In this document: positions 1 to 64,000 of the stretch, one piece after another
Numbering within the stretch: position 1 is the first letter of the stretch
Layout of the letters: each line of letters opens with the position of its first letter
Assembly (NCBI RefSeq): GCF_000420505.1
Contig: NZ_ATVB01000002.1
Span: 62,001-126,000 of the forward strand
Length of the DNA stretch: 64,000 bases
DNA from: Alloscardovia omnicolens DSM 21503
GTDB lineage: Bacteria > Actinomycetota > Actinomycetes > Actinomycetales > Bifidobacteriaceae
Direction: 5' to 3'
Program-made: the position numbers and the translations under genes
The notes under the pieces: generated by a model
What the model saw: the letters and a program-made list of their open reading frames with translations, nothing else
Told to the model about the DNA's origin: nothing
Databases searched by the model: none

Positions 1-1124
1 ATCTTATTCAATTTAAGCGTTCTGGTGCGCCCATTGCGTTGCTCGATCCTATAGCTTTGGATGAACAGCGTGTGGATTGGAATGCTTTTAATCGAGCAGT
101 ACAAGGTGCTGCGTGGATTATTCACGACTGCGAGCAAGATATTCCTGCTTTTGTAGCCAATGGTTTGCAGATAGACGCTGTTTTCGATACGGAACATGCA
201 GCACGATTATTAGGACGAAAACGTTTCGGTTTGTCAGCAATTACAGAACATTATTTAGGTCTAACTTTAGCGAAAGAACATTCGGCTGCAGATTGGTCTT
301 ACCGACCACTGAACCGTGATTTACGCAATTATGCTGCTTTAGATGTAGAAGTGCTTATTGAGCTAGATAATGCTTTGACTGCGGAGCTAAAAAAGACCGG
401 TAAGTGGCAGTGGGCTTTAGAAGACTTTGAACATTTGCGTCAGCATGGTTTAGAGGAGAAAGCTGTGCATCCGCAACCGTGGCGTCGCGTTTCGCATATA
501 ACCGACCTGCGAGGTGACGTTCGCTCGCTGGCAGTTGTACGCGAACTATGGATGACTCGCGAACACTATGCACAACAGCTCGATATCGCTCCTAATCTCT
601 TGCTCAGCGATGAGGCTATTATTGTTGCTGCTCAACGGAAACCGCGCAATTCTAAACAGTTCAAAGCAATTCGTTTGCTCAATGAACGTGTGCGTATTCG
701 CACGGGCGATGAACGCGAAAAAATGTTCGAGCGTTATGCATCAGTGCAGCGCCAAATAAAACCACAAGTATGGAAAGAAGCTATTGGGCGTGCACTTGAA
801 ACGAAATATGCTGAGATTCGTGAACTAACCCAGCCTGTTGAAAAACCAGGAAATTCAGCGCCTCGGTCTATGAAATATTGGCGTGAACATCACCCGGAAC
901 GCTATGCGAGATTGCATCGCGTGAAGGAACTGATCGGTCAGGTTAGTCAAGATACGCATACGCCTGTAGAAGTGCTACTGAAACCACAATATGTGCGTAA
1001 TTTATGCTGGCGCGACGATATTGCGTATACGCCGAACGATATTGCAGAGTTTTTAACCTTACAAGGAGCACGAAATTGGCAGGTAGAACTGCTAGCTCCG
1101 TCCCTGAGTAAGGTTATTATATAA
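1..1124 (+). CDS. rnd: Ribonuclease D, 3' part (5' end outside window)
   Basis: 3'-5' exoribonuclease of the DEDD family, acting on tRNA precursors and other structured RNA. The reading frame is open to the left edge (first full codon at base 3), so the N-terminus with the first catalytic motif lies outside. Visible are the second exonuclease motif around HDCEQD, the third motif around NYAALDVEVL (DEDDy type, Tyr followed by Asp four residues on), and an HRDC-type nucleic-acid-binding region in the C-terminal half. An internal TTG at 39 is not the start, because family-like sequence (LIQFKRSGAPIA) continues upstream of it. The gene is followed after 64 bp by tig on the same strand. Confidence 0.88.
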   Translation, partial: LIQFKRSGAPIALLDPIALDEQRVDWNAFNRAVQGAAWIIHDCEQDIPAFVANGLQIDAVFDTEHAARLLGRKRFGLSAITEHYLGLTLAKEHSAADWSYRPLNRDLRNYAALDVEVLIELDNALTAELKKTGKWQWALEDFEHLRQHGLEEKAVHPQPWRRVSHITDLRGDVRSLAVVRELWMTREHYAQQLDIAPNLLLSDEAIIVAAQRKPRNSKQFKAIRLLNERVRIRTGDEREKMFERYASVQRQIKPQVWKEAIGRALETKYAEIRELTQPVEKPGNSAPRSMKYWREHHPERYARLHRVKELIGQVSQDTHTPVEVLLKPQYVRNLCWRDDIAYTPNDIAEFLTLQGARNWQVELLAPSLSKVII

Positions 1125-1188
1125 AGGTTGCCTAGTCTCACTGCGTCAGAGATAGGCTAGATTTGACGATTATGAATGGGAGTGCCAC

Positions 1189-2553
1189 GTGAAGATTAGC
1201 GTGAGGAACCTCGAGCCAACTAAGGTAAGGCTCACCATCACTGTAGACCAGGAAGAACTTGAGCCACACTTGAACACGGCTCGTAAGGCTATCGCAGACC
1301 AGATTAACGTACCTGGTTTCCGTAAGGGTCATGTTCCAGGCAAGATTGTAGACCAGCGCGTAGGCTATGCAGCTGTTGTTGGTGAAGCAGTAAACGAAGC
1401 TGTTCCAGAGTTCTACAACGATGCAATCGAGCAGAAGAACCTGCGTCCAATGGATCAGCCAGAGCTCGATCTTAAGGATGTGCCACAGGAGAAGAACGAC
1501 GGCGTTAAGCTTAAGTTCACTGCAGAAGTAGAAGTACGTCCACAGTTCGAATTGCCAGCATTAGACGGCATGACTGTAGAAGTAGAGAAGCAGACTGTAT
1601 CTGATGACGACATTAACGCTCGTCTTGAAGCTTTGCAGCAGCGCTTCGGTACTCTCGTAGGCGTTGACCGCCCAGCAGATAAGGGTGACTACGCAAACAT
1701 TAGCCTTGAAGCTGTGATTAACGATGAAACTGTTGACTCCCAGGATGGCGTAAGCTACCAGATTGGCGCAGGCAACATGCTCGACGGCATTGACGAAGCT
1801 TTGATTGGCTTGTCTGCTGGAGAAAAGACCACCTTCAAGTCGGCTCTCGCAGCAGGTGAACATGAAGGCGAAGAAGCAGAAGTTAAGGTTACCCTGAACT
1901 CTGTAAAGACCATGGAACTTCCAGCATTGGATGATGACTTTGCTCAGGATGCTTCTGAATTCGACACTTTGGACGAATTGAAGGAAGACATTAAGAAGCA
2001 GGCAGAGCTGGATCTCGAAGGTCGTCAAGCTAACGCAGCACGCGATGCTTTCCTCGCACAGGTTGCTGAAGGTCTCGAAATCCCAGTACCAAAGGGCTTG
2101 CTTGCTAACCACGTAGCAGAACATTTGCGCAACATGGGTGTAACTGAAGACAAGGCTACTGCAGAACAGAAGAAGGATGCTTCTGAATCTGCAGAGAAGG
2201 AACTGCGCGACCAGATTCTTCTCGATACCTTGGCAGAAGCCATGGATGTAAAGGTTGGTCAGGCTGATGTTATGAACTTCTTGGCTTCCGTAGCACAGCA
2301 GTATGGCATGGATCCAAACCAGTTCATCAACTCCATCGTTCAGGGTGGCCAGTTGCCATCGGCTGTACAGGAAGTAGCACGCTCTAAGGGTATGCTCGCA
2401 GCTATGCGCGCAGTAACCTTCAAGGATTCCGAAGGCGCTGAGCTCGACCTGTCCCGCTTCTTGGGTGCAGACGAGAGTGAAGAAGATGCCAGCGTAGCAG
2501 CAGCATCTGCAGCAGCTGAAGTTGCAGACGAAGTAGCAAACGCAGCTAACTAA
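1189..2553 (+). CDS. tig: Trigger factor, ribosome-bound chaperone and prolyl isomerase
   Basis: Binds near the ribosomal exit tunnel and assists folding of nascent chains. The 454-aa product has the three expected parts: an N-terminal ribosome-binding domain with the FRKGHVPG signature near residue 45, a central FKBP-type PPIase domain (about residues 150-240), and an alpha-helical C-terminal chaperone domain ending in an acidic Ala/Glu tail. The start is GTG, with a GGGAG ribosome site 7 bp upstream. Codon use is strongly biased (Lys almost always AAG), as expected for high expression. In many bacteria tig precedes clpP-clpX; here clpP1P2X follows after two intervening genes. A strong terminator follows directly. 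Confidence 0.97.
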   Translation: MKISVRNLEPTKVRLTITVDQEELEPHLNTARKAIADQINVPGFRKGHVPGKIVDQRVGYAAVVGEAVNEAVPEFYNDAIEQKNLRPMDQPELDLKDVPQEKNDGVKLKFTAEVEVRPQFELPALDGMTVEVEKQTVSDDDINARLEALQQRFGTLVGVDRPADKGDYANISLEAVINDETVDSQDGVSYQIGAGNMLDGIDEALIGLSAGEKTTFKSALAAGEHEGEEAEVKVTLNSVKTMELPALDDDFAQDASEFDTLDELKEDIKKQAELDLEGRQANAARDAFLAQVAEGLEIPVPKGLLANHVAEHLRNMGVTEDKATAEQKKDASESAEKELRDQILLDTLAEAMDVKVGQADVMNFLASVAQQYGMDPNQFINSIVQGGQLPSAVQEVARSKGMLAAMRAVTFKDSEGAELDLSRFLGADESEEDASVAAASAAAEVADEVANAAN

Positions 2554-2576
2554 GCTTTTTGCTTAATAACCTAACG

Positions 2577-2610
2577 AGGGCTCCGCATCGATAAGATGTG
2601 GAGCCCTTTT
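2577..2610 (+). terminator. Rho-independent terminator of tig
   Basis: Two 13-nt arms (2577-2589 and 2595-2607) pair with a single G-T wobble around a 5-nt loop, and TTTT follows. It ends only a few bases before the TPP riboswitch, so tig and tenA are separately transcribed. Confidence 0.9.
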
Positions 2611-2615
2611 GCTAG

Positions 2616-2686
2616 GCTACACCTATGGGGTGCTACGGCTGAGATCATACCCATTGAACCTGTTCAGATAATGCTGACGAAGGGAT
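2616..2686 (+). promoter_or_regulatory. TPP riboswitch (THI element)
   Basis: The leader carries the conserved TPP-aptamer blocks in order: GGGGTGC, GGCTGAGA, ATACCC, then TTGAACCTG, AGATAATGC and GACGAAGGGA. The last block contains the Shine-Dalgarno sequence (AAGGGA, about 2680-2685) only a few bases from the tenA ATG. That arrangement suggests translational control: TPP binding would sequester the ribosome site. No separate terminator hairpin is seen between aptamer and gene. Confidence 0.92.
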
Positions 2687-2690
2687 ATAT

Positions 2691-3365
2691 ATGTCAGAAA
2701 ATCTCACACCATACGAATACTGTAAACAGTTAGCGCGCAATAACTGGGAGAAAACAGTACATCATCGTTTTGCTCAAGAACTGTGCGCACAAACGCTCGA
2801 TCATGCGGTTCTGCGCGACTATCTTATCCAGGACTATCAGTTCGCTCAAGACTTCCTGAGCCTGCTTGGCCAGGTTTTAGCGAGCGCGGATACCATGAAC
2901 GCGAAAGTTCGTTTAGCCCAACAGCTCGGTTTTATCGGCAACGACGAGAACACATACTTTCTCGACCGTTTTAAGCAGTACGGCGTATCCGATGAAGATA
3001 TTGATAATCCAGTACTAACTCCTGCAAGCCGCGGCTTTAGACAGCTCTATGGCGATGCTGTGCTGTCGCGCTCGTACGCGCAAGGTTTGGCAGTGCTGGT
3101 GGTCGCAGAAACGATTTATCGTGATTGGGCCGAAGAGAGCACAAACTATGGTCGCAACTTGCCAGACAGGGAAGAATATCGCGGTTGGGTGGACGTGCAT
3201 AGGGGAGAATACTTCGATGATTGGTGCGCATTTCTCATAAGCGAATTCAATCGAGTAGCAGATATAACAGATACGAAGATTACTGATACTTTCGTACGTG
3301 CTGTTGCTCTTGAACGCGCTTTCTTCGATAATGCGTATGATTCGCAACGAGACTTCCTCGCTTAA
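2691..3365 (+). CDS. tenA: TenA/thiaminase II-like protein, E-type (no catalytic Cys)
   Basis: A 224-aa all-helical TenA-family protein, linked to thiamine salvage by hydrolysis of degraded pyrimidine precursors. The N-terminal substrate aspartate is present (YLIQDYQF, Asp48). At the position of the TenA catalytic cysteine (usually LLPCYW-like) the sequence reads VLVVAETIYRDW, so Ala139 replaces Cys and is followed by Glu140. This resembles the TenA_E subgroup rather than classical thiaminase II. The TPP riboswitch directly upstream supports a role in thiamine metabolism. It is a single-gene unit closed by a strong terminator. The exact substrate cannot be told from sequence. Confidence 0.88.
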   Translation: MSENLTPYEYCKQLARNNWEKTVHHRFAQELCAQTLDHAVLRDYLIQDYQFAQDFLSLLGQVLASADTMNAKVRLAQQLGFIGNDENTYFLDRFKQYGVSDEDIDNPVLTPASRGFRQLYGDAVLSRSYAQGLAVLVVAETIYRDWAEESTNYGRNLPDREEYRGWVDVHRGEYFDDWCAFLISEFNRVADITDTKITDTFVRAVALERAFFDNAYDSQRDFLA

Positions 3366-3383
3366 GTCCTTGAAAACTCAGCC

Positions 3384-3419
3384 AGCTCTACACTACGAGG
3401 CGTAGTGTAGAGCTTTTTC
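3384..3419 (+). terminator. Rho-independent terminator of tenA
   Basis: Perfect 14-bp stem (3384-3397 with 3401-3414), 3-nt loop, then a run of T. It separates tenA from the ClC gene. Confidence 0.9.
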
Positions 3420-3453
3420 ATTACAATACTCATGTACACAAGTTGGATGTGGG

Positions 3454-4716
3454 GTGAGTATGGAGCAGACTCGTCAAGAGAACAGTATGCGCGACATAGG
3501 TGTTTTACTGATGGTCATTGTGGTGGCTGGTCCTCTTATCGGAGTTGCTGCAGCGAGCTTGTCGTTACTCTTAGAAATGACTCAACACGTCATGCTGGGA
3601 GGGGTAGAAAGTGTGGCTCATCCCGAAGGCGTTAGTCTTCCTATACGGAGAGTTGTTAGCATTCTTGTAGCTAGTTTCGTTGCGGCTGTTATTTGGTGGC
3701 TTATTCGTCGTCGTCACACAATTCCATCTGTAGGGCAAGCGGTACACGGTAAGAGCATGCCTGTTCTCGCTTCACTAGTGCATATTATTGCCCAGATTTT
3801 TATTGTTGGCTCCGGCTTATCTATTGGACGAGAAACTGCTCCACGCGAGCTGGGTGCGCTTATTGGACAGAAATTGTCGGGCTTGCTGCGCGTGAGTACG
3901 CAGGATATGGCGTTGATTACTGCATGTTGTGCTGGCGCTGGTTTTGCAGGAGTATATGATGCTCCACTGGCAGGCATGTTCTTTGCTGTAGAGATGCTTC
4001 TTGTTGATGTGAGTATACGCACAGTAGGTGTGGCGCTAGGAACATCTGTTATAGCTGCATTTTCGGCAAGTTTGATCAGGGGTAATGCCGCGTTTTACCA
4101 TATTGATCCGATTGTAGTAAGCCCACGATTAATAGCTATGTGTATGATTATTGGCCCAATTATGGGAGTGTTCGGCTATTTCTTTCGCAGGGGAACATCA
4201 TGGGCTTCGCAGCACCAAACGCGCTCAATACATATTCTGTGGCAGCTGCCTTTAGTGGGAACAGTAACAGCTGCTATAGCATTTTATCTGCCTCAGATTA
4301 TGGGCAATGGTCGCGGCTTAGCGCAAACCGCCTATAATGCGAAGAACCATACAGTAATCATACTTTTGCTCGTATTGGCAGTTCTTAAAACAGTTATTAC
4401 AATCGCAACCGTGAAATCAGGAGCATCAGGTGGTGTGCTTACCCCAGCAATCGCTGCAGGTGGTGCTATCGGAGCAGTTATTGCAATCTGTGCAACACCA
4501 TTTCTGCCCGGTCTATCTATCAGTGTTGTAGCGCTCATCGCATCAGCAGCTTTCCTTGCCACCAGTCAAAAAGCGCCTCTTATGGCAAGCTGTTTAATGA
4601 TAGAGCTATCGCACAGTTCCGTTCATGCTCTCGTTGCAGTTGGAACTGCTGTAGCGCTTTCGGTACTGGTCTCGCATACGCTCACAGCTTTTTTCAGTCA
4701 GCGAAATTTGCGCTGA
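3454..4716 (+). CDS. ClC-family chloride channel/transporter, divergent filter
   Basis: Polytopic membrane protein of about 420 aa with ClC landmarks: SIGRETAP (gating-glutamate region, Glu127), AGVYDAPLAGMFFAVE (family FNAPLAG segment) and SGASGGVLTPAIAAGG (family GGIFAP segment). No C-terminal CBS domains. Several filter positions differ from the well-studied E. coli exchanger: the GSGIP segment reads RHTIP, and the inner proton glutamate (E203 in E. coli) aligns with Met181. Transport mode (exchanger or passive channel) is therefore uncertain. The start is GTG at 3454, or ATG at 3460 or 3487; no ribosome site decides clearly. It is preceded by the tenA terminator and followed by clpP1. Confidence 0.82.
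   Translation: MSMEQTRQENSMRDIGVLLMVIVVAGPLIGVAAASLSLLLEMTQHVMLGGVESVAHPEGVSLPIRRVVSILVASFVAAVIWWLIRRRHTIPSVGQAVHGKSMPVLASLVHIIAQIFIVGSGLSIGRETAPRELGALIGQKLSGLLRVSTQDMALITACCAGAGFAGVYDAPLAGMFFAVEMLLVDVSIRTVGVALGTSVIAAFSASLIRGNAAFYHIDPIVVSPRLIAMCMIIGPIMGVFGYFFRRGTSWASQHQTRSIHILWQLPLVGTVTAAIAFYLPQIMGNGRGLAQTAYNAKNHTVIILLLVLAVLKTVITIATVKSGASGGVLTPAIAAGGAIGAVIAICATPFLPGLSISVVALIASAAFLATSQKAPLMASCLMIELSHSSVHALVAVGTAVALSVLVSHTLTAFFSQRNLR
4698..4716. promoter_or_regulatory. Palindrome upstream of clpP1, possible operator
   Basis: TCAGCG (4698-4703) and CGCTGA (4711-4716) form an inverted repeat over the last codons of the ClC gene, about 70 bp before clpP1. There is no T-run, so it is not a simple terminator. 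A direct repeat CGCGGT lies at 4733-4738 and 4747-4752. In other actinobacteria clpP1P2 is activated by ClgR at short GC-rich palindromes. Assignment here is a guess. Confidence 0.25.
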
Positions 4717-4787
4717 TTGCGCAACAGGCGAGCGCGGTCAAACAAACGCGGTAATCTCTTAGGTATCAAGAAATGTAAGGAGACACT

Positions 4788-5390
4788 ATGGCACTATCCA
4801 CGACTGAAATGCCAGTCATGAATGATGGCGAAGCAGCCATGGCGGGAGACCCAATTTTCTCTCGTCTGCTTAAAGATCGTATTATCTGGTTAGGTGAGGA
4901 AGTTAAAGATTCCAACGCCAATATTATCTGCGCACAAATGCTCATGCTTGCTGCAGAAGATCCAGATAAAGATATTTGGCTGTATATCAACTCTCCAGGC
5001 GGTTCTATTACTGCAGGTATGGCAATCTACGACACCATGCAGCTTATTAAGCCAGATGTGGCGACCGTAGCTGTGGGTATGGCTGCTTCTATGGGGCAGT
5101 TCTTGCTGTCTAGCGGAACCCCAGGAAAGCGCTATATTACGAAGCATGCGCGCGTACTTATGCATCAGCCATCTGGCGGTGTAGGCGGTACTGCAAGCGA
5201 AGTGCGTATTAATGCCGAACTCATTATGGATATGAAGAAGACCTTAGCTGAGCTGACGGCACAGCAAACAGGTCATACCGTAGAAGAAATTTACCGTGAT
5301 AATGAGTACGATCACTGGTTTACCGCACAACAGGCGTTGGACTACGGATTTATCGATAAAATCGTAGACACCCCAGAAAGCATGAACTAA
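4788..5390 (+). CDS. clpP1: ATP-dependent Clp protease proteolytic subunit 1
   Basis: Serine-peptidase subunit of the Clp protease, 200 aa. It shows the nucleophile motif GMAASMGQ, the catalytic His in LMHQPSGG, and the oligomerisation helix ending in [11 protein letters not shown]. The ATG follows a good AAGGAG site. It is the first of two tandem clpP genes, 12 bp apart. In actinobacteria the two subunits assemble into a mixed ClpP1P2 tetradecamer, and clpX follows as here. Confidence 0.96.
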
Positions 5391-5402
5391 GGAAGGAACA
5401 GC

Positions 5403-6050
5403 ATGGCATCTCAAGAAGCACAATTTATTTCTCGCGCTCAGCGTCTTGCTGGACCTCAAGCCCGCTATGTTATGCCTCAATTTGAGGAGAAAACAGCGTA
5501 CGGATTTAAGCGTTCTGATCCATACAGCAAGCTGTTTGAAGACCGTATTATTTTTATGGGTGTGCAGGTAGACGACGCTTCTGCAGATGATATTATGGCT
5601 CAGCTTTTGGTTTTGGAAAGCCAAGATCCAAACCGTGACGTCATGATGTACATTAATTCTCCAGGTGGATCCATGACTGCTATGACTGCGGTTTATGACA
5701 CTATGCAATACATTAAGCCAGATGTGCAAACCGTATGCTTGGGTCAGGCAGCTTCTGCAGCAGCTATTTTGTTAGCAGCGGGAACACGCGGTAAGCGTTT
5801 GATGCTTCCTAACGCGCGTGTTTTGATTCATCAGCCAGCAATGGGTCAGGATTTTGGTAAGGCTACTGAAATTGAAATTCAGGCTCGTGAACTTGAACGT
5901 ATGCGCACATGGTTAGAAGAAACTTTGGCTGCTCATACAGGTCAGAGTATTGAGCGCATTCATAAAGATATTGAAACTGATACTATTTTGACTGCGCCTC
6001 AAGCTTTGGAATACGGTATGGTGGACGCTGTTCTCGACAAGCGTCAGTAA
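5403..6050 (+). CDS. clpP2: ATP-dependent Clp protease proteolytic subunit 2
   Basis: Second ClpP paralogue, 215 aa, with the nucleophile motif GQAASAAAI, the catalytic His in LIHQPAMG, and the KATEIEIQARE helix. It has a longer N-terminal segment than ClpP1 (about 30 residues before the protease fold), which may be processed. The ribosome site is GGAAGGAA just before the ATG. It is co-transcribed with clpP1, judging from the 12-bp gap, and followed by a hairpin and clpX. Confidence 0.96.
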   Translation: MASQEAQFISRAQRLAGPQARYVMPQFEEKTAYGFKRSDPYSKLFEDRIIFMGVQVDDASADDIMAQLLVLESQDPNRDVMMYINSPGGSMTAMTAVYDTMQYIKPDVQTVCLGQAASAAAILLAAGTRGKRLMLPNARVLIHQPAMGQDFGKATEIEIQARELERMRTWLEETLAAHTGQSIERIHKDIETDTILTAPQALEYGMVDAVLDKRQ

Positions 6051-6084
6051 TAAAAGTATTCTGCGCGCCTGCGCAGCACAATAA

Positions 6085-6134
6085 AAACGCACCTCTTGTG
6101 TTAAACAGCAGTTTGATAAACTAGAGGTGCGTTT
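6085..6134 (+). terminator. 12-bp hairpin between clpP2 and clpX
   Basis: AAACGCACCTCT (6085-6096) pairs perfectly with 6123-6134 across a 26-nt loop, and the sequence then continues TTTATG. The U-run is only three bases, and the clpX ribosome site begins at 6141. It could be a partial terminator that lowers clpX expression relative to clpP1P2, or an mRNA stability element. Confidence 0.5.
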
Positions 6135-6150
6135 ATGTATAAGGAGAGCT

Positions 6151-7434
6151 ATGGGCGAAGTCATTAGCTATTACGAGGATGTGCCACGCTGCAGTTTTTG
6201 CAATAAAACTGAAGATCAAGTTCATAAGCTCGTTACCGGAAATAATGCTGCTATCTGCGACGAATGCATTGAACTTTGCGTCGAGATTATTTCTGAAGAA
6301 CGCTTAAATCAAGCAGATCATGATTCGGTAAAACTTATATCTCCGAGCCGTATGACTGCCTTTTTGAATCGCTTTGTAGTGGGGCAAGATAGCGCAAAAC
6401 GTACTTTATCCGTAGCTGTTTATAACCACTATAAGCGTGTTAATCTGCAGCTAATCGATGAAGCTAATAAACTCGCTCATTCCATAATGGCTGAGGATTC
6501 TTCTCTATCTCAGGTGGAAATTTCTAAATCGAATGTGCTTCTTCTCGGACCCTCAGGCACGGGTAAAACGTATTTAGCTCAAAGTTTGGCACGCATGATG
6601 AATGTGCCTTTTACAATTGTTGACGCCACCACGCTCACAGAAGCGGGTTATGTTGGCGATGATGTAGAAACAGTTTTGCAATCTCTTCTTAACGCTGCTG
6701 ACGGCTCTATAGAGCGTGCTGAGCGTGGCATTATTTACATTGATGAGATAGATAAGATTGCCCGAAAAACAGGTGAGAACACGTCCATAACGCGTGATGT
6801 GAGCGGTGAAGGAGTGCAACAGGCACTTTTGAAGCTCATTGAGGGGACGACCGCTACCGTGCCACTTAAAGGTACTCGCAAGCACGAAGAACAAGAAATG
6901 GTGCGCATAAATACAGAAGGAATTCTATTTATGTGCGGTGGAGCCTTTGTAGGATTAGATGATATTATTCGCAAACGCTTGGGAACACGCGCCTCTGGTT
7001 TTGGAGCCGATTGGAGCGTGAGCGAAATGAGCGCTGAAGATGTGCTTGAACACGTAACTCCTGAAGATTTAGCAGAGTTCGGATTACTGCCTGAATTTGT
7101 CGGCAGAATGCCGATTATTACCTCCTTACGTGCGTTACATGAAGATGATTTAGTGAAAATCTTAACTGAACCTCATAATGCATTGGTGAAGCAGTACCAG
7201 AAACTTTTTGCAGCAGAAGAAGTAGAACTGAGCTTCACTTCAGAGGCTCTCACGCAGATAGCTGCTCTGGCATTAGAGCGCGGCACGGGAGCGCGTGGAT
7301 TGCGTTCAATTATGGAAAAAATATTAGAAGAAGCGATGTATGTTATTCCTGATCGTAACGATATTCGCCGTGTAATCATTAACGAAGACGTGGTTCTGGG
7401 AAAACAGTCCGCTGGATTGGAAATGAAAGACTAA
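6151..7434 (+). CDS. clpX: ClpX ATPase, Clp protease specificity subunit
   Basis: AAA+ unfoldase that feeds substrates to ClpP, 427 aa. An N-terminal C4 zinc-binding domain (CSFC near residue 12 and CDEC near residue 37) is followed by Walker A GPSGTGKT, Walker B IIYIDEIDKI, and the C-terminal small AAA domain with the GTGARGLRS sensor-2 region. The start is the ATG at 6151, with AAGGAG at 6141-6146; an in-frame upstream GTG at 6127 lies inside the hairpin arm and has no ribosome site. It is followed after 10 bp by the nitroreductase gene. Confidence 0.96.
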   Translation: MGEVISYYEDVPRCSFCNKTEDQVHKLVTGNNAAICDECIELCVEIISEERLNQADHDSVKLISPSRMTAFLNRFVVGQDSAKRTLSVAVYNHYKRVNLQLIDEANKLAHSIMAEDSSLSQVEISKSNVLLLGPSGTGKTYLAQSLARMMNVPFTIVDATTLTEAGYVGDDVETVLQSLLNAADGSIERAERGIIYIDEIDKIARKTGENTSITRDVSGEGVQQALLKLIEGTTATVPLKGTRKHEEQEMVRINTEGILFMCGGAFVGLDDIIRKRLGTRASGFGADWSVSEMSAEDVLEHVTPEDLAEFGLLPEFVGRMPIITSLRALHEDDLVKILTEPHNALVKQYQKLFAAEEVELSFTSEALTQIAALALERGTGARGLRSIMEKILEEAMYVIPDRNDIRRVIINEDVVLGKQSAGLEMKD

Positions 7435-7444
7435 AGGAGGAACA

Positions 7445-8092
7445 ATGGAGTTCGAAACAGTTGTTCATGCTCGTCATTCTGTGCGTGATTTTCGCGATGA
7501 ACAGGTGCCGCATGAGGTGCTTGAAGATATTGTGCGCATGGCGCAGAGAACGCCAACGTGGGCAAATTCTCAACCTGTGCGTGTGTATATAGTTTCAGGT
7601 GATGCTGCTGTGCGTTTACGTGCTGAACATGCACAGCGCGTTGAATCACATGAGGAATCACACAGTGATATAGCGGCGATGCCACGAAGCCAATGGCCAC
7701 AATGGAACCAAGAAGTGATGGGACAATGGACTGTTGAGTTTAAGAAGCAATTTGCTCCTGGCCAAGTACATTTTAATCATGCTCAAAAAGTGTTGTATAA
7801 CGCTCCGGCTTTCGCGTATCTTACCGTTCCATCAGGAATCTTCGATTGGGCACTTTTCGATGCTGGTGCCTTTGCAAATACGCTTATGCTCGCTGCCAAG
7901 AGTCGGGGAGTGGATTCGATTGCCGCATACTCTACAGTTATTTATCCTGAGGAAGTGCGGGGCATTGTGGGAATTCCAGACGATGAAATACTTGTGATAG
8001 GTATTGCACTAGGATATGCCAGCGATGATGCAATAAACACTTTTGTGCCTAGTCGTGTGAGCACTGAAAATATAGTGCGTTTTATTTCCTAA
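7445..8092 (+). CDS. Nitroreductase-family flavoprotein
   Basis: A 215-aa FMN-dependent oxidoreductase-type protein. It opens with the family pattern RHSVRDFRDEQVP (FMN phosphate-binding Arg residues), followed by APTWANSQP-like RTPTWANSQPVRVY and, near the C-terminus, the hydrophobic AGAFANTLMLAAKSRGVDS helix and GIPDDEILVIGIALGYA. The natural substrate is unknown. The start has a near-consensus AAAGGAGGAA site, and the 10-bp gap suggests read-through from clpX. The C-terminus lacks any extra domain. Confidence 0.88.
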   Translation: MEFETVVHARHSVRDFRDEQVPHEVLEDIVRMAQRTPTWANSQPVRVYIVSGDAAVRLRAEHAQRVESHEESHSDIAAMPRSQWPQWNQEVMGQWTVEFKKQFAPGQVHFNHAQKVLYNAPAFAYLTVPSGIFDWALFDAGAFANTLMLAAKSRGVDSIAAYSTVIYPEEVRGIVGIPDDEILVIGIALGYASDDAINTFVPSRVSTENIVRFIS

Positions 8093-8172
8093 ATATGGTT
8101 GGATTCTACGTGCAAATAGTGCAGCTGAAAACGGCAGAATTTCAACGCAACACGCCATGTACGTTGATGGAT

Positions 8173-8201
8173 TTGCTAAATGACATGAATGTCGTTAGTA
8201 T
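8173..8201 (+). promoter_or_regulatory. Candidate promoter of tRNA-Asn
   Basis: TTGCTA at 8173-8178 and TAGTAT at 8196-8201 are separated by 17 bp, the standard vegetative-sigma spacing. The predicted start is near 8208, about 30 bp before the tRNA. Confidence 0.55.
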
Positions 8202-8240
8202 ATATGTCTTGTGCACAGCACACAGCTGAATAGCTGACAT

Positions 8241-8313
8241 TCCCCGTTAGCTCAGTTGGCAGAGCGTCTGACTGTTAATCAGAATGTCGCTGGTTCAAGT
8301 CCAGCACGGGGAG
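8241..8313 (+). tRNA. tRNA-Asn (anticodon GTT)
   Basis: A complete 73-nt cloverleaf. The acceptor arm TCCCCGT pairs with ACGGGGA, the D-arm region is TAGCTCAGTTGGC, anticodon GTT is at 8274-8276, and the T-arm is GGTTCAAGTCC. Discriminator base G; CCA is not encoded. Confidence 0.97.
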
Positions 8314-8318
8314 CTTCC

Positions 8319-8345
8319 AAGCCGGGATTCGTCTCGGCTTTTTTG
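8319..8345 (+). terminator. Rho-independent terminator after tRNA-Asn
   Basis: AAGCCG/CGGCTT stem with a short loop, followed by a T-run (TTTTTT). It lies 6 bp after the tRNA. Confidence 0.85.
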
Positions 8346-8865
8346 CTTTTCGACGCTTTGTGTTGCGTTTGATGTGGAGCGGAGATTAAGCTGTTGCGAG
8401 GGCTTTGAGCGGGTTTTTCGAGATTGTATGTGCGTGACTAGCAGCTTGTTCCACACAATTAGACTTCAAACCGCGTTACACCCAACGATTTCTTACTCGC
8501 ACGCATTCTGCTTAACCGATTCATACACCTGTTATGCCAGTTTTATGCGCAAAATGGCTTCACACGTGGCATATCGGTTGCGCGTATCGACTTCACGCAT
8601 AAAGTAAAAGCACCTTCATACCGCAGCGATGCCTTGACGCATACCAGCCAGAGGAATCAACTAGAACCTACTGAGCAACATCCGTCCCCAAACCCCGCTA
8701 AGCCACAAGAATCCCTATAGTTTGAAACACGTGTAAACGATACGACATCGCAGAGCCATAGCTGTAAGTCAGTCGCAATAGAACCTTTCTTGGCGTGTTA
8801 TCCACATTGGTTCACATATTCATAGCAATACCAATAAAACAGACTTTTTCTGTCACAGTAGACAT
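8346..8865. other. Intergenic region without recognisable gene
   Basis: About 520 bp in which I see no ORF with a ribosome site and no RNA motif. A 107-codon frame starting inside the tRNA is not credible. One sequence matching the consensus DnaA box (TTATCCACA, 8798-8806) occurs alone; a single box does not make an origin. Confidence 0.6.
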
Positions 8866-9441
8866 ATGAGGAATATTTATTTACTGTACATTAGACGCAT
8901 GCTAAGCACGCTACTATGCCTTGCAATATGCACCACTTTCAGTATTAGTGCTCATGCAGATGCATACACACGAGAACAAGCGGTCTCACAGAATACACGT
9001 AGCGTACATACGCAGACTCAGTGTGTGAAGCTGATGGATTGGCCTGTTCGCCATCCTGAAGTGCTTCAAGATTTCGACGCTCCAGACAAACCCTGGCTAG
9101 CTGGACATAGAGGAGTTGATTTAGCAAGTCATGAAGGAGATGAACTCATAGCTCCTGCTGCCGGGTATATATCATTCGCTGGTAAAGTTGCAGGAAAAGA
9201 TGTGGTGGTTATTACTCATCCACAAGGTTTTCGCAGCACTTTCGAACCTGCGCAAGCAGTAGCACGTCAAGGTCAAGCGCTCAAGAGAGGCGAAGTCTTT
9301 GCCCTGCGATCGTCTGGAGAAAGTAATCACTGTGAAGACACCTGCATACATTGGGGCGTAAAAATATCAAAACAGCGCTATCTCAATCCTCAACGAATGA
9401 TTGAGGCAAGCCCGATTATAATCCTGCATCCGCGGGAGTGA
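8866..9441 (+). CDS. Secreted M23-like peptidase domain protein
   Basis: A 191-aa protein with a signal peptide (basic start, hydrophobic stretch around residues 8-28, SAHADA cleavage-type region), then a LytM/M23-type beta-rich domain. The zinc motif HRGVDL (H-x3-D) is clear, and GYISFAGKVAGKDVVVITHP matches the domain core. The usual HxH motif reads TCIHWGV, so the first His is Cys while the second is kept. M23 enzymes cut peptidoglycan cross-links; activity here is uncertain. Its last 26 bp overlap the end of the convergent lipoprotein gene. Confidence 0.82.
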   Translation: MRNIYLLYIRRMLSTLLCLAICTTFSISAHADAYTREQAVSQNTRSVHTQTQCVKLMDWPVRHPEVLQDFDAPDKPWLAGHRGVDLASHEGDELIAPAAGYISFAGKVAGKDVVVITHPQGFRSTFEPAQAVARQGQALKRGEVFALRSSGESNHCEDTCIHWGVKISKQRYLNPQRMIEASPIIILHPRE

Positions 9442-10879
9442 TATAGCTTGTATCTATCAAAGTTTTCTTGAGATTATCTGCAGATACAGCAAATAATGCG
9501 GTCGTTAGGGTAGTAGATCTCACATTTGGTATGCTGCGTTCTAGCCGTGCGCCAGTTCTTCCCTGAGCAATCTGAGCGCATAAAAGAGCTACCGATTCGC
9601 TTATATCAGCGCGATCTTCCATACTCGATGTCCAGAGTTTTCCGGTAATAATATGAGGAACGTCATTAATGTATACGCCGAAACTCGTAATAATTGGCCA
9701 TGTTAAAGACGTCTTTTTCGTTGCGGAAGACTTATCTCTGCCTGTAGTATCAGTTTCCTCATCTTCAGGAGACGTTGGCATAGGAACACGTTGCTTATTG
9801 ACATCAGCATCACCAGCTAAAGTTTTTACAATACTTTCCAAGGTAATATCTGGGTTAATCGTTGCACTCGATCCCGTATATCCCATATTTTTGAGAGCAC
9901 GAATAACATGGTGAGCAGCGTAGTCATTAAACGCAATAATGCCGTCAATATGGGCATTGGTATTCTGAGAAGACGAAAGACGTGCCTGAAGAGCGTCGGA
10001 AATACTAGATTCCGAATCGTCAGACACAGCAACGTTCCTCCAATCTTGAGCGGTTGTATGAGCATCCAAAAGACCAGAAGGGCTATAAGCAACACCTGTT
10101 ACAAAGTATGGCTTAAGAATTTTCCAACTTGCTGCAAACGCGTGTTCGTTGAACTCCTTTCCTACATTCATAGGCAGAAGCATTTCAATAGCTTGAGGAT
10201 TCTGTGCTGTTGCCTTATTCAGTTGCAACTTCTTGACTAAATTTTCTGTTTGAATGCGCGCAATAGATTGAGCAGTGGAAAAAGATACATAATAGTTTTC
10301 CGTAAAATTAGGTATTTTTTGACCCATAAGCACAACAGTAATTCCTGCTTTCTGTGCTTTGCGTAGCTGCTCGACTAATGTATCGGGTATATCTGTATTA
10401 TCATCGTCCGAATTATCAGCAATAGTTGCAGTACTTGTTACTAAATCTCCATAGCGATGACGGATAGCTGCTGATCGAGGAGAATCTTCATCTAATGCTG
10501 GGGAAAAAAGCAGAATATGACTGTTTTTTTCGGTAGAAGTAGAAACATTACTGACTATTTTTTTAAGTTTTTTGACTTGCTCAGACAGATTAGAAGACAT
10601 TGAACGAGAAATATTATTTTTAGAAAAACCTTGAGATTGCATCTGCTCAACGATGCTATGCGTGACGTTATCCCATGTGTTTAATGGAGCATTTGGATCG
10701 ATATCATTACTGCTTTCGGGCGTGAGAATATCGACATGTGACTGAGTAAGAGAAGTAGGATGCGTTACTGAAGGCGTTGTTTTCTTCTGGCAAGCACTGC
10801 ATAATACAATCATGACAATAACTATGAGTGCACTGAAAACCATCCATACACGCCGTCTGTAGACTTTCCACGCCATCAT
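9416..10879 (-). CDS. Substrate-binding-protein-like lipoprotein, orphan
   Basis: A 487-aa exported protein. The N-terminus has Arg-rich residues 8-10, a hydrophobic helix (11-27) and a lipobox-like LCSAC ending at Cys30, which is slightly atypical. After a Ser/Thr-rich linker, the body resembles periplasmic sugar-binding/LacI-type type-1 binding folds: KAGITVVLMGQKIP near residue 185 and HIDGIIAFNDYAAHHVIRAL near residue 310. No ABC permease or ATPase gene is nearby, so partner and ligand are unknown. The start is the first of two tandem ATGs with AGGAGA upstream. It converges on and overlaps the M23-like gene by 26 bp. Confidence 0.75.
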   Translation of the reverse strand: MMAWKVYRRRVWMVFSALIVIVMIVLCSACQKKTTPSVTHPTSLTQSHVDILTPESSNDIDPNAPLNTWDNVTHSIVEQMQSQGFSKNNISRSMSSNLSEQVKKLKKIVSNVSTSTEKNSHILLFSPALDEDSPRSAAIRHRYGDLVTSTATIADNSDDDNTDIPDTLVEQLRKAQKAGITVVLMGQKIPNFTENYYVSFSTAQSIARIQTENLVKKLQLNKATAQNPQAIEMLLPMNVGKEFNEHAFAASWKILKPYFVTGVAYSPSGLLDAHTTAQDWRNVAVSDDSESSISDALQARLSSSQNTNAHIDGIIAFNDYAAHHVIRALKNMGYTGSSATINPDITLESIVKTLAGDADVNKQRVPMPTSPEDEETDTTGRDKSSATKKTSLTWPIITSFGVYINDVPHIITGKLWTSSMEDRADISESVALLCAQIAQGRTGARLERSIPNVRSTTLTTALFAVSADNLKKTLIDTSYITPADAGL

Positions 10880-10941
10880 ATATGTTTCTCCTTAGAGCGA
10901 GTCATCTGCCATACAGTTTAGCGCAACATGTCTAATGACCT

Positions 10942-11002
10942 TTGACAAGCTTACGAGAGCTGAACATTACGGAATGATAACGTCACGCGCGCAGTCTAGT
11001 CT
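10942..11002 (+). promoter_or_regulatory. Candidate promoter region of guaB3
   Basis: TTGACA (10942-10947) followed after 17 bp by the weak CATTAC (10965-10970) is one option. The other is TAGTCT (10997-11002), an actinobacterial TANNNT -10 only 7 bp before the ATG, which would give a leaderless mRNA. No Shine-Dalgarno sequence precedes the ATG, which favours the second. Confidence 0.35.
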
Positions 11003-11009
11003 ATAAAGC

Positions 11010-12134
11010 ATGACACAGGAAATTGAAATCGGTATGGGTAAATCCGGACGCATGTGCTATGCGCTCGATGACGTAGCAATAGTTCCAAGCCGTCGCACAC
11101 GAGATCCACAAGATGTGAATACCTCATGGCAAGTCGATGCTTATGAATTTGACATCCCTATTGTGGGTGCTCCTATGGATTCTTCTATGAGTCCAGACAC
11201 CATTATTACCTTAGGAAAACTTGGTGGACTGGGTGTTTTGGATTTGGAAGGTGTATGGACACGTTACGAGAATCCACTGCCACAGCTGGAAAAAATTACA
11301 CATGCTAGCGATGAAGAAGCAACACGCGTACTTCAGCAAGTATATTCCGAACCAATTAAGCCAGAACTGATTACCGCTCGCATTCAGCAAATTCGCGATG
11401 CAGGTGTAACAGTTGCAGCAGCCTTAACACCTCAGCGTACCCAGGAATTCTATTCAACTGTTGTTGCTGCTGGAGTAGATTTATTCGTTATTCGTGGTAC
11501 CGCGGTTTCTGCTGAACATATTTCCCAAACACACGAACCATTGAATCTGAAGAAATTCATTTATGAGCTCGATGTTCCAGTTATCGTTGGTGGTGCTGGC
11601 ACATACCGTGCTGCTATGCATCTTATGCGCACAGGTGCTGCGGGTGTGTTAGTTGGTTCAGGTGGCTCAGCTGTTTCCTCGTCTAGAACTATTTTAGGTA
11701 TGCATGTTCCTATGGCCACCGCTATTGCCGATATTGCTGCTGCACGTAAGGATTATATGGAAGAATCTGATGGTCGTTATGTGCAAGTGATTGCAGATGG
11801 CGGCTTGGGAACATCCGGCAACTTCGTTAAAGCCTTCGCTATGGGTGCTGATGCGGTGATGATGGGTAGCGCTCTTGCACGAGCAACTGAAGCTCCTGGA
11901 CACGGAATGCACTGGGGACGTGAAGCAACGCATAAGAATTTGCCTCGTGGTCGTCGCGTATCTTTGGATACTGTAGGGACTATGGAAGAGATTCTGATGG
12001 GACCAAGCACACGCGCAGATGGTTCTATGAACTATATTGGTGCTCTCAAGCGTGCAATGTCCTCAACAGGATACACTCAATTGCGCCCATTCCAGAATTG
12101 CCCAGTGGTAGCTACGCCATACGATCACCGTTAA
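11010..12134 (+). CDS. guaB3: GuaB3-type IMP dehydrogenase/GMP reductase family protein
   Basis: A 374-aa TIM-barrel protein of the actinobacterial GuaB3 group. It starts with the family opening [17 protein letters not shown], has the barrel sites [11 protein letters not shown] and [15 protein letters not shown], and ends with the [14 protein letters not shown] segment. It lacks CBS domains. The loop that carries the catalytic Cys in true IMP dehydrogenase (GSICT-type) reads [12 protein letters not shown], so no Cys is present. GuaB3 is thus not expected to be a normal IMPDH; its reaction is inferred only from family membership. No ribosome site is seen before the ATG (leaderless candidate). 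A bidirectional-type terminator follows. Confidence 0.9.
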
Positions 12135-12222
12135 GAAGTCTGTGAAATCCTAGGCATTGTAGAACGATGTGCACAGTGATCACAAAAACGGTCACTATGT
12201 GATTCATAAACGTGAATACGAT

Positions 12223-12259
12223 AAAAGCCTGCAGTACAATAAAAGTGCTGCAGGCTTTT
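12223..12259 (+). terminator. Terminator after guaB3
   Basis: Perfect 12-bp arms (AAAAGCCTGCAG at 12223-12234 and CTGCAGGCTTTT at 12248-12259) with a 13-nt loop. It has A on one side and T on the other, so it can work in both directions. Confidence 0.85.
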
Positions 12260-12322
12260 GACGTGCAGTGAACGCCCCCAATCGTTCAATTATTCGAGGG
12301 TGATAGTGGAAGAGCACTATCT

Positions 12323-12796
12323 ATGGATGATAAGGCTGGTTCATTAGCATTCGATACGTATTACCGTATCGGACAGAACAGAAAAGAAGTTATAAAATTT
12401 CATATCTCGCAATGCGTCGATGGAGACATAGATAAGAGGACATGTGTAAAGCTTGCCTATAACTCCTGCAATATCGCATGCTTAGCTATTGATATTGTAC
12501 GCGGACGTCTTGGGTCAAATATGTTGCGAAATTTAGCGCAACCTCGCGTGATTAATCAAATTGAAAATTTGGCGCGCCTCTTGAGAGAAGAGCCGTCTGC
12601 GCAACAAGTTCCATGGGCTGATGCTTCGCGTAAACATATGCCCGTTATTTTACGGACTATGAACGGCTTTGCAGTGTCTCCTGTATATTTCGAATCTAAT
12701 ATTGGTTTGACATTAGGTGGACAGCCATGCTGGGCTAATGTTGTGATGCGTGCTTGCGGACACAAATGGTCATGCACACACTGTGATTTCTGGTAA
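12323..12796 (+). CDS. Uncharacterised Cys-rich protein, 157 aa
   Basis: I do not recognise this family. The protein has no signal peptide or membrane helix. It contains eight Cys (31, 41, 49, 53, 136, 145, 151, 154): one cluster in the N-terminal third (C-x7-C-x3-C) and one at the very end (C-x8-C-x5-C-x2-C, sequence CGHKWSCTHCDFW). The terminal cluster looks like half of a zinc ribbon or a redox/metal site. The middle (60-95) is Arg-rich and helical. The start ATG has GGAAGAG 8 bp upstream. The gene stands alone between the guaB3 terminator and a perfect 19-bp hairpin. Codon use resembles its neighbours, so there is no sign of recent transfer. Confidence 0.72.
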   Translation: MDDKAGSLAFDTYYRIGQNRKEVIKFHISQCVDGDIDKRTCVKLAYNSCNIACLAIDIVRGRLGSNMLRNLAQPRVINQIENLARLLREEPSAQQVPWADASRKHMPVILRTMNGFAVSPVYFESNIGLTLGGQPCWANVVMRACGHKWSCTHCDFW

Positions 12797-12811
12797 GCGC
12801 TTTATCTGATC

Positions 12812-12859
12812 TATGCTTATGTTTGGCTAGCCTGCAGTTTCTAGCCAAACATAAGCATA
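12812..12859. repeat. Perfect 19-bp inverted repeat downstream of the Cys-rich gene
   Basis: Arms 12812-12830 and 12841-12859 are exact reverse complements over 19 bp (5' arm begins TATGCTTATG, ends GGCTAG) around a 10-nt loop. There is no T-run on either side, so it is not a standard intrinsic terminator, although it may still act as one or as an mRNA 3'-end stabiliser. Confidence 0.85.
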
Positions 12860-12959
12860 TGCAAAGCTCAAAACGCAATCCAATCAAAAACTAATCAAAA
12901 ACTATTGTGTAACGCCAAGATAACAGCGCCCAACATCGTTGTGTGTTAAGGCGTGCCTC

Positions 12960-12965
12960 TATACT
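12960..12965 (+). promoter_or_regulatory. -10 element of acyl-CoA synthetase gene
   Basis: TATACT lies 8 bp before the ATG at 12974, so the transcript would be leaderless or nearly so. The -35 is weak (TTGTGT, 12939-12944, spacing 15). Confidence 0.45.
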
Positions 12966-12973
12966 GGGGAAGT

Positions 12974-15019
12974 ATGTTACGCGAATATACCACAGAACCA
13001 GTGTATACAACCACTGATGATGATACTATTTTCAAACTTCTCACCGATCGAGCTGCCAGTGAACCAGATAGCGTCGTTGCTCAGGCTTTGCGCGGTCCAC
13101 GTCGTCAATGGGTAGATATTACTGCAAGCCAGATGCTAGACGATGTACGCAAAGTTGCTAAAGGCTTGCTTGCAATGGGCATTAGCAAGGGAGATTCCGT
13201 TCTGATTTACTCTCCAACATGTTATGAGTGGGGAGTAGTAGATTTTGCATGTGCATCTATCGGCGCTATTTCTGTGCCTGTGTACGATACGGATTCACCA
13301 AAGCAGGTTGCTCAAATCGTTTCGGAAACCTCTCCACAAGTTGCGTTTGCTGGTGGAGATGAACGTTCGTTAACGCTTGAAGCGATGCGTCAGTCACCTG
13401 ATAATTCTGTGCGTTATAGTTTCAATATGCAGTCCAACGGTTTACAAGCTGTGACGGACTGGGGTAAAAAGGTGAGCGATGAGACCTTAGATGAGGCTAT
13501 CGCACACATTCATGCAGATGACCCGCTCACCATTATCTTTACTTCTGGATCTACAGGTAAGCCAAAGGGTGCTCTTATTTCACACCGTAATTTTGTGCAC
13601 ACTGTTAAAAGTGGTTGGGCTGTATTGCCAACAATGCTTATGGCAGACCCAACACGACTGCTCTTATTCCTGCCTTTGGCTCATGCCTTTGCTCGCTATA
13701 TTCAGTACACTGCGATTGGTGCTCACGGTGTTGTTGGCTACTTATCGGATACAAAGCATTTGCTGGCAGATTTGCGCGGCTTCCGTCCAACATATATGTT
13801 GGCTGTTCCTCGCGTATACGAAAAGGTATATAACGCAGCATCTCAGAAGGCCGGAAATGGCTTGAAAGGTCATGTGTTCTTAGCTGCATATAAGCATTTT
13901 GTGCAGTGGAGTAAAGATGAGCAAGAAGGCAAAGCTCATACGTGGCGCCAAAAGTTGCATCATAAGTTCTTTATGAGTGTGGTAGGTTCTTCTATCCACT
14001 CGGCAATGGGCAATGGAATGCGCTTTATGGCTTGTGGTGGAGCTCCAATGAATGTTGATTTAGCTCACTTCTTCAACGGCATTGACGATCTAACCTTTAT
14101 TCAAGGCTATGGTTTAACAGAAACCTCTGCTCCATGCATGGTGAACTTTGAGGCAAAGAATCACGTCGGCTCCGTTGGCCGAGTAGGTCCTGGTTTCTCT
14201 GCTCGTTTAACAGATGAAGATGAACTGGAAATTAAGGGGCCAAGTGTTTTCTTGGGATATATTAACGCTCCTGAACAAACTGCTGACGTAATGAATGGTG
14301 AGTGGTTGCGCACAGGTGATTTAGCCAGCATCGATGATGACGGCTATGTGTATATTACCGGTCGCAAGAAAGATTTGATTATTACTGCTGGTGGTAAGAA
14401 TGTATCTCCTGCACCGTTAGAAGATATTATTGCCACCTGCCCAATTGTGTCTCATGTTGTGGTAGTAGGAGATAATAAACCGTTTATTGCAGCCTTAATT
14501 ACTTTGGAACCAGACATGTTGCGTCAGTGGCTAGAAGGTCATGGATTAGATGCAAATATGACTCCTTTGGAAGCTGCAAAGAACGAGGCAGTGCGCGCAT
14601 TTATTCAAGAATATATTGACCATGCAAATGCTAATGTGTCTCGAGCTGAATCCGTACGTAAATTCGTAGTATTGCCATCAGAATTCAGCCAAGAAGCTGG
14701 AACATTGACTCCAAGCTTGAAAATCGTCCGTCCACGTGTTATTAAACAATATGGTCAGGTTATTGACGAAATTCTGTATGCTCCAAAGCCATCAGCTATG
14801 ACAGATGCAGCAACAGCTAAAATCATGGCAGCAGCAGAACAGTTCAACAAGCAGGTACAGCCAACAGTTAAAGCTGCACGCGACATGATTGAACCGATGT
14901 ATAACAAGGCTATGGAAAATGTTAAAGATAACGTAGCTGAGTTCTCTGAACAGCTTAGCGAACGTTTGCGCTCAACGGCTACACACGATGACGCAGAAAC
15001 TGAGAACGAGGAGAAATAA
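12974..15019 (+). CDS. Long-chain fatty acid-CoA ligase (FadD15-like)
   Basis: AMP-forming acyl-CoA synthetase, 681 aa, which activates fatty acids to acyl-CoA via acyl-AMP. The P-loop-like motif IIFTSGSTGKPKG is near residue 185, YGLTETSAP near residue 380, the GEWLRTGDLASID motif near residue 440, and the hinge GRKKDLII follows. A C-terminal tail of about 60 residues beyond the catalytic domain is helical and charged. The ATG at 12974 is chosen over an in-frame GTG at 12953 because the latter precedes the -10. It is followed after 3 bp by def, so the two are likely co-transcribed. Confidence 0.92.
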   Translation: MLREYTTEPVYTTTDDDTIFKLLTDRAASEPDSVVAQALRGPRRQWVDITASQMLDDVRKVAKGLLAMGISKGDSVLIYSPTCYEWGVVDFACASIGAISVPVYDTDSPKQVAQIVSETSPQVAFAGGDERSLTLEAMRQSPDNSVRYSFNMQSNGLQAVTDWGKKVSDETLDEAIAHIHADDPLTIIFTSGSTGKPKGALISHRNFVHTVKSGWAVLPTMLMADPTRLLLFLPLAHAFARYIQYTAIGAHGVVGYLSDTKHLLADLRGFRPTYMLAVPRVYEKVYNAASQKAGNGLKGHVFLAAYKHFVQWSKDEQEGKAHTWRQKLHHKFFMSVVGSSIHSAMGNGMRFMACGGAPMNVDLAHFFNGIDDLTFIQGYGLTETSAPCMVNFEAKNHVGSVGRVGPGFSARLTDEDELEIKGPSVFLGYINAPEQTADVMNGEWLRTGDLASIDDDGYVYITGRKKDLIITAGGKNVSPAPLEDIIATCPIVSHVVVVGDNKPFIAALITLEPDMLRQWLEGHGLDANMTPLEAAKNEAVRAFIQEYIDHANANVSRAESVRKFVVLPSEFSQEAGTLTPSLKIVRPRVIKQYGQVIDEILYAPKPSAMTDAATAKIMAAAEQFNKQVQPTVKAARDMIEPMYNKAMENVKDNVAEFSEQLSERLRSTATHDDAETENEEK

Positions 15020-15022
15020 TTT

Positions 15023-15508
15023 ATGGCCATTCGCGATATTCGCGTTGTTCCTGATCCAGTATTGCGCACGCCATGCGATGAAATTACCAATATTACGCCA
15101 GCAGTACGCAACCTCGTGCAGGATTTGCTCGATACCGTCGATGATCCAGGACGTGCAGGCTTATCGGCTAACCAAATTGGAGTGAGTTTGCGTGCCTTCT
15201 CATACAATATTGAAGGTAAAGTGGGCTACATCTTAAACCCTGTGCTGGTAGAAAAATCTGGCGAGCAATACGGTGATGAAGGTTGCCTGTCTGTGCCTGG
15301 ACTATGGTATAAAACCCGCAGAAGCGATTATGCCAAGGTAGAAGGCATTAATCTCGAAGGAGAAAAAATCGTTCTAGAAGGCTCAGGGCTTATGGGGCGT
15401 ATGCTTCAACATGAATGCGATCATCTTGACGGTCACGTGTATCTAGATCGTTTAGAAAAAGAAGAAAGGCGAGAGGCTTTGCGCTACATGCGTGCTCATC
15501 ACGCTTAA
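15023..15508 (+). CDS. def: Peptide deformylase
   Basis: Metal-dependent enzyme that removes the formyl group from nascent proteins, 161 aa. All three signatures are present: GLSANQIGV near residue 50, EGCLSVPG near residue 90 (Cys metal ligand), and HECDHLDG near residue 130 (HExxH). The start has an AACGAGGAGA site inside the end of the upstream acyl-CoA synthetase gene. Length is normal for a type-I enzyme. Confidence 0.96.
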
Positions 15509-15685
15509 TAGGCGAGAGGTAGCGCTGTCTGAAGCGATAACTTTTCAGGCGTGTCGCGCGAACTTAGTATGCAGGTTCTAGTACTATAAAGCTTGCATAT
15601 CGCCATTTTAGGGGTATATTCGCACAAATACTCGTAAAAAACTTTTATTGTCTATAGATATGTGAAAACGCGCTATGTGTGCGAC

Positions 15686-15756
15686 GATTCGTGTCGGTCG
15701 GCTGTTTATACAGCTGTATGCGAATCTGCATAGCCAGGCAAGAACCGACAGAAAGG
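15686..15756 (+). promoter_or_regulatory. Probable autoregulatory rpsB leader (S2-binding pseudoknot)
   Basis: GATTCG (15686-15691) pairs with CGAATC (15721-15726), enclosing a small GCTGT/ACAGC hairpin (15701-15714). TGTCGGT (15692-15698), inside that loop, is complementary to ACCGACA (15744-15750), which abuts the ribosome site GAAAGG. The two helices interlock as a pseudoknot next to the start. S2-controlled rpsB leaders with pseudoknots are known in other bacteria; the match here is by architecture only. Confidence 0.5.
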
Positions 15757-15762
15757 TATATC

Positions 15763-16587
15763 ATGGCAGAAATTACCATGAGCCAGATGCTCAAGGCTGG
15801 CGTTCATTTTGGTCATCAGACTCGTCGTTGGAACCCTAAGATGAAGCAGTTCATCTTGGCTGAGCGCAACGGCATTCACATCATCAACTTGTTCAAGTCT
15901 CTCGATTTGATCGATCAGGCTTATGACTTCATCAAGCAGACCGTAGCACACAACGGCACCGTTCTGTTCGTAGGTACCAAGAAGCAGGCTGCACAGGCAG
16001 TATCTGCTGAGGCTGCTCGCGTGAACATGCCATACGTGTCTGAGCGTTGGTTGGGCGGTATGCTCACCAACTTCCAGACCGTGTCTAAGCGTGTTGTACG
16101 TATGAAGGAACTCGAAGAGATGGACTTCGATGACGTACGTTCCAGCGGTTTGACCAAGAAGGAACTCCTTCTTCTTGAGCGCGAAAAGGACAAGCTCGTT
16201 AAGCAGCTTGGCGGTATCCGTAACATGGATCGCACTCCTTCCGCAATGTTCGTTGTAGACATCAACAAGGAAGCTCTTGCAGTTGAAGAAGCTCACAAGC
16301 TCGGCATTCCTGTAGTAGCTCTTGTAGATACCAACACCGATCCAGACTCTGTGGATTACCCAATCCCAGCAAACGATGACGCAATCCGCGCTATCGAACT
16401 TCTCACAGCTTTGATGGCAGATGCAGTAGCAGAAGGTCTTATTGCTCGTGGTGGCAAGGGTGCTAATGCAGCAGCTGCACAGCAGCCACTTGCTGAGTGG
16501 GAAACTGAACTCTTGAAGTCTGACGCAGCTAACGAAGCTGCCCCAGCTCAGGCTGCACCAGAAGCTGAGGCAGCTCAGGCTGAGTAA
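15763..16587 (+). CDS. rpsB: 30S ribosomal protein S2
   Basis: Small-subunit protein of 274 aa, opening with [23 protein letters not shown]-type sequence and containing the signatures [10 protein letters not shown] and [14 protein letters not shown]-terminal Ala/Glu/Gln extension of about 40 residues follows the conserved core, as in many actinobacteria. The start ATG at 15763 has GAAAGG upstream; longer in-frame starts would run through the structured leader. Codon bias is strong. It is followed by tsf in the usual rpsB-tsf operon. Confidence 0.97.
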
Positions 16588-16620
16588 TAAACAAACTTTT
16601 CAGGTTTTGAGGAGATAAAA

Positions 16621-17475
16621 ATGGCACAGATTACTGCTGCTCTTATTAAGGAAGTGCGTGACGCTACAGGCGCAGGCATGATGGACGTTAAGAAGGCTTT
16701 GACTGAAGCTGAAGGCGACATTGCACGCGCAAAGGAAATCATCCGTGCAAGCGGTATTAAGGCTGCTGGTGCACGTGAAGGTCGTAAGGCTCAGGAAGGT
16801 CTTATTGCTTCTTCCGTAGCTAACACAGCGGAAGGTCAGACTGGTTACGCAGTTGAGCTTAACTCTGAGACTGACTTCGTAGCAAAGACTGATGCTTTCG
16901 TAGAGCTCGGTGATACCGTTGTAGCAGCTGCTCAGGCAGCAGATGCTCGCAATGAAGAAGCAGTTTTGGCAGCATCCACCGATGCTGGCACTGTGAAGGA
17001 CACCATTGACGAAGCAGGTGCACTCTTCCACGAGCACGTAAAGCTCGGCCAGGTTGCATCCGTGAGCGGTCCACACGTGGAAGTTTATGCTCACCGCAAG
17101 TCTGTGGAACTTCCACCATCCATCGTTGCTATGGTGGCAACCGATGAAGCTGGTGCAGAAGTTGCTCACGAAGTAGCTTTGCAGATTTCTGCAATGGCTC
17201 CACAGTGGCTCACTCGCGAAGATGTTCCAGCAGATGTTGTGGAATCCGAGAAGCGCGTAGCTACCGAGAAGTCCTTGGCAGAAGGCAAGCCAGAAGCAAT
17301 CGTTCCAAAGATTGTAGAAGGCCGTATGAACGCTTTCTATAAGGAAGTTGTTCTGCTCGAGCAGGCTTACGTAAAGGACCCATCCAAGACTATTGGCGAC
17401 CTGTTCAAGCAGGTTGGCGGTTCCGCTGTAGCATTCGCTCGTGTGGAAGTTGGCAAGGGCGAAGACGCTGAGTAA
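16621..17475 (+). CDS. tsf: Elongation factor Ts
   Basis: Guanine nucleotide exchange factor of EF-Tu, 284 aa. The N-terminal UBA-like domain carries VRDATGAGMMDVKKAL, and the core signature ELNSETDFVAK is at about residue 80. Ribosome site GAGGAGA precedes the ATG, and strong codon bias is shared with rpsB. A very strong terminator ends the operon. Confidence 0.97.
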   Translation: MAQITAALIKEVRDATGAGMMDVKKALTEAEGDIARAKEIIRASGIKAAGAREGRKAQEGLIASSVANTAEGQTGYAVELNSETDFVAKTDAFVELGDTVVAAAQAADARNEEAVLAASTDAGTVKDTIDEAGALFHEHVKLGQVASVSGPHVEVYAHRKSVELPPSIVAMVATDEAGAEVAHEVALQISAMAPQWLTREDVPADVVESEKRVATEKSLAEGKPEAIVPKIVEGRMNAFYKEVVLLEQAYVKDPSKTIGDLFKQVGGSAVAFARVEVGKGEDAE

Positions 17476-17514
17476 GCGTTAAAACTTTACTCAACACTCA
17501 ACATGAAGCACTTT

Positions 17515-17550
17515 GAGGGCAGACACTTTCGGGTGTCTGCCCTCTTTTTT
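17515..17550 (+). terminator. Rho-independent terminator of rpsB-tsf
   Basis: 12-bp perfect stem (17515-17526 with 17533-17544), 6-nt loop, then six T. Confidence 0.93.
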
Positions 17551-18028
17551 GTTTTTTATGCTGAGTCTCGGGGTTTAAGTTGTTGATACCCGCACGTGTT
17601 GATCATAAAATGCCTAACGTGGCAGGTCATATGTAAGCTCGCAACGAATTGATCGAGTGTATTTTATCCGAGTGCTGTATCGTACATAGCTATCAATAGC
17701 TTTATTCGTTACAGCTATCAGAGCCTCTAAACCAGTGCTGGTAAAAGCTTTACCATGTACAGCTAACGCTTGCTGTGTAAGTTGCAACAGAAAACGCGCT
17801 CATCTTCGCCTCCATAGCACGCGCGGAAAACAGTTAGTGTAACCAGCTGTGTCAGTACCGCCATATCAAGACACACGTCGGTAAGACCTACCAATCACAC
17901 GAGCCCTGACCCCCCCCTCTATACACGAGCGCTTTCGTAGCTTTTTCTCTATAGTGCACGCAGCACCCTTGTAGGGGCGAAAAGGTAGACTTAAAACAAT
18001 TTTGTATGCTGACGAAAGGAACGTCATA
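17551..18028. other. Intergenic region between tsf and pyrH
   Basis: About 480 bp without a credible gene. It contains copy A of a dispersed repeat (17685-17840), an 8-C homopolymer at 17910-17917, and a TATAGT at 17950-17955 that may be the -10 of the pyrH promoter, although no good -35 is seen. Confidence 0.6.
17685..17840. repeat. Dispersed intergenic repeat, copy A
   Basis: Shares its layout with 37125-37301: a CATAxCTATC block, then exactly 48 bp later an identical core CAGTGCTGGTAAAAGCTTTA (17733-17752), followed by more distant similarity ending in a CGGAAAxCAG block. In this copy the palindrome around the core is reduced to TGGTAAA/TTTACCA. It encodes no protein. Confidence 0.7.
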
Positions 18029-18745
18029 GTGAGTGCACAGCGTCGCGTTTTACTGAAGCTTTCCGGTGAAGCTTTTGGCGGAGGTTCTGTGGGAATTGAC
18101 ACACAGATTATTAGCCGTATTGCTCAGGAAATCCACACTGCAGTAAATAAAGGTGTGCAAGTAGGAATTGTTGTTGGCGGCGGTAATTTCTTCCGTGGTG
18201 CGGAACTCAGTCAAGCGGGTTTGGAACGTAGCCGTGCTGACTACATGGGTATGCTTGGAACAGTTATGAACTGCTTGGCTTTGCAAGACTTCCTCGAGCA
18301 GGAGGGACAGCCAACACGGGTGCAAACTGCTATTACTATGGGGCAGGTAGCAGAGCCTTACATTCCGCTCAAAGCTATTCGTCATATGGAAAAGGGACGT
18401 GTGGTTATTTTCGGTTCAGGTGCGGGTATGCCATACTTCTCCACAGATACTGTTTCTATTCAGCGCGCTCTTGAAATTGGTTGCGAAGAAGTTCTTATGG
18501 GAAAGAATGGGGTAGATGGTGTGTATACTGCTGATCCTCGTAAAGACCCATCAGCAACTTTGCTTCGTCATGTGAGTTTTAATCGAGCTTTAGTTGATAA
18601 CTTAGCTGTTATGGATGCTTCTGCATTATCTATGGCTCGCGATAACAATATGCATATTCGCGTATTTGGTTTGGAAACACCAGGAAACGTCACTGCTGCA
18701 TTAACTGGTGAAAATATCGGTACGATAGTATCGAACGAAGAATAA
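18029..18745 (+). CDS. pyrH: UMP kinase
   Basis: Hexameric bacterial UMP kinase of the amino-acid-kinase fold, 238 aa, making UDP for pyrimidine nucleotide synthesis. Motifs: [14 protein letters not shown] at the start, [13 protein letters not shown], and [18 protein letters not shown]. The start is GTG at 18029, with GAAAGGA at 18014-18020; an upstream in-frame TTG at 18002 would precede that site. It is followed by frr as in most bacteria. Confidence 0.95.
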
Positions 18746-18802
18746 AGAATACAGGTATTCTGAGAAATCAAGAATTCTATATACTCAAAGAAAGAGGATA
18801 AG

Positions 18803-19357
18803 ATGGCAACAATCGTTGATCAAGCTCGTGAACAGATGAAAAAGACCGTTGAATCTACTCAAGAGAATTTTGCTGGTATTCGTACTGGTCGTGCAAACCC
18901 AGCATTTTTGAACCCAATTATGGTTGATTATTATGGTGCTCCAACACCGTTGAAAGCTCTGGCTACCATCGGTGTTCCAGATGCACGTACTTTGGCTGTA
19001 ACCCCATTCGACGCTTCCCAAGCTAATGTTGTGGAGAAGGCTATTCGCGATTCTGATTTGGGAGTTAACCCTCGTCGTGACGGCAATGTTATTCACGTAA
19101 CCATGCCAGAGCTGACTGAAGAGCGTCGCAAGGAATACGTAAAGATTGCTCGTACGAAGGCAGAAGACGGCAAGATTGCTGTGCGCAATATTCGTCGTAA
19201 GACAAAAGAAAATATTGACGCTGCTATTAAAGATGGCGATTTCGGAGAAGACGAAGGTAAGCGTTTGCTTAAGGATTTGGAAGACGCTACAAAGAAGATT
19301 ACTGATGAAATCGATACCATGTTAGCAAGCAAGGAAAAAGAAATTCTGTCCGTCTAA
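18803..19357 (+). CDS. frr: Ribosome recycling factor
   Basis: Releases ribosomes from mRNA after termination, together with EF-G. The 184-aa product is of standard length, with the opening region GIRTGRANPAFLN, the central TPFDASQANVVEKAI, and the EERRKEYVK/ARTKAEDGKIAVRNIRR signatures. The ribosome site is AAAGAGGATAAG. It lies 57 bp after pyrH, probably one operon. Confidence 0.97.
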   Translation: MATIVDQAREQMKKTVESTQENFAGIRTGRANPAFLNPIMVDYYGAPTPLKALATIGVPDARTLAVTPFDASQANVVEKAIRDSDLGVNPRRDGNVIHVTMPELTEERRKEYVKIARTKAEDGKIAVRNIRRKTKENIDAAIKDGDFGEDEGKRLLKDLEDATKKITDEIDTMLASKEKEILSV

Positions 19358-19360
19358 GAG

Positions 19361-19396
19361 ATTCTATCTGTCGGATGCATTCTATCTGGCGGATGC
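19361..19396 (+). repeat. 18-bp tandem repeat after frr
   Basis: ATTCTATCTGTCGGATGC is followed directly by a second copy with one mismatch (T to G). Confidence 0.85.
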
Positions 19397-19428
19397 ATGC
19401 TTGGCTTATATAAGTTCATGCTTAAATG

Positions 19429-19510
19429 GCAATTCGTACTTGGAAGACTAGAAAAGACTAAAAGATGACGAGCATCGTCTGTTTCAGGTACGAATTGCTG
19501 GATTTTTTGG
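19429..19510 (+). terminator. Possible terminator/attenuator of frr or cdsA leader
   Basis: GCAATTCGTAC (19429-19439) pairs perfectly with GTACGAATTGC (19488-19498). Inside is a small GACGA/TCGTC hairpin, and a run of six T follows at 19503-19508. It may end the pyrH-frr transcript. Confidence 0.5.
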
Positions 19511-19882
19511 GTTAAATTACGATGAATAGTATTGCTCAGGACTACCCAGATGAAACGAATGACGCGGACTTGTGCTACGAAGCGATATTGAGCTTGAATG
19601 AGTAAGTTGATGCTGAATCTAACTTGTGTGGTAAGGCTCTCGTCTCAGGTGCGTAGGGGTGAGTTGCGATTAAACGAGTATGAGTCTATACAGTAGCTCT
19701 CATGTGTGAGCTTGTTCTGGCGCTCGGCACGAATATGGGCATCATGCCAAAGCTCGTACCAAGATAGAATTTCAGTAGGTTAAGCGAAAATATTACTGTT
19801 GCGATATATTGCAGAAGTATCAGTAGGATTTCATACGTTAGGACTTATACGTTTATCCTAAAAATGCGGAGGTCTCAGTGCA

Positions 19883-19926
19883 CTTGCCTTAGTTATGCTG
19901 GAATCAAGCAGATGAACTGAGGCAAG
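19883..19926 (+). promoter_or_regulatory. Hairpin just upstream of cdsA ribosome site
   Basis: 12-bp stem with one G-T pair (19883-19894 with 19915-19926), ending about 10 bp before GAGGAGA of cdsA. It could modulate translation or mark an mRNA end; no known motif recognised. Confidence 0.4.
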
Positions 19927-19948
19927 CAGTATTGACGAGGAGAACACG

Positions 19949-20908
19949 ATGACACATACTTCACCAACGAATCAACCACAAGAAAACGCGCTTGATGCTA
20001 TAAATAAACGTACGGGGCGTAATATGGTGCAGGCTGTGGCAACAGGTGCTCTGCTCGTTGCCATGGTTGTGGGAAGTTTGGTTTTTGAAAAACAGATTTT
20101 CTTAGCTCTGGTTATTGTTTTCGTTGCTATTGCTCTGTGGGAGTTGCGTGTTGACTTTGCAGTCATTGACATACGCATTCCTATTGTGGCATTGTGGATT
20201 ATGAGCACAGCCACTATGCTTGCCACATTCTATCTTCCCGGGGTTTCTCATACCGTTGTGGCTGCAATCGGTTGTTTACTTACAGCTGCTGTTGTGGCTC
20301 TTATCTCAACGATTGTGCGTAGCAATCATCAGGGAGTAGACAAAGCGGTGGCTAAAAAACGAGTGCACCCTCATTCGCAAGTATCTGCGCGTGAACCGAA
20401 AACTATGACGCATGTAGGAGCGTCTTTGCTTGCCGTTTTCTATGTTACGGTTCTTGCCAGCTTTATTGTTTTGCCGCTGACAAGAGACCATCCTGTAGCT
20501 TTTGAATTTATGATTATTTTCTTGCCTTCACTGGGCGATATTGGTGGGCTTATTTTCGGCGCAGCTTTTGGCACGCATAAGTTATCTCCTCGAATTTCGC
20601 CTAAGAAGAGCGTAGAAGGCTTGCTTGGTTCTATTCTGTTTGCCGTCGTTGGATCCTTAGCTATAGGTTTCTTTACCTATTCCAGATCTGATTTTGTGAT
20701 GCATCTTCCTGCATTGGTTATTTTGGGTGTGTGCGTTGCAATTGTAGGTCTTTTTGGTGATTTATGTGCTTCCATGCTCAAGCGAGATATGGGACTGAAA
20801 GATATGGGACATATCTTGGCTGGACACGGTGGCGTTTTAGATCGTGCAGACTCGATTTTGATGTGCGCACCAGTTATTTGTATGCTAGTAATGGCTTTTG
20901 GCTTGTAG
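19949..20908 (+). CDS. cdsA: Phosphatidate cytidylyltransferase
   Basis: Integral membrane enzyme that makes CDP-diacylglycerol from phosphatidic acid and CTP, the common precursor for both CDP-alcohol phosphotransferases in this window. The 319-aa protein has about eight hydrophobic segments. Near the C-terminus it carries the family signature SMLKRDMGLKDMGHILAGHGG followed by VLDRAD; the usual Pro before GHGG is Ala. The ribosome site is GAGGAGA. It heads the cdsA-rlmN-his-lgt run. Confidence 0.92.
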   Translation: MTHTSPTNQPQENALDAINKRTGRNMVQAVATGALLVAMVVGSLVFEKQIFLALVIVFVAIALWELRVDFAVIDIRIPIVALWIMSTATMLATFYLPGVSHTVVAAIGCLLTAAVVALISTIVRSNHQGVDKAVAKKRVHPHSQVSAREPKTMTHVGASLLAVFYVTVLASFIVLPLTRDHPVAFEFMIIFLPSLGDIGGLIFGAAFGTHKLSPRISPKKSVEGLLGSILFAVVGSLAIGFFTYSRSDFVMHLPALVILGVCVAIVGLFGDLCASMLKRDMGLKDMGHILAGHGGVLDRADSILMCAPVICMLVMAFGL

Positions 20909-20925
20909 GACGTGTGAAGGATAGT

Positions 20926-22119
20926 ATGGCAATTCAGCGCGAACACGATTTAGGAAGTGGTATTACTGAGGGCGGCACTCAGGGTGCTTTTCGTGATGTT
21001 TTAGCAAAAAATCATTCCCGACGTGGTAAGGCTCCCTTACATTTAGTGGATATGACTGATGAACAGCGCAAAGAGGTAGCGGCTCAATTAGGCATGCCCG
21101 CTTTTCGCGTGAAACAGTTGGCCCAGCATTATTTTGCGCATGGAGATACAGACGTTCATAATTATTCTGATTTCCCTGCTCGCTTTGCTGACGTTGCGAA
21201 AGAAGCATTTTTCCCTACACTGATTGAACCGGTGGCTGAACAAGAAGCCGATAATGGCGAGACGATTAAAACTTTGTGGCGTCTTTTCGACGATTCGCGC
21301 ATTGAATCGGTGTTGATGAAGTATCCGACGCGCACTACGCTGTGTATTTCCAGCCAAGTGGGGTGTGGTATGGATTGTCCATTTTGCGCGACGGGGCGAT
21401 TGGGGCTGACGCGCAATATGTCCGCTGGAGAAATCGTGGAGCAAGTGCGCATTGCTGCATACCAATGTGCGCACGGCCGGTTGCCAGGCGGTTCAACACG
21501 TTTAAGCAATATTGTTTTTATGGGCATGGGCGAAGCTTTAGGTAACTATAAGGCAATGATGACGGCTATTCGTCAAATTAGTGCTTTACCTCCTGAAGGT
21601 TTAGGTATTTCTGCACGTAATATAACGCTGTCTACCGTGGGCGTTGTTCCGGGTATACGTAAGCTTATTAATGAGCATATTCCTGTACGCTTAGCTGTTT
21701 CTTTACACGCGCCAAGCGATGAATTACGCAACGAACTCGTACCTATGAATAAGCGTTTTAATACTACCCAGGTTTTGGATGCAGCGCATGATTACTATCT
21801 GAGCTCAAAACGTCGCGTCAGTATTGAGTATGCGTTAATGCGCGGTATTAACGATCAAGCTGAACATGCCAAGCTATTAGCTAAGCGTTTGAATCATTAT
21901 GGTGACGATTGGGTGCATGTTAATCCTATCCCTCTTAATCCTATTGAAGGATCCAAGTGGACAGCTTCTAAGCCAGAAGATGAGCAACGCTTCATAGAAA
22001 TTCTTCGCAGCGCGGGTATTTCTGCTACTTTACGCGATACTCGAGGAAGCGATATTGATGGAGCCTGCGGTCAGTTAGCAGCTAAAGAATTAGCGAATAA
22101 TTTAGTAAGCCGTTCTTAA
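20926..22119 (+). CDS. rlmN: 23S rRNA/tRNA (adenine-C2)-methyltransferase RlmN
   Basis: Radical-SAM methyltransferase that modifies A2503 of 23S rRNA and A37 of certain tRNAs, 397 aa. The iron-sulfur motif CGMDCPFC (Cx3Cx2C) is near residue 147; MGMGEALGNY and NITLSTVGVVPGI follow, and the catalytic Cys lies in the C-terminal DGACGQL. The start ATG at 20926 has GTGAAGG upstream; longer frames overlapping cdsA are unlikely. It is 17 bp after cdsA. Confidence 0.94.
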   Translation: MAIQREHDLGSGITEGGTQGAFRDVLAKNHSRRGKAPLHLVDMTDEQRKEVAAQLGMPAFRVKQLAQHYFAHGDTDVHNYSDFPARFADVAKEAFFPTLIEPVAEQEADNGETIKTLWRLFDDSRIESVLMKYPTRTTLCISSQVGCGMDCPFCATGRLGLTRNMSAGEIVEQVRIAAYQCAHGRLPGGSTRLSNIVFMGMGEALGNYKAMMTAIRQISALPPEGLGISARNITLSTVGVVPGIRKLINEHIPVRLAVSLHAPSDELRNELVPMNKRFNTTQVLDAAHDYYLSSKRRVSIEYALMRGINDQAEHAKLLAKRLNHYGDDWVHVNPIPLNPIEGSKWTASKPEDEQRFIEILRSAGISATLRDTRGSDIDGACGQLAAKELANNLVSRS

Positions 22120-22146
22120 ACGTGCTTGAATAGCTCAAGGAGAAGT

Positions 22147-22929
22147 ATGTCTATTGCAGTGCGCGTTATTCCGTGCTTAGACGTGGATGCAGGTCGCGTG
22201 GTTAAGGGCGTGAATTTTCAGAACCTGCGCGATGCCGGAGACCCTGTTGAATTAGCACGTGAATATTATCGACAGGGTGCTGATGAACTGACCTTTCTCG
22301 ACGTTACTGCGTCAAGTAAAGGACGCGAAACAACGTACGATATGGTACGCCGTACAGCTGAAGAACTGTTTATACCGTTGACTGTTGGCGGTGGTGTGCG
22401 CACAGTAGAAGATGTAGATAAGCTTTTGCGTTGCGGAGCCGATAAAGTAGGAGTGAATACTGCTGCTATTAATGATCCTGATTTAATTAGTCAGGTAGCA
22501 GATCGTTTTGGCGCTCAGGTTTTAGTTCTGTCTATTGATGCTCGTCGTGAAAATAACCCTGACGGCTCTAGGCACACACAATCTGGGTATGAAGTAACCA
22601 CAATGGGAGGAAAACATCGAACAGGTATTGATGCCGTAGAGTGGGCACAAAAAGCGGCTGAATTAGGAGCCGGCGAAATTCTGCTCAATTCTATGGACGC
22701 AGATGGCACTCAAGATGGCTTCGATATTGAAATGATTCGCGATGTTCGGTCTGTGGTGTCGGTACCGATCATTGCCAGCGGTGGCGCAGGACGAGTAGAA
22801 GATTTCCCTCCAGCTATTGAAGCAGGAGCAGATGCTGTGCTCGCGGCATCTGTTTTCCACTTCGGACAGTTAACTATTGCACAAGTAAAAGAGGAATTGC
22901 GCAATAACGGACATGAGGTACGGTTATGA
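22147..22929 (+). CDS. hisF: Imidazole glycerol phosphate synthase, cyclase subunit
   Basis: TIM-barrel cyclase of histidine biosynthesis, working with the HisH glutaminase (not in this window). The 260-aa sequence has [16 protein letters not shown] at the start (catalytic Asp), [13 protein letters not shown] in the middle, and [15 protein letters not shown] at the phosphate site. The ATG at 22147 follows AAGGAG at 22137-22142. Its stop overlaps the hisI start by 4 bp (ATGA), indicating translational coupling. Confidence 0.96.
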
Positions 22930-23288
22930 CGTTAAGTGTAGAAGAAATCGCACAGCGCCTCAAACACGATGACAAAGGCTTAGTTGCTGCAGTTATTCAG
23001 CAGTATGATTCTGGTCGTGTGCTGATGGTGGGGTATATGAATGACGAGGCATTACATCGTACCTTGACGCAAGGCAGAGTTACGTTCTGGTCTCGCTCAC
23101 GGCAGGAATACTGGCGTAAGGGCGATACCTCTGGTCATGCGCAGTACGTGAAAAAGGTCGAGATTGACTGTGATGGTGATGCTCTTCTCATTCAAGTAGA
23201 CCAAGTAGGAGCTGCTTGTCACACAGGAGAATACTCGTGTTTCGACACTGGTGGCCAGTTAGAAGCTTATGTAGGTACAGCTGAGTAG
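22926..23288 (+). CDS. hisI: Phosphoribosyl-AMP cyclohydrolase
   Basis: Third step of histidine biosynthesis, 120 aa. It has the family sequence [36 protein letters not shown] and the metal-binding [20 protein letters not shown] with its Cys residues. It is a stand-alone HisI; the HisE activity is encoded separately at 25171. It overlaps hisF by 4 bp. Confidence 0.96.
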
Positions 23289-23328
23289 TCTCGACATTAG
23301 AAGAACACAGTATTGTGAGGACACTTTC

Positions 23329-24468
23329 ATGAACTTAGCATTCATTCCTTCACCATCAATATCCAGTTTTAATATTGGTCCGGTGACCATTCGCTTCTAT
23401 GCTTTGGCTATTCTCATTGGTCTATGCGTAGCAGTGTGGCTGACCACTGTGCGTTGGAAAAAGTTGGGAGGATCTTTCGACCAGGTTATTGACGTTACCC
23501 TCATAACTGTTCCATCGGGAATTATTGGCGCACGTTTATATCATGTTTTTACTACCCCTGAACTGTATTTTGGTAAAAATGGCAATCTAGGCGATATTCT
23601 GCGCATTTGGAATGGCGGTCTAGGCATTTGGGGAGCAGTTGTGCTCGGATCTCTTGCTGTATGGGCATGGTGCCGTTACAAGAAATACTCTATGGCATTA
23701 TTAATGGATGCAGTCGCCCCAGGTCTGCTGATTGCCCAGGGTATAGGACGTTTAGGAAACTGGTTCAATCAAGAACTATACGGTGCACCAACCACGCTAC
23801 CATGGGGGTTGAAGCTCAATTCCCACGCATCGGCTATAGGTTCAACTCAAGCTTGCTATGATGGCACGTCTTGCCCGAGCCTGTACGACAATCTTTACCA
23901 TCCAACCTTCTTGTATGAGATGTTATGGAATTTCTTAGGTGCCGGCTTGCTCTTATGGCTTGGATCTAAGATTACTGCACGCTTTAAAGCTGGCACTCAG
24001 TTTGCTCTGTACGTTATGTGGTACACAGCAGGACGCACGTGGATTGAAATGCTTCGCATTGATCGCTCCCATGAATTCCTCGGATTACGACTGAACGTGT
24101 GGGTTGCTTTATTGACTTTCATTACTGGCGTTATCGCATTTGTTGTGATTCAAAAGCGTAATCCTCAAACGAGCAATCTTCAGACTCGCCTAGCTCACGT
24201 TACTGAGTTAGAAAATAAAGTAGCTTCTGGAGATTTAACGAGCCGCCAGTTGCGCGCTCAGCTTGACGAGGAATCTCTGGAAGAAAAGCGTGAACTCAAG
24301 CAAAAGCAAGCTGAAGATCTCGATCAGAAAAAGATTCATGCTGAAGCCGAGAAATCTTTGTATGAACAAGCTAAGGCTTTGGTTGCTAGCAATCATAAAA
24401 ATGCAAAACATAGCAGCGAATCCCAAGAATCCGAAGAATCTTCAGAATCTGAGAAAACGCAAAACTAA
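23329..24468 (+). CDS. lgt: Prolipoprotein diacylglyceryl transferase
   Basis: Inner-membrane enzyme that attaches diacylglycerol to the lipobox Cys of exported prolipoproteins, 379 aa. Seven or so membrane segments contain the signature GRLGNWFNQELYG (residues about 143-155) and the H-containing LYHPTFLYE region. After the last membrane helix (about residue 275) comes a 95-residue hydrophilic, Glu/Lys/Gln-rich, probably helical tail ending in an acidic Ser/Glu segment, not needed in the E. coli enzyme. The ribosome site is GTGAGGA. Its placement between his genes is unrelated in function. Confidence 0.95.
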   Translation: MNLAFIPSPSISSFNIGPVTIRFYALAILIGLCVAVWLTTVRWKKLGGSFDQVIDVTLITVPSGIIGARLYHVFTTPELYFGKNGNLGDILRIWNGGLGIWGAVVLGSLAVWAWCRYKKYSMALLMDAVAPGLLIAQGIGRLGNWFNQELYGAPTTLPWGLKLNSHASAIGSTQACYDGTSCPSLYDNLYHPTFLYEMLWNFLGAGLLLWLGSKITARFKAGTQFALYVMWYTAGRTWIEMLRIDRSHEFLGLRLNVWVALLTFITGVIAFVVIQKRNPQTSNLQTRLAHVTELENKVASGDLTSRQLRAQLDEESLEEKRELKQKQAEDLDQKKIHAEAEKSLYEQAKALVASNHKNAKHSSESQESEESSESEKTQN

Positions 24469-24508
24469 AAGACATCTCCGTCTGTCTTTCACCATAAAAT
24501 GAGGAACT

Positions 24509-25174
24509 ATGACTATTCAAATTGCACCAAGTATTTTATCTGCTGATTTCGTCAACCTCGAGAGCGAACTTAACGCAATCGCTACCGCTGATTTAGTTCA
24601 CGTCGATGTTATGGATCACCATTTTGTTCCTAACTTGACTTTGGGTGAGCCAATCGTTAAGCGTATTTGTGAAGTAAGCCCTATTCCTGTAGATGCTCAT
24701 TTGATGATTGAAGATCCTGATCGTTGGGCACCAGAATTTGCTAAGGCTGGCGCAGATTCTGTAACCTTCCATATGGGTGCCGCTCATGCTCCTGTACGTT
24801 TGGCTCGACAGCTTCATGATATGGGAGCTAAGGCATGCTTCGCAGTTCGTCCAGCAGAACCGGTAGAGCCAATTTTCGATATTCTCGAAGAATTCGACAT
24901 GATTTTGATTATGACGGTGGAACCTGGTTTCGGCGGTCAGAAATTCTTAGACAATCAGATGAATAAGGTTCGCCGTTTACGAGACGAAATTACACGCCGC
25001 GGTTTAAGCACCAAGATTCAGGTAGATGGTGGTGTAAGCCCATCTACAGCAGCTATCGTAGCAGAAGCAGGTGCAGACGTACTGGTTGCAGGTTCGGCAG
25101 TCTACGGTGCAGATAATCCGGCTGAAGCTATTGCAGCGATCCGTCAAAAAGCAGAGGAAGCATTCCGCGCATGA
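24509..25174 (+). CDS. rpe: Ribulose-phosphate 3-epimerase
   Basis: Interconverts ribulose-5-P and xylulose-5-P in the pentose part of central metabolism, complementing tkt and tal in the same window. The 221-aa TIM barrel has [14 protein letters not shown], the metal site [27 protein letters not shown], and the phosphate site VDGGVSPST. The ATG is preceded by GAGGAA. Its stop overlaps the hisE start by 4 bp. Confidence 0.96.
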
Positions 25175-25434
25175 AAACATTTGAAGAACTCTTTACTGAA
25201 TTAAGCGCAAAAGCGGCTGAAGGCACTGAAGGCTCTTTAACCGTGGACGAGCTGAATAAAGGCACTCATTTTATTGGCAAGAAAATCTTGGAAGAAGCAG
25301 GCGAGACCTGGACAGCAGCCGAATATGAAGGTGCTGCACGCACTGCTGAAGAAATGAGTCAGCTCATTTATCACGTGCAAGTCATGATGATTAAAAAAGG
25401 TATTTCTTTAGAGGATCTCTACAAGTACCTCTAA
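25171..25434 (+). CDS. hisE: Phosphoribosyl-ATP pyrophosphatase
   Basis: Second step of histidine biosynthesis, 87 aa. A MazG-like all-helical protein with the [17 protein letters not shown] motif (metal-binding Glu/Asp positions) and [11 protein letters not shown] at the end. It is coupled to rpe by an ATGA overlap and followed after 27 bp by hisG, as in other actinobacteria. Confidence 0.95.
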
Positions 25435-25461
25435 ATTGTGAACAAAAGATAGGGAAGACGC

Positions 25462-26313
25462 ATGTTAAAAATTGCTGTGCCGAATAAGGGTATGCTGTCT
25501 GAACCAGCGTGGGATTTGCTTAAAGAAGCAGGCTACCGTCTGCGTACCAATGCACGCCAACTGGTAGTAGAAGACCCTAATAACGGTATTCAACTTTTTT
25601 ACTTGCGTCCTCTCGACATCGCAGTTTATGTTGGAAGCGGCATTATTGATTTAGGTATTACTGGTCGCGATATGCTGCTGAATTCCGAAACAGATGCGAT
25701 TGAGCAGATGCCTTTGGGCTTTGGAGACTCAACTTTCCGTTTTGCAGCTCCAAATGAGAGCAATATTATGACTGTCGAGGATTTGGATGGTAAACGCATT
25801 GCCACCTCCTTCGACAAAGTTGTTGCCGATTATATGGAAAACCTCGGCTTGAAGGCACGTATTGTCCATCTTGATGGGGCAGTAGAATCCTCAGTTCAGC
25901 TTGGTGTGGCAGATGCAATTGCCGATGTTGTGTCTACGGGAACTACTTTACGCAATGCAGGTTTGCGTATTTTTGGTGATCCAATAGTGACGTCGGAAGC
26001 CATTGTGGTGCGCTCTCCACGCATTGCTGAAAATAATCCTGAACTTGTTGTTTTCCAGCGCCGCCTCAAGGGCGTTTTAACTGCACATAATTACGTGCTC
26101 ATGGATTACGATATTCCTGTATCGAAAGTGGGGACAGCAGTAGCGATTACGCCTGGATTTGAATCGCCTACAGTGTCTCCTCTGCATGATTCACAGTGGG
26201 TAGCTGTGCGCGCTATGGTTCCACGTTCCGAAGTGAATATACTGATGGATCAGCTCTATGAAGTAGGTGCTCGCGCTATTATTATTACAGGAATTCAAGC
26301 TTCACGCATGTAG
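25462..26313 (+). CDS. hisG: ATP phosphoribosyltransferase, long form
   Basis: First and regulated step of histidine biosynthesis, 283 aa. N-terminal catalytic domains include [26 protein letters not shown] and the PRPP site [18 protein letters not shown] (residues about 150-168). The C-terminal about 75 residues form the ACT-like regulatory domain of the long, HisZ-independent form, so feedback by histidine is expected. Ribosome site AGGGAAG. Confidence 0.96.
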
Positions 26314-26322
26314 AGGATCGGA

Positions 26323-26964
26323 TTGGCTGCAGAGAAAACACACGATACGGATACAATGGCAGATGAGACTTTACTATTAAAGCCAAGTAATAGGATTATT
26401 ACATGGCCAAATTTTGTGAGCCTCATTCGTCTTTTGACTATTCCGTTGATTGCGATTCAGATTACTCAAGGTCATCTTTTTATCGGCTTAATCGTTTTGG
26501 CTATATCCGCTTTAACCGATGGCATAGACGGATTTTTAGCACGACGATTAAATCAGATTACGAAGCTCGGTCAGATTCTTGACCCGATTGCCGACCGTCT
26601 TCTTATTGTCAGCTCTATCTTAGCTTTGGGATTTGCAGGTTTCCTGCCATGGTGGTTCATTATTGTGGTGGGATTACGCGATTTTATTTTGGGTGTGCAG
26701 ATTATTGTTCTGGCACAGTATGATTACGGTCCGCTTCCTGTGCATTTTGTGGGAAAAACAGCCACAGCAATGATTATGACGGATATTCCTGTTCTAATGA
26801 TCTCAGGTATGGGGCAATCTTGGATTTTTAACGCATTAGAGAATTTTGGAGTAGCTCTTGCGATCTGGGGAGTAGCACTTTACTGGGTTGCTGGTGTTAT
26901 TTATATTAAGCAGGGGATGAGGCTTATTCGCCAGGCTCACGAGGAGAAACGTGATGGAGAATAA
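26323..26964 (+). CDS. pgsA: CDP-diacylglycerol-glycerol-3-phosphate phosphatidyltransferase-like
   Basis: Membrane CDP-alcohol phosphotransferase, 213 aa, probably forming phosphatidylglycerol phosphate. The complete active-site motif is visible: DGIDGFLARR then GQILDPIADR (D-x2-D-G-x2-A-R...G-x3-D-x3-D), and several membrane helices surround it. The start is TTG at 26323 with AGAGGA upstream; ATG at 26356 is the alternative. It corresponds in position to mycobacterial pgsA2, ahead of the DUF881-Sbp-DUF881-GarA cluster. Its end overlaps the next gene by 11 bp. Confidence 0.86.
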   Translation: MAAEKTHDTDTMADETLLLKPSNRIITWPNFVSLIRLLTIPLIAIQITQGHLFIGLIVLAISALTDGIDGFLARRLNQITKLGQILDPIADRLLIVSSILALGFAGFLPWWFIIVVGLRDFILGVQIIVLAQYDYGPLPVHFVGKTATAMIMTDIPVLMISGMGQSWIFNALENFGVALAIWGVALYWVAGVIYIKQGMRLIRQAHEEKRDGE

Positions 26965-27922
26965 GCCTTCACCCGTTCCTAGTGTTATTCCGCCGCAGTT
27001 AAGCGAAGAAGCGCAGCAGCGTTCACGTGTTACTTTTTCCAGTGATGCCGGAAAACTCAGTAAAAGACGCATCGAAACGCGCTCATCACGAAACTCACAG
27101 TCAGCGCGTTCGCAGTCGCGCAGAACTCCCAAGTCCTCTCAATTATTAGAGGACTTAATGCGCCATCCGCTCGATCCTCTTTTTGAGGACGCTACTTTAA
27201 CAGCGCATACAATATCGCGTACACAGCGCATTATTACGCATATTATTTCTTTTATTCTGTGCGTGGTTGTAGGTTTTGGCAGCTCTCAAGCAGTACGGAT
27301 CTTACAGGGTCAATCTCGAGAAAAAGTGCGTGCACAATTAGCAGCGCAACTTGTTGCTACTACAAAAAATGCACAGGACCTCGAAAATACTGTTAAAAAA
27401 CAGCAAAAAGAACTGCTCAATCTTACGCGACAAACGAAAAACGAAGCCAATACTATCAGTAAAATACGTGATTCCTATATTCTTACCGCACAGTCAGCAG
27501 TGCGAGGTTCAGGTATAACGATGACGCTGACTAATCCGAGCACGGATGATTCAGCGACCAAAGGACGTGTTACAGATGGTCAGTCAAACGCATTAGTAAG
27601 CGATGCGCAATTGCAATATATTTTATCTTTGCTCTGGCAAGCAGGTGCTGAAGCTATCAGTATTAATGATGTGCGTATAGGACCTCAAACTGCTGTACGT
27701 TCAGCTGGAGGCACTATACTGGTGGGTATTACGGCAGTGCAAAGCCCTTACGTAATTCGCGCTATTGGTAATGCACAGATTATGCAGAATGCTGTGGATT
27801 CCTCACGTATAGCTTCTGTACTGTTCACCCCGATTGGAGTTTCTATGACAGTTACTCACAGCAAAGTTCTCGGCCTTCCTGCGGCAAATGCTGTGAGTAT
27901 TGAACGAGCACGAAAGGAGTAA
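26954..27922 (+). CDS. DUF881-family membrane protein (first copy)
   Basis: A 322-aa protein with a basic, Ser/Arg-rich cytoplasmic N-terminus (about 90 residues), one membrane helix (IITHIISFILCVVVGFGSS), a coiled-coil stretch (about 125-165), and an extracytoplasmic DUF881 domain with ILSLLWQAGAEAISINDVRI. Function unknown. It corresponds to mycobacterial Rv1823. The start ATG at 26954 has GAGGAG at 26941-26946; GTG at 26951 is possible. It overlaps pgsA by 11 bp and is 2 bp from the next gene, so the cluster is tightly coupled. Confidence 0.85.
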   Translation: MENKPSPVPSVIPPQLSEEAQQRSRVTFSSDAGKLSKRRIETRSSRNSQSARSQSRRTPKSSQLLEDLMRHPLDPLFEDATLTAHTISRTQRIITHIISFILCVVVGFGSSQAVRILQGQSREKVRAQLAAQLVATTKNAQDLENTVKKQQKELLNLTRQTKNEANTISKIRDSYILTAQSAVRGSGITMTLTNPSTDDSATKGRVTDGQSNALVSDAQLQYILSLLWQAGAEAISINDVRIGPQTAVRSAGGTILVGITAVQSPYVIRAIGNAQIMQNAVDSSRIASVLFTPIGVSMTVTHSKVLGLPAANAVSIERARKE

Positions 27923-27924
27923 CT

Positions 27925-28257
27925 ATGGCAGCGGTATTGGGTATTATTGTTGGCGTTGTTGCTGGCATTTTTGTTCGAACAGATGTTCCTGTATGGCTTC
28001 AACCATATTTGCCAATTATGGTCGTAGCTGCTTTAGACGCATTACTTGGAGCTGCACGCTCTTTCTTTGAACGTAATTTTTCTGACCGAGTTTTTGTTAT
28101 TTCCTTTATTTCTAACGTTGGTACTGCAGTGCTGTTGGTTTATATTGGAACGTTGCTAGGAGTAAGCTCGCAGTTAACTACTGCAGTTATTGTGGTTCTT
28201 GGTATTCGTATCTTCTCGAACGTGTCGGCTATTCGACGCTTTATCTTTAGATCCTAG
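27925..28257 (+). CDS. sbp: Small basic protein family (DUF1290, Sbp)
   Basis: A 110-aa integral membrane protein with three hydrophobic segments and the family core PYLPIMVVAALDALLGAARS and GIRIFSNVSAIRRFIF. In Gram-positive bacteria this gene lies next to DUF881 genes and, in Bacillus, near divIVA/ftsZ-region genes; its role is unresolved. It lies between two DUF881 genes exactly as in mycobacteria (Rv1824). Ribosome site AAAGGAG. Confidence 0.88.
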   Translation: MAAVLGIIVGVVAGIFVRTDVPVWLQPYLPIMVVAALDALLGAARSFFERNFSDRVFVISFISNVGTAVLLVYIGTLLGVSSQLTTAVIVVLGIRIFSNVSAIRRFIFRS

Positions 28258-28268
28258 GCAGGGTAGAT

Positions 28269-29102
28269 ATGGTAGGAGATACTCAGCACGACTCAAAGCC
28301 TGAAGCAGACGAAATTCAGACAGGCGTTTTTCCCGCAGTTGAAAAACGTTCACCTCGAGGAAGCAATACCCGTGTAATTTCCTCATGGAGCGAGTTTGCT
28401 CATGCTATCCGTACGAATCGTCATGCGCGAGGGGCTATTAGTTCCCTTATTTTGCTGTGTTTGGGGGCATCGGTAGGTTTTGCATTTATGGTTCAGCAAC
28501 GCATTACCGATACGTCGTATACATCACTGAGCGAGTCAGAACTTGTTACTCTTTTAAGTGAAACAGATAATCAAATCTCGAGACTTGAAAGTCAACGTTC
28601 TCAGCTCAGTCAGCAGTTGCAGTCCATTCAATCAGCAGCAGATAAACAAAAAGAAATTGAACGCGTTGTGCAGGAAAATAAAGATGCCAACGATATTTTG
28701 AGTGGACGTGTAGCAGCTCGAGGTGAAGGTATCACTATTACAGTAACGCAGGGAACTAAGAAAAAAATTTCTGCCGCAGCTTTATATACGTTGATTGAAG
28801 AACTACGCAATGCCGGAGCAGAGGTTATTCAAATTGGCAATGTTCGTGTGGTCACCTCCACATATATTGTTGATACCGAATCAGGATTAATGAGTGACGG
28901 CCAATATCTGAGTGCGCCGTACACGATTAAAGCAATAGGAGACCCTTCGAACCTCCAAAATGCTGTGGATATTAATGGTGGAATAGGTTCGTCACTGCGC
29001 GTGAATTACGGAGCGAGAGTTGTGGTCAAGCAAGCTAACGAGGTAAATATTACTGCGCTGGCTAACAGTTTTGAATATAAGTACGCCCAAACAGTAGAAT
29101 AA
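28269..29102 (+). CDS. DUF881-family membrane protein (second copy)
   Basis: A 277-aa paralogue of the gene at 26954. It has a hydrophilic N-terminus of about 55 residues, one membrane helix (AISSLILLCLGASVGFAFMV), a coiled coil (about 95-135, SESELVTLLSETDNQISRLE region) and a DUF881 domain with LIEELRNAGAEVIQIGNVRV. It corresponds to mycobacterial Rv1825. The mycobacterial gcvH that follows there is missing here; the FHA gene comes next after 5 bp. Confidence 0.85.
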   Translation: MVGDTQHDSKPEADEIQTGVFPAVEKRSPRGSNTRVISSWSEFAHAIRTNRHARGAISSLILLCLGASVGFAFMVQQRITDTSYTSLSESELVTLLSETDNQISRLESQRSQLSQQLQSIQSAADKQKEIERVVQENKDANDILSGRVAARGEGITITVTQGTKKKISAAALYTLIEELRNAGAEVIQIGNVRVVTSTYIVDTESGLMSDGQYLSAPYTIKAIGDPSNLQNAVDINGGIGSSLRVNYGARVVVKQANEVNITALANSFEYKYAQTVE

Positions 29103-29107
29103 GAGTT

Positions 29108-29545
29108 ATGGTTATTTCAATTCCGACAGCCGGAGAGACAACAAGTATTGGTTTACCAGCTATAACAGTTCCTGTTACAGCTACAGGGGAGCGCCCATTA
29201 ACGCAGGAAGATATGAACACGATTGCTCAGCTTTCTGATACATCCGCTCTACTGATTGCAACACGCGGAGCCGATGGAGCACGTTATCTTTTGGATGCAG
29301 ACGTTATTACTGCAGGACGTGATGCGGCCAGCGATATTGTGCTCGACGATAACACTGTATCGCGTGAGCATACGATTTTTAAGCGCTCAGGAAGTGTTTT
29401 TACTGTTGAAGATGCAGGAAGCTTAAACGGTACTTATGTGAACCGTGAACGCGTTGATTCTGCACGCCTGAACAGCGGAGATGAGATTATTATCGGGCGT
29501 TTCCGCTTTGCTTTCTTCACAAAGTCTCCAGCTGTTGTGCAGTAA
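29108..29545 (+). CDS. garA: FHA-domain protein, GarA/OdhI-like
   Basis: A 145-aa protein with a C-terminal FHA domain (about residues 70-140): GRDAASDIVLDDNTVSREH, then SLNGTYVN. The N-terminal tail has GETTSI at residues 9-14, matching the ETTS phosphorylation motif by which Ser/Thr kinases switch GarA/OdhI in mycobacteria and corynebacteria. There it inhibits 2-oxoglutarate dehydrogenase and controls glutamate metabolism. Bifidobacteria are generally reported to lack that dehydrogenase, so the target here must differ in part. It is followed by the MerR gene as in those genera. Confidence 0.87.
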   Translation: MVISIPTAGETTSIGLPAITVPVTATGERPLTQEDMNTIAQLSDTSALLIATRGADGARYLLDADVITAGRDAASDIVLDDNTVSREHTIFKRSGSVFTVEDAGSLNGTYVNRERVDSARLNSGDEIIIGRFRFAFFTKSPAVVQ

Positions 29546-29610
29546 GTCAACACAATCAACACATTTCTCGCTCTACAATATGTACTAGAAAAAATGTGAA
29601 AGTTGGGGTT

Positions 29611-30267
29611 ATGGAAGAAACAGAACGTCCACAGTTAAGTTTGCATGTGCGGTTATCTGAACGTCAGGATTTGAGTAATCATAATGCCATTCAGGGTACA
29701 CTTTTTACTCTTGATGATAATCGTGAAGAGGTGGGGTACAGGGGAGTAGTAGCCTCTAAAGTTGCCGGTATCACCTATCGCCAGCTCGATTATTGGGCAC
29801 GTAAACATATTGTGGAACCAAGCATTACCCCATCGACAGGCTCTGGTTCACGTAGGCTATATTCTTTTAAAGATATTATTATTTTAGCTGTAGCGAAGAA
29901 ATTGCTCGATACGGGTGTGAACCTCAATAATGTGACCACAGCTTTGAGCTATTTGAATACCAGCAGCATGGATAAGCTTGAAACAGCCATTATTGTGTCT
30001 GATGGTATGCATATTTTTGAATGCACAAGCGAAGCTGAAATGCTTGAATTATTGCGTGCGGGTCATGCTGTATTTGGCATTTCCGTGGGTGTTTTGTATA
30101 CCGAAATTACTGAAGCGTTACGCAATGAAGAATCGTCTCAGCCAGAGAATGCTGCGCCACGGGTACGCAATAATTCAGTACAAACTATTGATGAGTTAGC
30201 GCAGCGTCGTATGTGTCGCAAGTTGGAATTACAGCAGCGTGCATTACATCAAGCACAAGTTATTTAA
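29611..30267 (+). CDS. ftsR: MerR-family regulator, FtsR-like
   Basis: A 218-aa DNA-binding protein with an N-terminal MerR winged helix (GITYRQLDYWARKHIVEPS, SGSRRLYSFKDIIILAVAKKLLD) and a C-terminal alpha/beta domain without effector-binding Cys. Directly downstream of the garA-like gene, this is the position of corynebacterial FtsR (activator of ftsZ) and mycobacterial Rv1828. The ortholog assignment rests on gene order and domain layout. The ATG at 29611 is preferred over GTG at 29596 (GGGG upstream), but this is uncertain. Confidence 0.8.
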   Translation: MEETERPQLSLHVRLSERQDLSNHNAIQGTLFTLDDNREEVGYRGVVASKVAGITYRQLDYWARKHIVEPSITPSTGSGSRRLYSFKDIIILAVAKKLLDTGVNLNNVTTALSYLNTSSMDKLETAIIVSDGMHIFECTSEAEMLELLRAGHAVFGISVGVLYTEITEALRNEESSQPENAAPRVRNNSVQTIDELAQRRMCRKLELQQRALHQAQVI

Positions 30268-30280
30268 GTAATTTTTATAA

Positions 30281-30323
30281 ACAAGACCGCTGAAACTCTT
30301 GAGAGGAGGATTAGCGGTCTTGT
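30281..30323. terminator. Hairpin between convergent MerR and HAD genes
   Basis: ACAAGACCGCT (30281-30291) pairs perfectly with AGCGGTCTTGT (30313-30323). T-runs are weak on both sides, but the position between convergent genes supports terminator function. Confidence 0.65.
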
Positions 30324-30389
30324 ATATCTAAACGTATTCAGTAATCACGTCATATCAAATCTGACATAACGTACATTATCGGGATAATC

Positions 30390-31103
30390 TTAATTATTAT
30401 TGAAAGCTTTTTCTACAGCCTCAACAAGACCATCTACTGTTGGAGCAACAACATCACAGTTATGTTCTTCGAACTCACCTTCAGCCGCATAACCCCATCC
30501 AGCGCCGATAGCTGGAATACCGTTTTCGTGAGCGCCATCAATATCTGTCCAACGATCTCCAACCATAACTGCATGGTCGCCGTCATCTTCGCTGTAATGG
30601 ATTTTCTCGAATACGTAGCGGATAATTTCATTCTTGTGTAAACGGCTGGTATCTGAGCCGCCTGTAGCTCCAAATATTCCTGTTACGAGATATTCCAAAC
30701 CAATATGTTCACACAGCAAAATTGCTTCACGCTGAGGTTTTGCTGTACATACCACGAGCATATAGCCCATCTCGCGCAATTTTTGGAGCTGACCTAAGTA
30801 TCCGAAATACATGCGGCTCAAATACAGTCCAGGAATAAGCTGTCCAGGGCTTTGAGGGTCGTCGAAATATGGCTTGGTATAAGACTCACGGAAGAAATCA
30901 ACAGCTTCCTGAGCATTGTCTTCAAAGCCGTGTGTGCTAAAGGAATCAAGCAATGGCGGGCCAATAAAAGTATTTAACTCGTCATCTGTAGGTAGCGGCT
31001 TATTGAAATGCTCGAAAGTCAAGCGCACAGATGCCAAAATACCTGGATGGGATTCAACTGTTGTGCCGTCAAGGTCAAGTAAAACAATGCGTCGATTACT
31101 CAT
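30390..31103 (-). CDS. HAD-superfamily hydrolase (phosphoglycolate phosphatase-like)
   Basis: A 237-aa haloacid-dehalogenase phosphatase with the nucleophile motif LLDLDGTTVES (D-x-D) at the N-terminus, a helical cap (about 20-85), motif II VVCTAKP, the motif III Lys region, and acidic motif IV VMVGDRWTDIDGA. Substrate unknown; annotation as Gph-like reflects only family similarity. The ATG at 31103 overlaps the end of rbpA by 8 bp (ATGAGTAA), so it is translationally coupled; a GTG 21 bp upstream is less likely. Confidence 0.85.
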   Translation of the reverse strand: MSNRRIVLLDLDGTTVESHPGILASVRLTFEHFNKPLPTDDELNTFIGPPLLDSFSTHGFEDNAQEAVDFFRESYTKPYFDDPQSPGQLIPGLYLSRMYFGYLGQLQKLREMGYMLVVCTAKPQREAILLCEHIGLEYLVTGIFGATGGSDTSRLHKNEIIRYVFEKIHYSEDDGDHAVMVGDRWTDIDGAHENGIPAIGAGWGYAAEGEFEEHNCDVVAPTVDGLVEAVEKAFNNN

Positions 31104-31443
31104 AATCTGGGAACCATCCTTCACGCTTCATTTGTAAACGCTTTTCAAGTAAAGTCTTGAGCTCTTCTGGTGTACGCCTTTCTAGTAACATATCCCAGTG
31201 AGTTCGTGTTGGCTTGGTAATTTCATTTGGCTCTTCGTCTTCTGCATTTTCCAGCTTTGCGGTTTGACCGCAACGGCATTCCCACTCTAATGGTGGTTCT
31301 GCTTCAGAAGATAAAGGCAAAATTGTTTTATGTCCGTGTGGACATACATAACTCACATCGGTGCGGTCTGCGAACTCGACGTTATCGTCAGATTCGAGAG
31401 ATTTTGCACCAATGCTCATACCACGAAGGCTGCGCTCTGCCAT
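31096..31443 (-). CDS. rbpA: RNA polymerase-binding protein RbpA
   Basis: Actinobacteria-specific transcription factor that binds RNA polymerase and the principal sigma factor and stabilises open complexes. The 115-aa sequence starts MAERSLRGMSIGAKS, has the zinc-binding-type core YVCPHGH and WECRCGQ, the basic linker, and the sigma-interacting C-terminal helix THWDMLLERRTPEELKTLL. The ribosome site is AAGGAGA. It sits downstream of helY. Confidence 0.95.
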   Translation of the reverse strand: MAERSLRGMSIGAKSLESDDNVEFADRTDVSYVCPHGHKTILPLSSEAEPPLEWECRCGQTAKLENAEDEEPNEITKPTRTHWDMLLERRTPEELKTLLEKRLQMKREGWFPDYE

Positions 31444-31514
31444 ACATTTTCTCCTTAGTTATTCCCTATCTACCGTACAAAACACAGCAGACTGAAGTAT
31501 TATTCCCGTAGCTG

Positions 31515-34040
31515 TTAAATCGGATTTAATGCTACGATACCGTGATTAATCACATCATAAGCTTCATTAGCTACTCGCGAGAGATCATCGTTGCCGAGAA
31601 TGGTGCCGATATGAGCTAACTGTGTGAGTACATCACATGTACGATTACAGCTACGCACGAAATCTCCTGCTGTTAAATCTGGTGCGTTGCGTAAGACATC
31701 AGTAAGAGGCTTCTCACTAACCCAATCAAACATGACTTCTACAAGACCAAAATCAATATCTGCGTTCGTATCCAAATCAAAGGATTCACACATGAACTGC
31801 AATTCCTTATCTATGACTTTAATGCGGTTAACTGTAGTAGCTAGCACTCCCCTCGCTCCACCTGGATAATGTGAAGGTTCACGAGTTGATCCATATCGAG
31901 ATTCATAGACAAAAGCTGCCATCAGTGCAGCACATTCTTGGGCATCGAGATTGTTAAAAATTCCCTCGTCAATGCACTGAGCGAGTAATAAATCATTTTC
32001 GCTATACACGTGACGCAGTAAATCTCCGCGTTGTGTGAGTTCTAGCTCTCCCCTAGAACCTTCGCGAAGATAATCCAAGTGAGTTAGTACTGAACAAATA
32101 CGGTCAAAATGACGAGATACGGATTGCGTACGAGAAGCTACTCGGTTTTCTAAATGCTCCAATTCTCGTGTTTGACGAGCCCAGCGATGACCCCAACGCA
32201 CATGATCAGAAAAATCAGGACAATTTTTGCACGAATGGGTTTTTTCCTTATTTTTCAGAACAGCAAGTTTCTTATCTAACTGGGCAAAAGCCTTTTTGCG
32301 CTGCGATTCAGAGCGGAAAACCGTAGATTTAAGAATACGACGGTCATGCTTTTCGATATCGGAAATCTTCATACGAATACGCATAAAGTCTTCGAAATCG
32401 CCCATATCGCAGTGCATTGCTTCACTATACGAGCCTACGATGCTGCGTGTTTCTTCTAAGGTGGCGACCAAACTGTCTGCAGAAGCATTTGCTTCCCATT
32501 GAGCGAAAGAATGATCTAAAGTAGCTCGTGACTGTTCTAAAGTATGCGTATGCAAAAGGTTTACAGCCATGTTAAAAGTAGGCGTAAAACTTGAGTGTAA
32601 AGGATATACACGCTTCGAAGCTAAATTAGCTGCAGCTGCCGGCACAAAATCTTGGTGATCTACGACTACAGCATGCCCAATAGTATCAATACCACGACGA
32701 CCTGCACGTCCAGTGAGCTGCGTGAACTCGCCAGGAGTCAGATTCACATGTCCTACCCCATTAAATTTCACGAGTTTTTCTACAATAACGCTACGTGCTG
32801 GCATATTAATACCTAAAGCCAAAGTTTCTGTAGCGAAAACAACTTTAATAAGACCTTGCTCAAAAAGAGCTTCAACGATATGACGGAAAAGTGTAATCAT
32901 GCCCGCGTGATGTGCCGCAAATCCCAACTCTAGAGCTGCTAAGAAGTGATGGAAATGCAGAGCTTTCTTCTCATCAGCGCTCAGTTGACCATCAATCATC
33001 TCGTTAACAATCGAGCGGATACGATGAACTTCTTGCGGCGTTGTCAGCTCTAAACCTGCTTGCAAGCACTGCTGAACAGCTTTATCACAGCCTGTTCGAG
33101 AGAAAATAAAATAAATTCCCGGTAGCATACCAAGAAAGTCAAGTTCGTCTACAACCGCCCACCTTTTCGGCGTGTAATGGCGTATAGGTGCCGGAAGAGC
33201 GCGCGAACGTTTTCTGCCATGATTGTCCAGTCCGAAAGATTTACGGTTTCGACTTGCTGCTTCACGACGTGCTTGATCATCTAAATTCGCTAAAGCTTGA
33301 ACAAGCGAACGGTTAATTTTAGTGGATTGAGGGCTTTGATACAGGTCAAAAACCTGCGGTTCTTTACGTGCAGAGTCTTGAAGCAGAACATGCTGTAACA
33401 GCGGAACAGGTCGTGTTTCTGACATAATCAGCGCAGTATCTCCTCGCACAGAGCGAATCCACGCAGTAAAATCCTCAATATTCGACACTGTTGCAGATAA
33501 GCCAATAATTTTAACAGTATCTGGTAAATGAATAATAACTTCTTCCCATACTTGGCCGCGCATACGGTCAGCAAGGTAATGAATTTCATCAAGAACCACG
33601 TATCCTAAAGCGTTGAGTGTGCTTGATTTTTCATAGAGCATATTGCGCAACACTTCAGTAGTCATAACGACAATATCTGCTTCGGAATTAATAGAGACAT
33701 CGCCGGTGAGCAGCCCTACCCTATCTTCACCATATGCGGCAGCCAGCTCATGGAACTTCTGATTACTTAAAGCTTTAATTGGCGTCGTATAGAATGCCTT
33801 CACATTACGTTGCTGCGCCAAGAAAATAGCGAAGTCTGCTACAACAGTTTTGCCCGCTCCTGTAGGCGCTGCTACTAAAACATTCTGATTATTTTCGAGT
33901 GCTTGGCATGCATCACGTTGAAAATCATCGATATCGAAACTTAAAGACTGAGAAAAAAGCCCTGTTAGGCTTTTACGCTGTTTTTGGGATGCCTGGAAAG
34001 CAGCATAACGCTGTGCAGGACTTAGTTGTTCTTCGGACAT
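31515..34040 (-). CDS. helY: DExH-box RNA helicase, HelY/Ski2-Mtr4-like
   Basis: Superfamily-2 helicase of 841 aa. Motif I APTGAGKT is near residue 57, motif II DEIHYL near residue 150, motif III LSATVSN, and motif VI QLTGRAGRRGID near residue 440. A long C-terminal region with a central coiled segment and DSHCT-type end follows. In mycobacteria HelY is encoded next to tatAC and pafBC, and the same neighbourhood, minus tat, is seen here. The start has AAGGGTCT upstream and lies 16 bp after the 1-TM protein gene. RNA substrate unknown. Confidence 0.92.
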   Translation of the reverse strand: MSEEQLSPAQRYAAFQASQKQRKSLTGLFSQSLSFDIDDFQRDACQALENNQNVLVAAPTGAGKTVVADFAIFLAQQRNVKAFYTTPIKALSNQKFHELAAAYGEDRVGLLTGDVSINSEADIVVMTTEVLRNMLYEKSSTLNALGYVVLDEIHYLADRMRGQVWEEVIIHLPDTVKIIGLSATVSNIEDFTAWIRSVRGDTALIMSETRPVPLLQHVLLQDSARKEPQVFDLYQSPQSTKINRSLVQALANLDDQARREAASRNRKSFGLDNHGRKRSRALPAPIRHYTPKRWAVVDELDFLGMLPGIYFIFSRTGCDKAVQQCLQAGLELTTPQEVHRIRSIVNEMIDGQLSADEKKALHFHHFLAALELGFAAHHAGMITLFRHIVEALFEQGLIKVVFATETLALGINMPARSVIVEKLVKFNGVGHVNLTPGEFTQLTGRAGRRGIDTIGHAVVVDHQDFVPAAAANLASKRVYPLHSSFTPTFNMAVNLLHTHTLEQSRATLDHSFAQWEANASADSLVATLEETRSIVGSYSEAMHCDMGDFEDFMRIRMKISDIEKHDRRILKSTVFRSESQRKKAFAQLDKKLAVLKNKEKTHSCKNCPDFSDHVRWGHRWARQTRELEHLENRVASRTQSVSRHFDRICSVLTHLDYLREGSRGELELTQRGDLLRHVYSENDLLLAQCIDEGIFNNLDAQECAALMAAFVYESRYGSTREPSHYPGGARGVLATTVNRIKVIDKELQFMCESFDLDTNADIDFGLVEVMFDWVSEKPLTDVLRNAPDLTAGDFVRSCNRTCDVLTQLAHIGTILGNDDLSRVANEAYDVINHGIVALNPI

Positions 34041-34056
34041 AGACCCTTAATCTGTA

Positions 34057-34464
34057 TTAGTCTAGATTAGTATTAAGTCGAGCACGTTCATCGCTAATCT
34101 GCGCTGCTTGCTCCAACTGCTCGCTCATCTGTTCGAGATCTTTCTGAGAGTAGCTCGTCCAGCGGTTAAAAGCTTTTTCATGACGTAATGAACGTGCTAT
34201 ATGCTTCTTCTCTACTGCTTCGCGCGTCCTGGCATACCTATCCGCCGCATCAGTCAGCGGCCTAGTGAAGAATGGCACAGAGTTGTCCAGAGCAGCATCG
34301 CGCTCCTGTGGACTCATGCGCCCCATAATCTGCCCCACTTCGTCGGCAGTGCTACCAACTTTCGCAAGTGCATCCAACCCGTGGCGTACAACGTAATACA
34401 CTCCATACGCAAAGTTAGCGAAAAGGAAAATCCACAGTAGAATCCATACCCAGAACGGAACCAT
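34057..34464 (-). CDS. Single-TM coiled-coil protein of unknown function
   Basis: A 135-aa protein with one N-terminal membrane helix (residues 3-27, WVWILLWIFLFANFAYG) and a charged, helical cytoplasmic part with long Glu/Gln/Arg-rich stretches. I do not recognise a family. It lies between the pafBC-like gene and helY, where mycobacteria have tatA and tatC; an N-terminal helix followed by an amphipathic helix is vaguely TatA-like, but no Tat signature or TatC is present, so this is position only. The ribosome site is AAGGAGA. Confidence 0.72.
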   Translation of the reverse strand: MVPFWVWILLWIFLFANFAYGVYYVVRHGLDALAKVGSTADEVGQIMGRMSPQERDAALDNSVPFFTRPLTDAADRYARTREAVEKKHIARSLRHEKAFNRWTSYSQKDLEQMSEQLEQAAQISDERARLNTNLD

Positions 34465-34613
34465 ATTAATTCTCCTTATTCTTCACTAAAGCGCAAATAA
34501 TTCTCAACCAGACAGACAGTATAAGTAGCAACTGGAAAGCCACTACCGCAAGTCAGCCATTGAACAGACGCTACAACTCACTAAGCAACCCAATCAACAC
34601 AAATCCTACCAAC

Positions 34614-36560
34614 TCACTCAGCTTGCGTATTCATGCTAAGCTCATGCTCCGCACGAGCAATGCACATGGACTGCAAGGTTGCAGGACCCACCGCAGTAAT
34701 GTGGCGTGCGTGGGCAATGCAGAAAGCAACAAACCATGAGTCGGAGGAAACAGTCAGGTGCACTTTCTGTCCTTCACCGAAATCCTCAACCTTAGCGTCT
34801 GGAAGATTCAAAATAAATGGCAAATTCTTCTGCGCGGTCACAAAGACTGCTGGAGTACCATTTTCGAAACTCCACTCCCTCAGTTCTGCTAATGGAACAT
34901 CAGGAATATCAATGTCATGGCTTGGCTCCACGCTTTCCACGCGACCAATACGGGCTAAACGTAATGTTTGCCATTGAGCGGAAGCTTCGTTACGAATTGG
35001 TGTGTGGCGTGGTGAATCAGCATCATATGAACGAGTGCTTGGTTCTTTACGATCCTCGTCGCTTACGCCAGTCCATACAGCTGCGTAATACACGCCCTCA
35101 TCAACGTAAATCTGTGCAGGTGCAACAAGCTTATGGCGTGTGCGTCCGGCTCCATCAGTGTAATCCATATCGAGCAGTTTTCCACGCTCAATTGCATCAT
35201 GTACTACCTGATAGCTAGCTGGTTCAAGTTCATAGTCGGTCAAACTCAACCAAGCAGTAGAGTTCTGTGCAGCGTTATCGTTTTCTTCTTGCAAACGCTC
35301 AAACAAAACCTCAGCACTCTTACGGTAGCTTTCCGACATCAGCGGTGAATGAGCTAAATAGCTAACCGATGCTGTCAGCAAGCTCATATACTGAGCAGAA
35401 ACGCCTGCCAAACGTTCTAATCCTAAGGAATTAGTAGCGGCAACAATACCTTCTGACTCCAGCAAAGACCAGTCAATATCAAAGAACTGACTTCCTGCTA
35501 ACTCACCATCATCCGAAACGGTAGTTAAAGTGCCAATATCTTTGCGGATAATCTGAACGTTCTTCTTCTCCTCTTCTGGAGTATGCGGAACAGCAATAAA
35601 ACGTTCGGCCAACTCGCTGAGCAAATATTCTTCGCCTAAATGAGCAGATAAGAACAACATAAGACGCAAACGGCGGTCTACTTCCGAACCTGTTTGGAAG
35701 GAAGACCCCTTACGTTCCGACTTAGAATCGCCATCCTCATCCTCGTTCTGTTCTTCAAGCTTCTTGCGCAACTCGCTGACAGCAATCAAGTTCTCAGACT
35801 CAGCAGGAACGGTTACCTCTTCAAACGCTACTGCCGCATTCAAACGACGAACGAAAGCATCAACTGCTTCCTGAGGGCTGACGATAGTTGCACCAGGATG
35901 TTCTAAGACGTACGAAGCCAAATCATCAGAATCTGTATACGCAACGTTAATATTCTCTCCGTCCACCATAACGGTAGCTGTAAAACGGCGAGAATCTACA
36001 ACGCGCATGAGATTTTCAGGAATAGTTTGTGTGCCTAAACCAGGAGCTATCGAGTCTAAACCTAAACCAGGGGTCGGAGCTTGCGCAACATGAGGCTGAG
36101 TACGCGAAGCCTTGTGATTACGCTTATCTTCAGCCTTTTTTTCGTCCGACTTTGCAGACATAGCCAAAGAACGTGCCAAATAATTTGCTGCAGCTAAAAT
36201 AGGTAGCTCTTCAGCTTCAAAGTGCATGCGAGTTCGAGGTTCGTCACCCAACTGCAGACGGTAGGATGCAAAATCCTGTCCCTCTGACTTGGAGGAATAT
36301 TCAGGTTGACGAGATTCGATAGCAATGCCCATTGCGGTCAGCTTTGCGCGGTCACGTTGGAATTGCTTGGCAAAAGCTGCCTTCGCTGCTTGATCAGCTA
36401 ATTCACCGTACGAATCAGCATACGCTTTCACACGTTGCGCTATTTGACGGGAAGTTAGCCATTGCGGGAATGCAGAAGATAAAACTGCTAATACGTCAAG
36501 TTCGTGCTTGCCCCACTTATCAGAAAATCGTCGCCTACCGTGAGAAGATCCTTCAGCCAT
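34614..36560 (-). CDS. pafBC: Fused WYL-domain regulator, PafBC-like
   Basis: A 648-aa protein equivalent to PafB plus PafC joined end to end. Two winged-helix-type segments (about 15-100 and 285-370) each precede a WYL-type region; the second is clear (LDMDYTDGAGRTRHKLVAPAQIYVDEGVYYAAVW). A low-complexity charged linker lies between. PafBC in mycobacteria activates the LexA-independent DNA-damage response. No proteasome or pafA gene is nearby. The start is ATG at 36560 with GCGAGGG upstream and a TATAAT 40 bp upstream; a longer in-frame start at 36641 lies upstream of the promoter. Confidence 0.84.
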   Translation of the reverse strand: MAEGSSHGRRRFSDKWGKHELDVLAVLSSAFPQWLTSRQIAQRVKAYADSYGELADQAAKAAFAKQFQRDRAKLTAMGIAIESRQPEYSSKSEGQDFASYRLQLGDEPRTRMHFEAEELPILAAANYLARSLAMSAKSDEKKAEDKRNHKASRTQPHVAQAPTPGLGLDSIAPGLGTQTIPENLMRVVDSRRFTATVMVDGENINVAYTDSDDLASYVLEHPGATIVSPQEAVDAFVRRLNAAVAFEEVTVPAESENLIAVSELRKKLEEQNEDEDGDSKSERKGSSFQTGSEVDRRLRLMLFLSAHLGEEYLLSELAERFIAVPHTPEEEKKNVQIIRKDIGTLTTVSDDGELAGSQFFDIDWSLLESEGIVAATNSLGLERLAGVSAQYMSLLTASVSYLAHSPLMSESYRKSAEVLFERLQEENDNAAQNSTAWLSLTDYELEPASYQVVHDAIERGKLLDMDYTDGAGRTRHKLVAPAQIYVDEGVYYAAVWTGVSDEDRKEPSTRSYDADSPRHTPIRNEASAQWQTLRLARIGRVESVEPSHDIDIPDVPLAELREWSFENGTPAVFVTAQKNLPFILNLPDAKVEDFGEGQKVHLTVSSDSWFVAFCIAHARHITAVGPATLQSMCIARAEHELSMNTQAE

Positions 36561-36599
36561 CAGCCCTCGCGTTAATTTAAGTTGTTTATAACTCCGTCT

Positions 36600-36605
36600 A
36601 TTATA
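36600..36605 (-). promoter_or_regulatory. -10 element of the pafBC-helY-rbpA unit
   Basis: TATAAT on the minus strand, giving a start near 36593 and a leader of about 30 nt before the ATG at 36560. The -35 region (GTGCAT at 17-bp spacing) is poor, which would fit an activated promoter. Confidence 0.5.
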
Positions 36606-36645
36606 GAGTACTTTTCTTGAAAATGCACCTTTACTGGACATTTTG

Positions 36646-36665
36646 GCGAATTGCGAAAAATTCGC
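36646..36665. promoter_or_regulatory. Inverted repeat upstream of pafBC promoter
   Basis: GCGAATT and AATTCGC with a 6-bp spacer, centred about 62 bp upstream of the predicted transcription start. The position suits an activator site, but no known consensus is matched. Confidence 0.3.
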
Positions 36666-37124
36666 GCTTAGTTCAGCTGATTTTTTAGGTATTTTCGTTC
36701 AGTAATAAAACAGCGATACTGCTGAAAATACTTGATTATAGCGGTTTTCCTGCGTGTGCGTATGGAGTATGCCGCGCGTATATACCGAAACTATTTTTAT
36801 CTTTAGGTATCGCAACTTGAGATGTGTATGATGACTGACTTCTTATGAATGTTAACGCTATATTGCAAGCATGAAAGTTGTAGACGTTGAGTTGTGATAT
36901 CGATTGTCCGTTCGGATTCGAGCGGGAAAAGACAACAGACGCAGGCTGATTTGTTCGCACAGTAATCTTGTTAGATTTTGTACACTAGGTCTTGGTAAGG
37001 CGTTGAATTTTGTTACACGCGTAATCCGAGAAATCCTTATACCAAAGTGCTCGTCAAACGCTGAAAGGTAGTTCCGCCACGAATTATATAGAGCGGTATA
37101 TTCTGATTCGTGTGTTTTATCTTT

Positions 37125-37301
37125 CATAACTATCCATAGCACTACTCGTTAAAGCAGTTTCACCACTCAAATCAGTGCTGGTAAAAGCTTTACCAGCACT
37201 GCTGCGCTCAGCTATGAACGATACAGCAGAAACGCACGCCCGCACACTAATCCGCACACTAATCCGCCAATCACAGTCTGCAAAACATGCACGGAAACCA
37301 G
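37125..37301. repeat. Dispersed intergenic repeat, copy B
   Basis: Homologous to 17685-17840. The core here is a full palindrome, CAGTGCTGGTAAA (37173-37185), AGC, and its exact reverse complement (37189-37201). Upstream, the CATAACTATC block sits 48 bp from the core exactly as in copy A. Downstream, a 12-bp unit CGCACACTAATC is tandemly duplicated (about 37241-37266), explaining most of the length difference. Confidence 0.7.
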
Positions 37302-37316
37302 CAACAAAAGAAGTCT

Positions 37317-37379
37317 GAGTGAACTGCCTCCTGTCGCTTGAACTTTATTTATCAGTTCAAAAAGGGAGACGGCTCACTC
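37317..37379 (-). terminator. Large hairpin after cmk-der
   Basis: Arms 37317-37331 and about 37364-37379 pair with few mismatches (GAGTGA with TCACTC at the base), and inside is a second TGAACT/AGTTCA stem. On the minus strand a T-rich stretch (CTTCTTTTGTTG) follows. Likely the terminator of the rluB-cmk-der unit. Confidence 0.5.
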
Positions 37380-37387
37380 ATTCACAC

Positions 37388-39571
37388 CTACTTACGCTTT
37401 TTCTTTTCACGCACATTCACAGAAATCTGTATTGGTGTTCCTTCGAAACCAAATTCGTCACGTAAGGAATGCTCAATAAAGCGACGATAGCTGTGATCTA
37501 AGAAGCCAGTAGTGAAAATCACGAAGCGTGGCGGACGGTTGGATGCCTGTGTAGCGAACAAAATACGTGGCTGCTTACCACCTCGCAAAGGATGCGGATG
37601 AGCTGCCTGAACCTGGCCAAGGAAAGAGTTCAAACGTCCAGTAGATACGCGCTTATCCCAGTTTTCGAGAGCTGTATCCATCGCCAATTTCAAACGGTTC
37701 GTATGCCAACCGGTTAAAGCAGACAAATTCACACGCTGAGCCCAGGTCACACGATTAAACTCAGTCTTCCATAAGCGTTCGATGCGTTGACGACCAAAAT
37801 CATCCAACTTGTCCCACTTATTGAACACGAGCACAATAGCGCGTCCTGCATCTACTGCTTGGCTCATAACTTTCAGGTCTTGATCAGAAATTGGTTCAGA
37901 TACATCAAAAAGAACCAGAGCCAGTTCGGAACGCTCAATAGCAGCTTGCGTACGCAAGCTGGAATAGTAATCTGCTCCCGATTGTTTGTGCAGACGGCGC
38001 TTAATGCCTGCAGTATCGATGAACAGCCAATCTTGTCCACCAACATTCACAACTTCATCGACAGGATCGCGCGTAGTTCCGGCAATATCAGAAACAACAG
38101 CGCGGTTTTCGCCAGACAGTTGGTTAAGTAAGGACGACTTACCTACATTTGGACGACCTACCAGAGCAATGCGTCGCAAATGGGATGGAGTTAGCAGACC
38201 AGAGGTTTTCTCTGCTTGAGCCAACTTAGCGAGAGCAACATCGAGCAAATCACCCACGCCGCGACCATGCATAGCCGAAATAGGATACGGCTCTCCAAGT
38301 CCAAGGTTCCAGAACTCAGCAGCCTGATATTCAGACATCTGCGTATCAAGCTTATTAGCGGCTACAGTAACTGGCTTACCAGAAGCGCGCAGCATAGACA
38401 CAATACGTTCATCGCTAGCAGTTAAACCTACAGCACCATCAACAACAAGAACTACTGCATCTGCTAATTGCACAGCAATTTGGGCTTGAGATGCAATAGC
38501 AGAATCAATACCTTCTACATCTGCTTCCCAACCGCCTGTATCCACGAGTTGGAAGCGAGTTCCTGCCCATTCTGCTTCATAGGTAACGCGGTCACGTGTA
38601 ACGCCAGGGGTGTCTTCTACAATGGCGGCTCGACGACCTAAAATACGGTTGACTAAAGTAGATTTACCCACATTTGGGCGACCTACAATAGCTAAAACGC
38701 CAACCGTGTCGTCTTCCTCATCGTCTTGAGAAGCGTCGATAAAAGCATCGTCAGACAGGTATGCTTCATCGCCTTCTTCAAGTTCGTACTCATTCATCTG
38801 GTCAACATAGTTGCTAAACAACTGCTCATCTATAGCAGCATCAACCATATCAACAAGAACTTGCACGGTTTGGTCAAAACTCATATCTGAGTTATCAACT
38901 AAAGTAACGCCTTCTGCAGCTTCTTGGAATGATGTTACTTGTGCATCCTTAGCATCACGAGCAGCAACATTATCAGAAGCGACATTATCGAAAGCGAGAT
39001 CAGATGAATGCGTTGTGTTCTGTGCTTTCTGTGCATTTTGAGCATTACGGCGTGCCTGGCGAACATCTTCGCGTGCGGTCAGAAGCACACGCACATCAGC
39101 ATCAGGAGCTACAACGGTTGTAATGTCTCGTCCTTCAACAACAATGCCTGCACCATTCGAGAAACCTTGAGGATTTTCTTCCCCCGCAATGTAGGCGCGT
39201 TGAGCAGCAATCAGTACGTGACGGATAGGGATAATCGAGGAAATTGCTGACACATGTGAAGCAACCTGTGTTGAGCGAATTTCGTCACTAATATCTTGAC
39301 TATCACTGGTAACGCCGGGCACGTCGGGATCGAGTGAAATATCAAAATGATCTTCAGTAAAGAAGCGTGCTACTAATTCAGTTAAACGCTCCTCCTGCTC
39401 AGGGCTTGCAGAATCAAAATCAAGACTCTCCCCCTGGCTGAGGCACCACCATGCGGCAGCACGATACATGGCACCAGTATCTAAATAAGCGTATCCAAAA
39501 TGCTTAGCCACAGCACGAGATGTGCTGGACTTTCCCACGCCTGATGGACCATCAATCGCTACAGTAATCAT
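37388..39571 (-). CDS. cmk-der: Fused cytidylate kinase and Der GTPase
   Basis: A 727-aa bifunctional protein. Residues 1 to about 230 are cytidylate kinase (P-loop [20 protein letters not shown], and the [20 protein letters not shown]-binding region). An acidic linker follows (about 235-290). Residues 290-727 are the ribosome-assembly GTPase Der, with two G domains ([22 protein letters not shown]; and [23 protein letters not shown]) and a C-terminal KH-like domain. The fusion is known from bifidobacteria. The start ATG overlaps the rluB stop by 4 bp, so the two genes are coupled. Confidence 0.94.
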
Positions 39572-40341
39572 AGACCAACCGCCTTTGCGAGAGAATCTAC
39601 TTCAGTTTTAGACAAAATACGGTATGAACCTGCTTTGATTTCGCCCAGTTTGATTGGTCCAATCTGTGTGCGCACCAAACGTACAACGGGGAAACCAATA
39701 GAACCGAAAATTCGGCGCACAATACGGTTGCGTCCAGAGTGCAGAACAACACGCAACATAGAATACTCACGTGTTTGATCGAGAACTGTGCACTGGTCGA
39801 ACTTAATCCAACCGTCATCTAACTGAACGCCGGTACGTACTAAACGACGAGCAATATTTCCACCAATATGACCTTCTACCGTAACAATATAGGTTTTAGG
39901 AATTTCATATTTTGGATGCATAACATGCTGAGCAAGCTCACCGTCATCTGTCATAAGAATAAGACCTTCGGAATCATAATCCAAACGTCCCATATGGAAG
40001 ACGCGCTCATAGCCATCGCCAATAATATCGCGTAAGGTCCAGCGACCTTTCTTATCTTCCATAGCAGAAAGCACTTTCTTAGGCTTGTTCAGAGCTAAGG
40101 TAATGTGCTTATTTGATAAACGAATGTGGGAACCGTCAACACGAATCTCTTGCTTTTTTGGATCTACGCGTGTACCTAACTCGGTAATGAGCTGACCGTC
40201 AACTTCAACGCGACCGTCAGTAATCATAATTTCGCATTTACGGCGAGAGCCAAAACCTGCTTGAGCTAATACTTTTTGAAGACGGATTCCGGATTCGGAT
40301 TCTTCGTGTGCTTTTTTAGCACGGGAATATGGATGTGGCAT
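39568..40341 (-). CDS. rluB: 23S rRNA pseudouridine synthase RluB-like
   Basis: A 257-aa RsuA/RluB-family enzyme with an N-terminal S4 RNA-binding domain ([18 protein letters not shown]), then the catalytic domain with [17 protein letters not shown] (catalytic Asp) and [21 protein letters not shown]. It probably modifies helix 89/90 region uridines of 23S rRNA; target site inferred only from family. It is upstream of cmk-der with a 4-bp overlap; that order is common in Gram-positives. Divergent from the aquaporin gene. Confidence 0.92.
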
Positions 40342-40440
40342 CGTTCTCCCAACGTGGCCTAGAAGATTTTAATAACAAACATGTACATTATAGGTGGAGG
40401 GGTTGATAGGATAGCTACGTTCACTACAAGTGAGGTTTTT

Positions 40441-41406
40441 ATGACAGATAATTTAGTGTATACAACTCAAACGGAGAAACCATCTCACCGCTTGAGCAAT
40501 AATCTTTTAGTTCGTGTAGCAGCAGAATTCGTGGGAACTGCTGTTATTGCTTTTGCTATTTATGTAATCAGCTCTTGGGGAACTATGATTAATTCCAATT
40601 CGAGCCTGATTATGGTTGGCGTGGGTACTGGTTTAGCTTATGCTGCCGCAAGCTTAACCTTCGGTCGTGCAAGTGGCGGTCATTTTAATCCAGCTGTGAG
40701 TTTTGCTGGTATGTTGACTGGTGTTGTTACATGGCTGCAAGGTCTGCTCTATATCGTCGCTCAAGTTTTGGGTGCTTTAGCAGCTGCAGGTGTATGGCAT
40801 CTGCTCACTCCTGTGTCTCAGAATGCACCTCGCAAGATGTGGATGAGCATTGTTGTTAATGGTTTCGGCACGAACTCTACGTCTGCTACTTTGCTCGGTT
40901 CCAGCTCAGGCTTGAGCTTTGGTATTACCGCAGCTGTTGTTATGGAACTTGTGTTTACGATTGTTGTGATTACTGCTTTCTACACCACTGTTCGCCCTAA
41001 CGGTTCTGCACACAAGAATCATGCTTTTGCTCTTGCTGCTGCTTATGGCGTGAGTGCTATGGCTTTGTATTTGGTCGACGGTGTGGGATTAAATCCTGCT
41101 CGTTCTACAGGTATTGCTGTGGTAGGTTCTTTTGATGGTTTGACTACGAACCCATTACAGCAGTTATGGGTATTTTGGATTGTTCCTTTGGTTGCTGCTG
41201 CTGTGGTTGCTTTTGGTTTGATTATTCGTGATTCTGTTCAGGCTCAGCGCGCTGAAACTGAGGCTGCTGTTGCTGCTTTACGTTTAGAACAGGAAGCTGC
41301 TGCAGCTGCTGATGACGGTGATGATGAGGCAACAGATGAGGATGCAGAAGAATCCTTACCTGAGGTCATTGTTGAAACTGAAGAGCCAAACGCTGAGAAA
41401 GAATAA
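40441..41406 (+). CDS. Aquaporin/MIP-family channel
   Basis: A 321-aa channel protein with six membrane segments and both NPA boxes: SGGHFNPAVSFAG near residue 85 and VGLNPARSTG near residue 219 (the Arg after NPA is the selectivity-filter Arg). The spacing and filter look AqpZ-like rather than GlpF-like, but water versus small-solute specificity cannot be settled. A C-terminal tail of about 50 residues is very acidic (Asp/Glu-rich, beginning ADDGDDEATDEDAEE). The start ATG has GTGAGG upstream. It ends in a 26-bp perfect hairpin. Confidence 0.92.
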   Translation: MTDNLVYTTQTEKPSHRLSNNLLVRVAAEFVGTAVIAFAIYVISSWGTMINSNSSLIMVGVGTGLAYAAASLTFGRASGGHFNPAVSFAGMLTGVVTWLQGLLYIVAQVLGALAAAGVWHLLTPVSQNAPRKMWMSIVVNGFGTNSTSATLLGSSSGLSFGITAAVVMELVFTIVVITAFYTTVRPNGSAHKNHAFALAAAYGVSAMALYLVDGVGLNPARSTGIAVVGSFDGLTTNPLQQLWVFWIVPLVAAAVVAFGLIIRDSVQAQRAETEAAVAALRLEQEAAAAADDGDDEATDEDAEESLPEVIVETEEPNAEKE

Positions 41407-41414
41407 CAATCTTT

Positions 41415-41470
41415 CTCTAATATAATTTTGCCCTATCGCTTTCAAGCGATAGGGCAAAATTATATTAGAG
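41415..41470. terminator. Bidirectional terminator, 26-bp perfect stem
   Basis: Arms 41415-41440 and 41445-41470 are exact reverse complements around a TTCA loop. A/T-rich ends give a T-run in both directions. It serves the aquaporin gene (+) and the DUF3017 gene (-), and its right arm includes the DUF3017 stop codon. Confidence 0.95.
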
Positions 41471-41734
41471 AGCCATAATGCTTATATACGTTCCTACTAA
41501 TCCTATGGATAAACCGAAACTAATAAAAGCATCGAAAGCTACGGAACGTATTTTCCATGGGGCTTTGTCACGGGCAAGAACACGCCACAGTCCCATGAGA
41601 AATGCAAAAGCTGCAAACAAGTAGGTTGCCCAGTCAACATGATCGAACCATGTGAAGATCACTGCGAGCACAATAACACTCAGAGTTATAGTACTTGGCC
41701 ATAACGGTTCAATATGATCCGGTGTGCGTTTCAT
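41465..41734 (-). CDS. DUF3017-type small membrane protein
   Basis: An 89-aa protein with three hydrophobic segments (about 13-30, 36-52, 68-87) and the loop GLWRVLARDKAPWKIRS. Actinobacterial DUF3017 proteins of this size and pattern are encoded near purH/folD, as here. Function unknown. The ATG at 41734 with AGGAG 7-10 bp upstream is preferred to a TTG at 41740, which is too close to that site. It is 15 bp downstream of purH. Confidence 0.78.
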   Translation of the reverse strand: MKRTPDHIEPLWPSTITLSVIVLAVIFTWFDHVDWATYLFAAFAFLMGLWRVLARDKAPWKIRSVAFDAFISFGLSIGLVGTYISIMAL

Positions 41735-41755
41735 GGGCAATCTCCTGTGTGCTTT

Positions 41756-43351
41756 TTAGTGGAAGAAGTGACGAGTGCCAGTAACGTACATGGTAATGCC
41801 GGCTTCTTGTGCAGCCTGGAATACTTCCTCATCACGAATAGAACCACCAGGATGAACGATTGCTTTAACGCCAGCATCGGTGAGAATCTTCATACCATCA
41901 GCAAATGGGAAGAATGCATCGGAAGCGGCAACAGCACCTTGAGTACGGTTTGCACCGTCAGCCAAAGTATTAGCACGGTCAACAGCCAAGTGAGAGGAAT
42001 CTACACGGTTCACCTGACCCATACCAATACCTACAGTTGCACCGTCATGCGCAATCAAAATAGCGTTTGACTTTACCGAACGTACAGCACGCCATGCGAA
42101 CTGCAAATCAGCAAGGGTTTGCTCATCTGCAGCTTCGCCTGCTACCAGTGTCCAGTTGGTTGGATTATCGCCTTCAGACTGGAAAATATCCATATCCTGT
42201 ACGAGCAAACCGCCATCAATCTGGCGAATCTGTGGATGAGACACAGGAGATACAGGAACTTTCAAAATGCGAAGATTCTTCTTCGTTTGCAAGAGTTCCA
42301 AAGCTTCAGGCTCATAATCTGGAGCAACAATAACCTCGGTGAAGATTGGCTTCACATTCTGTGCCATCTCGAGGCTGACTGTGGTATTAGCTGCGATGAC
42401 TCCGCCGTAAGCGCTCATAGGATCGCATGCATGAGCTTTCTTGTGTGCTTGGGCAACAGTGTCTCCAATAGCTAAACCACAAGGATTGGAATGCTTCACT
42501 ACGGCAACAGCAATCTGCTCTGGGAAATCCCACACACTGCGCCAAGCGGAATCTGCATCCACATAGTTGTTGTAGCTCATAGGCTTACCGCCGAGCTGCT
42601 CAGCATGAGCAAAATCACCGCTAGTTAATGGATCAACATAGAGAGATGCATTTTGGTGAGAGTTCTCGCCATAACGCAATACAGCAGCCTTATCCCATGT
42701 GCGGGAATAAGTAGCGAAGTCGCTCTTCTCCCCCATGCTTTCTGGCTTCGTCCACTGCTTGCTTGCCCACTCAATAATGGTGGAATCATAAGCTGCAGTG
42801 TGAGCGAAAGCCTTAGCTGCGAGATAACGACGCTCTTCGAGAGTGAATCCTTCACCGTTATCTACGCGCTCGGCGAGTAAAGCATAATCAGCTGGATCAG
42901 TAATAACTGCTACTGTTGCTGCATTTTTTGCTGAAGCGCGTACCATAGAAGGTCCGCCAATATCAATCTTTTCAATAATATCTGCTTCACCAGCACCGGA
43001 ACGTACGGTATCTGCGAATGGATAAAGATTAACAATAACCGCATCAAATGGCTCAACCTCAAGATTCTTCAGCTGAGCAACATGATCGGCATTAGTCATA
43101 TCTGCCAAAATTCCAGCATGAATACGTGGATGCAGAGTTTTTACGCGACCATCAAGGCATTCTGGGAAGCCTGTTACCTGTTCTGCTGAGGTAACATCTA
43201 CACCATAGCTTGCTAATGCTTGAGCTGTGGAACCTGTGGAGACCACAGCGGTTCCTGCTTTAACGAAGGCTTGAGCCAGAACTTCAAGACCTTCCTTGTG
43301 GTAGACGGAAACAAGCGCACGCTTAATTGGGCGTGAGGTGGTTTCACTCAT
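41756..43351 (-). CDS. purH: Bifunctional AICAR transformylase/IMP cyclohydrolase
   Basis: Last two steps of IMP synthesis, 531 aa. N-terminal IMP cyclohydrolase domain ([35 protein letters not shown]) and C-terminal transformylase with [40 protein letters not shown] and DAFFPFADG. The ATG at 43351 has GGAGGAC upstream; longer in-frame starts fall in the DUF6350 gene. It overlaps the end of that gene by 8 bp. Confidence 0.96.
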
Positions 43352-44759
43352 TATTGTCCTCCCGTGGGTGGTTGTGGATTGGGAAAATCTCAGAAGCATC
43401 CTCATCACCGAGGTCGCTGTTTTCAGTTTCGTCGTTGTCGTCTGTTGTCGCTGTATTTTCAGACGCATCAGTTGCAGTATGCTTACGGTCGGTTATATAT
43501 GTGAAAGCTGCTTGCAGTAAAGCAATCATTAAAGCAAGAAGCCATGCAACCATAAGCCCCCACTGCAGCGGACGACCAAAAGTGTTCATGCTTGCGCCTA
43601 TAGATAGTCCAACATGCGCAAGATTTTTATGACCTAAAGCGCCAGAAGAAGCCGGAATAAGCAGCATAACAACAGGAATAACAATAATAATACTGGTAAT
43701 AAAACTTCCAATAGGATAAAGAAAATCAATAAAGCTCGTTAAAGTGCGACGCTTTTTCAGCAATCGATATTCACGCGGACTATACAAAGAATACAAACCC
43801 AATTGAATAACGCACACAATAGGTACAAGGAGAATAGCGCGTTGAGCTATCTGCGTAGATACAGGTTCAGGCAGAACACCGAAAATTGGGATAGGAGGTA
43901 AATGAGAGGATTGACCAATCCACAAATTGAATTGCCCTAGTGTACCAATGGAAATAGTTGCTCCCAGCACCCAACCCAAAGCCCAAATAATCAGGTTAGG
44001 CAACCATGCAAGAGTAAAAATACTCGTCATAATTTGTGAGCCTATGCCCATATGAGTCATGGAGAAGACTTTAAGCATGGATTGATAACCTAATGCAATC
44101 CACATGATAAGCGTGACAATGCCTATAAGAGCATAAATCCACAGTATGCGGCAGGCAGTGCGCAATCCTAAGGCAATTGTTCTGCGCGTTGTTGCAGATA
44201 AATAGCGTTTGAGTTGCGTGGAACACCATGTGTATTCAGGTGATTCTTTAGATCGAGACCATAGATAAGCGATGAGTGCGATGCATGTGGGATACAAGAG
44301 CACTGCCCATAACGGTGAGGCAATGGACGAGCGTATATACAGCGCAACAAGAGCAATAATTGCTGTCCACGTGACTATGCTTGCGATGTTTCCTATAAGA
44401 GTATTAGCACGACGCAGTAATACACGACGAAAAACGCTGATACAGATTGCACTTAATCCCAAAGGAATAATAGACAAGACTAATGTATCTGTTTTTATGG
44501 CTATACCTTGAGACAGCACAATAATCATTGCAGTGAATGAGGAACTAATATCACTGAGATCTGTTCCCGCATCCATACCTGCTATAAGCAGGAATAACGC
44601 GGATGCGAGAAATACAAACAGCGCAAATAAGAAGAACGCTATGACCGCAGAAAGCATACCATAGACGATGCTTCGCATATGACTTCTTGCAGGTGCAGCA
44701 GATGGCGTAGCTGTATCTGCTGTGTAGTCCTGGGATGAAATCGTGCGGCCTTGTGGCAT
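43344..44759 (-). CDS. DUF6350/PerM-like polytopic membrane protein
   Basis: A 471-aa protein with about nine to ten hydrophobic helices, a short Ser/Thr-rich N-terminus and a long acidic, Asp/Glu-rich C-terminal tail. It lies between sucD and purH, the position of mycobacterial Rv0955/PerM, a membrane protein linked to cell division and persistence. Equivalence is inferred from position, length and topology. It starts 2 bp after the sucD stop and overlaps purH by 8 bp, so it is embedded in the operon. Confidence 0.75.
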
Positions 44760-44761
44760 AT

Positions 44762-45682
44762 TTAGAGATTCTCCATAACGTTGCGCATAAGTTGGGCTGT
44801 TTCGCTTGGATTACGACCTACTTGAATACCGCAGGCTTCCAATGCTTCCTTTTTACCCTGAGCTGTTCCGCTTCCACCTGATACGATAGCACCTGCATGC
44901 CCCATTTGCTTACCCTCTGGCGCGCTATAACCGGCGATATAGGCAACAATTGGCTTGGTCATGTGTTCACGAGCCCATAAGGCGAGTTCTTGTTCAGCGC
45001 TACCACCAATTTCTCCAATGAGTACGCAGGCTTTGACCTGAGGATCATTGTTGAGAATTTCAAGAGCTTCTTGCTGAGTTGTACCAATAATAGAATCTCC
45101 ACCCACGCCGATAGCTGCGCGGAAACCATAATCAGCAAGTTCGGACATAAGCTGATAGGTTAAGGTACCAGACTTAGAGACTAAACCAAGGCTACCGGTG
45201 GATACAATACCATCGGGAATAATACCTAAATTAACGCCGTATAAACCTTCAGTTTGTTCATCCGCTGACGTATAGGTGGATAACCCTGGACAGTTTGGTC
45301 CTACAATACGCACATTGTGTTGGCGTGCTAATGCAACGCAGTATGCTGTGTCTGCTACAGGTATGCCTTCGGTAATGGCCACGATGAGTGGAATTTCAGC
45401 TTCAATAGCTTCTACCATAGCTGATTTAGCGAAACGTGGTGGCACAAAAATAACAGAAGCTTGAGCACCAGTAGCATTTTTTGCTTCAGCACAAGTGGCA
45501 TAAATAGCTACATCGCGCGTACCTTGCATGTCTTCAAATTGAAGGAATTGACCGCCTTTGCGTGGATTAACACCAGCTACAATATTGGTACCAGCCTTCA
45601 ACATACGTGCGGTATGGGTCATTCCCTGGTGTCCAGTCATACCTTGCACAATTACAGGAGCATTAGGACGAATAAAACTCAT
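44762..45682 (-). CDS. sucD: Succinyl-CoA ligase alpha subunit
   Basis: A 306-aa CoA-binding subunit of succinyl-CoA synthetase. Visible are the CoA site IVQGMTGHQGMTHTARM, GPNCPGL, and the phospho-His motif GKQMGHAGAIVSGGSGTA (residues about 255-272). It is 2 bp downstream of sucC. In bifidobacteria the TCA cycle is incomplete, so the enzyme probably serves succinyl-CoA supply or a reductive branch rather than a full cycle. Confidence 0.95.
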   Translation of the reverse strand: MSFIRPNAPVIVQGMTGHQGMTHTARMLKAGTNIVAGVNPRKGGQFLQFEDMQGTRDVAIYATCAEAKNATGAQASVIFVPPRFAKSAMVEAIEAEIPLIVAITEGIPVADTAYCVALARQHNVRIVGPNCPGLSTYTSADEQTEGLYGVNLGIIPDGIVSTGSLGLVSKSGTLTYQLMSELADYGFRAAIGVGGDSIIGTTQQEALEILNNDPQVKACVLIGEIGGSAEQELALWAREHMTKPIVAYIAGYSAPEGKQMGHAGAIVSGGSGTAQGKKEALEACGIQVGRNPSETAQLMRNVMENL

Positions 45683-45684
45683 TA

Positions 45685-46953
45685 TTATGCCTCCTCACTG
45701 TTTGCACTGTCTGCACTCTCTACAGCTGTGATATGCAGTGCATCAGCAGCTTTGCGTACAGCGTTTTCAGCAGCTTTGCGTACAGCGTTTTCAGCAGCTT
45801 CAATCATGGTATGTGCAACATGAATACGTGGATGTGCTGCCTGATGAAGAATCTCTAGTCCTTCAGCACCCTCATTACCGTCAAAACGGATAACAATATC
45901 TTTGACTTGTTCGCTAGATTCTTCCAGCTGCGTTACTGCTTGAAGAATACCTTGAGCAACGAGTTTGCAGGAAGTAATACCACCATAAACGTTCACGAAA
46001 ACAGACTGAACCTTTGAGTCCGACATAACGATGCTCAGGCTTTCGGCCATAATCTGTGCTGATGCTCCTCCCCCGATATCGAGGAAGTTGGCAGGTTTAA
46101 TAGGCTGCTCATACCGTGCACCTGCATCAGCTACTGCATCGATGGAGCTCATAACCAGACCAGCGCCGTTACCAATAACTCCTACTTCGCCGTCGAGGTG
46201 TACATAGTGCAAATCATACTGCGCAGCTCGAGCTTCGAGTGGATCTTGTTCAAAAGTCGTGTCGAAGCGGTGCCAGTTATCGTGACGGAAAGCAGCGTTG
46301 GAATCAAGAGAAATCTTAGCATCAAGAGCAATTAAGCGTTTGGATGATTCATCTTCTGGGTGCCCAATCTTAGCTAAAGGATTGATTTCCACAAGCGTTG
46401 CATCATTCTCAATAAATGTATGCCACATGTCTAAGAGAACCTGAGCAGCTTGGTCATTGTCTGCATGGTGGAAACCAATTTCCTGAGCCATTTTTTGAGC
46501 AGCTTCGAAATCGAAATTATCCAAAGGATTAATGTGCAATCGCTTAACATGCTCAGGATGTTCGCGTGCGATTTCTTCAACTTCAGTGCCGCCAGCTGCT
46601 GTGGCAAGAACGTCATAATCACGTGAAGAACGATCTACAGAAATGGACACATAGTATTCGTGTAAAATTGATGCTGCTTTAACAATGAGCAGACCTCGCA
46701 CTTTATGACCATGAATAGTCATTCCCAGAATATGCTGCGCCATAAAGCGAGCTTCTTCTTCATCGTGCACGATTTTTACACCACCAGCTTGACCGCGATG
46801 CCCAATGCGTACTTGTGCCTTGATGACGCATGGATAGCCGATAGAGCGTGCAGCTTCAACAGCTTCATCTACTGTGCTTGCGAAAATCCCTTCTGGAACA
46901 GGAACATTATTCTCCTGCAGAAGTTCACGAGCTTGGTATTCGTATAAATCCAT
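45685..46953 (-). CDS. sucC: Succinyl-CoA ligase beta subunit
   Basis: A 422-aa nucleotide-binding subunit with an ATP-grasp domain (MDLYEYQARELLQENNVPVP start, VIKAQVRIGHRGQAGGVK) and C-terminal ligase domain (NFLDIGGGASAQIM, VFVNVYGGITSCKLVAQGI). It ends in an Ala/Glu/Lys tail of about 30 residues beyond the normal end that contains an exact 8-residue tandem repeat (ENAVRKAA twice), from a 24-bp DNA duplication. Ribosome site GAGGAGCAA. Confidence 0.95.
   Translation of the reverse strand: MDLYEYQARELLQENNVPVPEGIFASTVDEAVEAARSIGYPCVIKAQVRIGHRGQAGGVKIVHDEEEARFMAQHILGMTIHGHKVRGLLIVKAASILHEYYVSISVDRSSRDYDVLATAAGGTEVEEIAREHPEHVKRLHINPLDNFDFEAAQKMAQEIGFHHADNDQAAQVLLDMWHTFIENDATLVEINPLAKIGHPEDESSKRLIALDAKISLDSNAAFRHDNWHRFDTTFEQDPLEARAAQYDLHYVHLDGEVGVIGNGAGLVMSSIDAVADAGARYEQPIKPANFLDIGGGASAQIMAESLSIVMSDSKVQSVFVNVYGGITSCKLVAQGILQAVTQLEESSEQVKDIVIRFDGNEGAEGLEILHQAAHPRIHVAHTMIEAAENAVRKAAENAVRKAADALHITAVESADSANSEEA
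45747..45794 (-). repeat. Exact 24-bp tandem repeat in sucC 3' end
   Basis: Two identical 24-bp units (45747-45770, 45771-45794) lie in frame and lengthen a helical tail by eight residues per unit. Likely variable between strains. Confidence 0.9.
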
Positions 46954-46992
46954 TCTTATTGCTCCTCACACTGCCATGTAGAACGCGGTTAT

Positions 46993-47571
46993 TTAAGCAG
47001 GCATAACCATCATGGTAGACATAGGATGGTTATCTAACTTGGCTGTGCCATCTAAACCGTCCAACTCCATAACAAAGCTAAAGCCAGCAACAGAACAGTC
47101 AATACTTTCGAATAATTTCATTGCCGCCCATGCAGTACCACCAGTTGCGATGAGATCATCGACGATGAGGATGCGAGAACCTGGCTTAACTAAATCTTTT
47201 TCGATTTCCATAGTTGCCTTGCCATACTCTAAGTCGTAGCTTTGAGAAAGCACTGGTGGTGGCAACTTGCCTGCTTTACGCACAGCAATAAAACCTTTAT
47301 CGAGTTTTTGAGCTAATGCCGTACCAATAAGGAAACCGCGTGCTTCCAAACCAGCGATATAGTCAAATTCGCTAGGCATAACAGGTAAAGCATTAACAAG
47401 CCCTTGAATAAGAAGATTCATGCTTTTTGCTTGAGCAAAAACTGGCATAAAGTCACGGAAAAGTATTCCCTCAGATGGAAAATCAGGAATAGTGCGAATA
47501 AGAGAGCACAGATAGTCTGCATCCTCTTGTGGAAGTAAGTTGGGGCTTGATAACGAAATATCAGAAGTCAT
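46993..47571 (-). CDS. apt: Adenine phosphoribosyltransferase
   Basis: Purine salvage enzyme converting adenine and PRPP to AMP, 192 aa. Motifs: PDFPSEGILFRDFMPVF, YIAGLEARGFLIGTALA, RKAGKLPPP, and the PRPP-binding ILIVDDLIATGGTA. It lies downstream of yajC as in mycobacteria, where secD and secF intervene; those are absent here. No strong ribosome site is seen, so the ATG at 47571 is chosen by family length. Confidence 0.94.
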   Translation of the reverse strand: MTSDISLSSPNLLPQEDADYLCSLIRTIPDFPSEGILFRDFMPVFAQAKSMNLLIQGLVNALPVMPSEFDYIAGLEARGFLIGTALAQKLDKGFIAVRKAGKLPPPVLSQSYDLEYGKATMEIEKDLVKPGSRILIVDDLIATGGTAWAAMKLFESIDCSVAGFSFVMELDGLDGTAKLDNHPMSTMMVMPA

Positions 47572-47590
47572 TGTGGTAAGATTATCGATT

Positions 47591-47959
47591 CTACTTAGTT
47601 ACGGTTTCTGATTCAGCTTCTGTAGCGTCCTTCTGGTCTAGGTCTTCAGACTCTAGAGGATTGCCATCTTCATCAACGTCATCATCGCTTACATATGCTG
47701 GAATAACTGGAGGCTCTGTAATTGCTTGAATACGCCACTTGGTTAAGCTACCTTCAGAGTTGATAATCACAACATCGCGATCTAAATCAACGGATTCAAC
47801 GGTTCCTAACAGACCGGAAACAGTAGCAACCTCAGTGCCTGGTTTCAAGCTTTCGCGGTAATCTTGTACCTTTTGCTGCTGCTTCTTTTGCTGACGAGTG
47901 CTCCAAAAAGTGAAACCAATCATGGCAATGAGCAGAATAATCAGCATCTCGTAACCCAT
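47591..47959 (-). CDS. yajC: Preprotein translocase accessory subunit YajC
   Basis: A 122-aa protein with one N-terminal membrane helix (residues 3-19), then the family sequence STRQQKKQQQKVQDYRESLKPGTEVATVSGL and a beta-rich domain, with an acidic tail (DDDVDEDGN, DLDQKDATEAES). YajC joins SecDF-YidC in E. coli; no secDF genes follow it in this window. Ribosome site CAAGGAG. Confidence 0.92.
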   Translation of the reverse strand: MGYEMLIILLIAMIGFTFWSTRQQKKQQQKVQDYRESLKPGTEVATVSGLLGTVESVDLDRDVVIINSEGSLTKWRIQAITEPPVIPAYVSDDDVDEDGNPLESEDLDQKDATEAESETVTK

Positions 47960-47996
47960 GTAAAACTCCTTGAGAGATAAAAAATACTTTTAGATT

Positions 47997-49070
47997 CTAG
48001 AACAGTGATGTGACATCATCAGGAGGCGTTAAACCCAAATGATTCCACGCTTTTGAAGTAGCTACACGACCGCGTGGAGTGCGTGTCATAAAGCCTTCAC
48101 GCACTAAATACGGTTCGCATACTGTTTCTACTGTTTCAGACTCCTCACCCACCATGGCAGATAAGTTGTTGAGTCCTACAGGTCCGCCGGCAAAATTCTT
48201 GCACATTGCTGTAAGCACAGCAATATCTAAGCGGTCTAGACCTTGGGAATCAATCTGATACAGTTCCAAAGCATCGAGCACAGATTCTGAATTAACAACA
48301 TCTAAGGAATGAACAATTGCCCAATCGCGCACACGACGAAGTAGACGGTTAGCTACACGTGGTGTGCCACGAGAGCGAATGGCAAGCTCATAAGCTGCAT
48401 CATCATCAACGCGAATGCCAAGCACATCGGCAGACCGTAGAATAAGTTTTTTTAACTCACTTGTTGGGTAATAATCCAAGTGAGCTGTAAAACCAAAGCG
48501 TGCGCGCAACGGAGATGGTAGCATGCCTTCGCGCGTGGTAGCACCAATAACAGTAAAACGTGGTAAAGTCAGCGGAATAGAGGAAGCACCTGGCCCCTTA
48601 CCCACCATAACGTCTACACGGAAATCTTCCATTGCAATATACAGCAATTCTTCTGCAGCTCGGGGCAAACGATGAATTTCATCAATAAAAAGAACTTCGC
48701 CTTCTTCTAAAGATGACACTATCGATGCTAAATCTCCTGCATGCTGAATTGCAGGTCCAGAGGTAACACGAATCGGTACTCCTAATTCATGTGCCACAAT
48801 CATAGATAAAGTAGTTTTACCAAGACCTGGAGGACCAGCCAGCAAAATATGATCAGGTGGAACAGCGCGCAATTGAGCTGCATCAAGAAATAGCTTCATC
48901 TGCGCCTTGAGTTGTGGCTGCCCAATAAAAGTATCGAGAGTGTCTGGACGCAACTCTTCATCGCTGACCTGTTCATTAGTATGAGGTTCAGCGGAAATCA
49001 TGCGCAGACCTTCTTCGCGCGCATCATTTGGCATATTGAGCATGTCTGGTTGATTCATAGAATCAGACAT
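47997..49070 (-). CDS. ruvB: Holliday junction branch-migration ATPase RuvB
   Basis: AAA+ motor that with RuvA drives Holliday junction migration, 357 aa. It has [18 protein letters not shown], Walker [11 protein letters not shown], Walker [10 protein letters not shown], sensor-1 IGATTREG, and the C-terminal winged helix with [10 protein letters not shown]. Its start overlaps the ruvA stop by 1 bp (TAATG). Confidence 0.97.
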
Positions 49071-49711
49071 TAACGTCCCCTATCTAAACGAGTTAAAGCT
49101 TCACGCAAGACGACTGGAACTTGAGAAGTATGTAACGGAATTTCTAATCCTAAATCAGTCATAGTTTGCTCAACAGTTGCTGCAGCATCTTTAAGCTGCC
49201 AGCCTAAGGATACTAAGCCTTGAACCACTTGGCGTGCGCCTTCATCGCTTGTAGATGCACCATGAGGAGCTGGTTGCGCGGAATCAGAAGATGAATCAGA
49301 GACTAAGGAGTCAAGATTGACCGACCCACTTAGTTCCACAATAATTTTCTGTGCGCCCTTCTTGCCAAGTCCAGGAGCTTTAGTCAGTGCAGTAACATCG
49401 TTATTGCGAATGGCTTTAATAAGATCTTCGGTTGTTAACGTCGATAAGATAGCCATGGCTACACGCGGTCCAATGCCATTAACCTTAGTAAGCTGAGCAA
49501 AAAAGTCTTGCGTTGCTTTATGCAAAAAACCATACAGGGCTATAGCATCTTGAGAAACCGTCATGGTAGTAAGAACATAAACTTCTCTACCTGCACGCAG
49601 TTGGCTTAAATCTTTACCCGACATGCGCACGCTGTACCCTACTCCCGCTACTTCAATAATCGCGGAATCGGCGTAGACGCCAGCAACTTCACCGCGCAAA
49701 CTCGCAATCAT
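49070..49711 (-). CDS. ruvA: Holliday junction-binding protein RuvA
   Basis: Tetrameric junction-binding protein, 213 aa. N-terminal OB-fold ([20 protein letters not shown]), two helix-hairpin-helix motifs ([26 protein letters not shown]) and a flexible linker to the C-terminal RuvB-binding domain. The ATG at 49711 with GAGGTGG upstream fits the conserved MIxxLxG opening better than the GTG at 49720. Confidence 0.96.
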
Positions 49712-49768
49712 AGCCACCACCTCAACAGGATTAAAAGTTAGAACATTTGTTCGAAAAGTATATCTAGC

Positions 49769-50350
49769 TTACATGTCTCGGCGGACACCACGGCCAAATC
49801 GTGCCTTGCGTTGAGCGTCTGCCCATTGCTTTTGTGCGGCAGTGAGATGCTGCTCACGCTCTCCGCCTTCAATAGCTCCCGCTGGACGCAGAGCATGGCA
49901 CATAGCTAAGGCTAAAGCATCGGCTGCATCAGGAGGATTAACAATGGAATTTAATCCCAAAATTTTAGTAACCATGCGTTGCATCTGAGGCTTATCAGCC
50001 TGCCCATTACCAGTAATGGCAAGTTTTGCCTCAGTTGGCGTGTGCAATGCTACAGGAATACGCCGTTGAGCTGCTGCTACCATAGCTAAACCAGCTGCTT
50101 GAGCTGTGCCGAGCACAGTAGCACGGTTCTCTTGAGCGAAAACTCGTTCAATGGAGACAACATCGGGAGCAAACTCGTCGAGCTTAGCGCTCAAACCGTT
50201 AAAAATCGTGAGCAAACGCGCATCCTGAGGAGTATTTGGCTGCGTACGAATAACGTCTACATGAATAAAAGAAAGCCGGCGCGAATGGCCGGCTTCTATA
50301 ACACCGACTCCGCAGCGAGTAAGCCCGGGGTCAACGCCTAAAATAATCAC
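49769..50350 (-). CDS. ruvC: Holliday junction resolvase RuvC
   Basis: Endonuclease that cleaves Holliday junctions, 193 aa. Catalytic acidic residues lie in [12 protein letters not shown] (Asp7), [10 protein letters not shown] (Glu about 67) and [17 protein letters not shown]-terminal basic extension of about 25 residues follows the core. Order ruvC-ruvA-ruvB with yebC upstream is the classical arrangement. Confidence 0.96.
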
Positions 50351-50360
50351 TCAGTAATCT

Positions 50361-51116
50361 CTACTCTTCGTCCAGCTGAGCCATCACTTCGTCAGAAGCG
50401 GTCCAGTTAGCGAAAATATCCTGAACATCGTCGAGCTCATCCAAGGCATCGATCAAACGGTTCACCTTAGAAGCGGCCTCGAAATCGAGTTCGACTTCGT
50501 TCAAAGGAATAAGAGTAGATTCTGCAGAATCGTAGTCGAAACCTGCATCCTGAATAGCCTTACGCACAGCTACAACATCGCTTGGGGCGGTGGTAATAGT
50601 GAAGACATCGTCTTCTTCTACCACATCGTCTGCACCTGCTTCGGCAGCAACTTCGAAGAGCTTATCGAAATCAACGCCGTCAGCTGGAACAACAATCTGC
50701 CCCTTACGCTCGAAGTTGAAGGATACAGAACCGTTTTCTGCCAAGGAACCGCCATTCTTAGACAGTGTAGAACGCACGTCTGCAGCTGCACGGTTACGGT
50801 TATCGGTTAGGCAGTTAATAATAAGGCCGATGCCGCCAGGAGCGTAACCTTCGTAAGTAATCTCCTCGTAGTTTGCGCCACCTGCTTCTTCACCAGAACC
50901 GCGCTTAACTGCGCGAGTAATGTTATCTGCTGGAAGAGAGTTCTTCTTAGCCTTGGTAATAGCATCGTAGAGCGCTGGGTTACCATCAGGATCTCCACCA
51001 CCGTTACGTGCTGCGATTTCAATGTTCTTTACGAGCTTTGCGAAGAGCTTACCACGCTTTGCGTCAATAGCGGCCTTCTTGTGCTTGGTGGTAGCCCACT
51101 TGGAATGTCCTGACAT
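50361..51116 (-). CDS. yebC: YebC/PmpR-family transcription/translation factor
   Basis: A 251-aa protein of the YebC family, with the characteristic opening SGHSKWATTKHKKAAIDAKRG, the central TRAVKRGSGEEAGG and EITYEGYAPGGIGLII, and the C-terminal LDDVQDIFANW. YebC proteins have been described as DNA-binding regulators and as factors helping translation through difficult motifs. It is 10 bp upstream of ruvC. Ribosome site ACGAGGAGAG. Confidence 0.95.
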   Translation of the reverse strand: MSGHSKWATTKHKKAAIDAKRGKLFAKLVKNIEIAARNGGGDPDGNPALYDAITKAKKNSLPADNITRAVKRGSGEEAGGANYEEITYEGYAPGGIGLIINCLTDNRNRAAADVRSTLSKNGGSLAENGSVSFNFERKGQIVVPADGVDFDKLFEVAAEAGADDVVEEDDVFTITTAPSDVVAVRKAIQDAGFDYDSAESTLIPLNEVELDFEAASKVNRLIDALDELDDVQDIFANWTASDEVMAQLDEE

Positions 51117-51169
51117 GACTCTCCTCGTAATATACGTACGAATAAACCGTGTTTATTTTATGCACCCCT

Positions 51170-51793
51170 TCAGACAGAGTGCACTGATTGCTTGTAGACC
51201 GTAGCTATGCGCTGAAAAACTGTGATTATTCCCAGTACGGTGAGCAGCAGCATTGCCAGCGCGAGCACAGCCACGGGAGCCCCCAGACCGCGTAGAGCCA
51301 GCGCAATAAGGATGATGGTGATACGATCTGCACGCGTAGCAATACCGTTTTTCGCTTCGAAGCCGACCGCTTCTGCTCGAGCGCGCGCGTAGGGCGTTAC
51401 AAAAGACGTGAGCATAGCTGTTAACGCGCTGATTATTCCGATGATGGTCCACGCATTATCGATAGGCGTGTGCAGCGCGAAATACAAGATGACTGCGAGC
51501 AAGAGCACCCAGTCTGCAATACGGTCGAGAGTTGAATCGAGGAACGCCCCGAAAGCAGTACTGCCACCGCTGAGAGCTGCCACCGATCCATCGAGCGAAT
51601 CGAACAGTACGAGAACAGTAAGCACGGCCGCGCCAGCAAACAGATAGCCGCTCATTCCCGTGCAGATAGCTACCACGATGGTGAGCACGGAACCGGCTAC
51701 CGTAACTGCGTTTGCGCTAATATGGGCGCGCACTAAGGCAGCTGCGAGTGGCTCAATGATTTTCTTGAGCGGTGAGCGCAGATTTTCGAGCAT
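51170..51793 (-). CDS. CDP-alcohol phosphotransferase, PIP-synthase-like
   Basis: A 207-aa membrane enzyme with about six hydrophobic helices. The active-site motif reads DSLDGSVAALSGG then GAFLDSTLD, so all four Asp and both Gly are kept (D65, D68, G69, G82, D86, D90), but the Arg normally after the Ala is Ala73. The position after a HIT gene and thrS matches mycobacterial phosphatidylinositol-phosphate synthase (Rv2612c), yet the acyltransferase and mannosyltransferase genes that follow there are missing. Product alcohol is unknown. The ATG at 51793 lies 4 bp after the HIT stop. Confidence 0.78.
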   Translation of the reverse strand: MLENLRSPLKKIIEPLAAALVRAHISANAVTVAGSVLTIVVAICTGMSGYLFAGAAVLTVLVLFDSLDGSVAALSGGSTAFGAFLDSTLDRIADWVLLLAVILYFALHTPIDNAWTIIGIISALTAMLTSFVTPYARARAEAVGFEAKNGIATRADRITIILIALALRGLGAPVAVLALAMLLLTVLGIITVFQRIATVYKQSVHSV

Positions 51794-51797
51794 GATT

Positions 51798-52379
51798 TTA
51801 CAGTCCGAACTCAGGAGCGATACGAGCGGCTTCTGCTGCGTAGGCGGCACGCTGATTCTCTAAAAGAATAGGTATGGTGCGCGTTTGCGCAACAATAGGC
51901 ATAAAGTTTGAATCGCCATTCCATCGAGGTACGAGATGCTGATGCAAGTGGGTAGCCACTCCTGCTCCCCCAGCTTCTCCTTGATTTACGCCAATATTAA
52001 AACCGTCAGGATGAGACACATTGGTCATAACCTGCATAGCCATTTGAGTAGCTTTTTCGAATTCGAAAAGAACTGCATCGCTGTGCACATCGGTGAGCAA
52101 AGCCACATGCTCGTTTGGGCACACCATAACGTGGCCACTATTGTACGGATACAGATTCATAATAATAAACACGTTTTTACCGCGCCATACAATAAGACCG
52201 TCTTCGTCACTCTTTGTCTGTGCTTCACAGAATGGGCATGGTTTTGGCTGCTTTGGCTTGTCTGTTTGTGGCTTGGAATCGCGCAAAACATAGCTCATGC
52301 GCTGTGGAGTCCACAAGCGTTCGTAATGATCTTCCTGCGGTGGAAAATTCTGAGGGTCATCAATCTGTACATCTGTCAT
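51798..52379 (-). CDS. HIT-family hydrolase/phosphorylase
   Basis: A 193-aa histidine-triad protein with CPFCEAQ zinc-type Cys pair near residue 45, GHVMVCPNEHVALL, and the triad HLHQHLVPRW near residue 150. It is close to the actinobacterial AP4A phosphorylase type (Rv2613c), which also sits between thrS and a PIP synthase gene. The ATG at 52379 gives a normal family length; a longer frame to 52424 runs into the thrS terminator. Confidence 0.88.
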   Translation of the reverse strand: MTDVQIDDPQNFPPQEDHYERLWTPQRMSYVLRDSKPQTDKPKQPKPCPFCEAQTKSDEDGLIVWRGKNVFIIMNLYPYNSGHVMVCPNEHVALLTDVHSDAVLFEFEKATQMAMQVMTNVSHPDGFNIGVNQGEAGGAGVATHLHQHLVPRWNGDSNFMPIVAQTRTIPILLENQRAAYAAEAARIAPEFGL

Positions 52380-52400
52380 ACTTGCTGACTTTACGCATAC

Positions 52401-52433
52401 GAAAAGACCTTGCCACAAAGACAAGGTCTTTTC
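52401..52433 (-). terminator. Terminator of thrS
   Basis: GAAAAGACCTTG (52401-52412) and its exact reverse complement (52422-52433) form a 12-bp stem with a 9-nt loop; a T-run (CTTTTC) ends the 3' arm on the minus strand. It separates thrS from the HIT operon. Confidence 0.85.
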
Positions 52434-52442
52434 GAGGTTTAT

Positions 52443-54485
52443 TTACTCAGCGTGAGCGTCGGTATGAGCTGTGAAGTCATCCACAGAATTAATCAGCGCG
52501 TGCGAATCAATCGCCTGATTAATCCACTCAACTGCAGTATCGACTGCAATACCGTTGAGCTGACTACCGTCGCGGAAGCGGAAAGATACAGCGTTATTGT
52601 TCATATCTTCCTCGCCCACAATCAAAATGAACGGAACCTTCGACTTCGATGCGTTACGGATCTTCTTACCGAAGCGATCGTTCGAGGAATCAACCTCGCT
52701 GCGCACCATCGTCTTATCAAGCTTGCTCATAATCGAGTTGACATGATCCAAGCAGTTCTCTGCTACAGGCACCCCCAAAACCTGTACTGGAGCAATCCAA
52801 GCAGGGAAAGCGCCAGAATAATGTTCAAGCAAAATAGCAAAGAAGCGTTCAATCGAACCAAACAGAGCACGGTGAATCATTACAGGACGCTGACGCGTGC
52901 CATCGGCTGCAATATATTCCAAATCAAAACGCTCAGGAAGATTGAAATCAAGCTGAATCGTGGAGACCTGCCAGGTGCGACCCAATGCATCGCGTGCCTG
53001 AACGGAAATCTTAGGACCATAGAAAGCAGCGCCTGCAGGATCGTCTACAAGCTCCAAACCAGATTCTTTAGCAACAGAAGCGAGCGTGTTCGTTGCTTCT
53101 TCCCAGATTTCATCGGAACCCACATACTTGTGCTCGTCTTTAGTAGACAGCTCCAAGTAGAAGTCATTCAAACCAAAATCGCGCAGAAGATTCAAAACGA
53201 ACTCAAGCAGGCTCTTGAGCTCATCACGCATCTGTTCGCGAGTGCAGTAAATATGGGAATCATCCTGAGTTAAACCGCGCACACGAGTTAAACCATGTAC
53301 AACGCCTGACTTCTCATAACGGTAAACCGTGCCGAACTCAAACAAACGCAAAGGCAGTTCGCGATAAGAGCGCTGACGAGACTTGAAAATGAGGTTATGC
53401 ATTGGGCAGTTCATTGGCTTCAAATAGTAATCGAAGCCTGCCTTAGTAATATTGCCGTCCTCATCGCGCTCCTCGTCCAAATGCATTGGAGGATACATTC
53501 CATCCTTATACCACTGCAAATGACCGGAAGTTTCATACAAACCACCCTTGGTAATATGAGGTGTCTGTACGAAGGAGTAGCCGCTGGTTTCATGCAGCTT
53601 GCTGGAGTAATCCTTCATAGCATTAATAATGGCGGCGCCTTTCGGATGGAATACTGCTAAACCAGAGCCAATTTCATCTGGGAAGGAGAACAAATCCATC
53701 TCCGCACCCAGCTTGCGATGATCGCGCTTAGCAGCCTCTTCTAAACGAGTCATATAAGCTTTAAGCTCATCCTTGGAAGGCCAAGCGGTACCGTAAATAC
53801 GCTGAAGCATTGGGTTGTGCTCATTACCGCGCCAATATGCTGCAGCTGCGCGCTGAACTTTGAATGCTTTAATAAAGCGAGTATTAGGCAGATGAGGACC
53901 GTGGCACAAGTCCTTCCATACAACGTTACCATCTCGATCCACGTTATCGTAGAAACTTAATTCACCCTGGGATACTTCGATAGCTTCTTCAGCGCTAATC
54001 TGATCTTCTGCAGCACCAATAAGCTCTAACTTATATGGTTGGTCAGCTTCTTCTGCACGTGCTTCTTCTTCAGTTACTACGCGACGTACAAAACGCTGAG
54101 AGGACTTAATAATGCGCTGCATGCGCTTTTCAATGTCTTTTAACTCGTCTGGAGTAAAAGGCTCGTCCACATCGAAATCGTAGTAGAAACCATCTTTAAT
54201 AACAGGACCAATACCAAGCTTGGCGTTTGGACGCACTTCTTGCACTGCCTGAGCCATAACGTGAGTGGCTGAGTGACGCATAATAGCAAGACCATCTTCG
54301 CTGTCGATGGCAATAGATTCGACTACATCTCCCTCATGCAAAGGAGTGTAAAGATCGCGAGGATTACCATTAATGCGAACAGCAATAATATCTTTATTAT
54401 CTGCAAAAAGCTCAACACCAGTGATGTTTGGCTCGATTTCATGAGAATCACCATTAAGGGTGATATGAAGAGAAGCTGCTGACAC
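52443..54485 (-). CDS. thrS: Threonyl-tRNA synthetase
   Basis: Class II aminoacyl-tRNA synthetase, 680 aa: N-terminal TGS domain, editing domain ([14 protein letters not shown] near residue 70, and the SAD-type HGPHLPNT), catalytic core with class-II motifs ([38 protein letters not shown]), and C-terminal anticodon-binding domain with [11 protein letters not shown]. The start is GTG with AAAAGGAA upstream. No T-box leader is seen. A terminator follows. Confidence 0.96.
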
Positions 54486-54682
54486 AGTTCGTTCCTTTTC
54501 ATCTTGAGGTCCGCGTTACAGGTGCAGACCGCCTATATGTTCATAGCAAGCTTAGAAGTACGAGAGGACGTTGGGAATGAGGTGTGGCGTAGCTCGGAAA
54601 TACTCTGGGAATCAAGGAAACTGTGAGAGAAAAAGAAAAACGGAAAATAAAAGAAAGAATAAGAGAGTACTCAAATTAAGAG

Positions 54683-54755
<73 letters not shown>

Positions 54756-54806
54756 AAGTATACTTACATATTCATTTATACGCTTTTATTGACTAGCTTT
54801 AGCCTG

Positions 54807-54879
54807 TGGGCGATACAGGATTTGAACCTGTGACCTCTTCCGTGTCAGGGAAGCGCGCTAGCCCCTGCGCCAATCGCCC
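54807..54879 (-). tRNA. tRNA-Val (anticodon GAC)
   Basis: A 73-nt cloverleaf nearly identical to the neighbouring tRNA-Val: acceptor GGGCGAT/ATCGCCC, anticodon loop CTGACAC, T-loop GGTTCAAATCC. The pair probably arose by duplication; the anticodon loop differs. Confidence 0.96.
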
Positions 54880-54894
54880 AGTCTAATAAAAGAG

Positions 54895-54965
54895 AGGTGA
54901 GTACGAGAGTCGAACTCGTCTATACGGCTTTGCAGGCCGCTGCCTAACCGCTTGGCTAACTCACC
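54895..54965 (-). tRNA. tRNA-Cys (anticodon GCA)
   Basis: A 71-nt cloverleaf: acceptor GGTGAGT/ACTCACC, anticodon loop CTGCAAA within GCGGC/GCCGT, discriminator T (U73), which is the Cys identity base. Confidence 0.96.
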
Positions 54966-54991
54966 GTAAGAGGTCAACTCGACTGACCACG

Positions 54992-55064
54992 AGCGGACAA
55001 CGGGACTCGAACCCGCGGTCTCGACCTTGGCAAGGTCGCGCTTTACCAACTAAGCTATGTCCGC
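54992..55064 (-). tRNA. tRNA-Gly (anticodon GCC)
   Basis: A 73-nt cloverleaf: acceptor GCGGACA/TGTCCGC, anticodon loop TTGCCAA within CGACC/GGTCG, discriminator T. First gene of the cluster Gly-Cys-Val-Val, an order common in actinobacteria for the first three. Confidence 0.96.
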
Positions 55065-55098
55065 AATGTGCTGTGCAAGTTGCTGAGCACGAGATATA

Positions 55099-55127
55099 AC
55101 TATAACGATGTGGCTATGGTTGGTCAA
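55099..55127 (-). promoter_or_regulatory. Strong promoter of the tRNA cluster
   Basis: On the minus strand TTGACC (55127-55122) and TATAGT (55104-55099) with exactly 17 bp between them. The start would be near 55092, about 28 nt before tRNA-Gly. Confidence 0.75.
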
Positions 55128-55635
55128 GTATCGGCGTGTTGCTATACGTTGTGCAAGTTTTCATTCATTTTACCTCAAAAGGATTGGGAGTCTTCAGATA
55201 TATACAATGGAATTTTCGCGGTTCTTGGGGGTTTTATTGCGATCTTGTTTAGTTTCGTGCCTGCGTTTGGTTAGGTTTTATTCTTCGGATTCTTGAAGTA
55301 AGTAGTGCGCTTGGACGGTTGGTTCATGAATCGTGACTTGGTTAGCGCTCCATGATTCCACGCTCGGATGAGGATTCCAATCACTCTCAACGATGGACGT
55401 GAACGTTGTTGGCGTTCGGCGCTAGCAACTTCTATGTACTCATGGGAGAGAATTGAGAACCTTTTTCGGGCGCACGCATTGTCAGCGTTGCGCGCTCACA
55501 ACTTCCACGCTCCTAAAACCAATAAAACCTACGCAACCCACTAATCTCCATGAGTCACTTTAGCCCTTGGCTCAAAAAATATGCCGGCGGCGAGAACAAT
55601 ATTTCTTATATCCATTCTTCTCGTATGCTAGTTTT
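55128..55635. other. Intergenic region between tRNA cluster and PAC2 gene
   Basis: About 500 bp without a credible gene or RNA motif. Two short + strand frames of 62 and 68 codons lack ribosome sites. At its end, TATGCT (55624-55629) is a likely -10 only 6 bp before the PAC2 ATG, implying a leaderless transcript. Confidence 0.55.
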
Positions 55636-56586
55636 ATGACAGATTTTAGAGAGAATTTTGAGCCTGAAGCTTTTGATGCTTTTTCTGATCAGTTTGGTGA
55701 AGAACCGCGCAAACACCGTACTGTATTAATCAGTGCTTTCGAAGGGTGGAATGACGCTGGGTTAGCAGCAACGCAGGCTTTGCATTTTCTTTTACGCGCT
55801 TATTCTCAATCAGCACATGAGGTCGATCATATCTGTTGTGGCAGCTTCTACGACTATACAGATAATCGTCCAGTCATCGTAAGCGTTGAAGGTAAGCGTA
55901 AAATTTTATGGCCAGAAACGAGCTTCACGCAAATCGATATTAATCCTGAACTAAGCCTTATTATTCAGATTGCTCCAGAACCTAATTTTAAGTGGACTGA
56001 ATATTGTCAGCGCACTCTCCGTATTGCTGATGAAAATGAAGTAGATGAAGTCATAACAGTCAGTGCTATATATGGCGATTGCACGCATCGCCGGCCATTG
56101 CCTATGGTTTTCCACAATGCAGCCGATAACACTGCCACTCCCCAATCGTATAACGGTCCTATAGGTATTCCTACCGTTCTCAGCTATGAAACAGTAGACA
56201 GTGGTTTTATCTCTCACTCAATGTATGTGTCCGTGCCATCTTATGCCCCGTATGTGGACAATCAAGAAAAACCTAATCCTTTGGCTATGTGGAACGTTAT
56301 CGATGCCTTATCTGACTATCTGGATGTATATCTTAAAGATGACGGCTTGCCAGAGCAAGTTAAGCAGTGGCGCAAGAAAGCAAATGCATTAGCAAGGACG
56401 AATCCTGATATTGCTGAGTATATGAAAACCGTTGAGTCCTACAGAGATAATCAGGAACGACTCGATTATATTACCTCCGAAGCTGCGGAAAATATGATTG
56501 ATGACGCTGAGAAATTCTTACGAGATTTTGGATGGGATAAAACAGACGATGCGCCCGATATGCCGGGTTCGCCACATCTACGTTAG
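55636..56586 (+). CDS. PAC2-family protein
   Basis: A 316-aa protein of the PAC2 (proteasome-assembly-chaperone-like) family, common in actinobacteria with or without a proteasome. Characteristic are ISAFEGWNDAGLAATQALHFLL, the CCGSFYDYTDNRP region, and a conserved VDSGFISHSMYVSVPSYAPYVD-type region followed by a C-terminal helical segment. Function is unknown. The start is ATG at 55636 with a TATGCT -10 directly upstream and no ribosome site; a longer frame to 55567 would start before that promoter. It is followed after 58 bp by the kinase gene. Confidence 0.86.
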   Translation: MTDFRENFEPEAFDAFSDQFGEEPRKHRTVLISAFEGWNDAGLAATQALHFLLRAYSQSAHEVDHICCGSFYDYTDNRPVIVSVEGKRKILWPETSFTQIDINPELSLIIQIAPEPNFKWTEYCQRTLRIADENEVDEVITVSAIYGDCTHRRPLPMVFHNAADNTATPQSYNGPIGIPTVLSYETVDSGFISHSMYVSVPSYAPYVDNQEKPNPLAMWNVIDALSDYLDVYLKDDGLPEQVKQWRKKANALARTNPDIAEYMKTVESYRDNQERLDYITSEAAENMIDDAEKFLRDFGWDKTDDAPDMPGSPHLR

Positions 56587-56644
56587 TTTCTTTGTTTACC
56601 TGTGCATTAGAATGAGAGCATATACCGCTTGGAAGGAGCGTCTC

Positions 56645-57454
56645 ATGGCACAGATGGCAATTCATAGAAAATCTCGTTCCTTTGCCCCAGAAGGTTTCTT
56701 TGAGTGTGAAGCAAAAGGGCTGCTCTGGCTCAAGGAAGCTGAAAAAGTGGGAGGATCGCGTGTTGTTCAGGTGCATGATTGGGCAAGTGATTATTTAGAT
56801 ATTGAGCGTATCTCCCCTGCCAGCGCTACGCCAGATGCAGCATATCAATTTGGGCGAAGTCTCGCTCGCATGCATGATTATGGCGCAGAAACTTTTGGAG
56901 CTGCTCCTGCAGATTATGAGGGAACATGTTATTTTGGTCCGCTCCAAGATCCTGTTGCCATGGATACAGGCGATTGGGATAATGCTGTGGATTATTACGC
57001 TCAGGGTCGTTTGATTCCTATGGTTGATTTAGGTTTACACCGAGGACTTTTGACTGCTGCAGACGCTGATTTAACGCAGGAAGTATGTGACGCTTTGCCA
57101 GAACTTATGGGAGCCGCTGCCTCAGATAAGCCGGCACGCATTCACGGTGATTTGTGGAGTGGCAATGTAATGTGGACGCGATCTGCTGATGATGAGGTAG
57201 AAGCTGTGCTCATTGACCCTGCTGCCCATGGAGGACATCGAGAAGAGGACTTATCTATGCTGTCTTTGTTCGGCATGAGTTTTATGAGCGATATTATGCG
57301 CGGGTATGAAAGCGTTCATCCACTGAAAAAAGGGTTCGACGAGCGTAGAACTTTGTGGCAGCTCTACCCTATTGCTGGACATTGCGTGTTCTTTGGTGGT
57401 GGTTATGTGAGCCAGTATCGATCGATGTGCAGGCAACTGCTAGCACAACGCTAA
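56645..57454 (+). CDS. Fructosamine kinase-family protein
   Basis: A 269-aa aminoglycoside-phosphotransferase-like kinase of the fructosamine-3-kinase family, thought to repair glycated amines by phosphorylation. It has FAPEGFFECEAKGLLWLKEA at the start, LARMHDYGAETFG, the catalytic loop RIHGDLWSGNVMW (HGDLxxxN) near residue 168, and the metal-binding LIDPAAHGGHREEDLSML. The ATG at 56645 has GGAAGGAG upstream; an upstream in-frame extension lies inside the PAC2 gene. It ends at a bidirectional terminator facing dnaJ. Confidence 0.88.
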   Translation: MAQMAIHRKSRSFAPEGFFECEAKGLLWLKEAEKVGGSRVVQVHDWASDYLDIERISPASATPDAAYQFGRSLARMHDYGAETFGAAPADYEGTCYFGPLQDPVAMDTGDWDNAVDYYAQGRLIPMVDLGLHRGLLTAADADLTQEVCDALPELMGAAASDKPARIHGDLWSGNVMWTRSADDEVEAVLIDPAAHGGHREEDLSMLSLFGMSFMSDIMRGYESVHPLKKGFDERRTLWQLYPIAGHCVFFGGGYVSQYRSMCRQLLAQR

Positions 57455-57458
57455 AAGT

Positions 57459-57489
57459 TAAGGGCTGGATACGTCGTATCCAGCCCTTA
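57459..57489. terminator. Bidirectional terminator between fructosamine kinase and dnaJ
   Basis: 14-bp perfect stem (57459-57472 with 57476-57489) around a 3-nt loop, between two converging genes. Confidence 0.88.
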
Positions 57490-57502
57490 TTACTTGTGCA
57501 AC

Positions 57503-58642
57503 TTAAGCGAAGGTTTCGCGTAACTTTTCGAAGAAGCCCTTGCCCTTCTTCATTGTTTTTGACTTCTGCTCAGGCTTGTCACTGAGTTGAGACTCCTTAT
57601 TAAGCTCTTCAAAATCAGAAATGAGTTTCTTTTCCTGATTACTGAGCTTCTTAGGAATAGTCACGTCCAAATGAACAACAAGGTTTCCTCGCTCGGTACG
57701 ATTCAAACGAGTAACGCCCAAATCATTGAGAGTAAGAGTGTCGTCCGGCTGTGAACCTGCTGGAATAGAAATCTCACGTTCACCGTCAAAAGTTTCAATC
57801 TGCGTGGTATGACCTAACACAGCCCATGTCATAGGAATGCGAATCCAACAATGCAAATCATTGCCATCGCGGGTAAATGTATCGTGGGCGCGTACTGTAA
57901 TATCCACATACAAATCACCAGCTGGGCCGCCACCTTCGCCTACTTCTCCTTGGCTTCCCAAGCGCAAACGCGTGCCATCTTGTACGCCGGCTGGAACAGA
58001 TACAGAAATAGTGCGTTGTTTCTTTACTCGACCATGCCCCAAACAAGATGCGCATGGATTTTCGATAATAGTGCCAAACCCTTCGCAACGCTCGCATGGC
58101 TGAGATGACATCATTTGACCTAACATAGTGCGTACCACGCGCTGAACCGAGCCGGAACCATGACAATCTGGGCATGTAACTGGTGCGCTACCATCAGCAC
58201 TACCTGCTCCTGAACAAGCATCACATACGCTGTATAGCGTAGCTTTAAGTGACTCAGTTCCGCCAAAAACAGCGGTCTTCAAGTCAATAGTCATACTTGC
58301 TAAGGAATCGCGACCTGGCTGTGTACGCGAAATTGGTCCGGACTGACCGCCAAAAGCGCTGCCAAAGAAAGAATTAAAGATATCTCCAAAATCTCCTGCA
58401 GCAGCACCATAAGCACCTGCTCCTCCACCAGGAGAAAGTGGATCAACCCCTTGATCATACATGGAACGCTTATCTGGGTCCGACAGTACTTCGTATGCAG
58501 TATTGACTTCTTTAAACTTGTCTTCAAACTCAGGTCCTGCTAAATCAGGATGATACTTGCGGCTTAATTTGCGATATGCCTTCTTAATCTCATCATCTGT
58601 TGCATTGCGTGAAAGACCAAGAGTCTCGTAATAATCTGCCAT
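57503..58642 (-). CDS. dnaJ: Chaperone protein DnaJ
   Basis: Hsp40 co-chaperone of DnaK, 379 aa. J domain with YHPDLAGPEF (HPD), Gly-rich region with PLSPGGGAGAYG, four zinc-finger repeats (CDACSGAG, CPDCHGSG, CERCEGFG, CASCLGHG) and C-terminal substrate-binding domain. In many actinobacteria hrcA precedes this dnaJ; here tkt stands divergently instead, and I see no CIRCE element in the 289-bp gap. An extra charged 40-residue tail ends the protein. Confidence 0.95.
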   Translation of the reverse strand: MADYYETLGLSRNATDDEIKKAYRKLSRKYHPDLAGPEFEDKFKEVNTAYEVLSDPDKRSMYDQGVDPLSPGGGAGAYGAAAGDFGDIFNSFFGSAFGGQSGPISRTQPGRDSLASMTIDLKTAVFGGTESLKATLYSVCDACSGAGSADGSAPVTCPDCHGSGSVQRVVRTMLGQMMSSQPCERCEGFGTIIENPCASCLGHGRVKKQRTISVSVPAGVQDGTRLRLGSQGEVGEGGGPAGDLYVDITVRAHDTFTRDGNDLHCWIRIPMTWAVLGHTTQIETFDGEREISIPAGSQPDDTLTLNDLGVTRLNRTERGNLVVHLDVTIPKKLSNQEKKLISDFEELNKESQLSDKPEQKSKTMKKGKGFFEKLRETFA

Positions 58643-58931
58643 GGTGTCCTTTGTTTACACAACTACATTTTCTATCTTTAAGAGTAAACATCGGCATGGA
58701 ATAATCGCTTCTAACGAACAAAAACGCACATGCTGGTCAAGCCGAAGGCTGAACGAGCAAACTGGCTCATGCCTAACACGCTCTTTGTGCTCGCATAATT
58801 CCAAGCCATGCAAGAAAATAAAGGCGTCAAAGGTCTTTATACCCAATTACTATGAAGAACGTAAACGAGTAGCCGAACGCACTATGTTGAGCGCGAAGTT
58901 ACTTCATCTATTGGAAGGAAAGTTGATCTAC

Positions 58932-61028
58932 ATGGTCGATTTCACATGGACTGAACTTGACGAGCGTGCAGTTAAGCTCGCTAAGGTTCTTTCAGCAGAT
59001 GCAGTAGAAAAGGCAGGATCTGGTCACCCAGGTTCCCCAGTTTCTCTCGCACCAATTGCTTACACTCTGTACCAGCACTTCATTAAGCACGATCCAAAAG
59101 ATCCTAACTGGGAAGGCCGCGACCGCTTTATCCTTTCCGGTGGTCACGCTTCTTTGACTCAGTACGTACAATTGTACTTCTCTGGTTACGACTTGACTCT
59201 TGATGACTTGAAGAAGTTCCGTACTATGGGCACTCGTACTCCTGGTCACCCAGAGTATGGTTTGACTCCTGGTATCGAAATGACCACTGGCCCATTGGGT
59301 CAAGGTTTGGCTTCTGCTGTTGGTTTTGCAATGGGTCAGCGCTTCCAGCGTAACTTGCTTGATGCAGATGCACCAGCAGGTACTTCCCCATTCGACCACA
59401 AGGTATGGGTTATCTGCGGTGAAGGTGATGTTGAGGAAGGTATTTCCGCTGAAGCAGCATCCCTCGCAGGCGGCCAGAAGCTCGGCAACCTTACCGTAAT
59501 CTTCGACGCTAACCACATTCAGATTGAAGGCGATACTAACTTGACCTTCTCTGAAGATATTTTGAAGCGCTTCGAAGCTCAGGGTTGGTACACCGACGAA
59601 GTATCTTTCGTACAGCCAGACGGTTCCTACAAGGAAGATACCGAAGCTCTTGCTGCAGCTTTGCACAAGGCTGAGCAGGTAACTGATCGTCCACACTTCA
59701 TTAAGGTCGACACCTTGATTGCTTGGCCAACACCAGGCAAGACCAACGACGAATCTTCTCACGGTTCTAAGCTCGGCGCTGAAGCTGTAGCTGGCTTGAA
59801 GGAGATTCTCGGCTTCGATCCAGAAGTTGCATTCCCAGCAGATGATGAAGCTCTTGCACACGCTCGCAAGGTTGCAGACCGCGGCGCTGAAGCTCACAAG
59901 GAATGGGATGAGCAGTTCAAGGCATGGCGTGAAGCAAACCCAGATAAGGCTGCTTTGTTCGATCGTATGGCTGCTGGCGAACTTCCAGCAGACTTCAACA
60001 AGGCTATTGACGAGCTCGAGGCTGGCGTTACCGCTGGTGCTTCTGTAGCAACCCGTAAGGCTTCTGGCGCAGCTTTGAATGCTATTGCAGCTGTTATGCC
60101 AGAACTGTGGGGTGGTTCTGCAGATTTGGGTGGTTCGAACAACACCACTATTAAGGGTGCTGCTTCCTTCCTTCCAGCAGAATACGCAACCAAGACTTGG
60201 CCAAACGTATCTGAAGGTGGTCGCGTGCTGCACTTCGGCGTGCGTGAGCTTGCTATGGGTGCTATTACCAATGGTATGATTCTTGGCTCCCACACTCGTC
60301 CATTCAATGGTACGTTCTTCATGTTCTCTGATTACGAGCGTCCAACTGTACGTCTCGCAGCTTTGATGAACATTCCTAACCTGTACGTATGGACTCATGA
60401 TTCCGTAGCAGTTGGTGAAGATGGTCCAACCCACCAGCCAGTAGAGAACCTCGCTTCTGTGCGCGCAATTCCTAACTTGGAAGTTGTACGTCCAGCTGAT
60501 GAGTTCGAAACTGCTGAAGCTTACCGTTACGCTTTCGAGCGTGATTCTAAGGCTCCAGTTGCAATGATTTTGACTCGTCAGAGCGTTCCAACTTTGGCTG
60601 AAACTATTGCTAAGGCTAAGGATGGCGTAAAGCGCGGCGCATACGTTCTCGTAGATACCGATGGCACTCCAGATGTAATCCTCATGGGTTCTGGTTCTGA
60701 AGTACAGCACGCTGTAAAGGCTGCTGAAACTTTGGCTGCTGAAGGTGTTAAGGCTCGCGTTGTATCTGTTCCATCTATGGAATGGTTCGAGCAGCAGTCT
60801 GAAGAGTACAAGGAATCTGTGCTCCCGGCAGCTGTTAAGGCACGCGTATCCGTTGAAGCAGGTCTTGCACTCTCCTGGTACAAGTACCTCGGTTCTTACG
60901 GTAAGGCTGTATCCATTGAGAGCTTCGGCCTCCAGGGTGCTGGCGACGAGAACATGGTTGCCCTCGGCATTACTGCAGAGCATGTTGTTGAAGAAGCTAA
61001 GGCTTCTATTGCAGCTGCTCGTGCATAA
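58932..61028 (+). CDS. tkt: Transketolase
   Basis: ThDP-dependent enzyme of the pentose/bifid pathway, 698 aa. ThDP-domain motifs: ADAVEKAGSGHPGSPVSLAP, TGPLGQGLASAVGFAMGQ, GEGDVEEGISAEAASLAG with the downstream Asn of the GDG-N motif, and pyrimidine-domain FGVRELAMGAITNG. The ATG at 58932 has GGAAGGAA upstream; a longer open frame back to 58641 is just leader. Codon use is strongly biased. Together with tal downstream it forms the C6/C4 rearrangement section of the bifid shunt. Confidence 0.97.
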   Translation: MVDFTWTELDERAVKLAKVLSADAVEKAGSGHPGSPVSLAPIAYTLYQHFIKHDPKDPNWEGRDRFILSGGHASLTQYVQLYFSGYDLTLDDLKKFRTMGTRTPGHPEYGLTPGIEMTTGPLGQGLASAVGFAMGQRFQRNLLDADAPAGTSPFDHKVWVICGEGDVEEGISAEAASLAGGQKLGNLTVIFDANHIQIEGDTNLTFSEDILKRFEAQGWYTDEVSFVQPDGSYKEDTEALAAALHKAEQVTDRPHFIKVDTLIAWPTPGKTNDESSHGSKLGAEAVAGLKEILGFDPEVAFPADDEALAHARKVADRGAEAHKEWDEQFKAWREANPDKAALFDRMAAGELPADFNKAIDELEAGVTAGASVATRKASGAALNAIAAVMPELWGGSADLGGSNNTTIKGAASFLPAEYATKTWPNVSEGGRVLHFGVRELAMGAITNGMILGSHTRPFNGTFFMFSDYERPTVRLAALMNIPNLYVWTHDSVAVGEDGPTHQPVENLASVRAIPNLEVVRPADEFETAEAYRYAFERDSKAPVAMILTRQSVPTLAETIAKAKDGVKRGAYVLVDTDGTPDVILMGSGSEVQHAVKAAETLAAEGVKARVVSVPSMEWFEQQSEEYKESVLPAAVKARVSVEAGLALSWYKYLGSYGKAVSIESFGLQGAGDENMVALGITAEHVVEEAKASIAAARA

Positions 61029-61040
61029 CTAAAAGTTTCT

Positions 61041-61088
61041 GGGCGGTTTAACGTATTACCGCGCTAAACCGCCCTTTATAAAACACCT
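61041..61088 (+). terminator. Terminator of tkt
   Basis: GGGCGGTTTA (61041-61050) and TAAACCGCCC (61075-61084) pair perfectly, followed by TTTAT. It may leave part of the transcripts to continue into tal 27 bp on. Confidence 0.75.
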
Positions 61089-61110
61089 CCACACATAAGG
61101 AGAAAATAAT

Positions 61111-62220
61111 ATGGCACAGAATGTGCATACACAGAAGACCAGCGACTCTGGCGTTTCCATTTGGCTCGATGATTTGAGCCGTTCCCGCATTGAGTCTGGC
61201 TCTTTGCAGGATCTCATTGCTAACAAGAACGTTGTTGGCGTAACCACCAATCCTTCGATCTTCCAGAAGGCATTGGCTGAGGTTGGTCCATACGATGAGC
61301 AGCTTAAGGAACTCGGCAAGGTAGATGTAGAAACCGCTATTCGCGAGCTCACCACCACCGACGTACGTAACGCAACCGATATCTTCCGTGAGATTGCAGA
61401 AGCAACCGATTACGTAAACGGTCGCGTTTCCATCGAAGTTGATCCTCGCCTTGCACACGACACAGAGAACACTGCAAAGCAGGCTGTGGAATTGTGGGAA
61501 AAGGTTAACCGTCCAAATGCAATGATCAAGATTCCTGCAACCCTCGAAGGTTTGCCAGCAATCACTGCTACCCTTGCTAAGGGTATCTCTGTAAACGTAA
61601 CCTTGATCTTCTCCATCGAGCGCTACGAGCAGGTTATCGACGCTTACATTGAAGGTATTAAGCAGGCACACGCTAACGGTCACGACCTCACCAAGATTGC
61701 TTCCGTAGCTTCCTTCTTCGTATCTCGCGTTGATTCTGCTATTGATGCTCAGCTCGAAGAGATTGGTACTGACGAAGCTAAGGCTCTCGAAGGCAAGGCT
61801 GCAGTTGCAAACGCACGCATTGCTTACGAATTGTTCGAGAACAAGTTTGCTAACGATCCAGCATGGGCAGAGCTCGAAGCTGCTGGTGCAAAGCGTCAGC
61901 GTCCATTGTGGGCTTCTACTGGTACCAAGAACCCAGCATACTCCCCTTCCAAGTATGTGGATGAACTCGTGGCAGAAGATGTTGTAAACACCATGCCAGA
62001 GAAGACCCTCAACGCTTTAGCTGAGCAGGGTAACGGCGCTCCTTCCATTAAGGGCACCTACGAAGAGTCTCATGCTGTTATGGACAAGCTTGCTGAGCTC
62101 GGCATTGACATCAAGAAGGTTACCGATAAGCTCGAGGCTGATGGCGTGGCTGCATTCATCAAGTCTTGGGATTCCGTGATTGCTGATGTTCAGGCAGGTA
62201 TTGACCGCGTAAACGCATAG
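61111..62220 (+). CDS. tal: Transaldolase
   Basis: Exchanges dihydroxyacetone units between sugar phosphates, 369 aa, of the long actinobacterial type. Motifs: SIWLDDLSRSRIESG near the N-terminus, VGVTTNPSIFQKAL, the Schiff-base Lys region NAMIKIPATLEGLPAI, and SVNVTLIFSIERY. Ribosome site AAGGAG; strong codon bias as in tkt. A terminator follows. Confidence 0.97.
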   Translation: MAQNVHTQKTSDSGVSIWLDDLSRSRIESGSLQDLIANKNVVGVTTNPSIFQKALAEVGPYDEQLKELGKVDVETAIRELTTTDVRNATDIFREIAEATDYVNGRVSIEVDPRLAHDTENTAKQAVELWEKVNRPNAMIKIPATLEGLPAITATLAKGISVNVTLIFSIERYEQVIDAYIEGIKQAHANGHDLTKIASVASFFVSRVDSAIDAQLEEIGTDEAKALEGKAAVANARIAYELFENKFANDPAWAELEAAGAKRQRPLWASTGTKNPAYSPSKYVDELVAEDVVNTMPEKTLNALAEQGNGAPSIKGTYEESHAVMDKLAELGIDIKKVTDKLEADGVAAFIKSWDSVIADVQAGIDRVNA

Positions 62221-62252
62221 TTGTGATCTAGTTTCAACTATTTCTTAACTGT

Positions 62253-62285
62253 AATGCCCCGCTATCAAAAGGTAGCGGGGCATTT
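62253..62285 (+). terminator. Terminator of tal
   Basis: AATGCCCCGCTA (62253-62264) pairs with TAGCGGGGCATT (62273-62284), followed by T. Confidence 0.88.
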
Positions 62286-62305
62286 GCGTATGAGATGAAG
62301 GGCAA

Positions 62306-62342
62306 ATAAAAATGGGGACTCACCCTCTCGAGTGAGTCCCCA
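62306..62342 (-). terminator. Terminator of secG operon
   Basis: TGGGGACTCAC (62313-62323) pairs with 62332-62342. On the minus strand it is followed by a run of five T. It ends the pgk-tpiA-secG unit. Confidence 0.9.
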
Positions 62343-62367
62343 CAATAAAATCTCTATAGAAAGAAGC

Positions 62368-62628
62368 TTAAGCTCCCCAACCGTACTTCACCATGAAGTC
62401 CAGAACAATAATCAAAGCAATCCAGATTAATGCAATGGTTACGGTAATGCGGTTCAAGTTACGCTCTGCCACACCAGATGTTCCAGCATTTGCAGAAATA
62501 CCTCCGCCGAACATATCGGACAAACCGCCGCCCTTACCCTTGTGCATCAGAATAAGCGCTGTGAGCATAACGCTCAGAATTACAACGATAACTTCGAGTG
62601 TTACCTTAAGAACGAACAACCAGTTCAT
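62368..62628 (-). CDS. secG: Preprotein translocase subunit SecG
   Basis: An 86-aa membrane protein with two helices (about 8-28 and 62-80) and the conserved loop LMHKGKGGGLSDMFGG. Part of the SecYEG channel. It lies after tpiA, the standard Gram-positive arrangement. Ribosome site GGAGGTGC. Confidence 0.95.
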   Translation of the reverse strand: MNWLFVLKVTLEVIVVILSVMLTALILMHKGKGGGLSDMFGGGISANAGTSGVAERNLNRITVTIALIWIALIIVLDFMVKYGWGA

Positions 62629-62683
62629 TGCACCTCCAATAAAAACCTCTTTAAGAATACAGTAGAGCCTCGAAAAATCAAAA

Positions 62684-63490
62684 CTAAACGCGCTTTTTAG
62701 CTGCCTTGTGCGTTAAGCGAATAATAGACGAGAATTCTTCTGGGTTCAGGCTCGCTCCCCCAATCAGGAATCCATCCATATCGCGTGCCTCGTTCATAAT
62801 TAACGTCGCGTTCTGCGCTGTTACGGAGCCGCCGTACAAAATGCGCACAGTTTGCGCGGTCTCAGGAGAATACGTACGAGTCAAGTGCGTGCGAATAGCT
62901 GCAGCCGCATCTTGGGCGGACTGCGGAGTGGCTACTAAACCGGTGCCAATCGCCCATACTGGTTCGTACGCGATAATCATTTTGCGCGCATCTTCTTCGG
63001 ACAAATCGCGGGTAATATCTTCTACCTGGCCCACTGCATAATCAAGTTCAATACCTTCGCGACGTTCTTCATACCCCTCGCCTACGCATAAAATTGGTTG
63101 CATGCCGTCAGCTAAAACAGCACGAACCTGATCGACGAGGTTAGCATCGTCATCTGAGTGGTAGCGGCGGCGTTCGGAATGTCCAACAAGAACGTAACGG
63201 CATCCTAAAGCCGAGAGCATATCGGCAGATACGTCGCCGGTAAAAGCTCCTTGAGCGGTAACAGATACAGTCTGAGCGCCGTAATCAACGTGCAAACGGT
63301 CGGCTTCAACGAGAACTTGTACGCTGCGAATCGAAGTAAAAGGTGGAAGTAAAGCGATATCACAGTCTTCGTAATCAAAGTGAGCGTCGCGCAGCAACCA
63401 TGCGAGTTTTTGCACAAAATAGGTTGCTTCGCGATGATCAAGGTTCATCTTCCAATTGCCCACAATAAGGGGACGTCGTGTGCTGCTCAT
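62684..63490 (-). CDS. tpiA: Triosephosphate isomerase
   Basis: Interconverts glyceraldehyde-3-P and dihydroxyacetone-P, 268 aa. VGNWKMNLDHREA (catalytic Lys), VLVGHSERRRYH (catalytic His), and IAYEPVWAIGTGLVATPQSA (catalytic Glu) are all present, as is the phosphate-binding LYGGSVTAQN. The ATG at 63490 gives the family N-terminus; a longer frame to 63586 reads through an upstream direct repeat. Ribosome site weak (GTGAG). Confidence 0.96.
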   Translation of the reverse strand: MSSTRRPLIVGNWKMNLDHREATYFVQKLAWLLRDAHFDYEDCDIALLPPFTSIRSVQVLVEADRLHVDYGAQTVSVTAQGAFTGDVSADMLSALGCRYVLVGHSERRRYHSDDDANLVDQVRAVLADGMQPILCVGEGYEERREGIELDYAVGQVEDITRDLSEEDARKMIIAYEPVWAIGTGLVATPQSAQDAAAAIRTHLTRTYSPETAQTVRILYGGSVTAQNATLIMNEARDMDGFLIGGASLNPEEFSSIIRLTHKAAKKRV

Positions 63491-63509
63491 ATTGTGCTCA
63501 CTTTTCTGT

Positions 63510-63541
63510 GTACGTGTATAAAAAAGAGTACGTGTATAAAA
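63510..63541 (-). repeat. Direct repeat upstream of tpiA
   Basis: GTACGTGTATAAAA occurs at 63510-63523 and again at 63528-63541 (18-bp period). On the minus strand each copy gives TTTTATACACGTAC, so a TATAC-containing promoter-like segment may be doubled. Confidence 0.7.
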
Positions 63542-63614
63542 GATGGCAGCTATACGCTGTAGAAAACTACGCACAGCTGCCATCATAACGTCGCCTCTAA
63601 CGTTATCGCCGCTC

Positions 63615-64000
63615 TTAGTCGAGAACGCTCAAACCTGGCAAAGTCTTACCTTCGAGGAATTCGAGGGAAGCTCCGCCGCCGGTGGAAATATGAGAGAACT
63701 TGCTCTCATCGAAACCGAGGTTACGCACTGCAGAAGCAGAATCGCCACCACCAACAATGGAGAATGCGCCGTTATCTGCTGTAGCGTCAATCAAGCCCTG
63801 AGCCACAGCGCGGGTACCACCTGCGAAGTTTTCGAACTCAAATACGCCCATAGGACCATTCCATACAACAGTCTTGGAATCAACAATCTTGTCGTGGAAG
63901 AGCTTCTGAGATTCTGGACCAATATCCAAACCAATCTTGTCTGCAGGAATAGCATCCGCAGCAACAGCTTCATAAGCGGTGTCTGCAGCGAAGGCATCAG
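63615..64000 (-). CDS. pgk: Phosphoglycerate kinase, C-terminal part
   Basis: Glycolytic kinase; only the last 128 residues are in the window, and the frame is open to the right edge. Visible are the nucleotide-binding [18 protein letters not shown], the [15 protein letters not shown] segment and the C-terminal [21 protein letters not shown]. It is followed by tpiA and secG on the same strand, with 124 bp in between. Confidence 0.96.

Follow-up and report, generated by a model that had tools for sequence, protein, structure and literature searches.

In the window, by which we mean the whole 64,000-nucleotide stretch of DNA analysed here, a 254-nt gap between the end of a peptide deformylase gene (15508) and the start of rpsB (15763) houses a leader element, which raises the question of how this leader folds and what it might control. 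The gene for ribosomal protein S2, rpsB (15763-16587; Pfam Ribosomal_S2, E 1.7e-94; ORF list), begins with an ATG at 15763 preceded by the Shine-Dalgarno sequence AAAGG (15752-15756), and tsf, encoding EF-Ts, lies downstream (16621-17475; Pfam EF_TS, E 9.4e-57; ORF list); these genes and all leader features below are on the forward strand. A preliminary description of the locus had proposed an S2-controlled pseudoknot from two interlocking pairings, GATTCG (15686-15691) with CGAATC (15721-15726) and TGTCGGT (15692-15698) with ACCGACA (15744-15750). All four strands are indeed present. Taken by themselves they are moderately unlikely: among 3000 dinucleotide shuffles of the 100 nt upstream of the rpsB start codon, 63 contained a 6-bp and a 7-bp perfect helix that interlock, whichever came first, and 135 contained two such helices of 6 bp. 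The pairings owe their credibility to comparison across leaders, not to the window sequence alone. Such comparison supported them throughout the family leaders, with compensatory changes far above controls, and we judge the interlocking pairings to be real.

The pairings belong to a domain, here called domain II (15672-15749), whose elements follow in the order P1a, an 8-nt 5' bulge, P1b, the pseudoknot strand GTCGGT, a capping hairpin, the return strands, a joiner and ACCGAC. P1a is formed by GCTATG (15672-15677) and CATAGC (15729-15734), the bulge is TGTGCGAC (15678-15685), P1b consists of the GATTCG and CGAATC strands, and the capping hairpin GGCTG/CAGCT spans 15700-15715 (15700-15704 with 15711-15715). 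From 101 family loci we obtained 75 distinct Bifidobacteriaceae rpsB leaders (alignment A1), leaving out 15 duplicates and 11 leaders without GGTCGG (L161-L171, from divergent genera or partial hits). Alignment A2 holds 57 distinct trimmed leaders out of 66 references, from which L117 and seven rows of genus g12 misaligned by MAFFT had been excluded earlier. In A2, 97.3% of cells pair, against 89.5% in shuffled alignments (sd 0.4) and 29-37% in slid controls, and 123 cells are changed on both sides, against 32.9 after shuffling; each of the two values was reached by 0 of 500 shuffles. With the seven misaligned rows included, A1 still gave 93.0% paired and 117 double-change cells (0 of 500 shuffles). 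The compensatory changes are located in P1a, P1b and the capping hairpin, where 11 pairs carry double changes in A2, the covariation extending to the 3' strands of both P1a and P1b. Pair 15673-15733 occurs as CG, UA or UG and pair 15674-15732 as CG or UA, and both-side changes were found at four of the five counted pairs of P1b and at four of the five pairs of the capping hairpin; the outermost P1b pair, 15686-15726, is unpaired in 55 of the 75 A1 rows. These data indicate that domain II is a genuine RNA fold. Moreover, a search model of it, R1, had matches with E up to 0.1 in 176 of the 189 family genomes (G068 and G165 weakly, at 0.07-0.08), including 161/161 good ones, that is, those with a completeness of 90% or more and a contamination of 5% or less. 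In the six genomes compared by eye (G000, G021, G023, G063, G048 and G117), the R1 matches adjoin rpsB. The regions upstream of rpsB in L161-L163 (genus g3) and L170 (genus g7) lack GGTCGG, and some of them may carry another version.

The two helices of the preliminary description fared differently in the search for compensatory changes within Bifidobacteriaceae: P1 shows them strongly, but the pseudoknot helix is constant. Its 5' strand GTCGGT (15693-15698) is invariant in 75 of 75 A1 leaders and its 3' strand ACCGAC (15744-15749) is complementary in all 75, and because these leaders do not vary here, covariation cannot prove the pseudoknot inside the family. Among 100 further leaders, three show a change from U-A to a U-G wobble in this helix. 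In 69 of the 75 leaders AGG follows ACCGAC after 4-6 nt (0-7 nt overall), and in the window the joiner CAGGCAAGA precedes ACCGAC just before the Shine-Dalgarno sequence. A further set comprised 125 rpsB leaders from other Actinomycetota, divergent family genera, E. coli and other phyla, near-duplicates kept, of which the 90 with both AACC and GGTC anchors were scored. A helix grown outward from GGT/ACC reached a mean of 4.77 with a leader's own strands, against 3.52 with exchanged strands (sd 0.11; 0 of 2000 permutations). The strands differ between lineages, being GGGGT/ACCCC in E. coli, GTTCAGGT/ACCTGAAC in the myxobacterial L107 and, by eye, CTGCGGT/ACCGCAG in L077 and leaders like it. Support for the pseudoknot thus combines invariance in the family with covariation in leaders elsewhere. 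An AGG...AACC signature was also tried and was set aside as inconsistent between groups.

Comparison with known leaders suggests what kind of element this is. The description of the rpsB motif by Meyer et al. 2009 (PMC2704228) shares with domain II the place upstream of rpsB, a long P1 and a junction cap with variable stems, of which P2 may be absent; the capping hairpin corresponds by position to the P3 of that motif. A pseudoknot between a junction strand and the 3' extension, a further feature of the published motif, is likewise found here, and the layout as a whole agrees well with this published pseudoknotted S2 leader, in keeping with the preliminary description. The E. coli rpsB leader (t44/tff, RF00127) can be parsed in the same way, with P1a CACGTATC/GATACGTG, the bulge GGCA, P1b CATATT/AATATG and the GGGGT/ACCCC pseudoknot. 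Its joiner is GAGGCATA, that of the window CAGGCAAGA. From the published motif, the leader here differs in its pseudoknot of 6 bp (GTCGGT/ACCGAC) and in a P1 bulge of about 8 nt. A single descriptor scored 45.5 for the E. coli leader and 47.8 for the window, and a value of 45 or more was reached by one of the 244 control windows and by six of the 122 leaders. At a threshold of at least 35 it was reached by 40 of 122 non-family leaders against 14 of 244 controls, a partial separation, and several parses (L100, L101, L201 and L206 among them) were implausible or empty. We conclude from this architecture that domain II is built like an S2 (rpsB) leader.

The comparison with Rfam S2-leader models that the preliminary description had suggested was negative. 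RF00127 (t44), the model of the E. coli element, scored over its gathering cut-off in none of 41 family genomes; it gave three weak matches (E 0.7-3.7) away from rpsB, G000 yielded no match with E up to 10, and the E. coli control scored 83.5 bits. When the window and 20 other leaders were scanned against Rfam, nothing beyond chance matches turned up around the element, and no family matched it. Elsewhere in the window, a TPP riboswitch (2616-2702, forward strand) scored 56.7 bits, above the Rfam gathering score, and four tRNA genes are clustered at 54683-55064 on the reverse strand. In the opposite direction, R1 was run on 98 class genomes (G000 included) and gave 26 weak non-family matches at E up to 1, none of them at rpsB. 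On 94 loci it gave 11 weak matches, four of which fall on rpsB leaders (L167, E 0.025; L201, E 0.17; L203, E 0.33; L128, E 3.7). A shared origin with the proteobacterial motif is likely, but no more than that, since R1 had no rpsB match in the 97 non-family class genomes. The taxa named in the rpsB section of PMC2704228 are Alpha-, Gamma-, a few Beta-, Delta- and Epsilonproteobacteria, Cyanobacteria and some Firmicutes, with no Actinobacteria among them. The L31 and L17 leaders of Actinobacteria (Eckert and Weinberg 2020, PMC7247131) are likewise covariation-supported structured leaders before ribosomal protein genes, but they concern other proteins, and the new-leader table of that paper has no S2 leader in Actinobacteria. 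No actinobacterial S2 leader was found in the literature searched, a search that did not take in Fu et al. 2013, the likeliest source. In other Actinomycetes (L120-L141 and L172-L204), YCAGG occurs within 140 nt before rpsB in 21 of 22 and 31 of 33 leaders (347 of 1100 control windows), and L195 and L200 show, by eye, a hairpin and ACAACCGAG; a longer class-level S2 leader is possibly present there.

The stretch marked in the preliminary description comprises half of the element; the full element is about twice as long, and includes P1a, the capping hairpin and an upstream domain at 15593-15665, all absent from that description. In this domain I, an outer helix at a constant place encloses a hairpin whose loop recurs between leaders while the sequence of its arms is free. 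The outer helix, P0, pairs TTGCATATC (15593-15601) with GATATGTGA (15657-15665), and the hairpin pairs 15606-15617 with 15628-15639, with one mismatch, around the apical loop ATTCGCACAA (15618-15627). Energy folding of 15592-15667 returned exactly this shape, MFE and centroid in agreement, at an unexceptional energy (z -1.5; 16 of 200 shuffles as stable). Across 145 distinct leaders, P0 scored 19.9, against 15.5 (sd 0.26) with the 3' strands permuted (0 of 200). Its compensated forms are many, among them that of the window and TGTGTGCC/GGCACACA, CGTGCGCC/GGCGCACG and TGCGCGTC/GACGCGCG. In 60 of 68 rows the best outer helix lay where it was expected; the other eight have theirs elsewhere. A hairpin search found the hairpin better than its own shuffle in 114 of the 145 leaders, not in all. 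The loop of the best hairpin contains TCGC, TCAC or TCGT in 56 of 75 rows, the commonest form being AGTCGCAG. In alignment A3, which consists of 29 Bifidobacterium rows picked for regular length out of 68 rows, a choice that favours structure, 95.0% of cells of the whole domain are paired and 49 cells show double changes, against 14.7 after shuffling (0 of 500), the hairpin stem included in the covariation.

A model of domain I, R2, had matches with E up to 0.01 in 95 of the 189 family genomes, 90 of the 161 good ones among them. When searched against 61 sources, it matched 34 at E up to 0.012, 13 training rows included. Compared by eye with R1, the R2 matches in G056, G027 and G187 adjoin domain II; G038 has two R2 matches, so that one lies elsewhere. 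In the class, R2 matched 0 of 59, in a search run without a positive control, and in the family it matched none of the five genomes of the window's own genus. Because R2 misses this genus, the assignment of domain I in the window rests on its shape and on its loop-bulge match. A weak R2 match at 27151-27220 of the window (forward strand; 17.6 bits, E 0.07) is probably due to chance. Together, these comparisons indicate that domain I covaries in a large part of the family.

The base of domain I also coincides with the probable start of transcription. In 66 of 68 leaders, the first base of a TANNNT box stands 97 to 85 nt ahead of P1a, against 2 to 9 of 68 in six control bins of the same width; since this box lies upstream of domain I, transcription probably starts at the base of the domain. 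In the window, the box is the predicted -10 element TACTAT (15582-15587), placing the start near 15594, at the base of P0. The preliminary description had staked its proposal on transcription not starting downstream of 15700, and the predicted start lies on the upstream side of that position; a search of 15400-15850 with the sigma-70 consensus gave no promoter, and no 5'-end map was found in the literature searched.

The two domains seem to touch each other, judging from the complementarity between the domain I loop and the 5' bulge of P1. In the window, TCGCAC of the loop (15620-15625), the proposed docking strand, can pair with GTGCGA of the bulge (15679-15684), and in most of Bifidobacterium GTCGC faces GCGAC. 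Among 145 distinct leaders, a leader's own loop and bulge reached a complementarity of 4.82, against 4.54 with bulges exchanged (sd 0.04; 0 of 1000 permutations), and over the 74 distinct loop-bulge combinations the values were 4.92 and 4.44 (sd 0.07; 0 of 2000); these counts exclude seven g12 rows, L299, L313 and L316. The excess was also seen without hairpin calling (Watson-Crick 4.90 vs 4.65; 0 of 200). Compensations of several bases are found in L308 (TTCACGA/TCGTGAA), L292 (ATCGTA/TACGAT), L304 (GTCACGT/ACGTGAT) and L312, and GTCGTG/CACGAT is a further change on both sides that keeps the match. Genus g12 has a different but matching pair, TGCCGC/GCGGCA, in 7 of 7 rows (L062, L064, L155 and L157-L160), counted as one event. 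L154-L160 of this genus lack the family's usual upstream sequence and have a short hairpin with a TGCCGC loop before the P1 bulge GCGGCA. A competing pairing of the bulge with the linker before P1a was rejected as weaker than the loop-bulge pairing (3.72 vs 3.64; 2 of 500), and its small excess implies that relatedness explains a small part of the loop-bulge signal.

Several other explanations of these observations were weighed. Domain II could be an S2 leader beside which domain I acts independently, as a site for S1 or EF-Ts or as a stability hairpin, the loop-bulge match being a by-product of two conserved motifs. Loop and bulge are near-constant in most of Bifidobacterium, so many of its rows carry no information on the contact, and fewer than five contiguous pairs are formed in 34 of 145 leaders. 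In 17 of these, GTCAC stands opposite GCGAC or GCGAT, an A-C mismatch; L228, L264, L280, L317 and L146 match poorly, and the low matches of L296-L307, L023, L037 and L270 look like miscalled hairpins. A tree-aware test on the RpsB protein tree (86 leaders, from 88 with an RpsB sequence, two being dropped) yielded 6 double changes for an expectation of 1.9 (a number reached in 42 of 5000 permutations was the 6 observed), 4 of the 6 keeping a pair, which is a modest excess and as such agrees with independence. Two motifs conserved separately would, however, have to accommodate the several-base compensations in L308, L292, L304 and L312, the changed and still matching pair of g12, the permutation result over distinct combinations, which no permutation equalled, and the three R2 matches adjoining domain II. 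We regard an independent domain I as unlikely, while taking it seriously. Another idea is that the inverted repeats of domain I are an untranscribed DNA operator for a transcription factor. The repeats do lie between the upstream gene and rpsB, and a TATTGT-like box also occurs inside domain I (37 TANNNT boxes begin in the bin at -30). Operators usually conserve their arms, whereas here the arms vary and the loop is near-constant, and the TANNNT box of 66 of 68 leaders is upstream of domain I; we give an operator hardly any credence.

For domain II, energy folding favours other structures, both in the window and in RNAalifold on A1. The window fold, computed by a method that allows no pseudoknots, nests TGTCGGT/ACCGACA and leaves P1 unformed (z -1.7, a stability matched by 10 of 200 shuffles); a hairpin at 15717-15732 that appears only in it pairs in 67% of cells and was rejected. 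The functional state might be a nested fold without pseudoknot or P1, with CGAC (15682-15685) paired to GTCG (15693-15696) and GTCGG (15697-15701) to CCGAC (15745-15749). This is the choice of RNAalifold on A1, and 98.4% of its cells pair. Against it, the nested fold shows 0 changes on both sides and a covariation score of 0.053 vs 0.063, reached by 497 of 500 shuffles, whereas P1 and the capping hairpin show 11 double-change pairs in the same rows. Such a fold is very improbable as the functional state and may occur as a transient one. Alternatively, the leader could control rpsB in response to a signal other than S2, such as a metabolite, temperature or transcription attenuation, which is conceivable in that the identity of the ligand comes by inference. 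This is improbable given that the layout equals that of an S2 leader, that 15400-15850 holds no site resembling an intrinsic terminator, and that the R1 matches compared by eye sit before rpsB.

The reading we prefer, with a probability of about 0.7, is a two-domain S2-type leader in which the domain I loop is docked on the P1 bulge and the S2-bound pseudoknot lowers the synthesis of S2 and EF-Ts. The helices that covariation shows within the family are P0, P1a, P1b and those of the domain I hairpin and the capping hairpin; it shows the loop-bulge contact more weakly. We lean slightly towards accepting the composite architecture itself, an S2 leader with an upstream hairpin that docks on the P1 bulge by a loop-bulge kissing helix. 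In the mechanism we propose, the rpsB-tsf mRNA would have its 5' end near 15594 and carry a two-domain leader of about 168 nt. Domain II (15672-15749) would provide the bulged P1, the capping hairpin and a pseudoknot whose 3' strand stands directly before the Shine-Dalgarno sequence, and domain I (15593-15665) would clamp the leader into a compact fold by pairing its apical loop with the 5' bulge of P1. By analogy with known S2 leaders, we infer S2 to be the ligand and controller: S2 in excess over 30S subunits would bind the docked fold and stabilise the pseudoknot, which would keep ribosomes off the Shine-Dalgarno sequence, block initiation at rpsB and, through the operon, lower EF-Ts as well.

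In E. coli, according to the review PMC10931766, S2 represses rpsB-tsf with the assistance of S1, and control by S2 may be lost upon a small deletion of a conserved bulge that lies far upstream of the ribosome-binding site. The P1 bulge described here is the counterpart of that bulge by position only. The E. coli operator as presented there excludes the ribosome-binding site; our proposal differs on this point, as it places the pseudoknot next to that site. No upstream docking domain is mentioned in the rpsB section of PMC2704228, and by eye no matching upstream loop was seen in the E. coli leader. No docking domain on an S2 leader was found in the literature searched, and we consider this domain a new part. 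PMC10931766 states that mechanistic details of S2 control remain unclear, and PMC8470358 (2021) speaks of almost no information on such control in Actinobacteria. For Bifidobacteriaceae, the element missed by Rfam is nevertheless represented by domain II in all 161 good genomes. Its bulge is apparently paired with a separate hairpin through compensated changes, which would offer a direct mutational handle on S2 recognition. If the composite leader is real, the family would have an added RNA clamp that either pre-organises the S2 recognition site or competes with S2 for it.
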